Source: Actinophytocola algeriensis (GTDB lineage Bacteria; Actinomycetota; Actinomycetes; Mycobacteriales; Pseudonocardiaceae). From it: a stretch of 64,000 bases of DNA. This document shows, piece after piece, positions 1 to 64,000 of the stretch (positions within the stretch are counted from its first letter, which is position 1; each line of letters starts with the position of its first letter). The notes beneath the pieces are model-generated. The model did not search any database, was not told the origin of the DNA, and saw nothing but the letters and a program-made list of their open reading frames with translations. The stretch is from assembly GCF_014203735.1 (NCBI RefSeq), contig NZ_JACHJQ010000008.1, positions 248,001 to 312,000 on the forward strand, in the 5' to 3' direction. The translations under genes were made by a program, and so were the position numbers.

Positions 1-360
1 GAAGCTGCGGACCGCGTCGTCGACGCGGCCGATCATGGTCAGGAGCAGCCCGCGCTGGAGCAGCAGCACGCCCCGGTTGTCGTCGGTGATCAGCGTGTCC
101 ATGCTGTCCAGCAGCCCGAAGCCCCGATCGCTGTTGCCGCGCGCGACCTCGGCGGCGGCCAGCGTGCCGAGGAGGCGGAACGTCAGCTCGCGGTGCGCCT
201 GCCAGGACCCCGTGGCGCCCGGCCAGCCGAGCAGCCGCAGGCCCGCCCGCAGCGACCGGGCCCCGAGCAGCGGCCGGCCCCGGTTGAGCGCCTCGAGGCC
301 ACGCGCGTGCAGCTCGCGCGCGCGAGCACCACGGGCCTCCTCGGCCTCGACACGGGGCAT
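1..360 (-). CDS. TPR protein, N-terminal part (probable CHAT-domain protein), truncated by window edge
   Basis: The frame is open from ATG at 360 to the left edge (120 codons, no stop). The N-terminus (MPRVEAEEARGARARELHAR) is followed by helical pairs rich in Leu/Ala/Arg such as LHARGLEALNRGRPLLGA and LLLQRGLLLTMIGRVDDAV, which read as TPR units. Actinomycete CHAT-domain proteins commonly begin this way, and the upstream subtilase and beta-sandwich genes are typical neighbours, so a C-terminal CHAT (caspase-like) peptidase domain is inferred but lies outside the window. The start was chosen because a -10-like GATACT lies 6 nt upstream and no Shine-Dalgarno is visible. A plain TPR regulator is the alternative. 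Confidence 0.6.
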   Translation of the reverse strand, partial: MPRVEAEEARGARARELHARGLEALNRGRPLLGARSLRAGLRLLGWPGATGSWQAHRELTFRLLGTLAAAEVARGNSDRGFGLLDSMDTLITDDNRGVLLLQRGLLLTMIGRVDDAVRSF

Positions 361-366
361 CTGGCC

Positions 367-437
367 AGTATCGGGGCCACCTGGCCGTCGTGACAGTGGT
401 TTATGACCACTGGTTCATGGTCATTTGTTCATGGTCA
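367..437 (-). promoter_or_regulatory. Operator-like repeats and leaderless promoter of the TPR/CHAT gene
   Basis: Two copies of GTTCATGGTCA lie at 413-423 and 427-437 (14-bp period). They abut a perfect 7-5-7 inverted repeat at 394-412 (arms CAGTGGT/ACCACTG). Reading towards the gene, a GATACT hexamer (372 to 367) ends 6 nt before ATG 360. The arrangement suggests a dedicated promoter with its own regulator inside an otherwise tightly packed operon. Confidence 0.45.
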
Positions 438-473
438 CCGGTCACTTGTCCTGTTTCGGGCATCGCGGGGTCG

Positions 474-962
474 TCACAGCTCGATCGTCGGTGTGATGAC
501 CCGGTGGGCGCCGTCGGGGTCGTGCACGACGAGCCGCACGGTCCCGGCGGGCACCGCGTCGAGCGAGAACCGGCCGGTGTCGTCGGACTCGGTCGATCGC
601 GGGCCTGCCGGGCAGCGCACCTCGATCCGGCGGCACGCGGCGGGCGTGAGCCACCCGTCGATGCGCGTGGTGCCGTCGACGCCCTGCTCGAGGGTGATCA
701 TGATCGTCAGGCTGTCGCCCTGGAACGTGACGAGCCGGGTGAACTCGTCGGAGCGGGCGCCGGCCAGCGACGACATCTCGACCAGCCGCGACAGCTCCAC
801 GTCGACGTCGTCCAGCTCGATCGCGAACCGCACGCGGTCGACGAGGCCGGGCGGCACCGGGTCGGCGGCGTCCAGCATCGCCGCCACGGCGGCGAGCAGG
901 GCGACGTCGTCCTCGGGCAGACCCTGGGTCTCTGCCCGGTCGTCGGCGCGGTCCTGGCTCAC
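474..962 (-). CDS. Beta-sandwich (carboxypeptidase-regulatory-like) small protein of subtilase/CHAT operon
   Basis: A 162-aa soluble protein with no signal peptide or TM segment. An acidic N-terminal half (residues 1-60, LPEDDVALLAAVAAMLD) precedes a C-terminal half with beta strands ending in DTGRFSLDAVPAGTVRLVVH, the signature turn-and-strand pattern of carboxypeptidase-regulatory-like (CNA-B-like) sandwiches. Proteins of this type are often encoded between a sigma factor or subtilase gene and a TPR-CHAT gene in actinomycetes and are uncharacterised; an adaptor role is inference. GTG 962 is used because GGGGA lies 7 nt upstream and the GTG overlaps the TGA of the preceding tiny ORF (GTGA), implying translational coupling. 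Confidence 0.7.
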   Translation of the reverse strand: MSQDRADDRAETQGLPEDDVALLAAVAAMLDAADPVPPGLVDRVRFAIELDDVDVELSRLVEMSSLAGARSDEFTRLVTFQGDSLTIMITLEQGVDGTTRIDGWLTPAACRRIEVRCPAGPRSTESDDTGRFSLDAVPAGTVRLVVHDPDGAHRVITPTIEL

Positions 963-1051
963 CGCCGGTTCCCCGTCCTGCCGGCCGTCAGCGACCGGCG
1001 CACCTTGGCGAGCAACGGCGCGTCGACCTCCTTCCAGATCGTGGTGTGCAC
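959..1051 (-). CDS. Tiny 30-aa ORF coupled between subtilase and beta-sandwich genes
   Basis: GTG 1051 starts 3 nt after the subtilase stop. GGAG, inside the last subtilase codons, is 9 nt upstream, and the ORF ends by overlapping the next start as GTGA. The product (begins MHTTIWKEVDAPLLAKVRRS) is basic and helical with no membrane segment. It is too short for standard gene calling. Its only support is position, a plausible Shine-Dalgarno and the stop/start coupling at both ends; it could simply be a translational bridge that carries ribosomes to the next gene. Confidence 0.45.
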   Translation of the reverse strand: MHTTIWKEVDAPLLAKVRRSLTAGRTGNRR

Positions 1052-1054
1052 CTG

Positions 1055-2620
1055 TCAGCACTCCGTGCAGGTGTCGACCGCGCGGCGTGCGCGTTCCCGC
1101 ATCGCGTCCTGGCTGACCAGCCCCATCCGTAGTCGCCCGGAGTCGGCGTCGGCCTGTTCGACCAGCTTGTTGGCGAGCGCGGCCGCGGCGTGGGGCCCGG
1201 CGAACGACGTGCCGTGCCACATGGCGAATCCGCTGGTGAAGTCGTCCGGGTCCAGCGACTCGCGGTCCAGCTCGCGGATCACGTTCGCGGGCCCGGTGCT
1301 CCCGCGCAGCCTCGGGAACGTGCTCACGACCGCCGCGCCCGTCGCCCACGCGTGCACCCAGGGCGCCTGGTTGGAGAAGAACGCCTTGGTGCCGTTGGGG
1401 TTGAGCGCGCCGACGCTGAGCACCGGCTGGCCACCGCCGGACGGTGGGGTGATGGCGAGCGCGGCCGGGAAGAACGGGCGGGTCGTGGCGTCGTTGCCCG
1501 CGGCCGCGACGACCAGCACGCCGAGGTCGCTGAGCTCGCCGAGCAGCCGGGCGAACTCGGTCGTCTCGGCCTCGTCCTGGACTGTCTCGACGTAGTAGCC
1601 GATGGAGATCGACAGGATGTCGACCATGTCGGCGGGGTTGCCGCCGGGGGCCTGCGCTGCCCGGACCTGCTCGACGAGCCGCTCCAGCGCGGCCAGCACG
1701 TCGCTCTCGTAGGCGACGCCGTCCCCGGCCATCACCCTGGCGACCGCGACCTCGGAGTCGGGCGCGACCTGCCGGATGATGCCCGCGATGAACGTGCCGT
1801 GCCCGACGTGCCGGTCCAGTTCGCCGGTCAGCGGGTTGGCGGGCACGTCGGCGTCCCAGTGGTCCTCGATCAGGCGTGCCGCGGTGCCTGCCTCCCGGCT
1901 GCTCGCGGTGATGGCGTCCTGGACCTCCTTGAGGACGCGGATGAAGCCGCCCGGGGGGATGTCGGTGTCGCGGTCGGTGATGCCGAACCACTCGTGCGGC
2001 GAGATGCCGGTGTCCAGGACCGCGATCACGGGCCTGCGGTCGAACCCGCTGCCGTTGACGAGCGGCCGTGCCCTCGGCGGCCGGACGGACATGGTGACCG
2101 GCACCGGCCCGCCCCGCGCGGACCGCAGGTAGGAGTCCCGGCTGAACCAGCTGTGCGAGTCCCACGGTGCGGGCCCGGCGCCATGGGAGTCCCACGGCGC
2201 GGGCCCGATGCCGTGCGAGTCCCATGGCGCCGGGTCGAGCCCGAGGAACAACAGGTGCTCCAGGCCGACCTTCTCCCCGGCGTTCGCGTCCCGCAGGTGC
2301 GAGAGCGCGTACGCGGCGTCCACTTTCGCGGGCTTGTCCGGGTCGCGGGCCTCGATCCGGACAAGCGGCGGCCGGTGCCCGTCCTCGGCCGTGTCGGCCC
2401 CCACGAGTTTGAGGTTGATGTCGGCGAGGGACTGCTCGACGGCGTCGCGGTCCGCGGTGCGCGCCACGCGCAGGACATCGGCGCGGTACGCCGTGCCCGA
2501 GGGCGCGGTTTCCGCCCGCAGCACGCGCGCACCGTGTCTGGCCAGCAGGTTCGCCGGTACGTCCGGCACGCTCCTGCCGAGCCCGTCGTCACCGGTGTCA
2601 CGGCGTATGTAGAAGTGCAT
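1055..2620 (-). CDS. Cytoplasmic S8 (subtilisin-like) serine peptidase
   Basis: A 521-aa subtilase. The triad is visible as D203 (VIAVLDTGIS), H274 (HVGHGTFIAG) and S472 (HGTSFAGPH), with oxyanion N376 (AAAGND). There is no signal peptide, so it should act inside the cell. Residues 1-125 form a pro-domain-like region with a repeated 'RVARTADRDAVEQSLADIN' helix, followed by three near-identical GPAPWDSH repeats (about 128-157) just before the catalytic core. The start at ATG 2620 has GGGGAGG upstream; a longer in-frame start at 2701 lacks this. It heads the operon with the tiny ORF, the beta-sandwich protein and the TPR/CHAT gene. Intracellular subtilases beside CHAT peptidases are typical of predicted conflict or programmed-death cassettes; substrates are unknown. 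Confidence 0.9.
   Translation of the reverse strand: MHFYIRRDTGDDGLGRSVPDVPANLLARHGARVLRAETAPSGTAYRADVLRVARTADRDAVEQSLADINLKLVGADTAEDGHRPPLVRIEARDPDKPAKVDAAYALSHLRDANAGEKVGLEHLLFLGLDPAPWDSHGIGPAPWDSHGAGPAPWDSHSWFSRDSYLRSARGGPVPVTMSVRPPRARPLVNGSGFDRRPVIAVLDTGISPHEWFGITDRDTDIPPGGFIRVLKEVQDAITASSREAGTAARLIEDHWDADVPANPLTGELDRHVGHGTFIAGIIRQVAPDSEVAVARVMAGDGVAYESDVLAALERLVEQVRAAQAPGGNPADMVDILSISIGYYVETVQDEAETTEFARLLGELSDLGVLVVAAAGNDATTRPFFPAALAITPPSGGGQPVLSVGALNPNGTKAFFSNQAPWVHAWATGAAVVSTFPRLRGSTGPANVIRELDRESLDPDDFTSGFAMWHGTSFAGPHAAAALANKLVEQADADSGRLRMGLVSQDAMRERARRAVDTCTEC
2150..2239 (-). repeat. Three GPAPWDSH tandem repeats inside the subtilase
   Basis: Residues about 128-157 of the subtilase read as three consecutive 10-residue units ending PAPWDSH (third-position differences between copies at DNA level). 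The segment separates the pro-region from the catalytic domain and may be a cleavable or docking linker. Confidence 0.8.
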
Positions 2621-2819
2621 CGAGACCTCCCCGTCCCTTGGCACACAGCATCGTTCGTCACAGCAGTGCGGAATGATCCACCGGAGATACACTTTGGACA
2701 TAACGAAATGGTCACGGCCACCTGTTCAGTACTTCCGGAACGAGCCGTACCAAGATCAACAACGGCGCCCGGGTGCCGCGTGAGGAGCAGGACTCGGGTT
2801 GCCCGGGCCGACGGGCTGA

Positions 2820-3671
2820 TCAGGCGGGCACGACGACCTTGACCCCGCCCTTGAGCAGCGTGAACCGGGCCGGGTCGAGCTCGTGGAGGTCGCCGTCCAC
2901 GTTGAACTCGGTGCCTGGCGGCACGTCGACCTCGATCTCGTGGCCTCGGTGGTGTGGGACGTCGTCCTGTTGCGTGAGCATGCCGCGCCGCATGTGGTAG
3001 CCGTGGCGTACGAGCGAGAGCCGTGACCTGGCGGGTACGACCGCGACGTCGAGGTGGTCGTCGTCGTGGCGGGTGCCGCCGATGTTGGAGCCGCCGCCGA
3101 ACGCGCCGCTGACCGCCACGACGACCTGCCACGCCTCCCCGTCGAACACGGGTTCGCCGTCGACCAGCACGCGGCACGGGGTGTGCGGCGCGGTCAGCCC
3201 GGCCCGCAGCGCGCCCCACGCGTACGCGAGTGCCCCGAGCCGGGCCTTGTGCGGCTTGGCGAGCCTGCTCGCGACCGCGGACAGGCCCGCGGCGGCGGCG
3301 TTGACGAACGGGTGCCCGCCGACGAGCCCGATCTCCCGCTGCTCGGTCCGCGCGTGCGGGTCGGCGGCCAGCCGGCACGCCTGGTCCAGGTCCGTTGGCA
3401 GGCCGAGCGCGCCGGCGAAGTCGTTGGCGGTACCGGTGGCCAGCACCGCGAGCGGGACACCGGCGGCCGCCGCCGCGCGGGCCGCGGCGCCGACGGAGCC
3501 GTCGCCACCGGCGACCACGACCCGCTCGGTGCCGTCCGGCAGTGGGTCGCCGAGCTGGTCGAGGTCCCACGGTTCGACCTCGGCGCCGGCGTCGGTGAGC
3601 AGCCGCCGCACCCGGTCGGCGTCGGTGCGTCCGCTGCCGGAGAGCCGGTTTGCCACGAGGACGGTGCGCAT
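2820..3671 (-). CDS. Diacylglycerol/lipid kinase family protein (YegS/DagK-like)
   Basis: 283 aa. The kinase signature GGDGSV (residues 55-60) and the GTANDFA motif (80-86) that closes the nucleotide site are both intact, followed by the beta-sandwich half (EFNVDGDLHEL near the C-terminus). The family phosphorylates diacylglycerol, sphingosine-like or related lipids with ATP at the inner face of the membrane; the exact lipid cannot be read from sequence. It precedes the subtilase on the same strand by a 199-bp gap, so co-transcription is uncertain. The gap holds GCCCGGG-type palindromes (2767-2808) that could form a weak terminator. Confidence 0.88.
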   Translation of the reverse strand: MRTVLVANRLSGSGRTDADRVRRLLTDAGAEVEPWDLDQLGDPLPDGTERVVVAGGDGSVGAAARAAAAAGVPLAVLATGTANDFAGALGLPTDLDQACRLAADPHARTEQREIGLVGGHPFVNAAAAGLSAVASRLAKPHKARLGALAYAWGALRAGLTAPHTPCRVLVDGEPVFDGEAWQVVVAVSGAFGGGSNIGGTRHDDDHLDVAVVPARSRLSLVRHGYHMRRGMLTQQDDVPHHRGHEIEVDVPPGTEFNVDGDLHELDPARFTLLKGGVKVVVPA

Positions 3672-3698
3672 CCGGACATTCTGCCCGGTCCGGCGCGG

Positions 3699-5231
3699 TC
3701 AGGGGATGGCGTAACCCTTGCACGCGGTCTCGGAGCACACGGCGAACCACGTGTCGCCCAGCCGGGCCAGCGCGCCGTACGTCCAGGCCTCGCCGGTTCC
3801 GAGGTCGTAGCCCACCACGTCGCTGCCGCTGTCGGTGACGAGCACGTGGGAGTCGGTGATGGTCACCCGCGAGCCGCCGACGCTGCCGGAGAACGGTGCG
3901 CGCCAGGCGGGTTTGGCGTCACCCACCCGGTAGGCGACCAGCTCGGCGTTGCCCGCCGCCGCGGCCTCGACGACGAGGAGGGTCGTGCCGGACGCGGCGA
4001 TCGCCTCGCCGCCGACCGGTGCCGACCACTCGACGGCGCCGGTGTCGAGGTTCAGGACGCTGGGCGCGCCGTTCTGCGCGGTGACGCCGAGGCGCCCGTC
4101 GTTGTTGGACTCCGGGAAGCTCCCGCAGTACTTGCCGTCGTGCTCCTTGGCGGTGCGCGCGGTGTACTGCCACTTCTGACCGGCGCCTGCGACGGCGAAC
4201 CCGGTCAGCAGCGCGGTGCAGCCGTCGGCCGGGTTGTCGTCCTCACCGTTGCTCGTGACGATCGTGCGTTCGGTGACGGCGTCGATCGAGCCGACGCGGT
4301 CGTCCCCGCCGTCGTAGCCGCGGCCGAGGGTGGCGCCGGTGGCCGGGTCGTTGGCGCTGAGGACGTAGGTGTCCGCACCGGTCGCGTACGCCCCCACCAG
4401 CAGGAACGGCGGGGTCGGGAGGGCCTGGGTGCCGTCGGTCAGGTGCTCCACCCGGGAGCTGGCGTAGGTCGGGACCTGCCAGCGGACCGTGTTGCTCGCC
4501 GGGTCGCGGGCGCTGAGGGTGCAGTCGCCGATGCGGTTGTTCTGCCCGCCGTAGCAGACCGACAGGTAGATCGTGTCGGCGGTGACCGACCACAGCGAGG
4601 CCTCGGTCTCCCGCCAGACCTCGGTGCCGGTGGCGGCGTCCAGCGCGATGATCACCTGCGGCTGCGGCCAGCGGTCGTCGTCGGGGTTGTTGTAGCCGAT
4701 GATCACGTGGCGCCCGGTGACCCGGAGGGTGAAGTAGTCGACCTTCGGCGGGGTGAAGCGCCAGACCTCCTTGCCGGCCTTGTCCAGGCCGATGACCTCC
4801 TCGCGCTTCTCGAGGACGTACCCGGTGGCGGTGACCGCGAACCCGCTGACGTCGTACTCCTCCGTCCCCGCTGGCATCGTCACCGTCCACAGTGGCGATC
4901 CGGGGTACGCGGGCAGGTCGGCGGGCGCCGCGGGGGACGACGAGGGCAGGCCGGTCGGGGGCGCGGCGAACTGGCTGCTCAGCGCCGGGATCCTGCCGCT
5001 GGGCACCGGCCGCCCGTCCCCGGTCGACAGCGTCACCACGAGCGTCGCCACGACGGCGACCACCACGACCGCGGCCGCCGCGAGCAGCAGGACGCGTCGC
5101 TCGCGCCAGAACGCGGTCAGCGCGGCGCGGTGTCCGTTGTGGTCTCCGGTTCCGGCCGCGTCCGGCTCTGGTGCGCGGTCCTCGGCCGGGTCCGGCTGGT
5201 CCGGTTGGTCCCCGGCGTGCGGCTGCGTCAT
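3699..5231 (-). CDS. Membrane-anchored PQQ-like beta-propeller protein
   Basis: 510 aa. A Pro/Asp-rich cytoplasmic N-terminus (residues 1-45) is followed by one TM helix (about 52-72, LLLAAAAVVVVAVVATLVV), a Pro/Ser linker and an extracytoplasmic domain with repeated blades (VIALDAATGTEVWR, YVLSANDPATGATLG, SVLNLDTGAVEWSA, VVGYDLGTGEAWTYG), the W-motif of PQQ/quinoprotein-like propellers. No metal or PQQ ligands can be assigned, so a binding or scaffold role is more likely than dehydrogenase activity. ATG 5231 has GGAGG 7-8 nt upstream; the ORF extends further but without support. It is divergent from the gene at 5359 across a spaced inverted repeat. Confidence 0.8.
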   Translation of the reverse strand: MTQPHAGDQPDQPDPAEDRAPEPDAAGTGDHNGHRAALTAFWRERRVLLLAAAAVVVVAVVATLVVTLSTGDGRPVPSGRIPALSSQFAAPPTGLPSSSPAAPADLPAYPGSPLWTVTMPAGTEEYDVSGFAVTATGYVLEKREEVIGLDKAGKEVWRFTPPKVDYFTLRVTGRHVIIGYNNPDDDRWPQPQVIIALDAATGTEVWRETEASLWSVTADTIYLSVCYGGQNNRIGDCTLSARDPASNTVRWQVPTYASSRVEHLTDGTQALPTPPFLLVGAYATGADTYVLSANDPATGATLGRGYDGGDDRVGSIDAVTERTIVTSNGEDDNPADGCTALLTGFAVAGAGQKWQYTARTAKEHDGKYCGSFPESNNDGRLGVTAQNGAPSVLNLDTGAVEWSAPVGGEAIAASGTTLLVVEAAAAGNAELVAYRVGDAKPAWRAPFSGSVGGSRVTITDSHVLVTDSGSDVVGYDLGTGEAWTYGALARLGDTWFAVCSETACKGYAIP

Positions 5232-5255
5232 CGTGGCTCCTCCCTGCTGCCCGGG

Positions 5256-5300
5256 AGGATATTCGGCCAATCCCGCACGCGGCGGGCAAACGGCCGAATA
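5256..5300. promoter_or_regulatory. Spaced inverted repeat between divergent promoters
   Basis: TATTCGGCC (5260-5268) and GGCCGAATA (5292-5300) form a perfect 9-bp inverted repeat separated by 23 bp. On the minus strand the repeat runs into TATCCT (5261 to 5256), a plausible -10 for the propeller gene. A regulator shared by both divergent genes is inferred. Confidence 0.4.
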
Positions 5301-5358
5301 CGATGCTGCGCGTCCCGCCGTGCGGGGATCCGGTTGACCTGACGGTGAGGAGTCCGAA

Positions 5359-6444
5359 GTGGAGTCGTCGCGGCCCGGCGCGCTTCCGGTGCGGGAACCC
5401 CGCCGGCGCTTCGTCGCGCCGATCGTGTTCGGCCTGATCGGCGCCGTGGTCGCGGTGTGGATCACCGTGGCGGTGGCGACGAGCCGCGACCCGGAGGAGA
5501 CGGTCGAGGCGTACCTCTCGGCGATCGCGGAGAAGGACGTCGACGGCGCGCTCGAGTTCGTGTCCGACGTGCCCTACGGCGACACCGCGGCGTTCCTCAC
5601 CCCGGACGCGATCAGCGACGACTGGTGGGTGGTGTCGGTGACGGAGGTCGGCCGCGAGTACAGCTCGTCGGCGCGGGTCAAGGCCGTGATCGCCGGTCCC
5701 GGTGGCACCGCGGAGGGTGAGTTCGAGGTGAACGAGTACGACGACGAGTGGACCCTGTGGGATCCGTTCGTGACGGTGCGGTTCCCGGCGTCGCCCGTGT
5801 CCTACGTCCGGGTCAACGACAAGGTGGTGCCGAAACCGGCCGACTCCAACGGTTTCGAGTCCTACGACCTGTTCCCGGGGATCTACCGGTTCTACGGTTC
5901 CGTGCCGGGCGTGGTGGACACGCAGAGGACCGGTGCCGTGGCGGCGTTCCCGAGCGAGGACCCCGACGAGATCCTGGTCGTGCCGTCCACACTGACACCC
6001 GCGAAGGACACCGTCGAACGGCTGCGGAAGGCGGTGGACGAACGCATCGACGAGTGCGCCACGTTCACCACCCCGGCCCCGTACGGCGACTGTCCATTCG
6101 CGACAGACGGCGACATCGACACTCCCGACGGCAAGCGGGTGAGCGACCTGCACGGGCTCACGTGGAAGGTCTCGACCTACCCGGTGGTGACGATGACCGA
6201 CGACCGTTCGCAGGAGTTCAGCCCGGCGTTCGCGCTGAGCGTCACGTCGCCTGGTTCGGTGGCGCTCAGCGGCAGCGGGGAGGACACCGACGGCAACCCG
6301 ACCACGTTCACGGTCAACTGCGAGATCGACCTGACGGGCCTCCGGGCCACGGTCGACGCCCGGGGCGAGGTCGAGCTGACCCCGTTCGCGGGATCGGGTG
6401 ACCCCAACCTGGGCGACTTCGACACCTGCAGGCGCGACACATGA
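5359..6444 (+). CDS. Anchored exported protein, first of a duplicated pair
   Basis: 361 aa, GTG start with GGTGAGGAG 6 nt upstream. One N-terminal TM helix (about 20-44) leads into a 'DPEETVEAYLSAIAEKDVDGAL' helix like the start of DUF4878/NTF2-like domains, then beta-rich sequence. Four Cys in the C-terminal half (CATFTTPAPYGDCPF, FTVNCEID, DTC) probably form two disulphides outside the cell. The next gene repeats the same plan and overlaps by ATGA, so the two are co-translated paralogues. Function unknown; possible partner subunits or envelope lipoprotein-like sensors. Confidence 0.75.
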   Translation: MESSRPGALPVREPRRRFVAPIVFGLIGAVVAVWITVAVATSRDPEETVEAYLSAIAEKDVDGALEFVSDVPYGDTAAFLTPDAISDDWWVVSVTEVGREYSSSARVKAVIAGPGGTAEGEFEVNEYDDEWTLWDPFVTVRFPASPVSYVRVNDKVVPKPADSNGFESYDLFPGIYRFYGSVPGVVDTQRTGAVAAFPSEDPDEILVVPSTLTPAKDTVERLRKAVDERIDECATFTTPAPYGDCPFATDGDIDTPDGKRVSDLHGLTWKVSTYPVVTMTDDRSQEFSPAFALSVTSPGSVALSGSGEDTDGNPTTFTVNCEIDLTGLRATVDARGEVELTPFAGSGDPNLGDFDTCRRDT

Positions 6445-7811
6445 CGAACCCCACGGAGCCCCAGCCCATGCCCGGCACCGAACCGGCCCACCCCGCCGAG
6501 GATGGGGACGCCGCACCCACCGACGCCACCTCGCCGGAAGACCTTCCCGCCGACGACACCGCTTCGGGCGCCGACGCGCCGTCTACCGCCTCGTCCGATG
6601 AGGTCCCGGAGGACTCCGCCGCCGACGTCGCGCCCGCCGATGGCGCGCCTGCCTCCGAGGGCGTCTCCCCCGCCGACGAGCCGGTCGAGCCCGCTGACGA
6701 GCCCTCCGACGGCGCCGCTCCCGGTGATCCGGCGTCCGGCGAGTCCACTTCCGCCACCCCGCCCCCGGTCGGGGGAACCGTGCCGGCGTGGTGGCGGTGG
6801 GTCGGGCTGCACCGCAAGCCGGTGAGTCTCGTCGCCGGGCTGGTTGTCGTCGCGGTCGTGGGGACGATCGTCGCGGTGTCGGTCGGCGGGCAGGGTCCCA
6901 GGGACGTCGTCCAGTCCTATCTGGACGCCATCCGGTCCGGTGACGCGCAGGCGGCGCTGGAGATCGCCGGGGAACCCGACGACGAGGAGGACCGGCTGCG
7001 GTTCTTGTCGGCGGACGCCCTCGCCGACGACTGGACGGTCGACGCGGTCGTGGAGCGGAACGTGCGCGAGGACGAGGCGGACGTCGACGTCACGTTCCGG
7101 GCCGGGGACATCGCGCGGCAGGGCCGTTTCCACCTCGTGAAGGGTGACGACGGCTGGACCATGGAGTCGCCGTTCGTCAAGGTGGACCTGGCGGTGGGTG
7201 ACCTCGACGTCGTCGAGCTGGGTGCCGTGCGGCAGGCCGCGGACCGGGACGTGACGACCCAGGTGGTGCCGCTGCTGCTGTTCCCCGGCGTGTACGAGCT
7301 GTACCCCAGCCTCCGGGAGCGGCTCGCGTTCGACCAGCCGCTGCTCGTCGTCCCGCCGACCGCGTTCAACGACGGGGCCGTGCGGGTCACCGCGGCCTAC
7401 ACGCTGACCGACGCGGGCGCCGCGGCCGCGCAGGAAGCGGTGAACGCCAGCGTCGACAGGTGCGCGACGCACACGCGGGCCAGGCCGCCCGGCTGCCCGT
7501 TCGACATCTCCGACGACTCCACCGTCCGGAGCCTCGAGGAGGTGACCGACATCGCGTGGACGATCGTGACCCACCCCGAGGCCCACTTCCCGGCCACGAG
7601 GACCGGCATCGAGCTCGTCGTCCGCAGGCCGGGCACCGTGAAGGTGACCGGCACCGGTGTGCCCGAGGACGGCGGCGCCCGCACCCCGTTCACGCTGACC
7701 TGCGAGTTCGGCGTCGACAACCTCATCATCGACGTGACCGCGGACGGCGTCGAGATCGGCAACGACGTCGGCGACGACTACTCGGCCGCGCTCGGGACCG
7801 AATGCTTCTGA
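6441..7811 (+). CDS. Anchored exported protein with long acidic disordered N-terminus, second paralogue
   Basis: 456 aa. Residues 1-115 are Asp/Glu/Pro/Ala-rich and cytoplasmic, followed by a TM helix (about 130-152) and an ectodomain that matches the upstream gene in order: 'GPRDVVQSYLDAIRSGDAQAALE', a central beta region, CATHTRARPPGCPFD, FTLTCEFG and a final ECF. The gene overlaps its neighbour by 4 bp (ATGA). The long acidic tail is absent from the first paralogue, so the duplicates have diverged mainly inside the cell. Family function is unknown. Confidence 0.75.
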   Translation: MTNPTEPQPMPGTEPAHPAEDGDAAPTDATSPEDLPADDTASGADAPSTASSDEVPEDSAADVAPADGAPASEGVSPADEPVEPADEPSDGAAPGDPASGESTSATPPPVGGTVPAWWRWVGLHRKPVSLVAGLVVVAVVGTIVAVSVGGQGPRDVVQSYLDAIRSGDAQAALEIAGEPDDEEDRLRFLSADALADDWTVDAVVERNVREDEADVDVTFRAGDIARQGRFHLVKGDDGWTMESPFVKVDLAVGDLDVVELGAVRQAADRDVTTQVVPLLLFPGVYELYPSLRERLAFDQPLLVVPPTAFNDGAVRVTAAYTLTDAGAAAAQEAVNASVDRCATHTRARPPGCPFDISDDSTVRSLEEVTDIAWTIVTHPEAHFPATRTGIELVVRRPGTVKVTGTGVPEDGGARTPFTLTCEFGVDNLIIDVTADGVEIGNDVGDDYSAALGTECF

Positions 7812-7880
7812 CCGCACACCGTGCGGTCACGACCCGGCGGGTGCTCGCCGCGGGCTGGTACGCCCCCGGCGGAAATCCGG

Positions 7881-7910
7881 ATGACCGGTTCGCCCGGGTT
7901 GATCTACCCT
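7881..7910 (+). promoter_or_regulatory. Promoter of the ABC-F leader transcript
   Basis: ATGACC (7881-7886) and TACCCT (7905-7910) with 18-bp spacing match a housekeeping -35/-10. The predicted transcription start falls at the GTG/ATG of the leader ORF (7918/7921), making the leader peptide leaderless. Confidence 0.5.
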
Positions 7911-7917
7911 GACCGAC

Positions 7918-7944
7918 GTGATGCAGCAACTGCTCTTCCTCTGA
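7918..7944 (+). CDS. Leader peptide ahead of ABC-F gene
   Basis: A micro-ORF of 8 codons from GTG 7918 (or 7 from ATG 7921; peptide MQQLLFL) that ends with TGA just before a nested GC-rich hairpin. Short leaders of this kind precede ribosome-protection ABC-F genes, where an antibiotic-stalled ribosome on the leader changes downstream RNA folding. It is supported by the promoter position and by the hairpin beginning next to its stop codon. Confidence 0.5.
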   Translation: MMQQLLFL

Positions 7945-8021
7945 GGGACGACGCCTCCACCGGCTCCGCGGACCGCGGCGCCGGCATTCGTCCTTTCCTG
8001 CTCATCACCTCTTGCTGGAGG
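7945..8021 (+). promoter_or_regulatory. Candidate attenuator and SD-sequestering hairpins before ABC-F
   Basis: GGGACGA (7945-7951) can pair with TCGTCCT (7988-7994), closing a stem that contains an inner CCGCGG/CCGCGG hairpin and is followed by a short T-rich run: a terminator-like fold. Downstream, CCTC (8008-8011) pairs with GAGG (8018-8021), covering the Shine-Dalgarno GGAGG of the ABC-F gene. ACTGC within the leader ORF (7929-7933) can instead pair with GCAGT (8021-8025), giving an alternative fold. Confidence 0.45.
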
Positions 8022-8031
8022 CAGTTCCGTC

Positions 8032-9627
<1,596 letters not shown>

Positions 9628-9662
9628 GCCGGAACGGTGGACCAGAACGGTGCCGGTAGTTT

Positions 9663-9738
9663 CGGAATGTTTCGCATTCCGAGGGTTCCGAAACATTTCC
9701 GAAAATTGTTGACAGTTCATCAGCGGGCTACTCATACT
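9663..9738 (+). promoter_or_regulatory. Xylanase promoter with TTTC/GAAA operator repeats
   Basis: A 7-5-7 inverted repeat CGGAATG/CATTCCG (9663-9681) is followed by TTCCGAAACATT (9686-9697) and TTTCCGAAAATT (9696-9707), then TTGACA (9709-9714) and CATACT (9733-9738) with an 18-bp spacer. The 12-mer TTCCGAAACATT recurs exactly in the CE15 esterase promoter (46552-46563). Confidence 0.6.
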
Positions 9739-9778
9739 TTTTCAGCGACACCCTCCTCAGCGAAGAGGAAGTACGCAC

Positions 9779-10768
9779 ATGAACGGCACTTTCGTGCGCC
9801 CGAAAAGACGTGGACACCGGCTCGCATTCGCGTTCTCCGCGATACTGACGCTGGTGTTCTCGATATTACTCCCACCCGGTATCGCCAACGCGATTACCAC
9901 CAATCAGACGGGGAACCACGGCGGTTACTTCTATTCATTCTGGACCGACAGCCAGGGCACGGTCTCGATGGACCTCGGCTCCGGTGGCAACTACTCGACG
10001 TCCTGGCGCAACACCGGAAATTTCGTGGCGGGCAAGGGCTGGCAGACGGGTGGCCGCCGGAGCGTCACCTACTCCGGCAGCTTCAACCCGTCCGGCAACG
10101 CCTATCTGACGCTGTACGGCTGGACGCGGAACCCGCTCGTCGAGTACTACATCGTCGACAACTGGGGCACCTACCGGCCGACCGGAACGTACAAGGGCAC
10201 GGTCACCAGTGACGGCGGCACCTACGACATCTACCAGACCACCCGCTACAACGCCCCGTCGATCGACGGCACGCGGACTTTCAACCAGTACTGGAGCGTC
10301 CGGCAGCAGAAGAAAACCGGCGGCACGATCACGTCCGGGAACCATTTCGACGCGTGGGCCCGCAATGGCATGAGCCTCGGCACCCACGACTACATGATCA
10401 TGGCCACCGAGGGGTACCAGAGCAGCGGCAGCTCCAACATCACCCTGGGTAGCGGCGGTGGTGGCGGGGGCGGTGGTGGCGGAGGCGGAGGCGGAGGCGG
10501 AGGCGGTTGCACCGCGACGCTGTCCGCCGGCGACTCGTGGTCCGACCGCTACAACCTGAACGTCGCGGTGTCCGGGTCGAGCAACTGGACCGTGACGATG
10601 AACGTCCCGTCGCCCGCGACGATCATCGCGACCTGGAACGTCAACGCCACCTGGCCCTCCGCCCAGCAGATGGTCGGCACGCCGAACGGCAACGGCAACA
10701 ACTGGGGCGTCACCATCCGGCACAACGGCAACTGGAACTGGCCGACCGTCTCCTGCGGCAGCGGTTGA
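9779..10768 (+). CDS. Secreted GH11 endo-1,4-beta-xylanase with C-terminal carbohydrate-binding module
   Basis: 329 aa. The signal peptide (about 1-40) has a basic n-region RPKRRGHR and ends PGIANA. The GH11 jelly-roll follows: nucleophile E122 in [12 protein letters not shown] and acid/base E211 in [14 protein letters not shown] are both present. A poly-Gly linker of about 20 residues leads to an 85-residue C-terminal module ([19 protein letters not shown] to WPTVSC) like the xylan-binding module of Streptomyces XlnB. It cleaves internal beta-1,4 bonds of xylan outside the cell. Its promoter shares an operator core with the glucuronoyl esterase at 46679, so joint induction by xylan products is likely. 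Confidence 0.95.
10451..10506 (+). repeat. Glycine linker, low-complexity GGC/GGAGGC tract
   Basis: A run of glycine codons joins the xylanase domain to the binding module; the 3' half is a perfect GGAGGC array. Such tracts can slip during replication and change linker length. Confidence 0.85.
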
Positions 10769-10865
10769 CCCGATCGCACGCGTCGCGTCGCCCACCCGGC
10801 GGCGCGGCGCTGGATCACGTGCTGAGCCCTGCTTGTCCGCTCTGTCGTGAAACCCGTGCCGTGAC

Positions 10866-10871
10866 TACGGT
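10866..10871 (+). promoter_or_regulatory. -10 hexamer of leaderless AhpD-like gene
   Basis: TACGGT ends 7 nt before ATG 10879; CTGTCG (10842-10847) is 18 bp upstream. No Shine-Dalgarno is present. Confidence 0.4.
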
Positions 10872-10878
10872 TTGGGCC

Positions 10879-11430
10879 ATGGCGCACATCGATCTCGGCC
10901 TCGACGAGACCAGGTACCCGGGCATCACCGGCCCCATGAAATACCGCCCGGAGACGGGGAACCCGTTGAACGAGCTGGCGGAGGTGTTGCTGCGCAAGGA
11001 ACCGCACCCGCTGACCCGGGGTGAGCGGGAGCTGATCGCGGCGTACGTGTCGGGCCTCAACGAGTGCACCTTCTGCTGCTCGTCGCACTCGGCGTTCGCG
11101 GCCGCGCAGCTCGCCGACGGCATGGACCTCGTGGACCAGGTCCGCGCGGACCTCGACAGCGCCCCGGTCAGCTCGAAGCTGCGTGCCCTGCTGCGCATCG
11201 CGGGCGCCGTGCAGGAGTCGGGCCGCAAGGTCACCCCGGACCTGGTCGAGGCGGCCCGCGCCGAGGGCGCGGTCGACCTCGAGATCCACGACACGGTGCT
11301 GATCGCGGCGGCGTTCTGCATGTACAACCGCTACGTCGACGGCCTCGCCACGTTCGCCCCGCCGGGCAAGGACGTGTACGCCGGGATGGCGACGATGATC
11401 GTCGAGCACGGGTACGCCATTCCCGAGTAG
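10879..11430 (+). CDS. AhpD-like / carboxymuconolactone decarboxylase family peroxidase-related protein
   Basis: 183 aa, soluble. The AhpD-type active-site pattern is intact: E62-C63-T-F-C66 with H70 (NECTFCCSSH), including an additional C67. In this family the CXXC thiols reduce peroxides or AhpC with the Glu/His relay. Proteins of this subgroup are often annotated as uncharacterised peroxidase-related enzymes. It stands alone after the xylanase and converges on a membrane protein gene 3 bp away. A second, distant family member lies at 23027. Confidence 0.85.
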   Translation: MAHIDLGLDETRYPGITGPMKYRPETGNPLNELAEVLLRKEPHPLTRGERELIAAYVSGLNECTFCCSSHSAFAAAQLADGMDLVDQVRADLDSAPVSSKLRALLRIAGAVQESGRKVTPDLVEAARAEGAVDLEIHDTVLIAAAFCMYNRYVDGLATFAPPGKDVYAGMATMIVEHGYAIPE

Positions 11431-11433
11431 CGG

Positions 11434-11796
11434 CTACTGGTCGGTGTCACGGGCCTTGCGCCGCTGCTCCTCGGCACGTTCCCGGCAGCGGCGCAAGAAC
11501 TCCGCGTCCGCCTCGGCGTCGGTCGCCGCGAACCGGCCTGGCCGGTCGTACTCGGGGTACGCGGGCATGTCGCGTTCCAGGTGCCTCGGCCGGGCGACCG
11601 CCCGCGCCGGCCTGCCGGCGACCAGCCAGGCGATCGAGCCGACCAGCGGGAAGAACAGCACGATCAGCAGCCAGCCGATCTTGGGCAGGTTGCGGACGTC
11701 GCCGTCGTTCGTGGTGATGACGTCGACGAGGCAGAACAGCCACAGGCCGAACGTGAGCACACCGAAGAGGCCACCGAAGTACAGCATTCCCACCAT
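11434..11796 (-). CDS. PLDc_N-domain small membrane protein
   Basis: About 120 aa. Two TM helices (FGVLTFGLWLFCLVDVI and IGWLLIVLFFPLVGSIAWLVAG) flank the NLPKIGW motif characteristic of the phospholipase-D-nuclease N-terminal (PLDc_N) domain. A charged tail (EFLRRCRERAEEQRRKARD) is cytoplasmic. No catalytic part is attached; stand-alone PLDc_N proteins are common and of unknown function. Start is uncertain: ATG 11796 or 11787 are both more credible than the longer ORF at 11835, because GGGGA/GGTGGGA lies just before them. Confidence 0.75.
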   Translation of the reverse strand: MVGMLYFGGLFGVLTFGLWLFCLVDVITTNDGDVRNLPKIGWLLIVLFFPLVGSIAWLVAGRPARAVARPRHLERDMPAYPEYDRPGRFAATDAEADAEFLRRCRERAEEQRRKARDTDQ

Positions 11797-11889
11797 CCCC
11801 AGGTTTCGTCGGCGGAGATTAGCGCCTCGCCGCAACGGGCTCAGCGCCAGGTGCGCGTCCGGTTCCGCACCGCATCGCCCGACCCCGAC

Positions 11890-11919
11890 TTGTCAGGCAA
11901 GTGTTCACTTGCCTATGGT
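11890..11919 (+). promoter_or_regulatory. Leaderless promoter with palindromic operator of ArsR-type repressor
   Basis: TTGTCA (11890-11895) and TATGGT (11914-11919) are 18 bp apart. A perfect 8-4-8 inverted repeat (AGGCAAGT/ACTTGCCT, 11895-11914) fills the spacer. The predicted start coincides with ATG 11926. Binding there would block RNA polymerase, so autorepression is expected. Confidence 0.65.
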
Positions 11920-11925
11920 GTGGTC

Positions 11926-12219
11926 ATGGAAGAGGATCTGTTCAAGGCACTGGCCGATCCCACCCGCAGGCGCATCCTCGATGGGCTGGTGGAGCGGGAC
12001 GGCCAGACCCTGTTCGAGATCTGCGCGCGGCTGGCGACCGACCACGGTCTCGGGCTGACGCGTCAGGCGGTCAGCCAGCACCTCGCCGTGCTGGAGGCCG
12101 CGGACCTGGTCCGCACGCGACGCGAGGGCCGCTACAAGTTCCACGACCTGAACACCGAACCGCTCGAGCACGTCGTCACGCGATGGCTCAGGCCGACACC
12201 ACCGGGGAGCACACCATGA
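11926..12219 (+). CDS. ArsR-family winged-helix repressor
   Basis: 97 aa: DLFKALADPTRRRILDGL opening, recognition helix LTRQAVSQHLAVLEAADLV and wing TRREGRYKFHDLN, typical of the ArsR/SmtB fold. No metal-binding Cys cluster (ELCVCDL-type) is present, so it belongs to the non-metal branch that often controls SRPBCC or VOC enzymes. It overlaps the next gene (VOC protein) by ATGA, making a two-gene operon under the palindrome at 11895-11914. Confidence 0.9.
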   Translation: MEEDLFKALADPTRRRILDGLVERDGQTLFEICARLATDHGLGLTRQAVSQHLAVLEAADLVRTRREGRYKFHDLNTEPLEHVVTRWLRPTPPGSTP

Positions 12220-12602
12220 GGATCCATCTGACGAGCGTCTTCGTCGACGACCAGGCCAAGGCGGAGCGCTTCTACACCGACGTGCTGGGTTTCGTGAAGA
12301 AGCACGACATCCCGCTGGGCACCGCCCGGTGGCTGACCGTGGTGTCGCCGGAGAACCCCGACGGCACCGAGCTGTTGCTGGAGCCCGGTGACCATCCCGC
12401 GGTGGGGCCGTATAAGGACGCGCTGGTCGCCGACGGCATCCCGGCCGCCGCGTTCGCGGTGGACGACGCGAACGCGGAGTTCAAGCGGCTGACCGACCTC
12501 GGGGTGCGGTTCACGCAGGAGCCGCTGGAGATGGACACGGTGATCACCGCGGTGCTGGACGACACGTGCGGCAACCTGATCCAGCTCCAGCAACTCCGGT
12601 AG
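12216..12602 (+). CDS. VOC (glyoxalase/bleomycin-resistance fold) family protein
   Basis: 128 aa. One VOC module pair: HLTSVFVDDQAKAERFYTDVLGF at the start, ELLLEPGDHPAVGPYK in the middle and DTCGNLIQLQQL at the end, giving a likely metal-binding Glu near the C-terminal strand (here Q/N are seen, so metal binding is uncertain). Co-translated with the ArsR repressor, which suggests a small detoxification or resistance unit. The exact substrate cannot be inferred. Confidence 0.88.
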   Translation: MRIHLTSVFVDDQAKAERFYTDVLGFVKKHDIPLGTARWLTVVSPENPDGTELLLEPGDHPAVGPYKDALVADGIPAAAFAVDDANAEFKRLTDLGVRFTQEPLEMDTVITAVLDDTCGNLIQLQQLR

Positions 12603-12605
12603 GCG

Positions 12606-13508
12606 CTAGGCCGGGCGGGCCGCCGACAGGATTCCCTGGACCTGCTTGAGGAGCGTGTCGATGTCGTCTGCCTGGTACATCAGGTCGACGAGCACGTGCC
12701 GCACCTCGGTCTCGCCTTCGACGCGTTTGATCACGTCGGTCACGTCGTCGACGACCGAGCCGGTGCGCACGGTCGGGTAGATCCGCAGGATCATGTCCAG
12801 CGCGCCCGGGTCGCGGCCGGCCTCGGCGGCCATGGCGCGGATCGCGGCCAGGGGCTGGTTCACGGCGCCGTCGAGGTCGACGGTGCCCGGCAGCACGACC
12901 GCGGGCAGCCACCCGTCGGCACGGCGCGCCACCCGCCGCATGGACGCCGGCGCGAACCCGGCGAGGTAGACCGGCGGCTTGCGGACCGGCTTCAGCGCGG
13001 CACGGGTCTCGGGCACCCGCACGTGCTTGCCCTCGTAGGACGCGGGGTCCTCGGTCCACAGCCGGTCGAGCGCGTCGAGGGTCTCGTCGAGCCGGGCGCC
13101 GCGTTCGGCCATGGGGACCCCGACGGCGTCGTACTCCTCGGGTGACCAGCCGACGCCGAGGCCGGGCACGAGCCTGCCGCCGCTGAGGACGTCGAGCGTG
13201 GTGAGGGTCCTGGCGAGCAGCGCGGGTGGGTACCAGGGCGTGTTGAGGATGTTGCTGCCGATCAGGACGCGTTCGGTGGCGGTGGCGGCGACGGCCAGCA
13301 GCGCGAACGGGTCGAGGATGGCGCGGAACTCCTCGGGGAACGTGTCGGCGCCGTTGTAGCCGATCACCGGGTTCGGCGGGGACAGCAGTCGGTCGATCAC
13401 CCACAGGCTGTCTCCGCCGAGCTGCTCGACCTCGCTCGCGTACCGCGCGACCTGGTCGGCCTGCCAGGCGACGGTCCCGGTCTGCGGCAGCGTGAATCCG
13501 ATCTTCAT
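12606..13508 (-). CDS. LLM-class F420-dependent oxidoreductase
   Basis: 300 aa luciferase-like TIM barrel: MKIGFTLPQTG opening, IGSNILNTPWYPPALLARTLTTLDVLSGGRLVPGLGVGWSP-type core and a C-terminal helix after DDIDTLLKQVQG. The LSGGR..LGxGxGW motif is the hallmark of the F420/FMN-binding LLM group; F420 is favoured because the host type makes it. Divergent from an HxlR repressor gene 81 bp away, which probably controls it. Substrate unknown. Confidence 0.88.
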   Translation of the reverse strand: MKIGFTLPQTGTVAWQADQVARYASEVEQLGGDSLWVIDRLLSPPNPVIGYNGADTFPEEFRAILDPFALLAVAATATERVLIGSNILNTPWYPPALLARTLTTLDVLSGGRLVPGLGVGWSPEEYDAVGVPMAERGARLDETLDALDRLWTEDPASYEGKHVRVPETRAALKPVRKPPVYLAGFAPASMRRVARRADGWLPAVVLPGTVDLDGAVNQPLAAIRAMAAEAGRDPGALDMILRIYPTVRTGSVVDDVTDVIKRVEGETEVRHVLVDLMYQADDIDTLLKQVQGILSAARPA

Positions 13509-13522
13509 GAAGCTCCTCCAGG

Positions 13523-13582
13523 AGAAGTGACTTCTTCCACAATAGCCACTTCGAAAAAGCTAGCAACTAGGGCTGTTAGGCT
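13523..13582. promoter_or_regulatory. Operator and leaderless promoter between LLM oxidoreductase and HxlR repressor
   Basis: AGAAGTGACTTCT (13523-13535) is a perfect 6-1-6 palindrome 15 bp upstream of the LLM start. A second half-like site CACTTCG follows at about 13547-13553. TAGGCT (13577-13582) ends 7 nt before ATG 13590, a leaderless -10 for the repressor. Confidence 0.5.
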
Positions 13583-13589
13583 CCTGGGC

Positions 13590-13913
13590 ATGGCTGACGA
13601 GGACTGCGTACGCGGCGACGCCGCGCTGACGCGCGCGTTCGCCATCCTGGGCACGCGGTGGACGGGGTTGCTGCTCGGGCAGCTGGGCCACGGCGCGGCC
13701 GGGTACCGGGAGCTGTCCCGCGCGATCGGCAAGGTGAGCGACTCGGTGCTGTCGGAGCGGTTGACGACGCTCGCGGAGGCGGGTCTGGTGAAGCGGACGG
13801 TCCTGGAGGGGCCGCCGGTCGCGGTGACCTACGAGCTGACGGACGCGGGGCGCGCGTTGATCCCGGTGCTGGGCCAGATCTCCGACTGGGCCGAGGAGCA
13901 TCTGCCGGCATGA
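13590..13913 (+). CDS. HxlR-family winged-helix regulator
   Basis: 107 aa: starts MADEDCVRGDAALTRAFAILG, with the Cys near the N-terminus and the RWTGLLLGQL / GYRELSRAIGKVSDSVLSERL helix-turn-helix typical of HxlR/DUF24 regulators, and a wing VTYELTDAGRAL. In several members the N-terminal Cys senses quinones or electrophiles. Divergent to the LLM oxidoreductase, with a palindrome between the two, so it likely represses that enzyme until an electrophile or substrate appears. Confidence 0.9.
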   Translation: MADEDCVRGDAALTRAFAILGTRWTGLLLGQLGHGAAGYRELSRAIGKVSDSVLSERLTTLAEAGLVKRTVLEGPPVAVTYELTDAGRALIPVLGQISDWAEEHLPA

Positions 13914-13916
13914 GAA

Positions 13917-13943
13917 GACAGGCCCACCGACGGCGGGCCTGTC
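13917..13943. terminator. Hairpin between convergent genes
   Basis: GACAGGCCC (13917-13925) and GGGCCTGTC (13935-13943) form a perfect 9-bp stem with a 9-nt loop, placed between the HxlR stop and the stop of the facing peptidase gene. Confidence 0.7.
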
Positions 13944-13956
13944 CCGGGTGTGCTGT

Positions 13957-14811
13957 TCAGCTCCGCTTGTACTTCTCCCACCACGTGAGGGCGACGCGGT
14001 AGGCCTCCGGGGTGTTGTCGGCGGCGTTGTTGGCGAGGCCGTTGCGGCCGAAGTAGTAGTCGTTGACCTGGTTGCGGGCCGGCCGGGACATGTCCGGGTC
14101 GGAGATGCCGTTGGCGTGGATGTGGTAGGCGAACCCGTCGCTGGGGGTGCGCAGCCACGCGGCGAACCCGACGGTGCGCAGTGCGCGGACGGTCTGCCAC
14201 CGCTGGGTGGTGGTGAGGCTGCTGACGCTGATGTCGACGACGCCGCCGCCGTCGTGGGTGCCCGCGGAGTCGGGGTTGCTCGACGTGTACGAGCCCTGGG
14301 TCAGGGTGAGGCTCCAGGAGAGCATGCCGTCGGCGGCGCGGAGCATGTCCGCGGTCCTGGTGTTGACGCGTTTGCCGCCGTAGGAGGCGGTGCGGGACCC
14401 GACGGTGACCGTGCGGGTCACGTCGAACCGGCCGGAGCCCAGCTGGGTCAGTGAGGTGCGGCCGGGGACGCCGTTGGCGTCGAGGCCGGAGAAGCCGAGG
14501 CTGCGCTGCCAGGCGGCGTACGCGTCGAGTGTGGACGTGCCGTAGTGCCCGTCGGTCTGGGCGGACGCGAGAAGTCCCTTGGCGTGCAGTGCTTGTTCGA
14601 CGGCGAGGACGTGCGACTCGCAGCCCGGTGTGGTGCCGGTGCCCGCCTTGGGCGGGTCGACCTGGCAGGCGAGCAGCACCAGCTCCATGTCGACGGTCGC
14701 CAGCGCGGTGGTGGCCGCGGCGGTCTGTGTGCCGGCCAGGGCAGGCACGGCGAGCGCCGTGCCCGCCGCCAGACCGCGGGTGAGCAGTTGGCGCCTCGTG
14801 TACCGGTTCAT
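13957..14811 (-). CDS. Tat-exported peptidoglycan-binding, M15-like D,D-peptidase
   Basis: 284 aa. Twin-arginine signal peptide (NRYTRRQLLTRGLAAGTALAV, cut after about residue 33). Residues about 60-120 form a PG-binding-1 domain (VEQALHAKGLLASAQTDGHYG). The rest resembles zinc D-Ala-D-Ala carboxypeptidases of family M15: SAGTHDGGGVVDI supplies the first His/Asp ligands and AYHIHANG the last His. It should trim or cut cell-wall peptides outside the membrane. ATG 14811 has GGAG upstream. Faces the HxlR gene over a terminator and is divergent from the secreted subtilase at 14999. Confidence 0.82.
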   Translation of the reverse strand: MNRYTRRQLLTRGLAAGTALAVPALAGTQTAAATTALATVDMELVLLACQVDPPKAGTGTTPGCESHVLAVEQALHAKGLLASAQTDGHYGTSTLDAYAAWQRSLGFSGLDANGVPGRTSLTQLGSGRFDVTRTVTVGSRTASYGGKRVNTRTADMLRAADGMLSWSLTLTQGSYTSSNPDSAGTHDGGGVVDISVSSLTTTQRWQTVRALRTVGFAAWLRTPSDGFAYHIHANGISDPDMSRPARNQVNDYYFGRNGLANNAADNTPEAYRVALTWWEKYKRS

Positions 14812-14941
14812 CAGCACGCTCCGTTCGTCCGTTGCGCGGGATGGTGGCAACCGGAGGTACAAGAGACGTACAAAGGGCGGGCGTTCCGGCTCTGATCGGC
14901 ACTGGTCGGCACTCACCGTGCTGGTCACGCCTTTCGGCGGC

Positions 14942-14994
14942 TTGACGGCGTGGCGGCGACCGGCTTGTTTGAAAGAACCACACAAGCCGGGAGG
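14942..14994 (+). promoter_or_regulatory. Promoter and inverted repeat overlapping the subtilase SD
   Basis: TTGACG (14942-14947) is 17 bp from TTGTTT (14965-14970). CCGGCTTGT (14960-14968) and ACAAGCCGG (14982-14990) are a perfect 9-bp inverted repeat whose right arm runs into the Shine-Dalgarno GGGAGG (14989-14994). It could act as operator or as an RNA hairpin that limits translation. Confidence 0.4.
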
Positions 14995-14998
14995 CGCC

Positions 14999-17900
14999 AT
15001 GCCGGTCGGGGCGAAGCTGTCGATGGTCCTGCTCGCGGCGGTGGTCGCGGGCGGCGGCGCTCCCGCGCCCGCTGTGTCCGCTGCGCCGGTGGCGCCCGTT
15101 GCCGGTGCGGCGAGCGAGTTCCTCGGCGCGGTCACGTTGGTCACCGGCGACCACGTGACCGTGCGGCGGGTCGGCGCGCAGCTGGTGCCGCAGGTGCGAC
15201 CGGCGGCGGGCCGGGAGCACGTGCACTTCGCGACGACGGCGGTGGACGACTCCTTGCTGGTGGTGCCGGGGGACGCGTGGGCCGCGGTGCGGACGGGGCA
15301 GGTCGACCGGCGGTTGTTCGACGTGGCGGCGTTGCTGCGGGACGGGTACGGCGACGCCGGGCGCGCCGACATCCCGTTGATCGTGCAGGGTGGGCAGGCG
15401 GGCGCGGACGCGACCGTCACCGCCCGGTTGTCCACTGTGGACGCTGTGGCGGTCAGCCAGCCCAAGGACACCGCGGCCGGTTTCTGGGCCGCGCACCGCG
15501 GCCGGATCTGGCTGGACGGGCTGCGGCACCCGAGCCTGGACGTGAGCGTGCCGCAGATCGGTGCCCCGGCGGCGTGGGACGCCGGGTTCACGGGCTCTGG
15601 TGTGCCGGTGGCGGTACTGGACACCGGGATCGACGACACGCACCCGGATCTGCGCAGGCAGATCACGGCCACGAAGAACTTCACGTCCGGGCACGGGGTG
15701 CGGGACACGGACGGGCACGGCACGCACGTGGCGTCGACGATCGCGGGCACGGGCGCGGCGTCGGGCGGCAAGTACAAGGGTGTCGCGCCGGGCGCGAAGC
15801 TGCTGGTGGGCAAGGTGTGCGGGGGTGCGGGCTGTCCGGAGTCGGCGATCCTGGCGGGGATGGAGTGGGCCGTCGGGCAGGGCGCGAAGGTCGTGAACCT
15901 GAGCCTGGGCGGCCCGGACACCGCGGCCGACGACCCGCTCGAGCTGGCGGTCGAACGGCTCAGTGCCGAGCACGGCACGTTGTTCGTGGTCGCGGCGGGC
16001 AACGACGGTGGTTACGGCGCGGAGACGGTCTCCTCCCCCGCGAGCGCCGACGCGGCGCTGGCCGTGGGTGCGGTGGACGACCAGGACGCGCTCGCGAGTT
16101 TCTCCGGCCGGGGGCCTCGGGTGCACGACGCGGCGTTGAAGCCGGAGATCACCGCGCCGGGGGTGGAGATCACGGCGGCGCGGTCCCGGTACTCGACGCG
16201 GGGCAAGCGCGGTGACCGGTACGTGGCGATCAGCGGCACGTCGATGGCGACGCCGCACGTGTCGGGGTCGGCGGCGATCCTGGCGCAGCGGCATCCGGAG
16301 TGGACGGGTGCGCGGCTGAAGGCGGCGTTGGTCGGTGCGGCGGAGCCGGGTGCCGAGGGTGTGTACGAGCAGGGTGCGGGCCGGGTGGACGTGGCGCGTG
16401 CGGTCGGGCAGGACGTGGTGGCCGAGCCTGCGACCGTGTCGGTGGGCCGGATGAGCTGGCCGCACGCGGACGACGAGGCCGTGACCAGGACAATCACCTA
16501 CCACAACGACGGCGACGAGCCCCGCACGCTGCGGCTCGCGCTGTCTTCGGGCACGCCGGAGGGGATGTTCGGGCTGTCCGCGTCGAGCGTGACCGTGCCT
16601 CCGCACGGGACGGCGGGTGTGGCGGTCACGGTGGACACGGCGGTGCCCGCGGCGGAGGGCACGTTCGGGACGTGGGTTTCGGCGAGCGACGAGACGGGCG
16701 GGCGCGTGGTGACGCCGGTGGCGGTGGACCGGGAGCCGGAGAGCTACGACCTGACGCTCGAGACGCTGGACGCGAAGGGTGCGCCGACCGATGCCCACTA
16801 CTCGTTCGTGTTCGGTCTCGACGAGTCGCGGTTCCGGCCGGTGCCGGGGATCGGTGATGCGGGGACGTTGCGGGTGCGCGCCGGGCGGTACCACGTGGAC
16901 GGCGCGATCAGCACGCCGAGGCCGGGTGGCACGTTGTTCGACTCGGCGAAGGTGGTGCACCCGACGGTGGAGGTGCGGGCCGACACGACGGTGGTGCTCG
17001 ACGCCCGTTCGGCACGGCCGGTGTCGGTGACGTTCGACCGGGCGAACGTGGTGCCGAAGGCGGTCGCGGTGGCGTACACCAGGTTCACGCCGAGGAGCTC
17101 GCTGAACACGGGCGTGCTCGGGGACACGTTCGACCGGATCGGGGTCGGGCAGGTCGGCGCGCGGGTGCCGGAGGAGGAGATGATCACGAGCCTGGGCGGG
17201 GTGTGGGCGGTGCCGGACGCGCAGGGGGACGTGCTGCGCAGCGCGGTGACGTACAACCTGTCCTGGTTCGGCTACGGCGACGTGCCGACCGGGTTCACCC
17301 GGCACGTCGTGGACGGCGAGCTGGCGCGGGTGCACGCGGTCTACCGGGCGCAGGCGGATCGCAAGCGGGGCACGAAGGTGTGGGTGGCGCAGGAGCCGCG
17401 TGCGCAGGTGAGCAACGGGTTCGGGTTCGGTTTCCGGTTGCCGTTGGAACGCACGGAGTTCCACAACGTCACCGACGTCACCGACGGCGCTGGGGTGCGG
17501 TGGTCGGGTGAGCTGCAGCAGTGGGCGATGGTGAACAAGCAGGTGCACACGGAGACGGTGCTGACCGGCGGCGTGGTGGACCACCAGCCGGGGACGGTGA
17601 CCGAGGAGGAGTGGAACACGGCGGTGTTCGGCCCTGGCTTCACGACCGACGGCGAGTTCGCGACCCGGTCGGGGGATGTCGTCGCGTTCAACCTGCCGCT
17701 GTACGGCGACGCGGGTCTCGACCGCGCCGGCGTGTCCGAAGTGGACGCCGGGAGCACGGCGCTGTACCGGGAGGGGGTGCTGGTCGGTGAGACGGCGCAG
17801 CCGGGTCTTGGTCAGTTCGAGGTGCCCGCGGCGGCGTCGTCGTACCGGCTGGAGGTGAGTTCGCGGCGCAGCGACGTCTCGGAGTTCTCGACGTTGGTGT

Positions 17901-18298
17901 CGTGCGTGTGGACCTTCACCTCGGCGCGCCCACCGGACGAGGACCCGAAGCCGAAGGGGAAGGGCGGTGTGGGTCTGCCGCTGCTGGCGGTGCGTTTCGC
18001 GCCGCCGGACCTGGACCGGCGGAACTCGACTGCCGCCGACGAGGTCCGGGTGCCGGTGACGGTCCAGCGCCCGTACAACGCGCCGCCTGCCGGTCTGGCG
18101 TCGCTGACGGTGGACGCGTCGTTCGACGACGGCCGCACGTGGCGCCCGGTGCCGGTGACCCTGGACGGTGCCGACGGCGGCACGGTGGAGATCACGCATC
18201 CGAGGAGCGCGCGGTTCGTGTCGCTGCGGGCGCATGCCGCGGACTCGGCGGGCAACACGGTGACGCAGACGGTGATCCGGGCGTACGGGAGCCGGTGA
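14999..18298 (+). CDS. Large secreted S8 subtilase with C-terminal beta-rich extension
   Basis: 1099 aa. Signal peptide about 1-28 (MPVGAKLSMVLLAAVVAGGG). Pro-region to about residue 190, catalytic domain with D208 (VAVLDTGIDDTHPD), H240 (DGHGTHVAS) and S415 (SGTSMATPH); NDGG gives the oxyanion Asn. The following about 650 residues are beta-rich with a Fn3/CARDB-like region after the catalytic domain and a C-terminal module ending TQTVIRAYGSR. This layout matches secreted actinomycete subtilases of about 1100 aa that process extracellular proteins. ATG 14999 has GGGAGG upstream. The next gene is another exported subtilase. Confidence 0.92.
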   Translation: MPVGAKLSMVLLAAVVAGGGAPAPAVSAAPVAPVAGAASEFLGAVTLVTGDHVTVRRVGAQLVPQVRPAAGREHVHFATTAVDDSLLVVPGDAWAAVRTGQVDRRLFDVAALLRDGYGDAGRADIPLIVQGGQAGADATVTARLSTVDAVAVSQPKDTAAGFWAAHRGRIWLDGLRHPSLDVSVPQIGAPAAWDAGFTGSGVPVAVLDTGIDDTHPDLRRQITATKNFTSGHGVRDTDGHGTHVASTIAGTGAASGGKYKGVAPGAKLLVGKVCGGAGCPESAILAGMEWAVGQGAKVVNLSLGGPDTAADDPLELAVERLSAEHGTLFVVAAGNDGGYGAETVSSPASADAALAVGAVDDQDALASFSGRGPRVHDAALKPEITAPGVEITAARSRYSTRGKRGDRYVAISGTSMATPHVSGSAAILAQRHPEWTGARLKAALVGAAEPGAEGVYEQGAGRVDVARAVGQDVVAEPATVSVGRMSWPHADDEAVTRTITYHNDGDEPRTLRLALSSGTPEGMFGLSASSVTVPPHGTAGVAVTVDTAVPAAEGTFGTWVSASDETGGRVVTPVAVDREPESYDLTLETLDAKGAPTDAHYSFVFGLDESRFRPVPGIGDAGTLRVRAGRYHVDGAISTPRPGGTLFDSAKVVHPTVEVRADTTVVLDARSARPVSVTFDRANVVPKAVAVAYTRFTPRSSLNTGVLGDTFDRIGVGQVGARVPEEEMITSLGGVWAVPDAQGDVLRSAVTYNLSWFGYGDVPTGFTRHVVDGELARVHAVYRAQADRKRGTKVWVAQEPRAQVSNGFGFGFRLPLERTEFHNVTDVTDGAGVRWSGELQQWAMVNKQVHTETVLTGGVVDHQPGTVTEEEWNTAVFGPGFTTDGEFATRSGDVVAFNLPLYGDAGLDRAGVSEVDAGSTALYREGVLVGETAQPGLGQFEVPAAASSYRLEVSSRRSDVSEFSTLVSCVWTFTSARPPDEDPKPKGKGGVGLPLLAVRFAPPDLDRRNSTAADEVRVPVTVQRPYNAPPAGLASLTVDASFDDGRTWRPVPVTLDGADGGTVEITHPRSARFVSLRAHAADSAGNTVTQTVIRAYGSR

Positions 18299-18502
18299 GG
18301 TGCGGGATCGATTCCGTTGTGGTGCTGATTAGGCCACGCGGGCGGTTCTGTGGGGTCCTTCAGCCCTTCCCGTTCCCAGATCGTTGAGATTTGTCCGATC
18401 CGTGGGATTGGATGTGGAGGTATCACCACACGGTGGTCCGACCGTGCGCGGTGCTCCTGAGGGCGGGGTGCCGTGTGCGCCCTGCAGCTAGGAGGACCGG
18501 GC

Positions 18503-19879
18503 ATGAGACGTCCGTTGGACGGCAAGACGTTGAAGGTGGGGTTTGTCGCGGCCGCGGTCGTCGCGGCGGGCCTGAGTTTCGGCACGACCGCGAGCGCGGC
18601 CGAGGGCAAGATCCTCGGCACGGACGCCGAGGGCGCGATCAAGGGCAGCTACATCGTCGTGCTCAAGGACGGGGCGGCCACGGCCGCGAGTGTCGCCGCC
18701 ACGCACAACGCGAAGGTCACCCACACCTACGGGTCGGCCTTGCGCGGGTACGCGGCGTCGATGTCGGAGGCGGACGCGAAGCGGACCGCGGCGGATCCGG
18801 CGGTGGCCTACGTCGAGCAGGACCGGGTGATCTCCGCGCTGGAGACGCAGCCGAACCCGCCGTCGTGGGGGCTGGACCGGGTGGACCAGCGGACGTTGCC
18901 GCTCGACAGCAGCTACACCTACCCGAACGCCGGGGACGGGGTGACCGCGTACATCATCGACACCGGTATCCGCACGACGCACGCCGACTTCGGTGGGCAG
19001 GCGACGTGGGGCACCAACACGGTCGACTCGAACAACACCGACTGCAACGGGCACGGCACGCACGTGGCGGGCACGGTCGGCGGCACCGCGCACGGTGTGG
19101 CCAAGAACGTGGACCTGGTCGCGGTGAAGGTGCTGAACTGCCAGGGTTCCGGCACGCTCGCCGGTGTCGCGCAGGGCATCGACTGGGTGACCGCGAACGC
19201 GGCGAAGCCGGCCGTGGCGAACATGAGCCTCGGCGCCTCCGGCACGAACGCCACGCTGGAGAACGCGGTGCGCAACTCGATCAGCTCGGGTGTGACGTAC
19301 GCGATCGCGTCGGGCAACTCGAGTGCCGACGCGTGCAACTTCACCCCGGCACGCACGCCGGAGGCGATCACGGTCAACTCGACCGACCGCACCGACGCGC
19401 GGTCCTCGTTCTCGAACTTCGGTTCGTGCACGGACATCTTCGCGCCGGGCCGGGACATCACGTCGGCGTGGAACACCAACGACTCCGCGACGAACACGAT
19501 CAGCGGCACGTCGATGGCGACCCCGCACGTGGCGGGTGCGGCCGCGGTGTACCTGGGTTCGCACCCGGACGCGTCGCCTGCCGCGGTGCAGACCGCGCTG
19601 AAGGACTTCGCGAGCATCGGCAAGGTGACGAACGCGGGCGCGGGTTCGCCGAACAACCTGCTGTACGTCGGTGAGGGCGCGGACCCGGACCCCGGTGACC
19701 CGGGCGACCCGGGTGAGCCGCCGGCGTGCGACGGCACGACCGCGTGGAGCGCGTCGGCGCTGTACTTCTTCGGCGACGAGGTGAGCCACAACGGCCACGT
19801 GTGGATCCTGGCGGCGTTCTTCTCCTACGGGGAGGCGCCGGGCAGCACGACGTCGTGGCTGGACCTGGGGGCGTGCTAG
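18503..19879 (+). CDS. Secreted subtilase with I9 propeptide and chitin-binding-like tail
   Basis: 458 aa. Signal peptide about 1-33 (VGFVAAAVVAAGLSFGTTASA). Inhibitor_I9 propeptide (SYIVVLKDGAATAASVAATHNAKV). Proteinase-K-type catalytic domain: D153 (YIIDTGIRTTHADFGG), H184 (CNGHGTHVAG), S337 (ISGTSMATPH). An Asp/Pro/Gly linker leads to a roughly 50-residue CBM5/12-like module (W-SASALYFFGDEVSHNGHVW to SWLDLG), which tethers enzymes to chitin or other insoluble polymers. AGGAGG lies 8 nt before ATG 18503. A strong terminator follows. Confidence 0.93.
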   Translation: MRRPLDGKTLKVGFVAAAVVAAGLSFGTTASAAEGKILGTDAEGAIKGSYIVVLKDGAATAASVAATHNAKVTHTYGSALRGYAASMSEADAKRTAADPAVAYVEQDRVISALETQPNPPSWGLDRVDQRTLPLDSSYTYPNAGDGVTAYIIDTGIRTTHADFGGQATWGTNTVDSNNTDCNGHGTHVAGTVGGTAHGVAKNVDLVAVKVLNCQGSGTLAGVAQGIDWVTANAAKPAVANMSLGASGTNATLENAVRNSISSGVTYAIASGNSSADACNFTPARTPEAITVNSTDRTDARSSFSNFGSCTDIFAPGRDITSAWNTNDSATNTISGTSMATPHVAGAAAVYLGSHPDASPAAVQTALKDFASIGKVTNAGAGSPNNLLYVGEGADPDPGDPGDPGEPPACDGTTAWSASALYFFGDEVSHNGHVWILAAFFSYGEAPGSTTSWLDLGAC

Positions 19880-19900
19880 CAATATTTTGAGCTGAACACG

Positions 19901-19938
19901 ACGGTGGCGGGTGCCGGACTGGTGCCCGCCACCGTTTC
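19901..19938 (+). terminator. Rho-independent terminator after subtilase gene
   Basis: ACGGTGGCGGG (19901-19911) pairs with CCCGCCACCGT (19925-19935), an 11-bp perfect stem followed by TTTCC. Confidence 0.8.
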
Positions 19939-19959
19939 CTTCCAGCGCCGGGAGCCGAC

Positions 19960-22956
19960 GTGCCGAGGTACCGGGTTCTGACTGTGTGCACCACCTTCGT
20001 CGCGGGGCTCCTGGTCGCGCCGGTGGTGCCGGCGGCCGCCGACCACACCGCGGCACCGAACGCGGTGTCGGTGCCGGGGTCGCACAACAGCGAGATGGGC
20101 TGCCCGGGCGACTGGCAACCGGACTGTGCGCAGGCGCAGCTGGTTCTCGACCCGGCCGACGGGCGGTGGAAGGGCTCGTACACGTTGCCCGCGGGCACCT
20201 ACCAGTACAAGGCCGCCATCAACGGTTCCTGGGACGAGAACTACGGCGCGGGCGGTGTGCCCGGCGGCGCCGACATCACGTACACGACGGCGGGTGGCCC
20301 TGTCTCGTTCTCCTACGACCCGACCTCGCACGTGGTCTCGGTGTCGGCGGTGGGGGCACCCGATCTGCGGTTGGCGCGGGCGCAGTGGCTGCGCCGGGAC
20401 GTGCTCGCGTTCGACGTGCCCGCCGGGGCCGCGGACTTCCGGTTGTTCCACGCACCGGAGGGTGGGCTGGTCGCCACGAGTGAGGGCGTGTCGGGTGGCG
20501 AGTCGTTGCCGCTGGCGCTGGACCCGGCGGGGTTGCCCGCCGAACTCGCCGGGCGGTTTCCGCACCTGGCCGCGTACGAGGCGCTGCGGGTGCCGAGGAC
20601 CGCGGTCGGCGACCTGCTGACCGGGCAGCTCGCGGTCGCGGCCTTCGACGGGAGCGGGCGGCTGGTCGACGTGACCGGGGTGCAGATCCCGGGTGTGCTC
20701 GACGACCTGTACGCGGGTGCGGCCGGGCAGCGGCTGGGTCCGGTGTGGCGGCTCGGTCGGCCGTCGCTGGCGTTGTGGGCGCCGACGGCGAAGGACGTCG
20801 AGCTGGTGCTGGGTGCGCGGCGGCTCCCGATGACCCGCGACGGGGACGGGGTGTGGCACGCGAAGGGTGACCGCGGCTGGCGGGACGCGCGGTACGCGTT
20901 CGCGGTCACGGTGTACGTGCCCGCGCTCGACGATGTCGTCACGAACGTGGTCACCGACCCGTACTCGCTGGGGTTGACGACGAACTCGGCCCGGTCGGTG
21001 CTGGTGGACCTCGACGATCCGGCGCTGGCGCCGAAGGGCTGGGACCGGCTGCGCAAGCCCGCGCTCCCCCGCCAGGAGGACTCGACGATCTACGAGTTGC
21101 ACGTGCGGGACTTCTCGGTCGGCGACACGTCCGTGCCCTCGGCGCACCGCGGCACGTTCCTGGCGTTCACCGACCGCGACAGCGCGGGGATGCGGCAGTT
21201 GCGTGACCTCGCCGGCGCGGGGCTGAACACGGTGCACCTGTTGCCGGTCAACGACATCGCGACGATCGAGGAGCGCCGTTCGCAGCAGCAGGCGCCGCCG
21301 TGCGACCTCGCGTCGTACGGTCCGGCGGCCGAGGACCAGCAGGCGTGCCTGGACCCGGTCCGGGACGCGGACGGGTTCAACTGGGGCTACGACCCGTTGC
21401 ACTACACCACGCCGGAGGGGTCGTACAGCACGAACCCGGACGGCACGCGGCGCACCCGTGAGTTCCGGGAGATGGTCGGCGGGCTCAACGGCGCGGGCCT
21501 GCGGGTGGTGCTGGACGTGGTGTACAACCACACCCCGGCGTCGGGGCAGGACGAGCACTCGGTGCTGGACCGGATCGTGCCGGGCTACTACCAGCGACTG
21601 TCGGCGACGGGCGCGGTCGAGACGTCGACGTGTTGCGCGAACACGGCGACCGAGCACCGGATGATGGGCAAGCTGATGGTGGACTCGGTCGTCACGTGGG
21701 CCCGCGAGTACAAAGTGGACGGTTTCCGGTTCGACCTGATGGGCCACCACACCAAGGCGAACATGCTGGCGGTGCGGGCCGCGCTGGACCGGCTCACCCC
21801 GGAGGAGGACGGTGTCGACGGCAGGAAGGTCTTCCTGTACGGCGAGGGCTGGAACTTCGGCGAGGTCGCGAACGACGCGCGGTTCGTGCAGGCGACGCAG
21901 CTGAACATGGCGGGCACCGGGATCGGCACGTTCTCGGACCGGTTGCGGGACGCGGTGCGTGGCGGTGGCCCGTTCGACGAGGACCCGAGGATCCAGGGGT
22001 TTGCGACCGGTCTGTACACCGACCAGAACGGTGCGGCGGTGAACGGGACGCCGGAGCAGCAGCGGGCGCGGCTGCTGCTGTACCAGGACCAGATCAAGGT
22101 GGGGCTGGCGGGGAACCTGCGGGACTACCGGTTCACCGACCGCAGCGGCGCGGTGGTGACGGGGTCGCAGGTCGACTACAACGGTCAGCCCGCCGGGTAT
22201 GCGGCCGATCCGGCCGAGACGATCACCTACGTCGACGCGCACGACAACGAGACGTTGTTCGACGTGATCCAGTACAAGGTGCCGCGGTCGACGTCGATGG
22301 CGGACCGGGTGCGGATGAACACGGTCGCGCTGGCGACGACGGCGCTGGCGCAGGGCCCGTCGTTCTGGCACGCGGGCACGGACCTGTTGCGGTCGAAGTC
22401 GTTGGACCGCAACAGCTACAACTCGGGTGACTGGTTCAACCGCGTCGACTGGACGGGCCGTGAGTCGACGTGGGGGTCGGGGCTGCCGCCTCGTGCGGAC
22501 AACGAGCCCAAGTGGGACTTCATGCGTCCGTTGCTGGCCGACCCGGCGCTCGAGCCGGGGCAGCCGGACCTGCGTGCCGCGCACCGGCAGGCGCTGGACC
22601 TGCTGCGGATCCGGTTCTCCTCTCCCCTGTTCCGGCTGGGGTCGGCGCGGGAGGTGCAGGCGCGGGTGAGTTTCCCGGCCGGTGGCCCGGACCAGGCGCC
22701 GGGGGTGATCGTGATGGTGCTCGACGACCGGGTCGGGCCGGACCTGGACCCGAGGTGGGAGAGCATCGTGGTGGTGTTCAACGCCTCCGACGAGGCCACG
22801 ACGCAGCCGGTGCCCGGGCAGGCGGGGGCCCGGTACCGGCTGCACCCGGTGCAGGCGGGCGGCGCGGACCCGGTGGTGCGCGGGTCGGGGTATGACCGCG
22901 CCACGGGTGCGTTCACGGTCCCGGCGCGCAGTGTGGCGGTGTTCACGAGCCGGTAG
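19960..22956 (+). CDS. Secreted pullulanase-type alpha-1,6-glucosidase (GH13)
   Basis: 998 aa. Signal peptide about 1-27. N-terminal starch-binding/X25-like module (WQPDCAQAQLVLDPADGRWKG), a further beta domain, CBM48-like region (LALWAPTAKDVELVL) and GH13 barrel. Nucleophile D592 (DGFRFDLMG), acid/base E629 (YGEGWNF) and transition-state D762 (VDAHDNE) are intact, as is YNWGYDP-type NWGYDPLHY of pullulanases. It debranches alpha-1,6 links of pullulan, amylopectin or glycogen outside the cell. GTG 19960 is preceded by GGGAG. Single gene behind a terminator. Confidence 0.93.
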   Translation: MPRYRVLTVCTTFVAGLLVAPVVPAAADHTAAPNAVSVPGSHNSEMGCPGDWQPDCAQAQLVLDPADGRWKGSYTLPAGTYQYKAAINGSWDENYGAGGVPGGADITYTTAGGPVSFSYDPTSHVVSVSAVGAPDLRLARAQWLRRDVLAFDVPAGAADFRLFHAPEGGLVATSEGVSGGESLPLALDPAGLPAELAGRFPHLAAYEALRVPRTAVGDLLTGQLAVAAFDGSGRLVDVTGVQIPGVLDDLYAGAAGQRLGPVWRLGRPSLALWAPTAKDVELVLGARRLPMTRDGDGVWHAKGDRGWRDARYAFAVTVYVPALDDVVTNVVTDPYSLGLTTNSARSVLVDLDDPALAPKGWDRLRKPALPRQEDSTIYELHVRDFSVGDTSVPSAHRGTFLAFTDRDSAGMRQLRDLAGAGLNTVHLLPVNDIATIEERRSQQQAPPCDLASYGPAAEDQQACLDPVRDADGFNWGYDPLHYTTPEGSYSTNPDGTRRTREFREMVGGLNGAGLRVVLDVVYNHTPASGQDEHSVLDRIVPGYYQRLSATGAVETSTCCANTATEHRMMGKLMVDSVVTWAREYKVDGFRFDLMGHHTKANMLAVRAALDRLTPEEDGVDGRKVFLYGEGWNFGEVANDARFVQATQLNMAGTGIGTFSDRLRDAVRGGGPFDEDPRIQGFATGLYTDQNGAAVNGTPEQQRARLLLYQDQIKVGLAGNLRDYRFTDRSGAVVTGSQVDYNGQPAGYAADPAETITYVDAHDNETLFDVIQYKVPRSTSMADRVRMNTVALATTALAQGPSFWHAGTDLLRSKSLDRNSYNSGDWFNRVDWTGRESTWGSGLPPRADNEPKWDFMRPLLADPALEPGQPDLRAAHRQALDLLRIRFSSPLFRLGSAREVQARVSFPAGGPDQAPGVIVMVLDDRVGPDLDPRWESIVVVFNASDEATTQPVPGQAGARYRLHPVQAGGADPVVRGSGYDRATGAFTVPARSVAVFTSR

Positions 22957-23026
22957 CGGTCACATTCCGGCGCGCTCCCTCGTCGGGGATGTGTAACCAC
23001 GACGACGACAGAGGGGCCGGTCCATC

Positions 23027-23500
23027 ATGGATGCCCGTTTGAACCTGTTCGGCAGCCCGTTCGCCATGAAGTTCCTGAAGCACGTCACCGCGGCGGGCCG
23101 GGTCATCGGCGAGTCGACGCTGCCCGCGGCGACGCAGGAGCTGGTGCGGTTGCGTGCCAGCCAGATCAACGGCTGCGGGTTCTGCACCGACATGCACACC
23201 AAGGAAGCCCTGGCGGCCGGGGAGGACGTGACGCGGCTGAACCTGGTCGCGACCTGGCGGGAGGCGACGGTCTTCACCGACGCCGAGCGTGCCGCGCTGG
23301 AACTGGCGGAGCAGGGCACCCGCATCGCCGACGCGGCCGGTGGTGTCCCGGACGAGGTGTGGGCGAACGCGGCCAAGCACTACGACGAGGAGCAGCTCGC
23401 GGCGCTGGTCGGCGTGATCGCGGTCATCAACGCGTTCAACCGGGTGAACGTGCTGGTCGCGCAGCCCGCGGGTGACTACGAGGTCGGTCAGTTCGGCTGA
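23027..23500 (+). CDS. AhpD-like carboxymuconolactone-decarboxylase-family protein
   Basis: 157 aa, soluble. MDARLNLFGSPFAMKFLKHV opening; active-site C50-G-F-C53 with H57 (NGCGFCTDMHTKEA), the CXXC-xxx-H pattern of AhpD-like alkylhydroperoxidases. Many actinomycete members of this length are regulated by ECF sigma factors or organic peroxide stress; none is encoded here. Its 3' end overlaps the facing LLM oxidoreductase gene by 13 bp. Confidence 0.9.
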   Translation: MDARLNLFGSPFAMKFLKHVTAAGRVIGESTLPAATQELVRLRASQINGCGFCTDMHTKEALAAGEDVTRLNLVATWREATVFTDAERAALELAEQGTRIADAAGGVPDEVWANAAKHYDEEQLAALVGVIAVINAFNRVNVLVAQPAGDYEVGQFG

Positions 23501-24339
23501 CCGTGTAGCCGGGCGCCCATCTTGGCGATGAACGCCAGGACGGCGTCGGAGTCCTTGTCGGGCACGCCGATGACCACCTCGTCGACACCGAGCGCGGCGA
23601 GGTGGTCCACCCGTTCGGGATCGGCGCGTCCGCCGAGCGCGACGACGTAGGGTTCGCCGGTGCGGCCCGCGTCGGCCCAGTGCTTGTTCAGCAGCCGCAT
23701 CCGGTCGGCGTGGTCGGTCTCGTACGGGGTGGTGATCCAGCCGTCGGCGTTGGCCGCGATCCAGCTGAACGTGCGTTCCGTGCCACCCGCGCCGACGAGC
23801 AGCGGCACGTGTTCCTGGACCGGTTTCGGGTAGGCCCAGCTGCCGCCGAACGAGACGAACCGGCCGTCGTAGGACGCGACGTCGTCGGTCCACAGTGCAC
23901 GCATCGCCTCGACGTACTCGCGCAGTGCGGTGTACCGGAGTTTGGCGGGGACGCCGTGGTCAGCGAGCTCGTCGGTGTTCCACCCGAACCCGGCGCCGAG
24001 GGTGACCCGACCGCCGGACAGGAAGTCGAGGCTGGCGATCGTCTTGGCGAGGGTGATCGGGTCGGACTCGACCGGCAGCGCGACGGCGGTGGCGAGCCGG
24101 ATGGTCGAGGTGACCGCGGCGGCGGTCGAGAGCGCCACCCAGGGGTCGAGGGTGCGCAGGTAGCGGTCGTCGGGCAGGTCGCCGGTGCCGGTGCGCGGGT
24201 GCGCGGCTTCCCTGCGGACGGGGATGTGGGTGTGCTCGGGCACGTAGAAGGAGTGGAACCCGGCGTCTTCCGCGGCTTTCGCGCAGGCGGCGGGCGTGAT
24301 CCCGCGGTCACTCGTGAACAGCACGATCCCGAACCGCAT
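23488..24339 (-). CDS. LLM-class F420-dependent oxidoreductase under a KstR-type box
   Basis: 283 aa from ATG 24339 (GGGGAGGG upstream; a longer ORF to 24390 has no support). MRFGIVLFTSDRGITPAACA and YVPEHTHIPVRRE mark the TIGR03619-like LLM branch widespread in mycolic-acid actinomycetes and relatives; FLSGGRVTLGAGFGWN is the cofactor loop. Activity is probably hydride transfer from F420H2. The palindrome 33-48 bp upstream matches the steroid-catabolism repressor KstR consensus, suggesting a role in sterol or acyl side-chain metabolism. Confidence 0.88.
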   Translation of the reverse strand: MRFGIVLFTSDRGITPAACAKAAEDAGFHSFYVPEHTHIPVRREAAHPRTGTGDLPDDRYLRTLDPWVALSTAAAVTSTIRLATAVALPVESDPITLAKTIASLDFLSGGRVTLGAGFGWNTDELADHGVPAKLRYTALREYVEAMRALWTDDVASYDGRFVSFGGSWAYPKPVQEHVPLLVGAGGTERTFSWIAANADGWITTPYETDHADRMRLLNKHWADAGRTGEPYVVALGGRADPERVDHLAALGVDEVVIGVPDKDSDAVLAFIAKMGARLHGQPN

Positions 24340-24371
24340 GCACCCTCCCCGCGCCGAAAGCACCACCGAAA

Positions 24372-24387
24372 GTAGAACGTGTTCTAC
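24372..24387 (-). promoter_or_regulatory. KstR-type operator
   Basis: GTAGAACGTGTTCTAC is a perfect 16-bp palindrome and contains an exact match to TNNAACNNGTTNNA, the KstR binding motif described for mycobacteria and rhodococci. It lies only upstream of the LLM gene; the other neighbouring gene ends here. Confidence 0.6.
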
Positions 24388-24426
24388 CACACGGTAGCGC
24401 CTGTCGCCCGTCCGCCGCCAGCGGGT

Positions 24427-24461
24427 GGCCGGTCCCGGCGGGGGTGCCGCCGGGACCGGCC
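24427..24461 (-). terminator. Terminator of the RHS/lectin operon
   Basis: A perfect 15-bp GC-rich stem (24427-24441 with 24447-24461) and a 5-nt loop, immediately downstream of the lectin-like gene stop. Confidence 0.8.
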
Positions 24462-24468
24462 GGGGAGG

Positions 24469-26760
24469 TCACTTCATCGCGGGCAGTGCGTGTTCGGTGA
24501 AGGTCGCCGTCTTCGCGGCGGCGAAGGGGTATGCCGCGCGGACGACACGGGGTGTGCCGTTGACGCCGCGGTACACGATGACCCAGGACTGGCCGCCGGA
24601 TGCGGAGATCACGCCCACGGTCGGGTCGACGACGGTCGGGTCGACGTTGCCGGACCACCCGGTGTAGAGCTCGTAGGTCTCGGTGCCCGCGGCGGTTTCG
24701 TCCCACAGCAGGATCTGGCCGCCCTCGTCGCGGGTGACGATCCAGGTGCGGCCGTCGACCGGGTCGATGACGGCCGTCGGGGCGCCGGTCACGCCGGTCT
24801 GGCCGGTGGGGGTCCAGCCGGCTGGGAACGCGCCGGCGGCGTCCTGTTTCTTCATCATGACCGCACCGTCGACCGTCCTGGCGAACAGCCCGACCCGGTA
24901 GCCCGGATAGGTGACCGCCGCCGGGGTTTCGGCGATGCTGCCGCCGAGGTCGCTCCACGCGGTGACGGTGAGGTCGTCGCGGAACACGAGGGTCTTGACC
25001 GTGCCTGCGGCGGTGCGGGCGAAGACCTGCACGCCGTCGCGGACGGTCGCGGTGGACGGGGTGCCGACGAGGTCCTGGTCGCCGAGGTTGCGCCAGTACG
25101 GGGTGGTGCCAGCGCGGACGAACGCCCACAGCTTGCCGTCGGCGTCCACCGCGAACAGCACGGTGGTGCCGCCTGTGAGGTTGGCGGCGGCGGGTGCGGC
25201 CGCCATGGAGCCGCCGAGGTCGGTGAACGCGGTCCAGGTCGGCAGGTCGGACTTGGTCTGCTGGGTGGTCCACACGTCGCCGCCGTCGCCGTACTGGGCG
25301 GCCACCTGCACGACACCGGCGGCGCCGTGGGTCAGCGCGGCCGGCCCGGAGAACGCTTCGTTGCCGGAGATGGTCTGGTACTGGACGTCGTAGGTGTTGT
25401 TGGGGTCGGGCTGGTGTGCGACGACGACCTTGCCGAGGTTGTCGACGTAGGCGTACTCGACGGTCGCGAGGCTCTGGCCCGGCTGGATCTTGGCCTGCAG
25501 CAGCCGGATCGGCGTGTTCTGCCGCGGCGGGACGACGGTCTGCGGGTCGGAGAACCAGCCTTCGAGGTCGATGTAGATGAGGGTGGCGGCGCTGCCGTAG
25601 TTCTTGATCCGCACCTTCCCGTCGGTGCCGGGTTTGACGACGACCGAGGCGCGGTGGTGGGTGGTGGCGTTGTACTGGGTGTGCGCGACGCCGGGTTCGG
25701 TGCCGCCGGTGGACCAGGCGCGCAGGGCGCCGTAGGAGGTGCCGCCACCGGCCTGCATGCTCAGCATGGCGCCCGCGATGCCGCGGGTCGGCAGGCCGTT
25801 GGTGCCGCCGACTTGGACGTCGACGACGGCGTTCGCGCCGAGGGTGCCGCTGTAGAGGCGGGTCGTGACGGGCCGCATCCCGGCGCCCGCGGTGGCGGTC
25901 CTGGTGAAGTAGCCGAAGATGTCGGCGACGAGGTGCGCGGGCGCGGATCCCTTGTTGGTGAACGTGATGCGGGTGTCGGTGGTCAGCGGGAGCACGGCGC
26001 CGGTGGCCGAGTTCTGCCGGTTCTCGTAGTTGATGACACCGACGGTCGATGCGGCCGCGCCGGTCGGGGTGGCGGTGAACCAGCCGGTCGCGGTGGCGCT
26101 GGAGGGCACGGTCAGCTCGACGAACGCCGCGGACGCGCCCGCGGGTACGCCACCCGCGGCGAGGTCGAAGGTGCGCGACCCACCGGCGGGGACGATCGTC
26201 GTCTTCGTGGTGTCGACGACCCGTCGCTGGGTGACGGGCACGAACCCGCCGTTGGTGGCGCCGGTGGAGGTGGTGAAGTAGCCCTGCACGTCGACGACGA
26301 CGTGGGTGTCACCGTAGGCGTTGAAGATCGTGATCTGCCCGTTGGCCCCTGGCCGCACGACAGCGGTGTTGGACAGCGTCTCCCCGGGCCCGACGTTGAG
26401 CATGGAGACGCCGGGGCGGGTGGTGTTGTGGGGGTAGGCGGTGAGCCAGGTCCCGGCGGTGGGCGCGGCGGCGGTGAGCCGGATGAGGACGGCGCTGACC
26501 CCGGTGGCGGGCACACCGCCGACGTTGACGGCATTGATGGACGCGGTCGCGCCCGCCTTCAGCTTGACGTTGTTGGTGCGGGTGTCCCAGATCTTTCGTG
26601 GCGTGGTGAAGGGGACGAAGTCCCCGCCGCGGGACGCGGCGTCCGCGTGCGCCACGGGCTGGTGCGCGGCCGGCGCGACGACGAGCGCGAGCGCGGCCAC
26701 GAGCGCCGCGACCGCGGCCACCCAGCGCGCCGGTCTCCGGCGCGAGCTGTCTTTCATCAT
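24469..26760 (-). CDS. Secreted lectin-like protein downstream of RHS gene
   Basis: 763 aa. Signal peptide about 1-42 (RRRPARWVAAVAALVAALALVV). Residues about 43-400 contain three related modules: GGDFVPFTTPRKIWDTRT, GGFVPVTQRRVVDTTKT and MRPVTTRLYSGT, each followed by 'VVDVQGYFT'/'VADIFGYFT' strands, a repeat seen in actinomycete surface proteins. The C-terminal 300 residues carry repeated blades (TVLFAVDADGKLWAF, VQVFARTAAGTVKTLVF, VGLFARTVDGAVMMK) like PLL-type sugar-binding propellers. It starts 11 bp after the RHS stop, GAGG before ATG 26760, so it is co-transcribed. It is exported and therefore not a standard cytoplasmic immunity protein. Confidence 0.75.
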   Translation of the reverse strand: MMKDSSRRRPARWVAAVAALVAALALVVAPAAHQPVAHADAASRGGDFVPFTTPRKIWDTRTNNVKLKAGATASINAVNVGGVPATGVSAVLIRLTAAAPTAGTWLTAYPHNTTRPGVSMLNVGPGETLSNTAVVRPGANGQITIFNAYGDTHVVVDVQGYFTTSTGATNGGFVPVTQRRVVDTTKTTIVPAGGSRTFDLAAGGVPAGASAAFVELTVPSSATATGWFTATPTGAAASTVGVINYENRQNSATGAVLPLTTDTRITFTNKGSAPAHLVADIFGYFTRTATAGAGMRPVTTRLYSGTLGANAVVDVQVGGTNGLPTRGIAGAMLSMQAGGGTSYGALRAWSTGGTEPGVAHTQYNATTHHRASVVVKPGTDGKVRIKNYGSAATLIYIDLEGWFSDPQTVVPPRQNTPIRLLQAKIQPGQSLATVEYAYVDNLGKVVVAHQPDPNNTYDVQYQTISGNEAFSGPAALTHGAAGVVQVAAQYGDGGDVWTTQQTKSDLPTWTAFTDLGGSMAAAPAAANLTGGTTVLFAVDADGKLWAFVRAGTTPYWRNLGDQDLVGTPSTATVRDGVQVFARTAAGTVKTLVFRDDLTVTAWSDLGGSIAETPAAVTYPGYRVGLFARTVDGAVMMKKQDAAGAFPAGWTPTGQTGVTGAPTAVIDPVDGRTWIVTRDEGGQILLWDETAAGTETYELYTGWSGNVDPTVVDPTVGVISASGGQSWVIVYRGVNGTPRVVRAAYPFAAAKTATFTEHALPAMK

Positions 26761-26771
26761 CGGTTCCTCTC

Positions 26772-29700
26772 TCACGATCCTGGCGGAAGTTCTCGTGGCG
26801 TATCCCGGCCGAACAGGTTCCTGACTTTCTTGGCACCCGCCACCACACCCTTGGCTGTCCCCCTGGCGGCCTTGACACCGAGGCGAACCCCCACGTCGAC
26901 GACCGCCGCGGTGCCGAGGATGATGCTGTCGATGCCTCCCAGGGTCGGCGTGACCTGCCCGACGGCGGGTGGCGCCCCCTTCGCGACCGCGACGAGGGCC
27001 TGGACACGCGCCGCGGTGACGGACTTCTTGGCAGTGACCTCCTCGACGGACTTCTTCGGCATGCCTGCGCCGGCCCGGTTGCACGGGTCCTCGTTGTGCA
27101 CCAGCAGATCGGAGTCGCCGGCGACGACGAAGTAGGTGTGGAGCTCGTCGACCGTCAGGTTGTAGACCGTGTGGTGTTCGGCCCACTCGCGGGTTCCGGT
27201 GACGGGCGCGGCACCCAACCGGTCACCTGGTGCCAGGTCACCCGCGCCGACCCAGTGCCCCCGGGTGGCACTCCACACCGGATGGCCTTGTGTGGCAACG
27301 ATCTCCGCGCCATCGATACCGATCTCGACGAGGTCCTTGAGGCCGGTGCCTTCGATGACGGCTGTCACCGCACGCGGTCCACCGCGGCCGGTTGTCGGGT
27401 CGGTCGCGAGGACCAGGTCACCGACCTCGACGTCGTCGATGCGTTTGGTGGTGCCGTCGGCCATGCGCACCCGGGTGCCGCCGGTGAAGCTGTTGGCGGA
27501 ACCCACGGCGAAGGCGCAGCTCGCGACGTCATCGACATTGTCGGTCAGGCGCCTGCCCACGCGGGCGGCGTCCGCGACGTCGTCGCCGTGTTTCGCGGCC
27601 AGGGACGCGACTCTCGCCGCGCGTACCGCTCCCCCGCCCGCGCCACCCAGCAGGTAGCCGCCGATGGTGGCGGCGGTCCAGGCGCAGGCTTCGAGGTCGC
27701 CCTTGGTGACGCACTTGACCAGGTCGGTCACGCCCGACATGTCCGCGGCGACCTTCAGCGCGGCTTTCAGGTACGGCGCGGCCGCCTGCGCCAGGTCGGC
27801 CGCCGCGTCGACGGCCTTGGACACGTTCTCCACCACGGCACCGGCGACGTCGACGGCCTTCTGGTACACGGCCGTGGCGTTCTTGACGGTGTCGGCGACG
27901 ACGTCCCGGGTGGCCGTGACGACCTTCGCGGGGAGGTGGGCGGCCGCGGACACGAGCTTCTTCGACGCCGACAGCACCGGTTTCGCCGCGGCCATCAACG
28001 CCTTCACGGGGCTGTTCTTCGCGACGAACGCGGCCGCTTTCTGGGCTGCCTTGGTGACCTTCTTGGCCTTGGCGACCGCCGCCTTGCGGGCCTGTTCGGC
28101 CTTGCGTGCGGTCCAGTTCACCGCCTGGCTGGCTTTCTTCTTGCTGTACGAATAGAACTTCTTCGTTCCCTTCGCCAGCCACTTGGTGCCCTTCGACAGG
28201 CTTCGGCCGACGGATTTCAGGCCGGACGAGACCTTCTTGCCGACCCACTTCACCGCCGACTTGGCCTTCTTCGCGACCCATTTGGCGCCGGAGGCGACCT
28301 TGCTCGCGGTCCAGGTGACGGCGCTCCACGCCTGCTTCGCGAACCAGGAGATGCCGCTGGACACGGTGGACACGGCGGACGAGACGCTGGAGACCACACT
28401 GGACACCGCGTTGGAGACCTTGTTGGCGACCTTCTTGCACCAGCCGCAGCCCCAGTTGCCGTCGGGGTCGGTGACGTTCACCGGGTCGGCGTTGCCGTAG
28501 GTGTAGCGGTTCGCGAGGACCGCGTCGCCGCCCGGGTGGTCGACGGTGTCGCGGGCGGTGAACGCGCCGGTCTTCGGGTCGTACCAGCGGGCACCCATGT
28601 TGACCTGCCCGGTGCCCTCGTCGGTCCAGTCGCCCTGGTAGCCGAGGTTGCCGGTGTCGCCCGCACGGTCGGTGACCTGCCCGAACGGGTCGTAGGCGGT
28701 GGAGTCGGACAGGCCGGTGAGCGCGGTGTCGCCGGGACTGAACCCGCCGACGACGTCGCCGTGTTCGTCGGCCAGCGCCAGGGTGGCGGTGCCGGCGTTG
28801 TCGGCGACAGCGAGCAGGTCGTCTTCCGGGCCGCGGGCGAACTTCTCGACCCCGTCGGCGACGACCTCGTCGGACAGGCCCGCGTAGGTGAACGTGCTGC
28901 CGCCCTTGGACGTCAGCCGGTTCAGCCCGTCGTAGGTGTAGGTCTGGCCGAGCGCGCCGGTCATGCGGTCGAACGCGTCGAACGCGAAGTTCTCGGTCAG
29001 CCCGGAGCTGGTGCGGGTGGCCCGGGTGCCGCGCGCGGTGTAGGTGTACGTGTAGTCGCCGTCGGCCAAGAGCCGGTTCCGCTGGTCGTAGGTCGCGGTC
29101 TTGCCGGCGGTGCGGGTGCGGTTGCCTGCCGCGTCCCACTCGTAGGCGACCGTCCCCTTCGGACCGGTCCACGACGTGAGCCTGCCGGCGAGGTCGTAGC
29201 CGTAGGTGTGTTCCCCCGCGCCTGCGGTGCCGGTGGTGGTCTTGCCGGTGATCTGGTCGTTGGCGTTGTAGCGGTAGGCCACCGACGACACGACGGTCCC
29301 GGCCGCGTTCTTCAGGGTGTCGGAGGTGTTGCGGGCCAGTTCGTCGTAGGTGAACGTGCGCACCCGGCCGGCCCCGAAGTCCATGGTGGACAGCAGGCCC
29401 GCGCTGTCGTAGCCGTAGCTCTGCACGGTGCCGGTCAGCCCGTCCGCCACGGTCGCGAGGCGCCCGCCCGCGTAGGTGAAGGTGGCGTCGCCCGCGGCGT
29501 CCTTGCGGGACAGGACGTTCCCGTCGGGGTCGAAGGTGTAGTCGGCGGACCCGCCGGGGCCGCGGGCGGTGAGCAGGTTGCCGCGGTCGTCGTAGGCGTA
29601 GGTGTTGGTGCCGCCGGGCGCGCTGACCGAGGTGATCCGGTCGGCGAGGTCGTAGCCGAGTACGCGGGTGGCGGTGGCGGTCTCGGCGCCGGCACCGGTT

Positions 29701-32700
29701 TCCTTGGTGAGCCTGCCCGCCGCGTCGAACGTGGCCGCCCGGGTGACACCGCCCGGGGCGGTGGCCGACACGGGGTTGCCGCCCGGGTCGTAGCCGATGG
29801 TCCAGGACCGGTCCGCGAGGTTGGGGTGCGCGGTGGTGGCGGGTTCGGTCATGGTCTCGGGCAGGCCGAGGGTGTTGTAGGAGTACAGGAAGCTGTTGCC
29901 GAGCCCGTTGGTGAGCCGGGTGCGCCTGCCCGCGGCGTCGTAGCCGAACGTGGTGGTGATCGACGAGGTCGCGGTCACCGGTTCGACCTGGCGGACGAGC
30001 TGGTCACCGGCGTCGTAGGTGTAGGTGGTGGTGGTGCCGAGGCCGTCGGTCGCGGCGACCAGGTTGCCCGCCGGGTCGTAGGTGGCGCGGCGGGTCTGCT
30101 TGGCGGTGCCGTCGGGCGCGATCTCGTTGTAGGTGACGGGACGGCCCGCGGTGTCGTACACGGTCTGGGTGGTGCGGCCGATGTGGTCGGCCTGCCGGAC
30201 GAGGCGGCCGGTGTGGTCGTGGCCGTACTGGGTGGACACCCCGGCCGGGTCGGTGACGCGGGTCGGCTGCCCGAGCGTGTCGTAGGTGGACCGCACGGTG
30301 GCGCCGGTCGGGGACACGACGCGCACGACGTTCCCGGAGTCGTCGTACACGGTGGTGGTGGTGAGGTTGTTGGGCAGGGGCCGCCGTTCGACCTGGGTGG
30401 TGGTGACGGGCCGGTCGAGGTCGTCGTAGGTGGCTTGGATGCGGGCGCCCGTGGGGTCGGTGGTGGACAGCGGCTGCCCGGTGCGGGTGTAGGTGTAGCG
30501 GGTGAGGGCGCGGGTGTCGTCGCTGGTGGCGGGTTCGTCGAGGGTGACGAGCCTGCCGAGCTGGTCGTGGTCGTAGCGCACGGAGTTGCCGCGCGGGTCG
30601 GTGACCTCGGTGACGTTGCCGAGCCGGTCGTAGCGGGTGCGGGTGGTCGGGGTGACCGGGTCCGCGGCGCCGGGCGCGCGGTAGGCGGGTTCTGCCTCGG
30701 TCACCGGCCTGCCGAGCCGGTCGTAGGTCCAGGTGCGGACGTTGCCGACCTCGTCGCGCACGGCGGTCTGGTCGCCGAAGGTGTTGTACCCGTAGGTGGC
30801 GGTGGGCCGCACGGTCTGCGCCTGCGCTTGTCCGCCTGTCTCCGCGGACACCGGCGCGCCGGTGTCGCGGATGAGCTGTTCGGTCTCGTCGTAGGCGAAG
30901 TTCGTGGTGTAGGCGGCCGGGTCGGCGCCTGCCACGTTGCCGCGGGGGTCCGTCGTGGACAGTTGCAGGCCGCGCCGGTCGTAGGTGGAGGTGGTGGCGA
31001 GCGACTCGGTGCCGGTGGAGATGGTCTCGCGGATCGCGTTGCCCGCGTCGTCGTAGACGTAGTCGACGACCTCGGCGGTGGCGGGCACCGGCCAGGGCAC
31101 GTTCGACGGTGTGCCGGTGCGTCTGACCCGCAGGACGTTGCCCGCCTGGTCGTAGGTGTAGTTGGTGGTCCGCGCGAGACCCGCGGGGTCCTCGACGGTG
31201 GTGACGAGGTCGCCGCCGCGGTCGAAGGTCTGGGTGAGGGTCATCGTGCCGTTGCCGGTGACCTTCTTGACCGGATTGCCCGCGTTGTCGTAGGTGTTGT
31301 CCTCGAGGACGTAGTCGCGCTTGGTGCCGTCGGGGTCGCGGAAGTCCTTCAGCACGACCTTCCACAGCCGGTCGTCGCCGTAGTACTGGTACTCGACGCG
31401 CCTGCCCATGGCGTCGGTGGCGCTGGCGCGCCTGCCGGCGAAGTCGTAGGAGTAGGACTCGAGCACGAGGTGGTCGCCGACGAGCCCGCCCTGGTCGTCG
31501 CCTCGGTAGGCGCGGAGGCGGACCTCGGCGAGCGCCTGCCGGGCGGTGTAGGCGTAGTCGTACCGGTTGCCTTCCGCGTCCACGGTGGACACGACGTTGC
31601 CGAACCGGTCGTAGGTCGAGGTGGTCTCGTTCCCTTCGGCGTCGACCACGCGGATGGGGCGGCCCGCGTCGTCGTACTCGGTGGTCGTGGTGCGGGTGGT
31701 GTCGCCGCCGAGCTTGTCGCGGTCCTCGACCTTCACCGGGTTGCCGTCGACGTCGTAGGTGGTGACGGTCTCCTGCTGGTGGCGGGTGCCGGTGATCGCG
31801 TCGGTGACGACCGGGCCGGTGACGACCGTGGGCCGCGACAGCGCGTCGTAGGCGTTGGTGGTGGTGACCCCGGCCGGGTAGGTGTCGGACACCTCGGTCT
31901 CGCTGACCTGCCTGCCCAGCACGTCGTAGGTGTACTTGGTGACCAGCCCGGACGGTTCGGTGGTCTGCGCGAGGTCGCCGTTGGCGTAGTACTGCTGCCG
32001 GGTCACCTTGCCGCGGGGGTCGGTGGTGGTGAGCAGCATGCCGGGCGGGATCACGCCGCCGCCGACGGCGGGTTCGGCGCCGGTGCTGTAGGTGTGCCGC
32101 ACGATCGCGCCGTCGGGCTCGGTCTGCGTGGCCAGGTCACCGTGGGCGGTGTAGGTGTAGCTGGTGCGGTAGGTGGTGTCGGTGGCGCTCGCCGACCGCG
32201 CGTCGCGGGTCTCGGTGGGCTGTTCGTTGCGCGGGTCGAACGGGTTGGTGACGGTCGCCGGGTAGGTGGTGTAGCTGGTCTGGCAGGAGCCCGCGCGCCG
32301 GCAGGTGGTGCGGGTGACGACGTTGCCGCGCGCGTCGTAGGTCATCCGTACCGCGTCGCCGTTCTCGTTGGTGACGGTCACCAGCGCGCCGACGTCGTTG
32401 TACTCGTACGTGCGTATCGCCATGCCTTCGAGCGGGTGCTCGACGAACACCGGCCCGCCGGAGCCGCCGGGCACGACCGTGCAGAACTCGGGGTCGCCGG
32501 GGTCGGGCACACTGCATTCCTCGACCTCCTCGGGTGGTGGGGGCGCCGGGTAGCCGGGCCGGTCCTCCTCCCGCAGTTCGAGGCCCAGCGGCAGCCCGGA
32601 CCTCAGCAGCTGACCGGTGACCGCGTCGTACTCGTACAGGTTGGGCCTGCCGGACGGGTCGTTGACCTGCACGGTCCGCAGGAGCTGGTCGGCGCCGCCG

Positions 32701-35700
32701 GACACGATCGGCGCACCGACCTTCCAGGTGCCGCCGTCGCGGTCGGTGTAGCTCGCGACCCGGTCCGCCAGCACGTCGTAAGTCGCCTGTACCGCGACCG
32801 AGCCGCTCGGCAGCGTCACCTTCGACAGCTGGTCCGCGGCGGTCGCGCCGTAGCGGTGGTGCGCGGTGACCGCGGCCGGGCCGAGCGGGCGGGAGTAGAT
32901 CGCGACCTCGTCGATGGCACCGTTGAAGAAGCGGGTGGCGGCGGTGCCCCACGCGGGCCACGAGCCCGGTGTGGTGGCGGTGGCGGCACCGAGCTGGTTG
33001 ACCGTGAGCTGGGTGTGGTCGAGCGTCGCGGTGGTCTGCCCGATGCGGGTGCCGTCGAGGTAGAGGGTCTGTGTGGTGCCCATGGCGGACAGCACGACGT
33101 GGTGCCAGCCGCCGTCGTTGACGGCGAGCGGTGAGGTCATCGGCGCGATGGTGGCGGTGCCGAACTGGCCGCGCAGCTTGCCGTCCATGCCGACGTAGAG
33201 CACCGGCACACCCCGGGCGGGGGTGGTGCCGAACGCCTTGTCCTGGTAGCCGAGCAGCGGGCCGCCGGTGCCGGTGGGGTTGGCCTTGAACCACAGTTCG
33301 ACCGCGCCGTCGCGGGTCTTCTTGACCACACCCTTGGGCAGGTCCAACCGCGAGGAGGTGCCGTTGAACGTGGCCGCGGTGCCGCCGCCGCCCGCGAGCG
33401 CGCCCGCGGCGCCGAGCGTGACGCCTGTGTAGGTGGCGGCGTCCGCACCGAGGTTGACGGCGATCTCGCTGCCCGCGCTCGTGCCGTCGGCCTCGCCGAG
33501 CCGCCAGTAGGATTCGGGTTTGGAGTCCAGCACGGCGCTGCGGTAGTGGGAGCCGGGTGTGTGGTCGTAGGTGGTGCAGGTGTCGCCGGGCGCGCACACC
33601 TTGGTGAGGACGTCGCCCGAGTAGGTGTAGGTCCACGCGGTGCCCAGGTCGGTGGTGACCGTCGTGACGTGGTTGCCGGTCCACGTGAACCGCAGTGCGC
33701 GGCCCGCGGTGTTGGACTGGCTGTTGGACACCTGCGCCTTCGCGAGCTTGCCGCCGGTCCCGTAGGTCAGCACGACGGCGCGCTTGGCGGCGTCGGTGAT
33801 CTTCATCAGCCGCCCGCCGGTGTCGAACTGGTAGACCACGCCCGCGCGGTCGGCGAGCGTCCACACCCCGCTCGCCAGGCTCAGGGCGGCCGAGCGGGTG
33901 GACGGGGTGGTGTAGGTGCCGTCCGCGTTGCGGCCGAACCGCACGGCCTGCCCGTCCGGGTAGGACACCACGACGTTGCCGGACCCGTCGTCGTCGGCGG
34001 CCAGGCGCATGTCGTAGCGGGTCGTCCAGCCCGCGCCGAACGCGCCGTCGCGGCGCGGGTCGAGGCTGTTGTAGGTGCGGATCACGTTCAGCTCGGGACC
34101 GACGGTGGCGACCGTGGCGTCGACGGCGACGGTGGAGAGGTTGCCGGTCTGCGGGTCGTACTCGCGTTCCTGCGCGGCCTGCGCGGCACCCGCGACGCGG
34201 GAGGTGATGTCGGGCTGCGGCACCTCGGCGAACACCGTCGAGTACGGGGACGCGACCTCGTTGGCGCCGTCCTTGACGAACACCCGCCACAGATATCCCT
34301 TGCCCCACAACAGCCTGCCGCCCGGCGGCGCCCACGCCTGGCTCGCCTGGTACCCGGAGGTGGTGCAGCTGACCGGGTCCCCGGCCGCGTTGCGGTCGCA
34401 GACCTCGAACTTGTAGCTCAGCGCCGACCCGGCCGGTGCGTCGAGGTCGAGCGCGCGGCCCCACAGCAGCGGGTTCAACGTGGGCGCCTGGTAGCCGTTG
34501 GGCGGGTACAGCTCCTGCACGACCGGCGGCAGGTCGGTGATCTCCAGGACGATGCGCGCGGGCGCGACCTGGTGGTCGGTGAACACGATCCCGCCGGTGC
34601 GGACCATCGTGAAGTCGAGGAAGTACTGACCGGGCGGCAGCGCCTTGATCGTCGCGGTGAGCGTGACCCGCCCGCCGCGCGCCACGGTGGCGGCGAGGTC
34701 GGCGGCGCGGAACTGGCCGACGGACGCACCGGTGCGCCGGTTGTAGGCGCGGTAGGACAGGTAGTAGGAGCCAGGGGCCCACGCCTCCGCGCCGCGGTTG
34801 GTGACGGTGACCTTCACCTTGCCGTTCTGGTTCTGCAGCACGGGCGGGTCGGGCACCGGGTCCGGGATCGCGTACGCCGCGTTGTACGGGCTGTGCGTGA
34901 CCCACAGCGTCGGCCGGTTCGCACCCGCGGCCGTGCCGACGAACCGTTTGCCGCTCGACGCGTCGGACACGTTGCCCCGCAACGAGATGCCGTTGTTGGC
35001 GGTGGTGCCGTTCACCCAGCCCTGCACGAGCCGGGTGCCCGCGTCGCCGAGGTCGAACAGCTCCGCCGCGGTGGGGCAGGCCGACTGCGACTGGCCCTGC
35101 GCGAAGTAGCCGTGCGAGAACGACCGGCTGGCCATGGCGGCGCCGACGGCGGGACCGGGGTAGGAGTAGCTGCCGGTCGGGGTCCACGACCCGGTGACGG
35201 GGTGGACGGTGACCGGGCGGGCGGCGCAGGTCTGCGCGTAGTAGTTGACGAGCTGGAGCTGCGCGCCGTAGATCGTGTGGAACCGCAGGTTCTCGGTGAG
35301 ACCGCCGAACTTCAGGTACGAGGCGGTGGACGCGCCCTCGACGTTGCCGGCCTGCAGCTCGGAGCCGCCGCCGGTGGAGGTGGCACCACGGACGTACATG
35401 CTCGCGTCGGCGGTGCCGGACGCCACCGGCAGCGACACGGTGGGGTCGACGCGGACGGGGAAGGCGCGGGCCGGGTCGGCGAGCCACGCGTCGTCGAGGG
35501 TGACGACGAGGGTGGTGCCGTCGAGCTTGTAGGTGACCGCGGTGCTGAGCGCGGCACCCGCGTCGACCATGTTGCCGGGCGGGATCACGGCCTGGGTGGC
35601 GCCGTCCCGGTCGGAGAGGACGAGCTGCCCGTCCTCCAGTGCCGGCGTGAGATCGGTGCGCAGCGGGAAGCGGAACGTGCGGGGTGCGGAACGGTCGTGC

Positions 35701-36419
35701 AGGACGAGGGTTTCCTTGATACCGCCGGGACGGGCCGCCAGCTCGAGGTCGACTCCCGGGTGGATGCCCGGGTAGGTGACGGTGCTGCCGTCGACCGTGC
35801 CCGGCGCGGGTCTCGCCCCGTCGAGGCCGTAGGCGAGTTCGTGGTCGCCGAAGCTCATCGTGGTGAGCGCGTCGGCGTCACCGGTGGCCGCGAACCCGAT
35901 GGCCGCGACGTTGGTGTCGTTGCGCCAGCCGTCACCGGTGGACCTGAGCCCGGTGTCGATGGGCTGCCAGTCCCCCTCGGCGTCGCGGTAGTGCATGGGG
36001 GTCGCGGAGAACTCGGTGGTCTCGGTGCCGTCGGTGTTGCGGTAGGTGCGCTGGTGGGCGTCGCGGCGGTCGGCGCGTTCCCGGCTGGTGGCGCGGTCGA
36101 ACCCGGTCCGGTGCACCGGCCCGGTCTCCACCGTCGCCCGGTTGCGGTGGTCGTCGGTGGTGAGCGTCGACGGGTAGCGCGACCGGTAGGACCGGGGCAC
36201 GACCCGGTTCTCCTCCCCCGGCTCGATGTGCGCCTGCCCACCGGCCGACCCCCATCGCTGACCGGGCGCGTCGAAGTAGCGGTAGCCTGCGACGCCGTCC
36301 GGCAGGGGGTCCCGGGCGACGTCGCCGACCAGCCCGGCCACGAGCGCGACCGCGACCGCGAGGGACACCGCGCGCACGGCCCGTGCCCGGCGCCGGCGCG
36401 ACAACAACGAAGACGACAT
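26772..36419 (-). CDS. Giant secreted RHS/YD-repeat protein with LamG and Hint domains (polymorphic-toxin type)
   Basis: 3215 aa. An N-terminal TM/signal (about 13-30) is followed by DNRLRE-like region (about 330-500), beta domains, a LamG-type module (about 960-1180), YD repeats from about 780 to 2590 and the RHS core LGYQGDWTDEGTGQVNMGARWYDP...TGAFTARD (about 2593-2655). A Lys/Trp/Ala amphipathic stretch (about 2665-2900) precedes a Hint domain starting at S2977 (NSFTGGTRVRMADGT) and ending VHN (3107-3109). The last about 106 residues form the tip; they are helical, Ala/Val/Gly/Lys-rich, with no recognised toxin fold. RHS shells encapsulate the tip and Hint or core autoproteolysis releases it. 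No immunity gene follows. Confidence 0.9.
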   Translation of the reverse strand: MSSSLLSRRRRARAVRAVSLAVAVALVAGLVGDVARDPLPDGVAGYRYFDAPGQRWGSAGGQAHIEPGEENRVVPRSYRSRYPSTLTTDDHRNRATVETGPVHRTGFDRATSRERADRRDAHQRTYRNTDGTETTEFSATPMHYRDAEGDWQPIDTGLRSTGDGWRNDTNVAAIGFAATGDADALTTMSFGDHELAYGLDGARPAPGTVDGSTVTYPGIHPGVDLELAARPGGIKETLVLHDRSAPRTFRFPLRTDLTPALEDGQLVLSDRDGATQAVIPPGNMVDAGAALSTAVTYKLDGTTLVVTLDDAWLADPARAFPVRVDPTVSLPVASGTADASMYVRGATSTGGGSELQAGNVEGASTASYLKFGGLTENLRFHTIYGAQLQLVNYYAQTCAARPVTVHPVTGSWTPTGSYSYPGPAVGAAMASRSFSHGYFAQGQSQSACPTAAELFDLGDAGTRLVQGWVNGTTANNGISLRGNVSDASSGKRFVGTAAGANRPTLWVTHSPYNAAYAIPDPVPDPPVLQNQNGKVKVTVTNRGAEAWAPGSYYLSYRAYNRRTGASVGQFRAADLAATVARGGRVTLTATIKALPPGQYFLDFTMVRTGGIVFTDHQVAPARIVLEITDLPPVVQELYPPNGYQAPTLNPLLWGRALDLDAPAGSALSYKFEVCDRNAAGDPVSCTTSGYQASQAWAPPGGRLLWGKGYLWRVFVKDGANEVASPYSTVFAEVPQPDITSRVAGAAQAAQEREYDPQTGNLSTVAVDATVATVGPELNVIRTYNSLDPRRDGAFGAGWTTRYDMRLAADDDGSGNVVVSYPDGQAVRFGRNADGTYTTPSTRSAALSLASGVWTLADRAGVVYQFDTGGRLMKITDAAKRAVVLTYGTGGKLAKAQVSNSQSNTAGRALRFTWTGNHVTTVTTDLGTAWTYTYSGDVLTKVCAPGDTCTTYDHTPGSHYRSAVLDSKPESYWRLGEADGTSAGSEIAVNLGADAATYTGVTLGAAGALAGGGGTAATFNGTSSRLDLPKGVVKKTRDGAVELWFKANPTGTGGPLLGYQDKAFGTTPARGVPVLYVGMDGKLRGQFGTATIAPMTSPLAVNDGGWHHVVLSAMGTTQTLYLDGTRIGQTTATLDHTQLTVNQLGAATATTPGSWPAWGTAATRFFNGAIDEVAIYSRPLGPAAVTAHHRYGATAADQLSKVTLPSGSVAVQATYDVLADRVASYTDRDGGTWKVGAPIVSGGADQLLRTVQVNDPSGRPNLYEYDAVTGQLLRSGLPLGLELREEDRPGYPAPPPPEEVEECSVPDPGDPEFCTVVPGGSGGPVFVEHPLEGMAIRTYEYNDVGALVTVTNENGDAVRMTYDARGNVVTRTTCRRAGSCQTSYTTYPATVTNPFDPRNEQPTETRDARSASATDTTYRTSYTYTAHGDLATQTEPDGAIVRHTYSTGAEPAVGGGVIPPGMLLTTTDPRGKVTRQQYYANGDLAQTTEPSGLVTKYTYDVLGRQVSETEVSDTYPAGVTTTNAYDALSRPTVVTGPVVTDAITGTRHQQETVTTYDVDGNPVKVEDRDKLGGDTTRTTTTEYDDAGRPIRVVDAEGNETTSTYDRFGNVVSTVDAEGNRYDYAYTARQALAEVRLRAYRGDDQGGLVGDHLVLESYSYDFAGRRASATDAMGRRVEYQYYGDDRLWKVVLKDFRDPDGTKRDYVLEDNTYDNAGNPVKKVTGNGTMTLTQTFDRGGDLVTTVEDPAGLARTTNYTYDQAGNVLRVRRTGTPSNVPWPVPATAEVVDYVYDDAGNAIRETISTGTESLATTSTYDRRGLQLSTTDPRGNVAGADPAAYTTNFAYDETEQLIRDTGAPVSAETGGQAQAQTVRPTATYGYNTFGDQTAVRDEVGNVRTWTYDRLGRPVTEAEPAYRAPGAADPVTPTTRTRYDRLGNVTEVTDPRGNSVRYDHDQLGRLVTLDEPATSDDTRALTRYTYTRTGQPLSTTDPTGARIQATYDDLDRPVTTTQVERRPLPNNLTTTTVYDDSGNVVRVVSPTGATVRSTYDTLGQPTRVTDPAGVSTQYGHDHTGRLVRQADHIGRTTQTVYDTAGRPVTYNEIAPDGTAKQTRRATYDPAGNLVAATDGLGTTTTYTYDAGDQLVRQVEPVTATSSITTTFGYDAAGRRTRLTNGLGNSFLYSYNTLGLPETMTEPATTAHPNLADRSWTIGYDPGGNPVSATAPGGVTRAATFDAAGRLTKETGAGAETATATRVLGYDLADRITSVSAPGGTNTYAYDDRGNLLTARGPGGSADYTFDPDGNVLSRKDAAGDATFTYAGGRLATVADGLTGTVQSYGYDSAGLLSTMDFGAGRVRTFTYDELARNTSDTLKNAAGTVVSSVAYRYNANDQITGKTTTGTAGAGEHTYGYDLAGRLTSWTGPKGTVAYEWDAAGNRTRTAGKTATYDQRNRLLADGDYTYTYTARGTRATRTSSGLTENFAFDAFDRMTGALGQTYTYDGLNRLTSKGGSTFTYAGLSDEVVADGVEKFARGPEDDLLAVADNAGTATLALADEHGDVVGGFSPGDTALTGLSDSTAYDPFGQVTDRAGDTGNLGYQGDWTDEGTGQVNMGARWYDPKTGAFTARDTVDHPGGDAVLANRYTYGNADPVNVTDPDGNWGCGWCKKVANKVSNAVSSVVSSVSSAVSTVSSGISWFAKQAWSAVTWTASKVASGAKWVAKKAKSAVKWVGKKVSSGLKSVGRSLSKGTKWLAKGTKKFYSYSKKKASQAVNWTARKAEQARKAAVAKAKKVTKAAQKAAAFVAKNSPVKALMAAAKPVLSASKKLVSAAAHLPAKVVTATRDVVADTVKNATAVYQKAVDVAGAVVENVSKAVDAAADLAQAAAPYLKAALKVAADMSGVTDLVKCVTKGDLEACAWTAATIGGYLLGGAGGGAVRAARVASLAAKHGDDVADAARVGRRLTDNVDDVASCAFAVGSANSFTGGTRVRMADGTTKRIDDVEVGDLVLATDPTTGRGGPRAVTAVIEGTGLKDLVEIGIDGAEIVATQGHPVWSATRGHWVGAGDLAPGDRLGAAPVTGTREWAEHHTVYNLTVDELHTYFVVAGDSDLLVHNEDPCNRAGAGMPKKSVEEVTAKKSVTAARVQALVAVAKGAPPAVGQVTPTLGGIDSIILGTAAVVDVGVRLGVKAARGTAKGVVAGAKKVRNLFGRDTPRELPPGS

Positions 36420-36813
36420 CTTGGTCCACCTCGGGGAAGTAGAGCCGGCACACGTCGAGCCGCTGAAGCATCCCTGGGCGTTCTAACAAGGCTCTAACAA
36501 ACGCTTCTGTCACGTTGTGCGACAGGGCCTCCGGACACGCAGAGGTGGCCCGCCTCCACGAGACGGGCCACCTGGCCGGACTTGGTTCCAGCCCGCTCAG
36601 CGGGACCGGACGAGCGCGGTGCTCACATCCCCGTGTCCACGACACCGGGCGTGGCCAGTTCGTCTGTCACGACCGCGACTCTCCCATTTTTCTGAGTTCA
36701 TGGACGGTACCCGACCATAAACTGTCCTCAGGTACGCGGTCAACTGAGGTGAAGACAACCAGGTCAGCGGCTTCATCCGTGCTGGTTGGGCCACGCGGCG
36801 ATATCCTCCCCCC
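36420..36813. other. 394-bp non-coding region between RHS gene and HTH gene
   Basis: Holds the RHS promoter region, a perfect 10-bp hairpin AGGTGGCCCG/CGGGCCACCT (36543-36573) without a T run, a CCTCAG/CTGAGG inverted repeat (36726-36749) and TATCCT (36802-36807) ending 6 nt before ATG 36814. No ORF here has plausible codon use. Confidence 0.6.
36482..36525 (-). promoter_or_regulatory. Direct repeats upstream of RHS gene
   Basis: On the minus strand, TTGTTAGA occurs twice with an 11-bp period (36500-36493 and 36489-36482), followed 9 bp later by GATGCT. This is the geometry of SARP-type activator boxes. CTGTC/GACAG (36507-36525) forms a further inverted repeat just upstream. Confidence 0.4.
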
Positions 36814-37251
36814 ATGCCCGAGGACGCCGCCGACACCACACTGGCCGCGAAGGTCAACCGCCTCTTCAGCACGGTCACCCCACGCGGCGGCGGCGAGTAC
36901 ACCTTCGAAGAGGTCGCCCAGGCCATCCGCGCCAAAGGCGGCCCCACCATCTCCGCCACCTACCTCTGGCAACTACGCAAAGGACTCCGCGACAACCCCA
37001 CCAAACGCCACCTCGAAGCCCTCGCCGGCTTCTTCGGCGTCCCACCCGCCTACTTCTTCGACACCGCCGAAGCCGAACGCATCGACGCCGAACTCGCACT
37101 GCTCGCCGTACTCCGGGACGGACCCGTGCGCCAGATCGCCATGCGCGCCAACGGACTGTCCACCAAAAGCCTCGAGGCCATCACCGAAATGGTCGACCGG
37201 GTCCGCGAACTGGAAGGTCTGAACCCGTCACCGACGGACCCCCAGCCGTGA
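36814..37251 (+). CDS. XRE/EspR-like helix-turn-helix regulator
   Basis: 145 aa. N-terminal DNA-binding domain: YTFEEVAQAIRAKGGPTISATYLWQLRKGLRDNPTKRHLEALAGFFGVPPAYFF, the extended helix-turn-helix of actinomycete XRE regulators; C-terminal helices (EAERIDAELALLAVL, SLEAITEMVDRVRELEG) likely dimerise. First gene of a trio; its stop overlaps the ImmA/IrrE start as GTGA. The same trio (XRE, ImmA/IrrE peptidase, MAB_1171c-type membrane protein) recurs across Streptomyces and relatives, usually without known function. The metalloprotease would be expected to cleave this regulator. Codons strongly favour C at position 3. Confidence 0.88.
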   Translation: MPEDAADTTLAAKVNRLFSTVTPRGGGEYTFEEVAQAIRAKGGPTISATYLWQLRKGLRDNPTKRHLEALAGFFGVPPAYFFDTAEAERIDAELALLAVLRDGPVRQIAMRANGLSTKSLEAITEMVDRVRELEGLNPSPTDPQP

Positions 37252-37781
37252 ACACACTCCGGAAACGGCGACTGCGCAAGCGATGCCTCGCCCGCCTGCG
37301 CGACCTCCCCCTACCCACCCCGTTCGACGTCCACACCCTCTGCGCACGCGTCGCCGAACAACGCGGACGACCCATCCTGCTCGTCCCCGCCCCCGGCCTC
37401 ACCGGCGTCTGCGGCCTCTGGATCGCCACCGACACAACCGACCTGATCTGCTACGAAAGCGACACCACCCGCCCCCACCAGGACCACATCATCCTGCACG
37501 AGCTCAGCCACATCCTCTGCGACCACTACCCCATCTCACAGACCGGAGAACTCGACACCCACACCCTGTTCCCCCACCTCGACCCCACCATGGTGCGCGC
37601 CGTCCTCGGCCGCGCCGGCTACACCACCCACGAAGAACGCGAAGCGGAAACCCTCGCCTCACTCATCCGCCAGCACGCCACCACCCGCCCCGACGGAACA
37701 CCCCAGACCCGCCTCCACGACGCACTCGACGACACCCTTGACGACACCCTCAACAACGACCACCGCAACCACGATGGGTGA
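37248..37781 (+). CDS. ImmA/IrrE-family zinc metallopeptidase
   Basis: 177 aa from GTG 37248 (overlapping the HTH stop). HEXXH zinc site H84-E85-L-S-H88 (IILHELSHILCDHY) with a downstream EEREAETLASLI that supplies the third ligand Glu. No signal peptide. ImmA/IrrE enzymes cut HTH repressors in response to DNA damage or mobile-element signals; the adjacent XRE protein is the obvious substrate. The gene overlaps the next one by 8 bp. Confidence 0.9.
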   Translation: MNTLRKRRLRKRCLARLRDLPLPTPFDVHTLCARVAEQRGRPILLVPAPGLTGVCGLWIATDTTDLICYESDTTRPHQDHIILHELSHILCDHYPISQTGELDTHTLFPHLDPTMVRAVLGRAGYTTHEEREAETLASLIRQHATTRPDGTPQTRLHDALDDTLDDTLNNDHRNHDG

Positions 37782-38877
37782 GCTCGTCCGCCAGTACCTC
37801 CCACCACTCCTGGCCTGGCTCCTGCTCCTCATCCGCAAACCCGGCAACGACCACGCCCGCCGCGACGTCCGCCGCATGCTCCTCGGACTCGCCATCGCCC
37901 TCACCGCCCTCACCCCCGGCGGCCACACACTCATCAACACCCTCGCAGGCACCCACAACCTGCCACGCCTCATCGCACACGCCGGCATGCTCCTCGCCGC
38001 ATGGGCAGGCCAGGAACTCCTCCTGCACGTCAACGGCCTCCGCCGCACCTGGCACACCTGGTGGATGACAGGCATGTTCTGCCTGCTCTGCACCCTCTTC
38101 GCACTCACCCCCGACCTGCTGCCCCAGTCCCCATGGGTGTTCGAGTACGTCCTCACCTACACCATCGCCCAACTCCCCGCCTACGCCGACATCATCCGCC
38201 TCTGCCTGCGCCACACCAGGATCGCCGACACCACAGCACTCCGCGTCGCCCTCCGCATGGTCGTCACCGGCATCACCCTCGCCGCCACCTACCTCGTCAA
38301 CAAAGTCATCGTCGGCGCCGCCTCCCGCATGGACTTCGACTACGCCTTCGGCCGCACCACCATCCCCGGCAAGATCCTCCCCACCACCGCCTACCTCCTC
38401 GTCCTCATCGGCGCCGTCCTCCCCGCCATGCTCGCCTGGCTCAGCCGCCACCGCCGCTACCGCCAACTCGGCCCTCTCTGGCGCGCCCTCTACCGCGCCG
38501 ACCCCGCCATCGCACTCGACCCACCCACCGTCCCCGACATCCTCGTACTCCGCCGCATACGGCTACGGCTCTACCGCCGCGTCATCGAGATCCGCGACGG
38601 CCTCCTCGCACTCCGCCCCTACCGCGACCCCGGCATCGCCACCACCGCACACCACCGCGCCACCCAGGCCGGACTCCACGGCCAACGCCTCCACGCCACC
38701 GTCGAAGCCACCGTCATCGCCGCCGCACTGCACGCCAGAGCCGCCGACCACCCACCCCGCACCACCGACGACACCACCATCGCAGGCGGCGACGACCTCG
38801 CCACCGAAACCGCCTTCCTCGGACTCGTCGCCCGCGCCTACCGCGACCTCACCCCACCGGACCTACACGTGACGTAG
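37774..38877 (+). CDS. MAB_1171c-family polytopic membrane protein
   Basis: 367 aa. About seven to eight TM segments in the first 220 residues (YLPPLLAWLLLLI, LLGLAIALTALT, LIAHAGMLLAAWA, MFCLLCTLFALT, LRMVVTGITLAATYLV, TAYLLVLIGAVLPAMLAWL), then a soluble Arg/His-rich domain (RRIRLRLYRRVIEIRDGLLALRPYRDP). It matches the MAB_1171c family of putative transporters that accompany XRE and ImmA/IrrE genes. ATG 37774 is chosen over 37738 because it lies next to the upstream stop. Converges with and overlaps the kinase-remnant gene by 15 bp. Confidence 0.85.
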   Translation: MGELVRQYLPPLLAWLLLLIRKPGNDHARRDVRRMLLGLAIALTALTPGGHTLINTLAGTHNLPRLIAHAGMLLAAWAGQELLLHVNGLRRTWHTWWMTGMFCLLCTLFALTPDLLPQSPWVFEYVLTYTIAQLPAYADIIRLCLRHTRIADTTALRVALRMVVTGITLAATYLVNKVIVGAASRMDFDYAFGRTTIPGKILPTTAYLLVLIGAVLPAMLAWLSRHRRYRQLGPLWRALYRADPAIALDPPTVPDILVLRRIRLRLYRRVIEIRDGLLALRPYRDPGIATTAHHRATQAGLHGQRLHATVEATVIAAALHARAADHPPRTTDDTTIAGGDDLATETAFLGLVARAYRDLTPPDLHVT

Positions 38878-39429
38878 ACAGATCGTGTAGTCCAGGTACC
38901 CACCCCAGGCACCAGGGTCATCCCACCCGTGCCACCCGTCCGAACCACAGAACGACGGATCGAACGTGTCCGAGTCGTACCCCGACACGATGTGCGTCGC
39001 GTTCTCGCAGTCCGTGAACACCGGATCCGACTCCTCACCCACACCCACACCCACCAGACAGTCGTTCGTCCTGGCGACACCACCGTCGTTCCCGTACCGG
39101 AACGTCAGGCACACCCGCGCGTCGTCGAAATCCACGCTCATCCGCACCCGCACGTCGTTGCCGCAGTCATCGGGATCCGTCACCCCCCGCAACACGTTCA
39201 GCACCTCGAACACGTAGTCCTCGCACGGCACCACCGACCAGTCCCCACCAGGCGCCTCCGCCCACGCACACTCCCCGGGCACCGCGTCGTACACCGAGCC
39301 GTACTCCTCCTCGGCGGTCGTCTCCTCCTCCTCCGTCGTTACCCGGCCCATCCCGCCCCGGCCCAACTCGGCCAGCACGCGGTACCGGCCCACCTCCCGA
39401 GGGTCCGACGCCCCCAGCGCTCCGATCAT
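38863..39429 (-). CDS. Kinase-remnant fusion: Ser/Thr kinase N-terminus joined to Cys-rich ectodomain
   Basis: 188 aa. Residues 1-32 (MIGALGASDPREVGRYRVLA then ELGRGGMGRV) are the canonical start and glycine loop of actinomycete Ser/Thr kinases. Directly after GMGRV the protein switches to TTEEEETTAEEEYGSVYD and then a Cys-rich beta domain with seven to eight Cys (ECAW, PCEDY, DDCGND, VCLTF, DCLVG, DCENATH, FCGSD, ICLRH). The kinase core and TM helix are missing, with the frame kept. Most likely an in-frame deletion of a receptor kinase; a conserved small family is the alternative. TAGCGT lies 7 nt before ATG 39429. Confidence 0.65.
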   Translation of the reverse strand: MIGALGASDPREVGRYRVLAELGRGGMGRVTTEEEETTAEEEYGSVYDAVPGECAWAEAPGGDWSVVPCEDYVFEVLNVLRGVTDPDDCGNDVRVRMSVDFDDARVCLTFRYGNDGGVARTNDCLVGVGVGEESDPVFTDCENATHIVSGYDSDTFDPSFCGSDGWHGWDDPGAWGGYLDYTICLRHV

Positions 39430-39521
39430 GACCCGGACGCTAAGCACGCCAGATGAGGTTCCTGTGACACACCAGCGCCCGCACTTACCGGCCACCGACC
39501 ACACGATGACATCCTGTGCAC
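39430..39521. promoter_or_regulatory. Divergent leaderless promoters
   Basis: Minus strand: TAGCGT (39442 to 39437), 7 nt before ATG 39429. Plus strand: CATCCT (39510-39515), 6 nt before ATG 39522. Neither gene has a Shine-Dalgarno. Confidence 0.4.
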
Positions 39522-39947
39522 ATGGGTCGTGACGAGATGCGCGCCGCCGACAGCGATCGCCAGGCGGTGGCCGACAAGCTCAAGAAGGCACTCGACGAAG
39601 GCCGCCTCGAGCTGGCCGAGTACGACGAACGCCTCCAGCAGGCCTACGCGGCCAAAACCTACGGCGACCTCGACGGCCTGCTCGACGACATCCCCGGCAC
39701 CGCCCCCGCCAGAACCCACACCACCGACCCGGCCCCACACACGGCCACCCCACTGCCCGCGGTCAGGTCCGAACGCGCGGGACAGCTCGTCAAGGCATGG
39801 CTCGGCGGCTTCGGCGGCATCTTCGTCGTCGGCACGGTGATCTGGCTGGTGTCCAGCATCGGCTCCGGCCACCCGCAGTACTTCTGGCCCGTCTGGCTCC
39901 TCATCCCCATGGTGCTCGGCGCACTCGGCCGATGGCGCCGAGGCTAA
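39522..39947 (+). CDS. DUF1707 (SHOCT-like) membrane protein
   Basis: 141 aa. DUF1707 domain at the N-terminus (MRAADSDRQAVADKLKKALD, RLELAEYDERLQQAYAAKTYGDLDGLLDDIP) followed by a Pro/Thr linker and two TM helices (GGFGGIFVVGTVIWLVSSI, FWPVWLLIPMVLGALG). The family is abundant in actinomycetes, often near sensor kinases, and is functionally uncharacterised; an oligomerising role like SHOCT is assumed. The last bases overlap the facing CBS gene. Confidence 0.85.
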   Translation: MGRDEMRAADSDRQAVADKLKKALDEGRLELAEYDERLQQAYAAKTYGDLDGLLDDIPGTAPARTHTTDPAPHTATPLPAVRSERAGQLVKAWLGGFGGIFVVGTVIWLVSSIGSGHPQYFWPVWLLIPMVLGALGRWRRG

Positions 39948-40384
39948 GGCACCCGCACCGGCAAGCCGGGCAACGTCACCGCACCGAACGACTCCCGCAC
40001 CTCCGCGGACCTGCGCGCCCGCCGCAGATCCCGCCTCGACACCACACCGACCAGCCTGCCGTCCCAGTCGGTCACGAACAGCCGCCGCAACCCGGTCCTG
40101 GCAAGCACACCCGCCGCGAAACTCACCGGCTCGTCGGCATGCACCGCCCGCACCGGCGACCCCATCACCTCCACCGCGTGCCGCCCCCGCGCACGCACCC
40201 ACCGCTCCGGCCCCACGAGATCCGCCTCGGACACCACCCCCAGCGGCAGCCCATTCCCGTCGACCACCGGCAACGCCCGCAGCCCACTCTCGGACATCGC
40301 CGCCACCACCGCCCCGACCGGCATCTCCGGCACGACGGTCACCACACGCCTCGTCATCACCGAAGCCACCGTCATCTCGTCCAC
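39944..40384 (-). CDS. CBS-domain pair protein
   Basis: 146 aa with two CBS motifs: TVASVMTRRVVTVVPEMPVG...LRALPVVDGNGLPLGVVSEADL and VEVMGSPVRAVHADEPVS...LRRLFVTDWDGRLVGVVSRRDL. CBS pairs bind adenine nucleotides and sense energy state; similar stand-alone proteins belong to hypoxia/dormancy regulons in mycobacteria. GTG 40384 is chosen because GAGGAGG (40399-40393) is 8 nt upstream, whereas the longer ORF to 40666 has low-quality codons. A DosR-like inverted repeat lies 58-74 bp upstream. Confidence 0.88.
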   Translation of the reverse strand: MDEMTVASVMTRRVVTVVPEMPVGAVVAAMSESGLRALPVVDGNGLPLGVVSEADLVGPERWVRARGRHAVEVMGSPVRAVHADEPVSFAAGVLARTGLRRLFVTDWDGRLVGVVSRRDLRRARRSAEVRESFGAVTLPGLPVRVP

Positions 40385-40441
40385 TACTGCCGCCTCCTCA
40401 ACCCCTGAACAGAGCAGACCCGCCAGCACCGGCCCGGACAA

Positions 40442-40490
40442 GGGGACCAATTCCCCTATCAACGGAGCCCAAAGACCCGTAACGACGGGC
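40442..40490 (-). promoter_or_regulatory. DosR/DevR-like inverted repeats upstream of CBS gene
   Basis: AGGGGA-N5-TCCCCT (40442-40458) resembles the GGGAC..CCC DosR core with mismatches, and CCCGT-N4-ACGGG (40477-40490) is a second 14-bp inverted repeat. Both lie upstream of the CBS start. Confidence 0.3.
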
Positions 40491-40654
40491 ACACGCCAGA
40501 AGAGCGCTTTCACGGCGCAGGGGCCACGGTTCGGCTCGCACCGGACACAGTCGTCGCCGCCCGTCAGAGACGAGGACGGAAACCGGCCGAGCCTGATTCT
40601 TCCCTTCGTGGCTTCTTGTGAACGGGGCTCGTTGTGCGTTGCTGTGGCCCAGTG

Positions 40655-40709
40655 ACATTTTGGCACTAAAATCGGACATCTATATAGCTAATAGTAGTTA
40701 ATTATGAAC
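40655..40709. other. AT-rich island
   Basis: About three quarters A+T over 55 bp, including TATATAG and TTAATTA, in DNA that is otherwise strongly GC-rich. Confidence 0.7.
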
Positions 40710-40799
40710 GGAAGCCAGGCATGTGCCCATCGGGCCACAGGGCGAAGCATCAACCGGCAGGGACCGAAGTCCTCAGCCGTGCGACAGCCACGTCACCGC

Positions 40800-41162
40800 T
40801 CAGGGGCGCGGGCGGGACAGCTCGTTCCTGACCTCGTTCTGGATGGCGCGCTCGCGCTGCAGCCACTCCGGGTTGTCCGCCTTCAGCGCGTCGATCTGCT
40901 CGGTCGTCAGCGCTTCGGTGACACCGGCGCGGGCCAGGCCGCTGATCGACACCCGCAGCTTCGCGGCGACGACCTGACGCGGGTGCGGGCCGTTGCGGCG
41001 CAGGTCGCGCAGCCACTCCGGTGGGTCGGACTGCATGGCGTTCAGATCATCGCGCGAGACGACACCCTCCTGGAACTCGGCGGGGGTGGCCTCGAGGTAC
41101 ACGCCCAGCTTCTTCGCCGCGGTCGCGGGCTTCATCGTCTGAGGGGTCTTGCGCGCCGTCAT
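40800..41162 (-). CDS. DUF5997 family protein
   Basis: 120 aa, soluble and helical: TMKPATAAKKLGVYLEATPAEFQ, VSRDDLNAMQSDPPEWLRDLRRNGPHPRQVVAAKL, then a second similar half (VTEALTTEQIDALKADNPEWL). The two halves look like a repeated short motif (DL/DALxxDxPEWL). Family function is unknown; the gene is regularly divergent from a LysR-like substrate-binding protein, as here. ATG 41162 has a -10 TACCCT 7 nt upstream and no SD. Confidence 0.85.
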   Translation of the reverse strand: MTARKTPQTMKPATAAKKLGVYLEATPAEFQEGVVSRDDLNAMQSDPPEWLRDLRRNGPHPRQVVAAKLRVSISGLARAGVTEALTTEQIDALKADNPEWLQRERAIQNEVRNELSRPRP

Positions 41163-41210
41163 GGCGAGGAGGGTAACGGACGCACCCCACACTCCCGGTA
41201 ATCTGCCCAC
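41163..41210. promoter_or_regulatory. 48-bp divergent promoter region with overlapping leaderless promoters
   Basis: TACCCT (41175 to 41170, minus) is 7 nt before ATG 41162 and TAATCT (41199-41204, plus) is 6 nt before GTG 41211. The two -35 regions must fall within each other's promoter, so initiation at the two is likely mutually exclusive. Confidence 0.5.
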
Positions 41211-41909
41211 GTGACGGCACCAACGACGTTCACCCTCGGTTACGTGCCCGGGGTGACACCCGCGAAGTGGGTGCGGACCTGGCAGGAGCGGGTGCCCGGT
41301 GTGCCGCTGGACCTCGTGCAGGTGTCCGCCGCCGACGCGGCCGCCCTCGTGCGGGACCGGGACGCCGACGCGGTCCTCCTGCGGCTGCCCGCCGACCGGG
41401 ACGGGCTGCACGCGATCCCGCTCTACACGGAGACGACCGTCGTCGTCTTCCCGAAGGACCACCACCTCGCCGCGGCCGACGAGGTGTCCACCGAGGACAT
41501 CGGCGACAGCCTCGTGCTGCACCCGCACGACGACACCCTCGACTGGGCCGCGCCGCCCGGGAAGGTCGCCGACCACCGACCCGACACCACCAAGGACGCC
41601 GTCGAACTGGTGGCCGCCGGGGTCGGGCTGCTCGTCGTCCCGCAGTCGCTCGCCCGGCTGCACCACCGCAAGGACCTCACCTACCGGCCGCTCACCGACG
41701 TGCCGCAGTCCCGCGTCGCGCTGTCCTGGCCGGAGGCCGAGACCACCGACCTCGTGGAACAGTTCATCGGGATCGTGCGGGGCCGCACGGTCAACAGCAC
41801 CCGAGGCGCGCAGCCGGAACCGGTGAAGAAGCAGCGGAAAGCCAAGCCGGTCACCAAACCGGCGGCCCCCAGGCGGGGTCAGACCCGCAAGCCGCGCCGC
41901 CGGTCCTGA
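41211..41909 (+). CDS. LysR-type substrate-binding-domain protein lacking HTH
   Basis: 232 aa. FTLGYVPGVTPAKWVRTWQERVPGVPLDLVQVSAADAAALVRDRDADAVLLRLP and the second lobe DAVELVAAGVGLLVVPQSLARL follow the LysR periplasmic-binding fold, but the N-terminal winged helix is absent and no signal peptide is present. The last 35 residues are Lys/Arg/Pro-rich (EPVKKQRKAKPVTKPAAPRR), possibly a DNA- or RNA-contacting tail. Standard partner of DUF5997; role unknown. Confidence 0.85.
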   Translation: MTAPTTFTLGYVPGVTPAKWVRTWQERVPGVPLDLVQVSAADAAALVRDRDADAVLLRLPADRDGLHAIPLYTETTVVVFPKDHHLAAADEVSTEDIGDSLVLHPHDDTLDWAAPPGKVADHRPDTTKDAVELVAAGVGLLVVPQSLARLHHRKDLTYRPLTDVPQSRVALSWPEAETTDLVEQFIGIVRGRTVNSTRGAQPEPVKKQRKAKPVTKPAAPRRGQTRKPRRRS

Positions 41910-41951
41910 GCGCGCCACCCCCGTCGAGCCGATCGTCGACGGTCGGGGACG

Positions 41952-42620
41952 TCACGGTCCGAGGCGGTAGCCCATGCCGCGGACCGTGGTGATCCGGTCG
42001 TTGCCGATCTTGCGGCGCAGCGCGCGCACGTACACGTCGACCACGTTGGAGCCGGGGTCGAAGTCGTAGCCCCACACGTGCGAGAGCATCTGCTCGCGGG
42101 TCAGCACCTGGCTCGGGTGCCGCAGGAACAGCTCCAGCAGCGCGAACTCCCGCGCGGTGAGGTCGACGGTGACCGCACCGGGCAGCTGCGCGCGCCTGGT
42201 GCGCAGGTCCAGCGACAGGTCACCGGCGCGCAGCACGGTCACCTCGGGCGCCCGGTCCGTCGGCCGCAGTCGCAACCGGACCCTGGCCAGCAGCTCCTCG
42301 AACCGGAACGGTTTGGTCATGTAGTCGTCGGCGCCGCCCTCCAGCCCGGCGACCGTGTCGTGCACCGAGTCGCGCGCCGTCAGGATGATCACCGGCGTGG
42401 TGACCTTGGTCTCCCGCATGGCGCGCAGCACGGCGAACCCGTCCCGGCCCGGCAGCCCGAGATCCAGCACGACCAGGTCGAAGTCGCCGGTCACCGCCCA
42501 GGACAGCGCGGTGTCGCCGTCGGCGACCACGCTGGTGCTGAACCCGTTGGCACGCAACCCCTTCTCGACGAACGACGCGATGCGCTGCTCGTCCTCGGCG
42601 ATCAGGATCCGGCCGCTCAT
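41952..42620 (-). CDS. OmpR/PhoB-family response regulator
   Basis: 222 aa. Receiver domain with phospho-acceptor D53 (DLVVLDLGLPGRDG), switch T (IILTARD) and K in MTKPF; winged-helix DNA-binding domain with LTAREFALLELFLRHPSQVLTREQMLSHVWGYDFDPGSNVVDVYVRALRRKIG. Overlaps the sensor kinase gene (ATGA-type), last gene of a three-gene operon on the minus strand. CATGA direct repeats at the head of the operon may be its own binding site. Confidence 0.95.
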   Translation of the reverse strand: MSGRILIAEDEQRIASFVEKGLRANGFSTSVVADGDTALSWAVTGDFDLVVLDLGLPGRDGFAVLRAMRETKVTTPVIILTARDSVHDTVAGLEGGADDYMTKPFRFEELLARVRLRLRPTDRAPEVTVLRAGDLSLDLRTRRAQLPGAVTVDLTAREFALLELFLRHPSQVLTREQMLSHVWGYDFDPGSNVVDVYVRALRRKIGNDRITTVRGMGYRLGP

Positions 42621-44047
42621 CCGACTTCCTCCACAATGGACGGGAGTTCGACACCGACCGTAGTACCCCGGCCCGGTTCCGACATTACGTGCACGACCCC
42701 GCGGTGTGCCTCGGCGATGGCCTTCACGATCGCGAGCCCGAGACCCGCGCCGCCCTGGTCCACGCGGCCGCCTGCGCCCCTGGCGAACCGGTCGAAGATC
42801 CGGCTCAGCTCGTCGGGTGCGATGCCGGACCCGACGTCGGTGATCCACAGCGACACCGACCCGCCGCGCAGGCTCGACCCGAGGCGGATCTCGTCGCCGG
42901 GTGTGGTGTGCTGCACGGCGTTCTGGGCCAGCTGCACGACCGCCTGCGTCACCCGCTGCGGGTCGAGCCACGCGTCGCCCTCGGCCACGGACTCGAGCTG
43001 CCAGGTCCGGTCGCCGAGCGCGCGCACCTTGGCGTCGATGTCGACGGTCAGGTCCGCGACCGGCACCCGTCGCGGGCGCAGGAAGTCCGGGCGCTGCGCG
43101 CGGGCCAGCAGCAGCAGGTCCTCCACGATCCGGCTCATCCGGTCGAGCTCGTCGGTGCACAGCCGGACCACCTCGGCCCGCTCGGCCGGGTCGTCGCCCA
43201 TGACCTCCAGGTGCCCGCGCACGATCGTGATCGGGGTGCGCAGCTCGTGGCTGGCGTCGTCGATGAACTCGCGCTGCGCGGTGAACGCCTGCTCCAGCCG
43301 GTCGAGCATGGCGTTGAACTGCTCGGCCAGTGCGGCGATGTCGTCGCGGCCGTGCATCGAGATGCGCTGGGTGAGGTCCTCTTCCGTGATGCGTGCGGCG
43401 GCCTGCCGGACCGTGCGCACCGGCGCGAGGATGGCACCCGCGACGAGCCACGCGACGGCCACCGCGACCACCAGCCCGACGGCGCTGACCAGCACGAGGA
43501 CGGTGACGGTCTCCTGGGTCTCCGCGTGCGGGCCGGCCATGAAGTAGCCGGTGACGAACCAGCCGCGCGCCCCGTCCTGCGTCACCGCGGTGATCTTGGC
43601 CCACCGGAACGCCCCGGCCGGGGTCACGTGCTCGCCGTACGTGCCGGGCGCGGCGACGAGGTCCCGCAGCAGCCGCCGGTCGTCGAGGACCTCGTAGGGC
43701 GGCTCGCCCTGCTGGACCGCGTGCAGCCGGTCGGTCACCACCACACCGAGGTGGACCTCGTCCGCGTCGGGGTACTGCATGGCGAGATGTGCCTGCAGCA
43801 GCTGGCCCGGGTCGTCGATCCGGAGGCCGGTGGCCGGGTCCTTGGCCCGTTGCGCGAAGGTGACGAACTCCCCAACCTCCTGTTCGATCGCCCGGTTCGC
43901 CCGGTCGTCCACCCCGGATCCGAGCCGCTCCGCGATCACGAGCACGACGGTCGCGAGGCACAGCGTCATCAGGCCGACCAGCCACGCCATGATCCGCACG
44001 CGCGCGGGCACCCGGGTGCCGCGCAGGCGCTCAGTCGTCGCTGTCAT
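42617..44047 (-). CDS. Sensor histidine kinase (HAMP, HisKA, HATPase)
   Basis: About 476 aa. TM1 (IMAWLVGLMTLCLATVVLVIAE), about 130-residue extracytoplasmic sensor, TM2 (VTVLVLVSAVGLVVAVAVAWLVAG), HAMP (APVRTVRQAAARITEEDLTQRI), H-box DASHELRTPITIVRGHLEVM with the phospho-His, then N-box LAQNAVQHTTPGDEI and G-boxes DVGSGIAPDELSRIFDRF / GGAGLGLAIVKAIAEAH. Start is uncertain: ATGs at 44086, 44065, 44056 and 44047 lie in a repeated ATGACGGCG tract; 44047 minimises overlap with the upstream gene. Signal sensed unknown. Confidence 0.93.
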   Translation of the reverse strand: MTATTERLRGTRVPARVRIMAWLVGLMTLCLATVVLVIAERLGSGVDDRANRAIEQEVGEFVTFAQRAKDPATGLRIDDPGQLLQAHLAMQYPDADEVHLGVVVTDRLHAVQQGEPPYEVLDDRRLLRDLVAAPGTYGEHVTPAGAFRWAKITAVTQDGARGWFVTGYFMAGPHAETQETVTVLVLVSAVGLVVAVAVAWLVAGAILAPVRTVRQAAARITEEDLTQRISMHGRDDIAALAEQFNAMLDRLEQAFTAQREFIDDASHELRTPITIVRGHLEVMGDDPAERAEVVRLCTDELDRMSRIVEDLLLLARAQRPDFLRPRRVPVADLTVDIDAKVRALGDRTWQLESVAEGDAWLDPQRVTQAVVQLAQNAVQHTTPGDEIRLGSSLRGGSVSLWITDVGSGIAPDELSRIFDRFARGAGGRVDQGGAGLGLAIVKAIAEAHRGVVHVMSEPGRGTTVGVELPSIVEEVG

Positions 44048-44393
44048 CGCCGTCATCGCCGTCATCGCCGCTGTCGTCGTCGTCATCGTCGTCGTGGACG
44101 GGCGGTGGAGGCGGTACGACCGTGGTGCGCGGCGGGGGCGGCGGGGGCTGGGTGGTGGTCAACGCGGGCGGGGTGGTCCTTGGCGGCAGTGTCGTGGGCG
44201 GGGTGGTCGGCTGCGGTGGGGCGGACTCACCGATCGTGACCTGCGGCGTCACCTGCGGCGGCTCAGCCCGCCCGGTGAGGGAGAAGACCGCGAACACGGC
44301 CGCGAACAGGGCAGCGGCCGCCACCAGGAGGGCTGCCGTTCGCCGCGACGGGATCACACGGCCCACCCTGGGTCCTGAGGTCACCGCCAACAT
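44031..44393 (-). CDS. Membrane-anchored Pro-rich protein with poly-Asp tail, heads two-component operon
   Basis: 120 aa. One TM helix (about 22-41, LLVAAAALFAAVFAVFSLTG), then an extracytoplasmic Pro/Thr-rich stretch (PPTTLPPRTTPPALTTTQPPPPPPRTT) and a C-terminus of almost pure Asp with Ser/Gly (HDDDDDDDSGDD...). Poly-Asp tails bind divalent cations, so a Ca or Mg sensing or buffering role with the adjacent kinase is a reasonable inference. Overlaps the kinase start. CATGAT lies 6 nt before ATG 44393. Confidence 0.7.
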   Translation of the reverse strand: MLAVTSGPRVGRVIPSRRTAALLVAAAALFAAVFAVFSLTGRAEPPQVTPQVTIGESAPPQPTTPPTTLPPRTTPPALTTTQPPPPPPRTTVVPPPPPVHDDDDDDDSGDDGDDGDDSDD

Positions 44394-44422
44394 GAAGCCA
44401 TCATGAGAACTTCTTCATGAAG
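44391..44422 (-). promoter_or_regulatory. CATGA direct repeats at the head of the two-component operon
   Basis: CATGA occurs at 44391, 44402 (as TCATGAG) and 44416 with spacings near one helical turn (about 11 and 14 bp). The repeats overlap the start codon and the CATGAT -10; OmpR-family regulators bind such direct repeats. Confidence 0.35.
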
Positions 44423-44468
44423 CTCCCCGGGGCGATGCCATCCCGTCGAGCGTTGGGTGGGCACGGCA

Positions 44469-46166
44469 TCAGGCGTGCGTGGTGCACTCCGCGATGGCCG
44501 CGTGCAGTTCGGTGGTGAAGTCGGTGTCGGCGCCGTCGTCCAGCGACAGTGCCGCGGTGAAGTCGGCCGCGGCCGACTGCCAGTCGCCGAGTTCGCGGTG
44601 GGCGTGGCCTCGGTTGTAGCGGGTGACGGGGTCGTCGGTGACTGCCAGTGCCGCGGTGAGGTCGTCGACCGCCGATGGGATGTCGCCGCGGTCGAAGTGG
44701 GTGGTGGCGCGGTTGACCAGCGCCTCCGTGAGGTCCGGCCGGGCTTCGAGCGCCTGGGTGAACAGGTCGGCGGCGGTAGCGAGGTCGCCGCGTTCGGCGT
44801 GGACGAGGCCCAGAGCGCACAGCAGGTGCGGGTCACCGGGTGCGGCGGCCAGGCCCGCGCGGGCGTCGGTCTCCGCACCGTCCACGTCGCCCTGTTCGTA
44901 CCGCAGCGCGGCGCGGTTGGTCAGCGCGTCGACGTGGGCCGGTTCCTGGGCGAGGACACAGTCCAGGTCGGCGAGCGCGGCGTCCGGTTCGCCCGTGGAC
45001 TGGAGCAGGTCCGCGCGGTTGTAGTACGCCTCCGGCAGGTGCGGGTGCCACCGGATCGCCGCCGTGCAGTCGGCGATCGCCTCCTCGACGCGGCCCTCGG
45101 CGCGCAGCAGCGACGCGCGGTCGGTGTAGTACTCGGCGTTGTACGGGTCCAGCGCGATCACCGCGTCGAGATCGGCGAGTGCCGCGGCCGGCCTGCGCAG
45201 CGCGAGGTGGACCTGGGCGCGGTTGTGCAGCAGCCGCGCGCGGTCCTGGCGCCGCTCCCCCTCGGCGAGCACCCGGTCGAGGGCGGCGAGACCGTCGTCG
45301 ATGGTCCGCAGCGCGCGGTCGTGGTCACCCGCCTTGCTGTCCAGCAACGCGAGGCCCTGACCGTGGAAGACGGACAGGACCGTCCGTCTCGGCTCGGGTA
45401 GCTCAGCGGCCAGGGCCATGGCCCGTTCGAGCCAGTCGCGCGCGGTCGCCGGGTCCGCGGGCAGGTGGCGGGTGTGCAGCACGCCGAGCGACGCGGACGC
45501 CGACATCACGATCGCGGGGTCGTCGGTGGCGGCCACCGCCGCCAGGTACAGGTCCCGTGCCGCGGCGGGTTCGCCGAGCGCGGTCAGGCAGGTCGCGAGG
45601 CCCGTGGTGAACGCCCACCACAGCCCGAGGTCCGTCGCGGGCGTGGTCCGGTCGCGACCGTGGGATGCGACCCGGCGCCCGTGGTCGTAGAAGCCCCTGG
45701 CGATGCTGAACCCCAGCGTGGCACGGAGTTCAGCCGGATCCTGGTCGGGCTCGGCCGGACTGGTCCTGCCGAGCGTCAGCGTCAGCCCGGGCACGGGGCG
45801 CAGCGCGTCGAGCAGTTCGACGACGGTGCCGTCCGCGCGGTCGGTGTTGGCGAACGCGACGGTAGCGGGTTCGACGGCGGCCCACGCGCGGACCAGCTCG
45901 GCGAGGCCGAACGCGAGCGCGCGGGTGCGTGCCGCCGGGTGGAAGCGGATCTGGACGTCGGCCGACTCGTCGAGCGCGGCCGCCGCCGACGCCGGCAGCA
46001 CCGGCGCGAGACCGGGCACGGCGCTGACCAGCTCGACCGCGTGCCGGTCGACCAGTTCCGGTGCGCGGCCGAGGAGTTCCGCGACGACGACCTCGAGGAA
46101 CTCGCCGGCACCGGCATACGGCCCGCCGGCCCAGGCGTCGCAGTCGAACGGTCCGTACTCCTTCAT
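44469..46166 (-). CDS. TPR protein encoded after a 27-aa peptide gene
   Basis: 565 aa, soluble. An N-terminal domain of about 170 residues (starts MKEYGPFDCDAWAGGPYAGA) with no family I recognise is followed by about nine TPRs from about residue 185 to 555 (for example LHNRAQVHLALRRPAAALADLDAVIALDP, ALGLVHAERGDLATAADLFTQALEA, YNRGHAHRELGDWQSAAADF). TPR superhelices bind peptides; the immediately upstream micro-gene 26 nt away encodes a candidate ligand. GGGGAG lies about 5 nt before ATG 46166. No HTH or enzyme motif is visible. Confidence 0.82.
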   Translation of the reverse strand: MKEYGPFDCDAWAGGPYAGAGEFLEVVVAELLGRAPELVDRHAVELVSAVPGLAPVLPASAAAALDESADVQIRFHPAARTRALAFGLAELVRAWAAVEPATVAFANTDRADGTVVELLDALRPVPGLTLTLGRTSPAEPDQDPAELRATLGFSIARGFYDHGRRVASHGRDRTTPATDLGLWWAFTTGLATCLTALGEPAAARDLYLAAVAATDDPAIVMSASASLGVLHTRHLPADPATARDWLERAMALAAELPEPRRTVLSVFHGQGLALLDSKAGDHDRALRTIDDGLAALDRVLAEGERRQDRARLLHNRAQVHLALRRPAAALADLDAVIALDPYNAEYYTDRASLLRAEGRVEEAIADCTAAIRWHPHLPEAYYNRADLLQSTGEPDAALADLDCVLAQEPAHVDALTNRAALRYEQGDVDGAETDARAGLAAAPGDPHLLCALGLVHAERGDLATAADLFTQALEARPDLTEALVNRATTHFDRGDIPSAVDDLTAALAVTDDPVTRYNRGHAHRELGDWQSAAADFTAALSLDDGADTDFTTELHAAIAECTTHA

Positions 46167-46192
46167 GGCACTCCCCGGCCGCGGCGGTCAGG

Positions 46193-46276
46193 TCACCAGC
46201 ACCACTCGATCCACAGCCTGCGCGAACCCGCCGTCAACTTCGTGCTGCCCGCCTTCTTCGCGGTCACCTTCTTCAT
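46193..46276 (-). CDS. 27-aa Lys-rich, Trp-rich peptide gene (candidate precursor or signal peptide)
   Basis: ATG 46276 is preceded by an excellent Shine-Dalgarno (GGGAGG, 5 nt spacing) and the 27 codons end in TGA 26 nt before the TPR gene. The peptide starts MKKVTAKKAG and ends LWIEWCW: a basic leader-like part and an aromatic, Cys-containing C-terminus. It has no signal peptide. The size and build fit a ribosomal peptide precursor or a peptide signal bound by the neighbouring TPR protein, but no modifying enzyme lies nearby. It is shorter than standard gene-calling limits. Confidence 0.65.
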   Translation of the reverse strand: MKKVTAKKAGSTKLTAGSRRLWIEWCW

Positions 46277-46678
46277 GCCAACCTCCCGGACACCGTGGCC
46301 ATCATGATCACCGGGACGGTACCCGCGGCCGAACACACTGGTACAGAGCCATTCGCGGGAGCGCGGGCACGGTTTTCGCAGCGTGCACGGGGGCCCGCAT
46401 ACGTCCGCACGGCCGAGTCGCGTCGGCCCTTACGGCCCACCGGTTCGGGCTCGACCTTCGTGTGTGGGCCCGAAATTTCCGGAACATTTCGCACCGAATT
46501 CGCTGCTTCCGCCGAAAGGTTGACCGTATCTCGGGCATTGATCTAGCATAATTCCGAAACATTGTCGATAATTTCGAAATGCATCGACTCTCGCGGGCAC
46601 GCGACGGTTCCTCATTTCACGGCGTCCTTTGTGGATGCCTGGTTTGTCGTGCCGCCATGACCCGGAAGGAGAGCCCTG
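46277..46678. other. 402-bp non-coding region between the peptide gene and CE15 gene
   Basis: Left part should hold the promoter of the peptide/TPR operon (minus strand; TACCGT-like hexamer near 46320 is a weak candidate). Right part holds the CE15 promoter and its TTTC/GAAA operators. No other coding signal. Confidence 0.6.
46471..46580 (+). promoter_or_regulatory. CE15 promoter and xylan-type operators
   Basis: CGAAAT-N9-ATTTCG (46471-46491, with TTCCGGAA inside), TTGACC (46520-46525), TAGCAT (46544-46549; 18-bp spacer), TTCCGAAACATT at the predicted start site (46552-46563) and ATTTCGAAAT (46571-46580, perfect palindrome). The 12-mer is identical to one in the GH11 xylanase promoter. Confidence 0.6.
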
Positions 46679-48271
46679 ATGTTCACCAGATCGATCGTCG
46701 CGGGGGCCGTGGCGACGCTCGCGATCGCGGGGGCCGTGTCGGTGGCCGCGAGTCCGCCATCCGAGGAGGTCGCCACCGGGGTCACCGTCACGGCCGCCGG
46801 TGTCGAGGACGACGGTGTGGACTGTCCGGTGACCCTGCCCGGCTCGCTGACCTCGGACTCCCGGCTGCCCGACCCGTTCACGAAGATCAACGGCAGCCGG
46901 CTCACGGCGAAGTCCGAGTGGCGGTGCAGGCGCGCGGAGATCAAGCGGCTCGCGGAACGGTACGTGTACGGCGAGAAACCCCCGAAGCCGTCGAGTGTCA
47001 CGGGCACGGTGTCGAGCGGCAACATCACGGTGAACGTGTCGCAGGGCGGGCGGAGCGCGAGCTTCTCCGCGGGTGTGCAGCTGCCCAGTGGGTCCGGGCC
47101 CTTCCCCGCCGTGGTCGTGATCGGCGGGTTCGGCGCGGACACCGCGACCATCCGCGCGGCCGGTGCCGCGGTCATCAGCTACGACCCCCTGGCCGTCGGG
47201 CGGGAAGGCACGCCACGCAACAACAAGCAGGGCGCGTTCTACACGCTCTACGGCTCGGCGAGCAGCACCGGGCTGCTCGCCGCGTGGGCGTGGGGTGTCA
47301 GCCGGATCATCGACGTCATCGAGCAGTCCGGCGGCTCGGTGCTGCGGGCGGACGCGACCGGCGTCACGGGCTGTTCGCGGTACGGGAAGGGCGCGTTCGC
47401 CGCAGGTGCGTTCGACCAGCGGATCGCGCTGACCATGCCGATCGAGTCGGGCAGCGCGGGCGCACCCATCTTCCGCGGCCTCCCCGGCGAGTCGGGGTCG
47501 CAGCCGCTGAGCAGTGCCTACGGCGAGCAGCCGTGGCTCGGGGACGCGTTCGGCTCGTTCACCTCCAACCCGGCCACGCTGCCGGTGGACACGCACGAGG
47601 TCGTCGGCATGATCGCGCCGCGCGGCCTGTTCATCATGGAGAACCCGCACGTCGACTGGCTCGGTGCCCGCTCGGGCAGCGTGGCCGCGCTCGGCGGCGC
47701 GGAGGTCTACAAGGCACTCGGCGCGGGTGGCAACATCAGCTACTGGTCCGACGTCCAGGACGGCACGCACTGCGCGTCGCGGTCGGAGTGGCGCACGCCA
47801 CTGCAGCAGAGCATCCAGCGGTTCCTGCTGGGCACGGGCAGCGCGCCAGCGGTGTTCCGGATCTCGAGCCGGAAGGCCGGCAACCTCGCCGAGTGGCGCA
47901 CCTGGCAGACGCCGACCCTGTCCGACGGCCCGACCGACCCACCGCCGGCCGACCCACCGCCGGCCGACCCGCCGCCGGCAGACGGCTGCACGGCCACGGC
48001 GTCGGTCAACCAGTGGACGGGCGGATTCGTCGCCACGGTCCGGGTCACCGCGGGTGCCGCGGCGGTCAACGGGTGGACCGTGACGGCGACCCTGCCGTCG
48101 GGCGCGACCATCGTGAACAGCTGGGAGGCGACCCGCAGCGCGGGCACCGGCACGGTCGCGTTCACGAACGTCGGGCACAACGGCGCGATCGCCGCGGGCC
48201 AGTCGGTCGAGTTCGGGTTCCAGGGCACCGGGACCGGCACGGGCATGACACCCGGCTGCGCGGCCGGGTAG
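46679..48271 (+). CDS. Secreted glucuronoyl esterase (CE15) with CBM2-like module
   Basis: 530 aa. Signal peptide about 1-24. Alpha/beta-hydrolase domain with the CE15 nucleophile motif VTGCSRYGKGAF (S233), acidic residue E256 (MPIESGS) and H364 (DGTHCASR). A PPPAD repeat linker (about residues 420-436) joins a CBM2-type cellulose-binding module (CTATASVNQWTGGFVATVRV to TPGCAAG). CE15 enzymes cut ester bonds between glucuronoxylan and lignin, complementing the GH11 xylanase at 9779. GGAGAG precedes ATG 46679. Ends at a very strong terminator. Confidence 0.93.
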   Translation: MFTRSIVAGAVATLAIAGAVSVAASPPSEEVATGVTVTAAGVEDDGVDCPVTLPGSLTSDSRLPDPFTKINGSRLTAKSEWRCRRAEIKRLAERYVYGEKPPKPSSVTGTVSSGNITVNVSQGGRSASFSAGVQLPSGSGPFPAVVVIGGFGADTATIRAAGAAVISYDPLAVGREGTPRNNKQGAFYTLYGSASSTGLLAAWAWGVSRIIDVIEQSGGSVLRADATGVTGCSRYGKGAFAAGAFDQRIALTMPIESGSAGAPIFRGLPGESGSQPLSSAYGEQPWLGDAFGSFTSNPATLPVDTHEVVGMIAPRGLFIMENPHVDWLGARSGSVAALGGAEVYKALGAGGNISYWSDVQDGTHCASRSEWRTPLQQSIQRFLLGTGSAPAVFRISSRKAGNLAEWRTWQTPTLSDGPTDPPPADPPPADPPPADGCTATASVNQWTGGFVATVRVTAGAAAVNGWTVTATLPSGATIVNSWEATRSAGTGTVAFTNVGHNGAIAAGQSVEFGFQGTGTGTGMTPGCAAG

Positions 48272-48280
48272 TCCGAAGTG

Positions 48281-48342
48281 GACTGAACAGCGAACCGCCC
48301 CGGGGCTGCGGAAGCAGGCCCGGGGCGGTTCGCTGTTCAGTC
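48281..48342. terminator. 24-bp perfect-stem bidirectional terminator
   Basis: Positions 48281-48304 pair perfectly with 48319-48342 around a 14-nt loop, between the convergent CE15 and katG genes. Confidence 0.85.
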
Positions 48343-48355
48343 GGTCAGCGGGAGA

Positions 48356-51053
<2,698 letters not shown>

Positions 51054-51059
51054 GGCCGC

Positions 51060-51097
51060 AGTCTTGCGACTTTTCTGGAACCAGTCAAGTCTTGACT
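51060..51097 (-). promoter_or_regulatory. furA promoter and FurA box
   Basis: Minus strand TTGACT (51088 to 51083) and AAGACT (51065 to 51060), 17-bp spacer. AGTCAAG-T-CTTGACT (51083-51097) is a perfect 7-1-7 palindrome over the -35, in the position expected for the FurA operator. Confidence 0.7.
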
Positions 51098-51107
51098 TCA
51101 GTCGATT

Positions 51108-51776
51108 TCAGGTCCGCGGGCAGTGGGTGAGCACGCCCCGCAACGCGGCCAGCTCGTCGCGGTCGACGGTCAGGTCGTACTTGTCCTTCGTGAGCACCCA
51201 GCGGATGGCGTACGCGCAGCGGTCCCGCTCCGGCAGCCAGGTCGCCGGATCCTGGTCCCCCTTCTGCCGGTTCGAGGTCGCGGACACCACGATGAGCTGG
51301 TCGAGATCGTTGGCGAACGCCTCCCGCTGGTCGCGGTTCCACGTCCTGGTGCCGCTGCGGGCCGCCTCCGCCAGCGGCACCAGGTGGTCGAGGTCCGTCT
51401 CGCTCGCGTCGTGGATCACGAGACCGTCGTAGCTGGACACCCAGGTGCCTGCGGTCGCCCGGCACTCGTCGTCGGTGACCACGTCGGTGCCTTGCCGTTG
51501 GAGCGCAATCTCGCGGGTGTTGCAGCTGTTGCCCTGTCCGGACCAGTGCGGCCACTGGTCGCGGTCGTAGCGGAAGCCGGTGTCCTCCTCCGCGACGGTC
51601 AGCGTGTCGAGCGTGGCGACCGCCGTCGCGGGATCGGCCGGCAGCGGGCCCTCCGGCGGACTCTGGTCGGCTTCGGTCGGGTTGTTGGTGAACCACCAGA
51701 CGGCCACCGCCACCGCCAGGGCGACGAGCAGCCCCAGCAGGCGGTGGGTACTCCGGGAGCGGGCGCGTGGGGACAC
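51108..51776 (-). CDS. Exported HNH-family (DUF1524) nuclease
   Basis: 222 aa. N-terminal TM/signal (about 12-29, LLGLLVALAVAVAVWWF). DUF1524 signature in order: YDRDQWPHW, DECRATAGTWVSSYDG, DLDHLVPLAEA (catalytic DH), TWNRDQREAFANDLDQLIVVSATSNRQKGDQDPATWLP. Secreted or anchored nucleases of this family degrade extracellular DNA for nutrient use. It ends 11 bp upstream of the FurA palindrome but has its own transcription. Confidence 0.9.
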   Translation of the reverse strand: MSPRARSRSTHRLLGLLVALAVAVAVWWFTNNPTEADQSPPEGPLPADPATAVATLDTLTVAEEDTGFRYDRDQWPHWSGQGNSCNTREIALQRQGTDVVTDDECRATAGTWVSSYDGLVIHDASETDLDHLVPLAEAARSGTRTWNRDQREAFANDLDQLIVVSATSNRQKGDQDPATWLPERDRCAYAIRWVLTKDKYDLTVDRDELAALRGVLTHCPRT

Positions 51777-51839
51777 GGCGTGATCATCGCATTCGGACGG
51801 ACGTTCTCCGGTGAGCGAAACGCTTGTGCGGGTGCCGGG

Positions 51840-54206
51840 TCAGCGGAGGACGCGCAGGTCGATCTCCTCCGCCATGGCCCGGTAGCCCGCGTCGGACGGG
51901 TGGAGGTGGTCGCCGGAGTCGTAGGCCGGTGCGATGCGTTGTGGGTCGGCCGGGTCACGGACCGCCGCGTCGAAGTCGATCACCGCGTCGAACACACCGC
52001 TCGTCCGGATGAAGTCGTTCACCGCCTGCCGCACCGATTCGCGCTCGTCGTTGTAGGAACGCCAGCCCTTGAACGGGGTGATCGTGCCGCCGACGATCCG
52101 CAGCCCCGCCGCGTGTGCCTGCGCGGCCACCTGTCGCAGCGCGGCGCTCAGCGCCACCGGGTCCGGGTGTGCCAGGTTGCCGATGTCGTTGATGCCCTCG
52201 AGCAGGATCACGGTCCGCGCGCCGGTCGGTGCCAGCATGTCGCGGGTCAGCCTGGCGAACGCGTTCGGGCCGCCGATTCCCGTTGTGCTGTCGAGGATCC
52301 GGTTGGCGCTGATGCCGCTGTTGACCACGCTGAGCCGGGTCGGGCCCGGTCGTGCGGCCAGCCGGTCGGCGAGCACGTCCGGCCACCGGACGTTCGCGCT
52401 GGTCGTGGACTTGTCGCCGTCGGTGATCGAGTCGCCGAAGGCCACCACGGCACCGTCCACGGCCGGAGCGTCGACCTCGACGGCCGTGACGTAGTGCCAC
52501 GCCGGGGTCGGGGTGGTGAACGCGCTGCCCCGCTCGTCCGCCGCGTGGTCACCGCCCGAGGTGAGGAACGACGTCTGGTACGCCCTCGGGTGTGCGGTCA
52601 CCGGGCCGGACGGGTCCGGGGTGAACACGGTGACGAGCAGGTCACCGTCTTCGGGCACCGCAAGGGAAACCGGGTCGCTCAGCACCTCGGCACCGGCGGG
52701 GATCGTCACCGACGGCGCGCCGTCGAAGGTCACCGCGCGCATCGTGCCCGCGACCGCGTCCGGCGCGGTCGGGCGGGCCGCTACCGCCAGCGTCACGCGG
52801 CCCATCGTCACCGGCACCGTGCCGTACACATTGGACAGGCGGATGCGGGCCGCGCGCCCGCCGACGCTCGTGTGCACGATGTTGCGGATCGAGTGGTTCG
52901 GTAGCCCCTGGTCGGTGCCCGGCAGCCGCTGTGCCATCGCCGTGTGCCACGTGCCGACCCAGTCCCCCGTGCGCCCTGGCCGGAGCTGGTCGAGGCGCAC
53001 GGCCCCGGCCATCGCCCGGTAGCCGGCGTCCTCGGGGTGCAGGTGGTCGCCCGAGTCGTACTCGGCCCGCAGCCGGTGCGGGTCCGCCGGGTCGCGCAGC
53101 GCGGCGTCGAAGTCGGCCACCGCGTCGAACGCGCCGCCGTGGCGGACGAACTCGTTGACCGCGAGCCGCACGCCCTCCAGTTCCTCGGTGTAGTTGGAGG
53201 AGCCCGCGAACGGTGTCAGCGTGCCGCCGATGACCCGCAGTCCCTTCGCCTTCCCCTGCGCGGCGACCTGTCGCAACGCGGCGATGATCGGCGCCGGGTC
53301 GCGGTGCTGCGGCTGGCCGCCGATGTCGTTGATGCCCAGCAGCACCACCATCGCGCTGGCACCGGGCACGGACAGCGCGTCCCGGTCCAACCTGGACAGC
53401 GCGTTCGGGTTCCACGTGCTGTTGAGCAGCCGGTTCGAGCTGATGCCCGCGTTGACCACGCCCGTCCTGGCCGGGCCGGGCGCCGCGATCAGCCGGTCCG
53501 CCAGGTAGTCGGGCCAGCGGTGGTTCGCGTTGCGCGTCGAGCCGTTCCCGTCGGTGATCGAGTCGCCGAACGCGACGACGGTGCCCTCCGCGCGGCCCTG
53601 CACGTCGACACTGCCGACGTACGGCCAGAAGCCGACCTGCTCGGTGAACGCGGCACCGCCGGCGTCGGCGGCGTGGTCACCCGCCTGCGACAGGTAGGAG
53701 GTCTGGTTGGCGACCTGGTGGTAGGTCACCGGTCCCGACGGCAGCGGCGTGTACACGCTCACGAGCAGGTCGCCGTCTTCTGGCACCGCAAGGGAAACGG
53801 GGTCGCTCAGCACCTCGCCGCCCGCCGGGATGGTGAACGACGACGCGCCGCCGAAGGTCACCACGCGCATCGTGCCCTCGACCGCGTCCGCGGCGTCGGG
53901 CCGCGCGGCGACGGCGACCGTCACCGCGTCCATCCGGACCGCGGCGGTGCCGAGCACGTTGGTCAGCCCGACGCGCACCCGCGAGCCACCGACGCTGGTG
54001 TGCACGACGTTGCGGATCGTCCGGTCCGCGTACCCGGTGCCGACGTTCGGCACGGTGCCCGACGCCGAGGACGCCCACGTGCCCACCCAGTCACCCGGTG
54101 GGGCGGCCGGTCCGGCGCCGGCGGCGGGGCTCGTCGACCCGAGCACTCCGAACACCATGGCCAAGACCACGCCTGACGCCATCGCCGCCCTGCGGACGTA
54201 GGACAT
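51840..54206 (-). CDS. Secreted duplicated SGNH/GDSL hydrolase
   Basis: 788 aa. Signal peptide about 1-30, then two complete copies of one about 380-residue module. Each copy has a lead beta domain (WVGTWASSA / WVGTWHTAM ... SIRNIVHTSVGG), block I AFGDSITDG, block III GINDIG, and block V SGDHLHP with Asp/His of the catalytic triad. Both sites look active. Members de-esterify sugars, lipids or polymers outside the cell. GGAGG precedes ATG 54206. Long DNA stretches match between copies, suggesting recent duplication or gene conversion. Confidence 0.92.
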   Translation of the reverse strand: MSYVRRAAMASGVVLAMVFGVLGSTSPAAGAGPAAPPGDWVGTWASSASGTVPNVGTGYADRTIRNVVHTSVGGSRVRVGLTNVLGTAAVRMDAVTVAVAARPDAADAVEGTMRVVTFGGASSFTIPAGGEVLSDPVSLAVPEDGDLLVSVYTPLPSGPVTYHQVANQTSYLSQAGDHAADAGGAAFTEQVGFWPYVGSVDVQGRAEGTVVAFGDSITDGNGSTRNANHRWPDYLADRLIAAPGPARTGVVNAGISSNRLLNSTWNPNALSRLDRDALSVPGASAMVVLLGINDIGGQPQHRDPAPIIAALRQVAAQGKAKGLRVIGGTLTPFAGSSNYTEELEGVRLAVNEFVRHGGAFDAVADFDAALRDPADPHRLRAEYDSGDHLHPEDAGYRAMAGAVRLDQLRPGRTGDWVGTWHTAMAQRLPGTDQGLPNHSIRNIVHTSVGGRAARIRLSNVYGTVPVTMGRVTLAVAARPTAPDAVAGTMRAVTFDGAPSVTIPAGAEVLSDPVSLAVPEDGDLLVTVFTPDPSGPVTAHPRAYQTSFLTSGGDHAADERGSAFTTPTPAWHYVTAVEVDAPAVDGAVVAFGDSITDGDKSTTSANVRWPDVLADRLAARPGPTRLSVVNSGISANRILDSTTGIGGPNAFARLTRDMLAPTGARTVILLEGINDIGNLAHPDPVALSAALRQVAAQAHAAGLRIVGGTITPFKGWRSYNDERESVRQAVNDFIRTSGVFDAVIDFDAAVRDPADPQRIAPAYDSGDHLHPSDAGYRAMAEEIDLRVLR

Positions 54207-54329
54207 GGGACCTCCTCGCGGTAGTGGGCACCGCGAACGAGTGCACCGACAGACCTCTCCTCACGTCAAGGGATGTCCGGTTTTCTGTCCGACGACCACG
54301 GGTCAAGCGCGATTCGTGAGCGCCCCTCC

Positions 54330-54335
54330 TACGAT
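54330..54335 (+). promoter_or_regulatory. -10 hexamer of leaderless DUF5829 gene
   Basis: TACGAT ends 6 nt before ATG 54342; no SD present. Confidence 0.4.
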
Positions 54336-54341
54336 GGCCCC

Positions 54342-55283
54342 ATGTGCAAACGCGGGGTTTCGCGCACCCTCATGGCCATCACCGTCGCCGTACCGCTGCT
54401 CGTCGCCGGAGTCGCCGACGGGCAGGCCGAGAGCGGACAGCGGTCATCCGGCGGCCTGCTGCACTACAACCACGCCTACGGGGTGCTCGACCGCGACACC
54501 GCGCACGCCATCGAGCACTCCGACTACCTGCGGCGGTTCGCCAACTTCGAGCTGCGGACCACGACCGGCGCCGACGGCGCGACGTGGACCGGCCGCTACC
54601 TGCTCGGCCGCGAGACCTACCTCGAACTGTTCGCGGAAGGCGATCTCCCCGGCCAGGACGGCAGAGCCGGCGCGGGTGGCATGGGCCTGTCCACCGAGTG
54701 CGCCGACGACCTGCCCGAGGTCACCGCCGAGCTGCGCGACGAGGGCGTGGCGGACCCGATCGAGTTCAGCCAGACCCGCGACTTCGGCGACGGCGACCCG
54801 GTGCCGTGGTTCGACTCCCTGTTGACCACGCAGCGGTACGACGCGTTCGGGGTCTGGGCCATGGAGTACCGGCCGGAGTACTTCGCCGACCCGCGCAGCA
54901 GGACCGAACCCCCGGACCACCCCGGCGACGTGGGCCGCGAGCGCTACCTGTCCGACGACTACCGCGGCCACGTGATGCGCGACGTGACCGGCATCCGCAT
55001 CGCGGTCACCGCCGGGGACCTGGCGAACACGGTGCCGCTGCTGCGGGCGGGCGACTTCGCGGTCCGGCACCGCCCGGACGGCGGCGTGACCGCCCGCGGC
55101 AGCGGCACGACGATCCGCTTCGACGTCGTCCCCCTGCACCAGACCGGGCTGCGGGAGGTCGAGATGTCGCTCAACCACCCGGTCTGGGAGCGGCACGAGG
55201 AACGCATCGGCCGCTCGACGCTCGTCGTCGGCCCGTTCGCCCGCGCCGTGTGGACCTTCGCGGGCCCGCACGACACGCCGTAG
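54342..55283 (+). CDS. Secreted DUF5829 family protein
   Basis: 313 aa from ATG 54342 (an upstream in-frame start at 54273 lacks support). Signal peptide about 1-32 (GVSRTLMAITVAVPLLVAGVADG). LLHYNHAYGVLDRDTAHAIEHSDYLRRFANFELRTT is the family hallmark; a glyoxalase-like beta fold with conserved His/Glu (YNHAYGV, ETYLELF, HETGLREVEM-like HQTGLREVEM) is suggestive of a VOC-type site, but function is unknown. Divergent from the SGNH gene. Confidence 0.8.
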   Translation: MCKRGVSRTLMAITVAVPLLVAGVADGQAESGQRSSGGLLHYNHAYGVLDRDTAHAIEHSDYLRRFANFELRTTTGADGATWTGRYLLGRETYLELFAEGDLPGQDGRAGAGGMGLSTECADDLPEVTAELRDEGVADPIEFSQTRDFGDGDPVPWFDSLLTTQRYDAFGVWAMEYRPEYFADPRSRTEPPDHPGDVGRERYLSDDYRGHVMRDVTGIRIAVTAGDLANTVPLLRAGDFAVRHRPDGGVTARGSGTTIRFDVVPLHQTGLREVEMSLNHPVWERHEERIGRSTLVVGPFARAVWTFAGPHDTP

Positions 55284-55310
55284 CCCGGAGCCGGACCGGC
55301 GGGTGGCCGG

Positions 55311-55316
55311 TACGTT
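55311..55316 (+). promoter_or_regulatory. -10 hexamer of leaderless glycosidase gene
   Basis: TACGTT ends 6 nt before GTG 55323; the preceding gene stops only 28 bp upstream of it. Confidence 0.4.
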
Positions 55317-55322
55317 GCTCAC

Positions 55323-56630
55323 GTGGTGACACCGGCGCTCGACAGTGGTCAGCGAGTCCACGACGAGGCGTACACCAAGGCGGTGCGGGACGTCGCGGAC
55401 AGCGTCGCGGGGCGCGTGTTCGTCGCGGGTGAGTCGTGGCCGACGCTGTGGGTGCGGGACGCGGCGTACGCGATCGACCTGGGCGCCGGGTTGCTGCACC
55501 CCGGCGTAGCGGGTACGTCGATGCGTCGTGTCGCCGACGGCGGCCGGTGGGAGCAGGACCGCGCCGCGCACTTCGGCCGGTGGCCGAACCTCACCGACGC
55601 CATCGTCGGCGCGGTCGGCGCGTGGGCCTGCTATGAGGCGACGGGCGACCTGGACTTCCTGTCGAGGAGCCACGAGGTGACCCGCGCCAGCCTGGCCAGG
55701 GCGGAACAGGAAGCGTTCGACGGTGGGCTGTTCCGGGGCTGCGCCAGTTTCATGGAGTCCAACAGCGGCTATCCCCCGCGGTTCGCGTTCCGCGGCCGCG
55801 CGGTCGGCGCGACGAAAGCCTTGAGCACCAACGTGCTCCACTACCGCGGCTACACGATCGCGGCCCGCTCCGCGACGCTGCTCGGGCAGGACCCGGCGCC
55901 GTTCGAGACCAGGGCGGCCGCGCTGAAGCAGGCGATCAACGAGCGGCTGTGGGTGCCGTCGCGGGGCCGCTACGCGTACTACGAGGACGCCGACGGCCGC
56001 GTCTCGGACCGGTGGGAGGGGCTCGGCACCGCGCTGGCGGTGCTGTGGGGCGTCGCGGACGACGCGCAGGCCGTCTTCCGCGCGGTCACCCCGACCCCGC
56101 ACGGCCTGCCGTGCCTGTGGCCGCGGTATCCCCTGTGGTCACGGTGGCTGGTCAAGGACGAGTACAACTACCACAACGGGACCGTGTGGCCGTTCGTCCA
56201 GGGCTACTGGGGCTGGGCCGCAGCCACCCACGGCGCGACCGACGTGTTCGCGGCGGAGCTGGCGGCACTCGCCGACCTGGCGGCCCGCGCCCCGACGTTC
56301 CACGAGTTCTACCGGCCAGCCACGGGCAGCCCCGGCGGCTCGGCCCGGCAGTTGTGGAGCGCGGCGGGGTACCTGGCGCTGGTCCACCGCGGCCTGCTCG
56401 GTCTCCGCGTCGACGATGACGGGCTCCGGTTCGCCCCGGTGGTTCCCGAAGGGTTCACACGGGTGCGGCTGTCGAACCTGCCGTACCGCGACATGACGCT
56501 GGACATCACGGTGACGGGGACCGGCAACACCGTCACGTCCTGCGCGGTGGACGGCGTCGAACAGTCCACGATCCCCACCACACTGACAGGCCACCACCGC
56601 GTCGACCTCACCGTGGCGGACGGGCCCTGA
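55323..56630 (+). CDS. Six-hairpin (alpha/alpha)6 glycosidase, MGH1/GH63-like
   Basis: 435 aa, no signal peptide, so intracellular. Helical repeats with WPTLWVRDAAYAIDLGAGL near the start (Asp/Arg of the sugar pocket), ESNSGYPPRF and DRWEGLGTALAVLWG in the middle, and NYHNGTVWPFVQGYWGWA containing the YHNGxxWP motif of MGH1/glycogen-debranching-type hydrolases. A beta-sandwich tail (LRFAPVVPEGFTRVRLSNLPYRD) closes the protein. Substrate is an oligosaccharide or glycoside; it cannot be narrowed. It stops adjacent to the facing peroxidase gene. Confidence 0.85.
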   Translation: MVTPALDSGQRVHDEAYTKAVRDVADSVAGRVFVAGESWPTLWVRDAAYAIDLGAGLLHPGVAGTSMRRVADGGRWEQDRAAHFGRWPNLTDAIVGAVGAWACYEATGDLDFLSRSHEVTRASLARAEQEAFDGGLFRGCASFMESNSGYPPRFAFRGRAVGATKALSTNVLHYRGYTIAARSATLLGQDPAPFETRAAALKQAINERLWVPSRGRYAYYEDADGRVSDRWEGLGTALAVLWGVADDAQAVFRAVTPTPHGLPCLWPRYPLWSRWLVKDEYNYHNGTVWPFVQGYWGWAAATHGATDVFAAELAALADLAARAPTFHEFYRPATGSPGGSARQLWSAAGYLALVHRGLLGLRVDDDGLRFAPVVPEGFTRVRLSNLPYRDMTLDITVTGTGNTVTSCAVDGVEQSTIPTTLTGHHRVDLTVADGP

Positions 56631-57119
56631 CTAGGACTCGCTGAGCGCCTTCTCGACGGCGGTGACCAGCGCGGGATCCTCCGGCGTCACCGCCGGTCGG
56701 AAGCGGGTGACCCTGCCGGCGGCGTCGACCAGGAACTTCTCGAAGTTCCACTGGATGTCGCCCGCCGCGCCGTCACTGTCCTGGGTGGTGACCAGCTCCG
56801 TGTACAGCGGGTGCCGCGCGTCGCCGTTGACGTCGGCCTTCGCCATCATCGGGAAGGTGACGCTGTAGGTGGTGGAGCAGAAGGTCTGGATCTCCTCGGC
56901 CGTGCCGGGCTCCTGCCCGCCGAACTGGTTGCACGGGACGCCGACCACCGAGAAGCCGCGGTCGGCGTAGCGCTCGTGGAGCGCCTCGAGACCCCGGTAC
57001 TGCGGCGTGAGCCCGCACTTCGAGGCGACGTTGACGATCAGGAACACGCGACCGGGCAGACCGGCGAGGGTGGCCGGCTCACCGGCGAGGGTCTGCAGCG
57101 GGATGTCATGGAGAGGCAC
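56631..57119 (-). CDS. Glutathione-peroxidase-family thiol peroxidase
   Basis: 162 aa thioredoxin fold. Peroxidatic C35 (NVASKCGLTPQY), Q65 (VPCNQFGGQEP), W124-N125 (WNFEKF) complete the tetrad; C81 (FCSTTYSV) can act as resolving Cys, implying thioredoxin rather than glutathione as donor, as in other actinomycetes. Reduces hydroperoxides in the cytoplasm. TAGGGT (57131 to 57126) ends 6 nt before GTG 57119, a leaderless start. Confidence 0.95.
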   Translation of the reverse strand: MPLHDIPLQTLAGEPATLAGLPGRVFLIVNVASKCGLTPQYRGLEALHERYADRGFSVVGVPCNQFGGQEPGTAEEIQTFCSTTYSVTFPMMAKADVNGDARHPLYTELVTTQDSDGAAGDIQWNFEKFLVDAAGRVTRFRPAVTPEDPALVTAVEKALSES

Positions 57120-57125
57120 ACCCCG

Positions 57126-57131
57126 ACCCTA
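57126..57131 (-). promoter_or_regulatory. -10 hexamer of leaderless peroxidase gene
   Basis: Minus-strand TAGGGT, 6 nt before GTG 57119. Confidence 0.4.
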
Positions 57132-57189
57132 TCCGTTTGTACGGATCGCACAAAAACCGGTGCGCCCCGCGGCATCCGGCCGAATTTCA

Positions 57190-57219
57190 TTGCCTGGACT
57201 TCCCGCAGATATCTAGCAT
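57190..57219 (+). promoter_or_regulatory. Promoter of SGNH / small secreted protein operon
   Basis: TTGCCT (57190-57195) and TAGCAT (57214-57219) with an 18-bp spacer, 9 nt before GTG 57229. The -10 and flanks (ATCTAGCAT) equal those of the CE15 promoter. Confidence 0.5.
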
Positions 57220-57228
57220 CACCGGTTT

Positions 57229-57987
57229 GTGAGACGCATGACGATTTCGGTCGTGATTTCGATCATTGTTTCCCTGTCCCTGGTCATACCGGCGGCCGCG
57301 CTCGAAAGACCGGCCGATGCCTGGTACGGACTCGAAGAACAAGGCGGGCCGTGGCACCCGGGCATGTACGTCATCGGCGACAGCATTTCCAACGGCGTCC
57401 CCTACGTCGCGACGGGCACCGCGGACGGGGCGCACGTGTGGGTGCGCTGGCAGGCCGGGTGGTCCACCTACCCGCACCGCAGGACCCTGTGGGGCGCGAG
57501 CAACCTCGACTCCTTCACCGACGCCGCACGGAGCCCGGCGTCGGTGGTGTTCGTGCAACTCGGCACCAACGACACCGGCTGCATGCGGGCGGGCAACGCG
57601 CTCTGCGGCGGCGACCACCCCGTCGACGAGGCCGCGCGGCAGAACGAGAAACTGCGGATGGTCATGGAAACCACGGCGGCCGCACGGCAATTGATCGACG
57701 CCGGGAAGTGCGTCATCTGGGCGGGCACCAGAGAAATCGACCGCGCCGGTTCCGCACAGGTCGACGCGGCCGACTTCAACGCCTGGCTCAGAAATATGCA
57801 AGGTCAGTTTCCCGGGCGTTTCCACTACGCGGACTACCACGCGTACTCCTTCGACAACGCCGCTCTCCGCCACAGCCTCGACGAGGCCCCCGGCGCCGAC
57901 CGGGTCCACCCCGTGACCGCGGCGGGCAGGCAGGCGATCGCGAACCTCGCCGTCTACCTGGCCCGCGCCCTGTGCCACATGCCATGA
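57229..57987 (+). CDS. Secreted SGNH/GDSL-family hydrolase
   Basis: 252 aa. Signal peptide about 1-25 (MTISVVISIIVSLSLVIPAAA). Block I YVIGDSISNG (nucleophile Ser), block III QLGTNDTG and block V DRVHPVT (Asp/His) are present. Two Cys pairs (CMRAGNALC, GKC...LC) suggest disulphides. Likely an extracellular esterase. First gene of a two-gene operon with the 151-aa secreted protein 15 bp downstream. Confidence 0.88.
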   Translation: MRRMTISVVISIIVSLSLVIPAAALERPADAWYGLEEQGGPWHPGMYVIGDSISNGVPYVATGTADGAHVWVRWQAGWSTYPHRRTLWGASNLDSFTDAARSPASVVFVQLGTNDTGCMRAGNALCGGDHPVDEAARQNEKLRMVMETTAAARQLIDAGKCVIWAGTREIDRAGSAQVDAADFNAWLRNMQGQFPGRFHYADYHAYSFDNAALRHSLDEAPGADRVHPVTAAGRQAIANLAVYLARALCHMP

Positions 57988-58002
57988 CAACCGGAGGACA
58001 CC

Positions 58003-58458
58003 ATGATCCGAAGACTCCTGGCCGTGCTCGTCCTCGCTGGCTCGCTGGTCGTCGCCGTGCCGGGGAGCGCGTCAGCGGCCGGCCAGTGCCCGAACCCGTT
58101 CTGGGGCATCTTCTGCCCGACGCCGTACCTGTCGACCGGCTACGGCGCGGTCGCGCAGGCCACCCAGCTCTCCGCCGCGGGCGCCGACGCGCGGTTCGGC
58201 ATGTACAGCCCGATCACCGGCGCGTTCTCGCCTTCGACGGACTGGCTGGACCTCGTCAAGAACAAGTGGGTCGAGCTCGACGCGGTCAAGTCGACCGACA
58301 ACGTCGTCGCGCCGATCAAGGGGTACGCCACGGTCGCCACCCCACTGGGTGAGGCCTCGTGGGTGACCCAGTATTTCTTCGGTTACGGCCGGTGGGGCAT
58401 CTACAACCTCAACACCAAGCTCTTCTATCCCGAGAGTGACTGGTTCCCGGTCTCCTGA
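58003..58458 (+). CDS. Small secreted protein of unknown function
   Basis: 151 aa. Signal peptide about 1-26 (LLAVLVLAGSLVVAVPGSASA). Mature part has one likely disulphide (QCPNPFWGIFCPTP) then beta-rich sequence with many aromatic residues (TQYFFGYGRWGIYNLNTKLFYPESDWF). GGAGG lies 5-6 nt before ATG 58003. Co-transcribed with the SGNH hydrolase, so it may assist or bind the same substrate. No family recognised. Confidence 0.75.
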   Translation: MIRRLLAVLVLAGSLVVAVPGSASAAGQCPNPFWGIFCPTPYLSTGYGAVAQATQLSAAGADARFGMYSPITGAFSPSTDWLDLVKNKWVELDAVKSTDNVVAPIKGYATVATPLGEASWVTQYFFGYGRWGIYNLNTKLFYPESDWFPVS

Positions 58459-58610
58459 CCGAGTGGGGGCGGTCACACCGGATCCGCCCACACCGTCGCC
58501 CCCGGGGCGCTACCCTCCGTAGGTAGAGCTCCGGGGGTTGCTCATGCCCTCGCACGTCCGAACGCGGACGCTGGACCACCCCGTCCGCCGGGCGAACCGA
58601 GAAGAGTGGC

Positions 58611-59486
58611 ATGGCCGACCTGATCATCACCATCTCACTGTGCATCGCGGTCGCGATCGCCTATGCGACGGCGGCGCTCATCCAGGCCCGCTACGCGCAT
58701 CTCCCGGTCGTCCAGCTGCTGCGCATCCCCCAGTTCTGGCTGGCGCTCGCACTCAACGCGCTCGGCGCGGCACTGCACGTGACGTCCCTGGCCTTCGGTC
58801 CGCTGTCGCTGATCCAGCCGCTGGGCGTGCTCACGCTCGTCATCGCGGTCCCGTTGGCGGCGGTCACCGCCCAGCGGCGGGTGACCAGTCTCGAACTGAA
58901 GGGCATGACGAGCACGGTCATCGGCCTCGCGGGGCTGGCGCTGATCATCACGACGACGGGCACGACGCAGACCCTCGCCCCCACCGAGCTGATCGGGCTG
59001 CTGGTCGCCACGGTGGCCGTCGTCGCCGTCCTGGGTTTCGCCGGGCACCGGCCGGGCGCGTCGACGCTGTGGGAGGCCACCGCGGGCGGCGCCGCCTACG
59101 CGGTGTGTTCGGCCCTGTGCCAGACCGTGGTGGTGACGACCGGTGAGGACGGCGCCGGGGTGCTGCTGCGGCCGATCACGATCGTGGCGGTCATCGGCAT
59201 CGCCGTGTTCGCGGTCGTCGCGACGCTGCTCACCCAGCGTTCCTACCGCAACGGGCTCGCCGCTCCCCTGGCCGTCACGAACCTGGTCAACCCGGCCACC
59301 GCGACCGTCATCGGCGTCGTCCTCCTCGGTGAGCACCTCGCCACCACGCCCGTCGAGGTCGTCATCGCCGTCGTGTGTGCCCTGCTCGCCGGCCTGGGCG
59401 TGTCCCAGCTGGCCCGTGCCCGCGACGTGGTGCCGGGCCCTACGGCACCCGCCCCGCGTGAGGACGTACCCGCGGGTCGCGCCTGA
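58611..59486 (+). CDS. DMT/EamA-like or NIPA-like membrane transporter
   Basis: 291 aa with about nine TM helices (LIITISLCIAVAIAYATAAL, FWLALALNALGAALHV, LGVLTLVIAVPLAAV, STVIGLAGLALIIT, LLVATVAVVAVLGF, ITIVAVIGIAVFAVVATLL, TATVIGVVLLGEHL, VVIAVVCALLAGLGV). The GPLSLIQPLGVLTLV and NPATATVIGVVLLGEHL segments are those of the DMT-superfamily proteins annotated as DMT transporter or Mg transporter NIPA. Substrate unassigned. Small upstream inverted repeat CTACC/GGTAG near 58510-58526. Confidence 0.85.
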   Translation: MADLIITISLCIAVAIAYATAALIQARYAHLPVVQLLRIPQFWLALALNALGAALHVTSLAFGPLSLIQPLGVLTLVIAVPLAAVTAQRRVTSLELKGMTSTVIGLAGLALIITTTGTTQTLAPTELIGLLVATVAVVAVLGFAGHRPGASTLWEATAGGAAYAVCSALCQTVVVTTGEDGAGVLLRPITIVAVIGIAVFAVVATLLTQRSYRNGLAAPLAVTNLVNPATATVIGVVLLGEHLATTPVEVVIAVVCALLAGLGVSQLARARDVVPGPTAPAPREDVPAGRA

Positions 59487-59537
59487 AGGGTCGGTTCCCC
59501 GCGCCGCCGCTGCCGGGGCTCGGCGCGTGACAGCCGC

Positions 59538-59560
59538 GGCCCGCCCGGCGAGGGCGGGCC
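59538..59560. terminator. Terminator between convergent genes
   Basis: GGCCCGCCC (59538-59546) pairs with GGGCGGGCC (59552-59560) around a 5-nt loop. Confidence 0.7.
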
Positions 59561-59571
59561 CAGCAGTCACG

Positions 59572-60411
59572 TCAGCTCAGGTTCTTCTGCAGCACGTCCC
59601 AGTCGGTGGCGCACAGACCGCAGTCCGGGCCGACGAACTGTGCCCTGCTGGTGGGGTCGCCCTTCAGCTGCCACTTCAGCCAGTGGCCGCCGACGCGGCC
59701 GAACTCGCCGCCGTTCGGCTGGTCGAACGTGCCGAAGTGGCCGACGTCCAGGTTGCCCATGAACGCGGGCAGCCCGGCGGGGAGCCGGCCCCAGTCGTCC
59801 ATCGCGTTCGGGTACGCGATGTCGCTCGGGCCGCCGATGAAGTACGCGATCGGGGCACGCAGGCGGGACAGCAGGTAGTTCTGGCTGTCCCGGAGCAGTC
59901 CGCTGTTCCACAGGACCGTGGTGGTGATCCGGGGGTCGTCCGCCACCTCGTAGGTCTCGATGCCGCCGCAGGACTGGCCCATGACCGCGACCTTGCTGGT
60001 GTCGATCCTGCCGCGGTACTTGCTGCCGATCCGTGAGTTCTCCGCGATCGCCCAGTCGATCGAGTCGATGAGCATGTCGGAGTCGGTCGATCCGGAGCCG
60101 CCCGGCCTGCCGTTCGCGATGACGAGGAACCCGTGCGAGGCCCACTCGGTGAGGATGTTCTGGAACCACGTGCCGTCCGCGCGGCAGGCCCCGTTGCCCC
60201 ACGCGACGATCGGCAGCCGGACGTTCGTGGGCAACGTGTTCGGCCGGTAGATGGTGTGGTTCGCCAACCGCAGGGTCGTCTCGTACCCGGCGGAGTACGG
60301 CCCCGAACCGGCGAGGACGGACGGCGGGGCGTCCGCCGTCGCACTGACCGTGCCCGAGGTCAGCGTGCCGAGCAGGAGGAGGGCGACGGTGATGGCACTG
60401 CGCATTCTCAT
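59572..60411 (-). CDS. Secreted alpha/beta hydrolase (lipase/cutinase-like)
   Basis: 279 aa. Signal peptide about 1-26 (SAITVALLLLGTLTSGTVSA). LPIVAWGNGACRADGTWFQNIL, nucleophile elbow VMGQSCGGIET (catalytic Ser), DDPRITTTVLWNSG, and GHFGTF carrying the likely His. Cys residues ACRAD/SCGG and CGLC suggest disulphides. Similar to secreted polyester/lipid hydrolases of actinomycetes; substrate open. GGAG precedes ATG 60411. Confidence 0.88.
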   Translation of the reverse strand: MRMRSAITVALLLLGTLTSGTVSATADAPPSVLAGSGPYSAGYETTLRLANHTIYRPNTLPTNVRLPIVAWGNGACRADGTWFQNILTEWASHGFLVIANGRPGGSGSTDSDMLIDSIDWAIAENSRIGSKYRGRIDTSKVAVMGQSCGGIETYEVADDPRITTTVLWNSGLLRDSQNYLLSRLRAPIAYFIGGPSDIAYPNAMDDWGRLPAGLPAFMGNLDVGHFGTFDQPNGGEFGRVGGHWLKWQLKGDPTSRAQFVGPDCGLCATDWDVLQKNLS

Positions 60412-60534
60412 GGGCTGCTCCACTGTCGGTGATGGGGTGCCGCCATTGTGTGGCCGGAATTCGTTGTGCATCCAGGGAAAACGGGCAAGACCGGTGAAAC
60501 CGCCGATGCGGTGCGTGATGGGGCGCGGACGTAC

Positions 60535-60540
60535 GACAAT
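60535..60540 (+). promoter_or_regulatory. -10 hexamer of leaderless kinase gene
   Basis: GACAAT ends 6 nt before ATG 60547. Confidence 0.35.
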
Positions 60541-60546
60541 GGGTGG

Positions 60547-62040
60547 ATGCTGAGTCCTGGCGAGCAGGTCGGCGCTTATCGCGTGGTCGAGCAGGTCGGT
60601 GCGGCAGGGACCACCGCCGACGTGTACCGCGCCCGGAACCAGGCCGGTGACGACGTCGCGCTGAAGCTGCTCTGCGAACCGACGTCCCAGGCCCGGCGCG
60701 AGGCCGACGTCGTCACCGGCCTCGACTACCCGAGGATCGTGCGCACGTACGAGGTCCTCGAGTACGACGGCCACCTCTGCCTGGTGCAGGAGTGGGTCGA
60801 CGGCCCGGCACTCGAGGCGCTGCTGGCGCACGGCCTGAGGCTCGGTTACCCGGAGACCCTGCGGATCGGGCGTGACCTGGCGGCCGCGCTGGCGTACGCG
60901 CACGCACTTGGTGTCCTGCACCGCGATGTCAAGCCCGCCAACGTGTTGCGCGCCCCGGACGGCCACTTCAAGCTGGTGGACTTCGGCGCGGCCGGCATGC
61001 TGGACTCCGCCACCGGCCGCACACGGGCGGGCCAGATCGCGGGCACCCCCCTGTACATGTCGCCCGAACAGGCCGTCGGCATCCCGCAGACCGCCGCCTC
61101 GGACGTCTACGGCCTCGCGCTGGTGTTGTTCCAGTGCCTCCACGGCACGGTGCCCGGCGCGAACTCGGCGGACTACCTCGAACTCCTCGGCGCCCGGACC
61201 AGCACGACGGTCGAGGTGCCGCCGTCGCCGCTGCAGCCCCTCCTCCAGCGGTGCCTGGCCACCGATCCGCTGCTACGACCCCAGTCCGCGGGGGAGGTGC
61301 TCACCGAGCTGGACCGGCTCGCGGGGCCGGACGCGCTCGACTACCAACCGCCGTACCACTTTCCGCAGCAGTACCCACCGTTCGACTGGGCAGGCCCGAA
61401 CAGCTACCCACCACCGGCCGGGATGGGTCAGCACGGCGTCCCGCACCAACTCCCGCCGTACGAGACGCCGGGCTGGCAACCGCCGTACGGGGCGGGGCAA
61501 CTCGGTGTCCCGCCGGCGAGCAGGCGCGGCATGAAGGTGGCGGCCGTCGCCGCGGCTGTCGTGGTCCTTGGACTCCTCGCCGCGCTGCTCGCGTTCCTGG
61601 ACACCGGTGCCTGGCTGCGGGTCGGTGCCGGGGTGGTGGTCGTGCCGGTCGCGTTGCTGGTGGCGTGGCGGGTGCGGCGGCTCACGGGCCGCGCGCCCGA
61701 CGCCGAGCGCCGGGCGGTCGGCATCCTCACCGGCGCGGAGTCGCGAACCGCGCTCACCGAGTCGATGGTGCTGGAGATCGACCAGGTCGTCGCCAGGCTC
61801 AAGGGGCTCGACGCGAGGCTTCTCGGCCTCACCATGGTGCTGCTCATCCGCGAGGCGGAGGAGGCGAAGAAGTCCGCCGACCGGGTGGCCGCGCTCGTGC
61901 AGATGGTGACGCTCATGGAGAAGCTGACCAGGCAGCTCTCCCCCTGGTACGTGCGGCACAAGGAGGCGATCGCCACCGGCATCGCCATCGTGGGTTCGCT
62001 CGCCGGCGTGGCGAGCGTCGTGAGCGGTTTCCTACGCTGA
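60547..62040 (+). CDS. Ser/Thr protein kinase with C-terminal membrane hairpin
   Basis: 497 aa. Kinase domain 1-265: a weak glycine loop (VEQVGAAGTTADVYRA), K40 (VALKLL), catalytic D127 in LHRDVKPANV, D145 (VDFGAAG), APE-type GTPLYMSPEQA. Then a Pro/Tyr/Gln-rich linker, two TM helices (VAAVAAAVVVLGLLAALLAFL and GAGVVVVPVALLVAW) and a helical tail of about 130 residues (MVLEIDQVVARLKGLDARLLGL; REAEEAKKSADRVAALVQMV) ending in another hydrophobic helix. The kinase is cytoplasmic and has no PASTA or sensor domain outside. ATG 60547 is preferred to 60448. Confidence 0.9.
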   Translation: MLSPGEQVGAYRVVEQVGAAGTTADVYRARNQAGDDVALKLLCEPTSQARREADVVTGLDYPRIVRTYEVLEYDGHLCLVQEWVDGPALEALLAHGLRLGYPETLRIGRDLAAALAYAHALGVLHRDVKPANVLRAPDGHFKLVDFGAAGMLDSATGRTRAGQIAGTPLYMSPEQAVGIPQTAASDVYGLALVLFQCLHGTVPGANSADYLELLGARTSTTVEVPPSPLQPLLQRCLATDPLLRPQSAGEVLTELDRLAGPDALDYQPPYHFPQQYPPFDWAGPNSYPPPAGMGQHGVPHQLPPYETPGWQPPYGAGQLGVPPASRRGMKVAAVAAAVVVLGLLAALLAFLDTGAWLRVGAGVVVVPVALLVAWRVRRLTGRAPDAERRAVGILTGAESRTALTESMVLEIDQVVARLKGLDARLLGLTMVLLIREAEEAKKSADRVAALVQMVTLMEKLTRQLSPWYVRHKEAIATGIAIVGSLAGVASVVSGFLR

Positions 62041-63303
62041 CGTCTCCACCGCCCGGGGGACGTGCACGCGGTGCAGTTCGTGCAGGGCGTCGGTCCAGTG
62101 GGTGGTCAGGTCCACCGGGGAGGGGGCGCCTTCCGGAGCCAGGACCGTCAGAGTGGCGCGGTCGCCGTAGGTGGCGAAGAACGCGAAGCACGCGTGCGCG
62201 GGCGGCAGCCACGGCAACGCGGTGACGCCCGTGACCTGCTGTCCCAGCAACGAAAGCGGTGCCGTGACGCGGATGCTCGACAGCGTCATCGCGACGCGGG
62301 TGTGGTCGGTGACGCGCAGCATGGCCCAGCCCGCCGCCTTGCCCGCGCCTCGGGTGATGGTGCTCCACACCCGGCGGTACCGGGCCGTGCGGCGACGGGC
62401 CGCCGCGACGCGCACGACGCGCAGGCGTTCGTCCGGGGTCGCGGTGCCGCACGGGAGGTCCGCGCGCATGAAGCCCAGGCGGTTCACCTCGGCCGGGTCG
62501 CCCGGGTCGCGGGCGTCCACCGGGATGTTGACCGGCCTGCGGGACGTCTCCGGCCTCGGCTGCCACCGGTCCAGGGCCGCCGACATGGCCGACAGGTGGA
62601 CCTGGTTCACCGTCGCGCCGGTGCGGTTCGCGATGTCGGTGAGCAGCGCGAGGTCGGTCTCCGCCGTGGCCACCTCGCGGCCGGGGCCGTACTGGCGCAG
62701 CCGCACGGGGGCAGCACGCTTGCCGCGCCACAGGTCCAGCGCGATCGGCAGCAGCGCGGGCCAGCCGCGGGGCCGGTGCTTCCCCGCGGTGGCGGGGAGG
62801 TCGTCGTCACCCAGCAGGGTGCGGACCGTGCGCAGAGCGGCGGCCGCGTCCTGGCGGGCGTGGTGCACGAGGTAGTAGAGCCGCCAGCCGTCGTCGTCCG
62901 GGGTGAGCCACAGGCCCCACGGCGGGCGGGCCGGGTCCTGCGTGCCCAGGATCTCCCCCGCCGACAGCACGCCGGGGTGCGGCGGCAGCGTCCGGACGTG
63001 GTGGGCGATGTCGAAGTCCGGGTCGCGTTCCCACTGGACCGAAGCACGGGCGACCAGCCGTTCGGTCAGCCGCGGGAGGCGGGACAGGCGGGCCGCGACC
63101 CGCTCCCGCACTTCCTCGGCGGACGGGCACGGCCCGGAGAACCGGAACACCAGCCCGAACCAGATGTCGGCCGGGTCCGGCGCGAGCTGTCCGAGCCGCG
63201 CGAACGCCGTGCCGAGGAAGTCAGCGGGAACTGTCGACGAGTTGTCCATGCGCCATGCCTTCACCGAGTCCGAAAGATGGGCGAAGTATTCGGTGGCCGG
63301 CAT
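62032..63303 (-). CDS. Wax-ester-synthase/DGAT-family acyltransferase
   Basis: 423 aa. WS/DGAT pattern: substrate-entry N-terminal half (FRFSGPCPSAEEVRERVAARLSRLPRLTERL), active site H147-H148-ARQ-D152 (YYLVHHARQDA; the usual HHXXXDG with Gly replaced by Ala) and C-terminal half (NIPVDARDPGDPAEVNRLGFMRADLP). Such enzymes acylate diacylglycerol or fatty alcohols with acyl-CoA at membranes. The first 18 residues may be non-coding; ATG 63249 is an alternative start. Converges with the kinase gene, overlapping 9 bp. Confidence 0.85.
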   Translation of the reverse strand: MPATEYFAHLSDSVKAWRMDNSSTVPADFLGTAFARLGQLAPDPADIWFGLVFRFSGPCPSAEEVRERVAARLSRLPRLTERLVARASVQWERDPDFDIAHHVRTLPPHPGVLSAGEILGTQDPARPPWGLWLTPDDDGWRLYYLVHHARQDAAAALRTVRTLLGDDDLPATAGKHRPRGWPALLPIALDLWRGKRAAPVRLRQYGPGREVATAETDLALLTDIANRTGATVNQVHLSAMSAALDRWQPRPETSRRPVNIPVDARDPGDPAEVNRLGFMRADLPCGTATPDERLRVVRVAAARRRTARYRRVWSTITRGAGKAAGWAMLRVTDHTRVAMTLSSIRVTAPLSLLGQQVTGVTALPWLPPAHACFAFFATYGDRATLTVLAPEGAPSPVDLTTHWTDALHELHRVHVPRAVETSA

Positions 63304-63333
63304 GACTTCGGCATGACTCCTGGTCGCCGCGCC

Positions 63334-64000
63334 CTACGACCAGTTGCCCGCCAGCGGGACGTCGGTCGGGCCGCCGTACTGGACGGTCACGTCCGCGTTG
63401 CCGGGACTGTTGGCGTTGCGGAGGTAGAACGTCATGTTGGGGACCCGGTAGGTGCTGATCGTGTCGTACGGGTCGCCGTCCCAGTTGCCGACGAGCGGGG
63501 TGTCGGCGGGCGCGCCGTACTTGACCGTGCCGTCCGCCGGTCCGTTCGAGTTGCTGTTGCGCAGGTAGAACGTCTGGTTCGGCACGCGGTACGTGCCGAT
63601 CGTGGTGGTGCCGTCGCCATCCCAGTCACCGGCGATCGGCACGTCGGCCGCGTTGCCCCACGCGAACGTGATGTCCGCGGGCCCGGTGGTGTTCGAGTTG
63701 CGCAGGTAGAAGAACCGGTTCTCGGGCCGGTACACACCGATGGTCGTGGTGCCGTTGCCGTCCCAGTCGCCGACGATCGGGACGTCGCCGCCGTTGCCGA
63801 ACCTGGCGACGGCGTCCGCGTTGCCCCTCGTGTTGCTGTCGCGGAGGTAGAAGGTCCCGTTGCCAGGCCGGAAGGTCCCGATCGTGTCGATGCCGTCGCC
63901 GTTCCAGTCACCGGCGAGCGGGGTGTCGATGAACGCCCCGTACTGCACGGTGATGTCGGCCTGCCCCGGCGTGTTGGAGCCGCGCAGGTAGAAGGTCGCG
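63334..64000 (-). CDS. Secreted repeat (FG-GAP/VCBS-like) protein, 5' part beyond window
   Basis: At least 222 aa, open to the right edge. Four to five tandem copies of an about 50-residue unit: (D/V)PLAGDWNGDG..TIGTFRP.NGTFYLRNSN..G.AD....(G)...D. The DWDGDGTTTIG segment is an Asp-rich Ca-binding loop of FG-GAP/integrin-like blades. Ends VPLAGNW. Such repeats form secreted propellers that bind Ca and often follow peptidase or glycosidase domains; the N-terminal domain is outside the window. Confidence 0.85.
   Translation of the reverse strand, partial: ATFYLRGSNTPGQADITVQYGAFIDTPLAGDWNGDGIDTIGTFRPGNGTFYLRDSNTRGNADAVARFGNGGDVPIVGDWDGNGTTTIGVYRPENRFFYLRNSNTTGPADITFAWGNAADVPIAGDWDGDGTTTIGTYRVPNQTFYLRNSNSNGPADGTVKYGAPADTPLVGNWDGDPYDTISTYRVPNMTFYLRNANSPGNADVTVQYGGPTDVPLAGNWS

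Follow-up and report, generated by a model that had tools for sequence, protein, structure and literature searches.

The peptide gene and its TPR partner

On the minus strand of the window, by which we mean the whole 64-kb stretch of DNA analysed here, a 27-codon ORF lies directly upstream of a gene for a TPR protein (Table 1). The sequence facts reported for this arrangement in the earlier note, namely the length of the ORF, a GGGAGG Shine-Dalgarno (SD) element at 5 nt and a 26-nt gap to the TPR gene, are correct.

Table 1. Features of the peptide/TPR locus in the window
Feature	Position	Strand	Description
Peptide gene	46193..46276	-	27 codons + stop, translates as MKKVTAKKAGSTKLTAGSRRLWIEWCW*
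Peptide leader part	46223..46276	-	codons 1-18, basic; matches family pattern MKKxxxxKxGxxKLT (alignment, profile tests)
Peptide tail	46196..46222	-	codons 19-27, RRLWIEWCW (codon table, pN/pS)
Shine-Dalgarno GGGAGG	46282..46287	-	spacer TTGGC, 5 nt, to ATG
Gap, peptide stop to TPR start	46167..46192	-	26 nt
TPR protein gene	44469..46166	-	565 aa, without HTH; N-terminal ~140 aa of unrecognised fold

An in-frame GTG further upstream, which would extend the ORF to 47 codons, is also listed; because the SD and the homologues described below both back the ATG at 46276, we place the start of the peptide there. The encoded peptide carries a net charge of +6, and its gene is easily missed by annotation. 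Rfam and tRNA scans of the window returned no match, and a sigma-70 scan of positions 46100-46700 found no minus-strand promoter. As a separate observation, an uninterrupted ORF of 3,215 codons runs along the minus strand at 26772-36419.

With respect to the TPR protein, Pfam reports TPR-type models (TPR_1 at 1.1e-34) and no HTH, no DNA-binding domain and no recognised ATPase domain, which bears out the earlier description of a TPR protein lacking an HTH. The idea that its N-terminus is a decayed STAND ATPase is unsupported, as hhalign gave a probability of 5% for likeness to AfsR-type ATPases. Charge complementarity between peptide and TPR protein was likewise dropped, since three TPR proteins of the same clade outside the window have net charges of -2 to -7. 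Searches of viral contigs with the window TPR protein gave no match, and a scan of genome contigs with it gave six distant TPR matches at 26-33% identity.

Close orthologues retain the tail in a second family

A search with the TPR protein in 297 genomes of another actinomycete family found homologues at E<=1e-50 in at least 129 genomes, at least 15 of which are set apart by a close orthologue (E<=9e-132; 53-56% identity in the search table, 51.9-53.7% by tblastn). Like the other counts from our large genome searches, in which the best three or four candidates per genome were scored, these are lower bounds. All 15 orthologous loci carry upstream an ORF, picked without any requirement for Trp, that ends in RR[L/I]W[I/F]EWCW and is preceded by a GGAGG element 5-6 nt ahead of its start. 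The W-x-E-W-C-W end that the earlier note proposed to look for upstream of TPR homologues in other actinomycetes is therefore kept in every close orthologue, and neither of the two outcomes that the note held to speak against the gene, an upstream region with no such ORF or a lack of codon-level bias, was seen.

The tail residues equal those of the window peptide in 11 of the 15 homologues; the other four have I to F at position 23, and one of these also L to I at position 21. Across the 16 sequences including the window, eight residues never change (G17, R19, R20, W22, E24, W25, C26 and W27); position 21 holds L in all but one sequence, which has I, and at position 23 there are 12 I and four F. 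The codons of G17, R19, R20 and L21 nevertheless vary. Specifically, pN/pS over all pairs is 0.107 for the tail and 0.609 for codons 2-18, and the corresponding values for the window versus the others are 0.055 and 1.089. These values show strong purifying selection at the protein level on the tail and much less on the leader. With the ORF upstream of all 15 close orthologues and a tail under such constraint, the suggestion of a genuine peptide gene, coupled to the TPR gene, holds: judged by these comparisons, the window ORF is a real gene, conserved as a protein in two families.

In a quick 68-row tree, the TPR proteins of the WCW type (n=16) form one branch (SH-aLRT 100); the tree flags long branches, the window's own included, and leaves out L039, L040 and three of the five SVIHKG loci. 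Tail type tracks TPR type, with RR[L/I]W[I/F]EWCW in one and mostly SVIHKG in another. Among 390 genomes of the window's own family, with the best three candidates per genome scored, the close TPR type occurs in one, that of the window, and the next best match stands at E 3.5e-71 and 40% identity. A direct search of the same 390 genomes with the 27-aa peptide gave, besides itself, only matches at chance level. The peptide/TPR pair has likely been transferred between families. The family of the 15 orthologues is probably Streptosporangiaceae, because the sister tail type SVIHKG sits in a named record from that family, Nonomuraea gerenzanensis. In this record (NZ_LT559118.1, 11.85 Mb, labelled a plasmid, the size suggesting a chromosome), the peptides MKRIVVRKPGTARLAGTSSVIHKG and MKKLVVHKPGTVKPTAGAAPRHSS lie upstream of TPR matches at L253 and L261.

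A two-gene unit in varying surroundings

The neighbourhoods of the 15 loci (~18 kb each, 12 kb for one, with genes called by a simple codon-position script) were compared by all-against-all BLAST. Besides the TPR protein, no gene family lies near more than four of them, and no enzyme family, and so no RiPP modifying enzyme, is common to the 15 two-gene loci. Of the neighbouring genes in the window, the two scanned encode a response regulator and a glucuronyl esterase/CBM2 protein.

A basic peptide with an aromatic end, encoded in a two-gene unit found in differing contexts, could also act as a toxin or antimicrobial, against which the TPR protein would provide immunity or serve as antitoxin. 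PADLOC, however, returned a single match for the TPR protein, inside the TPR region, and the leader's family is mostly accompanied by a protease-like protein at the relatives' loci, so that we consider a toxin quite unlikely.

In the homologues, a GC-rich hairpin follows the peptide stop, with nine pairs kept in all 13 sequences given and two pairs showing compensatory changes; seven of 500 shuffles were as good. Two of the 15 loci, L180 and L188, were left out of this test as they resemble L178 and L182. The 26-nt gap of the window contains no uninterrupted hairpin with at least four pairs and a loop of 3-9 nt, and its folding gives an interrupted stem at -7.9 kcal/mol that is not comparable to the hairpin of the homologues. 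More broadly, a stem of seven pairs or more is present at 46 of 61 loci, though several of these stems are no better than shuffles.

Lying just upstream, ending in Trp and Cys codons and followed in the homologues by a hairpin, the ORF might be taken for a regulatory leader whose translation controls the TPR gene by attenuation. Yet R19, R20 and G17 stay while their codons change, and this variation, together with the pN/pS values and the lack of the homologues' hairpin in the window gap, disfavours Trp attenuation. Most related peptides, moreover, have no Trp, and at 42 of 52 loci of relatives the peptide gene is followed by a gene for an HExxH protein rather than by the TPR gene. We regard this reading as very improbable.

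A wider peptide family with a shared leader

Of 53 loci with TPR homologues fetched from the window's own family, one (L121) gave no match; among the remaining 52, a related ORF was found at 48, giving 44 distinct peptides. Their consensus is MKKIxVRKxGxVRLT followed by a variable tail, often with Cys or Tyr, and the alignment shows this leader to be common to clades with different tails. The peptide is not universal beside TPR homologues: no related ORF was recognised at L100, L109, L116 (contig edge) and L120, and when 16 further TPR loci were re-scanned, 12 had no such ORF within roughly 0.9-1.5 kb upstream (some may have it further off).

A profile of the 44 distinct relatives, with the window excluded, scored the window peptide at 13.8 bits, compared with 7.6 bits for the best of 2,000 of its own shuffles. 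As the list of 48 was chosen by pattern and by eye, and so not blind, an independent check was provided by a profile trained on 38 distinct peptides from HExxH-containing loci only. Applied to 29 regions that were not among the training loci (492,827 bp, with 4,372 short ORFs), it gave the window ORF as the best hit of the window (E 0.0058) and recovered 25 of 29 expected ORFs at E<0.1 (nearness to the TPR gene being extrapolated for L261). The expected ORFs at L218, L212, L205 and L039 missed this threshold, and one unexpected ORF passed, at L104 (E 0.014). With a profile match adjoining a homologous TPR gene, the window ORF belongs to the MKKIxVRKxGxVRLT family. Short ORFs with SD-like sequences are common, and the chance-level result of the own-family peptide search would suit a chance ORF in GC-rich DNA; the tails of the orthologues, the pN/pS values, the shuffle test and the independent profile all oppose this, and we give it next to no credence.

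At six loci (L039, L040, L095, L104, L117 and L119) the peptide occurs with no HExxH gene between it and the TPR gene. The two-gene branch of L095, L104 and L119 has an SLOG/LSDAT-type gene upstream of the peptide (Pfam in L095; relatives by BLAST), and in L095 and L104 the peptide stop overlaps the TPR start (TGATG). A further arrangement was seen at L262, 1135-4778 of NZ_CP109482.1 (Streptomyces sp. NBC_01450 plasmid), where a 57-aa ORF (WP_329538487.1) with a family-type peptide at its end is accompanied by a hypothetical protein that is HExxH-protein-like by eye (WP_329538488.1) and a TPR protein (WP_329538489.1).

Partner genes of the relatives

The window locus is one branch of this wider family, whose other loci mostly include a membrane HExxH protein and in part also a flavin reductase and a SARP-type regulator. 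The HExxH protein, of ~390 aa, is encoded between the peptide and TPR genes in those 42 of 52 own-family loci, and its motif is invariant in all 32 aligned sequences. Weak, sub-threshold matches were obtained to Peptidase_M50 in nine of the 32 (best E 0.028) and to PqqD in four (best E 0.0055), and the only PDB match (E 0.4) was TfuB1, which we take to be an RRE protein. A flavin reductase occurs at 21 own-family loci (one checked by Pfam, PF01613), and a sequence cluster that includes BTAD regulators is represented at 21 loci (one member checked by Pfam). Across 394 genomes of the class, at least 17 have the HExxH protein, at least 19 the TPR protein and at least 13 both.

An HExxH homologue is present somewhere in the genome in 13 of the 15 WCW genomes. 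In the other two, G892 and G873, all candidates were scored and none reached E<=1e-15. The HExxH protein is thus not obligatory for the WCW pair, and the idea that it acts in trans as an obligatory partner was rejected. In the window's own genome, an HExxH homologue lies in another cassette (G000:C4; L123, 6245-8633), which consists of an 18-codon ORF with an SD, MTIEVRKVESVKATGNDA, a ThiF-family protein (6367-7467) and an M50-like HExxH protein (7464-8633); the N-terminus of the ThiF-family protein looks like PqqD, though by eye only.

Fourteen loci of a second HExxH subfamily were also read. At 12 of them a look-alike gene of 351-375 codons lies upstream on the same strand (the one scanned, in L263, is ThiF), and nine encode a peptide that follows or approaches the pattern IxVRKxExVK. 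In four (L263, L272, L273 and L276) there is also a large divergent gene, 933-962 aa long, with a SARP-like start; the two scanned by Pfam, from L263 and L276, are SARP-NB-ARC-TPR proteins and AfsR-like. It is mainly because of these proteins that we lean toward a regulatory role for the TPR partner.

A close rival to such a role is RiPP-like biosynthesis, in which the Trp/Cys-rich tail of the precursor would be modified or excised and the TPR protein would bind the leader, as a scaffold or chaperone for enzymes whose genes lie elsewhere. A conserved leader with differing tails, the weak PqqD and TfuB1 matches of the HExxH proteins, the flavin reductase at the relatives' loci and the hairpin after the peptide gene in the homologues are all in keeping with it; GC-rich hairpins are common 3' of RiPP precursor genes. 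The missing common enzyme family at the 15 two-gene loci and the two genomes lacking an HExxH homologue count the other way, and leave biosynthesis a real possibility that we nonetheless place well below an even chance.

Relation to known systems

The layout had been likened to peptide-sensing systems of the RRNPP type. The adjacency of a small peptide gene to a TPR protein (26 nt in the window, and present in all 15 orthologues) stands, and as in Rap-Phr, Rgg-SHP and ComR-ComS the conserved C-terminal end of the peptide is the likely ligand. The likeness does not extend to receptor length and export. PMC10075063 gives as the RRNPP signature a receptor of ~250-500 aa and a propeptide with a Sec signal or known export motif, whereas the window TPR protein has 565 aa (525-573 aa across the WCW clade), and no secretion signal or hydrophobic secretion stretch is visible in the peptide by inspection. 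The host, furthermore, is an actinomycete.

FxSxx-COOH systems, as described in PMC7159879, combine a small actinobacterial precursor and its conserved C-terminal peptide with a zincin-like protease and TPR proteins, and were proposed to yield a toxin or signal. The window pair and its relatives are similar to these systems in logic. The tail here is RRLWIEWCW, without the C-terminal FxSxx motif; the leader is conserved too, and the relatives' HExxH protein is a membrane protein and M50-like. M50 proteases acting on ribosomal peptides (EpeP, TglG and TmoG; PMC10885120) offer a parallel to the relatives, in which a short peptide is encoded together with a membrane HExxH protein. In contrast, the window locus lacks this protein, and the M50 membership of the relatives' proteins consists of sub-threshold matches. 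Finally, AfsR/SARP proteins with NB-ARC and TPR domains recall the TPR and SARP genes near the peptide gene, which are fused at the two second-subfamily loci scanned, while the window TPR protein has neither a DNA-binding nor a recognised ATPase domain.

No NCBIfam model matched the window peptide or the eight relatives tried, and in the open-access literature, searched also with six peptide strings, we recognised no paper describing the peptide/TPR family.

A possible peptide and receptor pair

Given a tail that hardly changes in 16 copies, each beside the same TPR type, the pair is likely to yield a signal or a natural product. The explanation we favor, at a little short of an even chance, is a two-gene cassette of a ribosomal precursor peptide, built as leader plus tail, and a dedicated TPR partner that would probably be its receptor. 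The tail, free or cut from the leader, would be the active ligand; the TPR solenoid would bind it in the cytoplasm as its receptor and change the activity of some output protein. In the larger relatives, maturation would fall to the membrane HExxH protein, whose N-terminus may bind the leader, and a nearby SARP-type regulator would be an output. The locus of the window branch has neither an HExxH protein nor a SARP-type regulator; any contribution from them would have to come from genes at other places in the genome. Such a cassette would function much as a peptide signal and its receptor do, yet lie outside RRNPP.

Several observations speak for a receptor: all 15 loci keep the peptide and its tail with the TPR gene as the one constant neighbor; tail type goes with TPR type, the 16 WCW TPR proteins forming one branch; and the relatives have the HExxH membrane protein, the BTAD cluster and the SARP-NB-ARC-TPR genes. 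Counting against it, the leader-plus-tail design and the possible RRE-like domain in relatives fit maturation at least as well, ordinary biosynthetic clusters are also marked by SARP genes, and not every TPR homologue has a recognised peptide.

A bolder form of the receptor proposal, which we hold to be rather unlikely, would make the family a new class of actinomycete peptide signaling. Its precursors, of ~18-40 aa, would have a basic leader in common and a tail particular to each clade; in the full form, a leader-binding membrane protease would mature them, and the TPR protein, a detached relative of AfsR-type regulators, would read them. The window would represent a stripped two-gene form spread between families.

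In terms of biology, intracellular peptide sensing by TPR proteins is mainly known from Firmicutes (PMC10075063). Actinomycetes are the main producers of antibiotics, and a peptide/TPR family left unannotated in them would offer either a new signaling route or a new family of ribosomal natural products; its nearly invariant nine-residue tail is open to direct synthesis and test.
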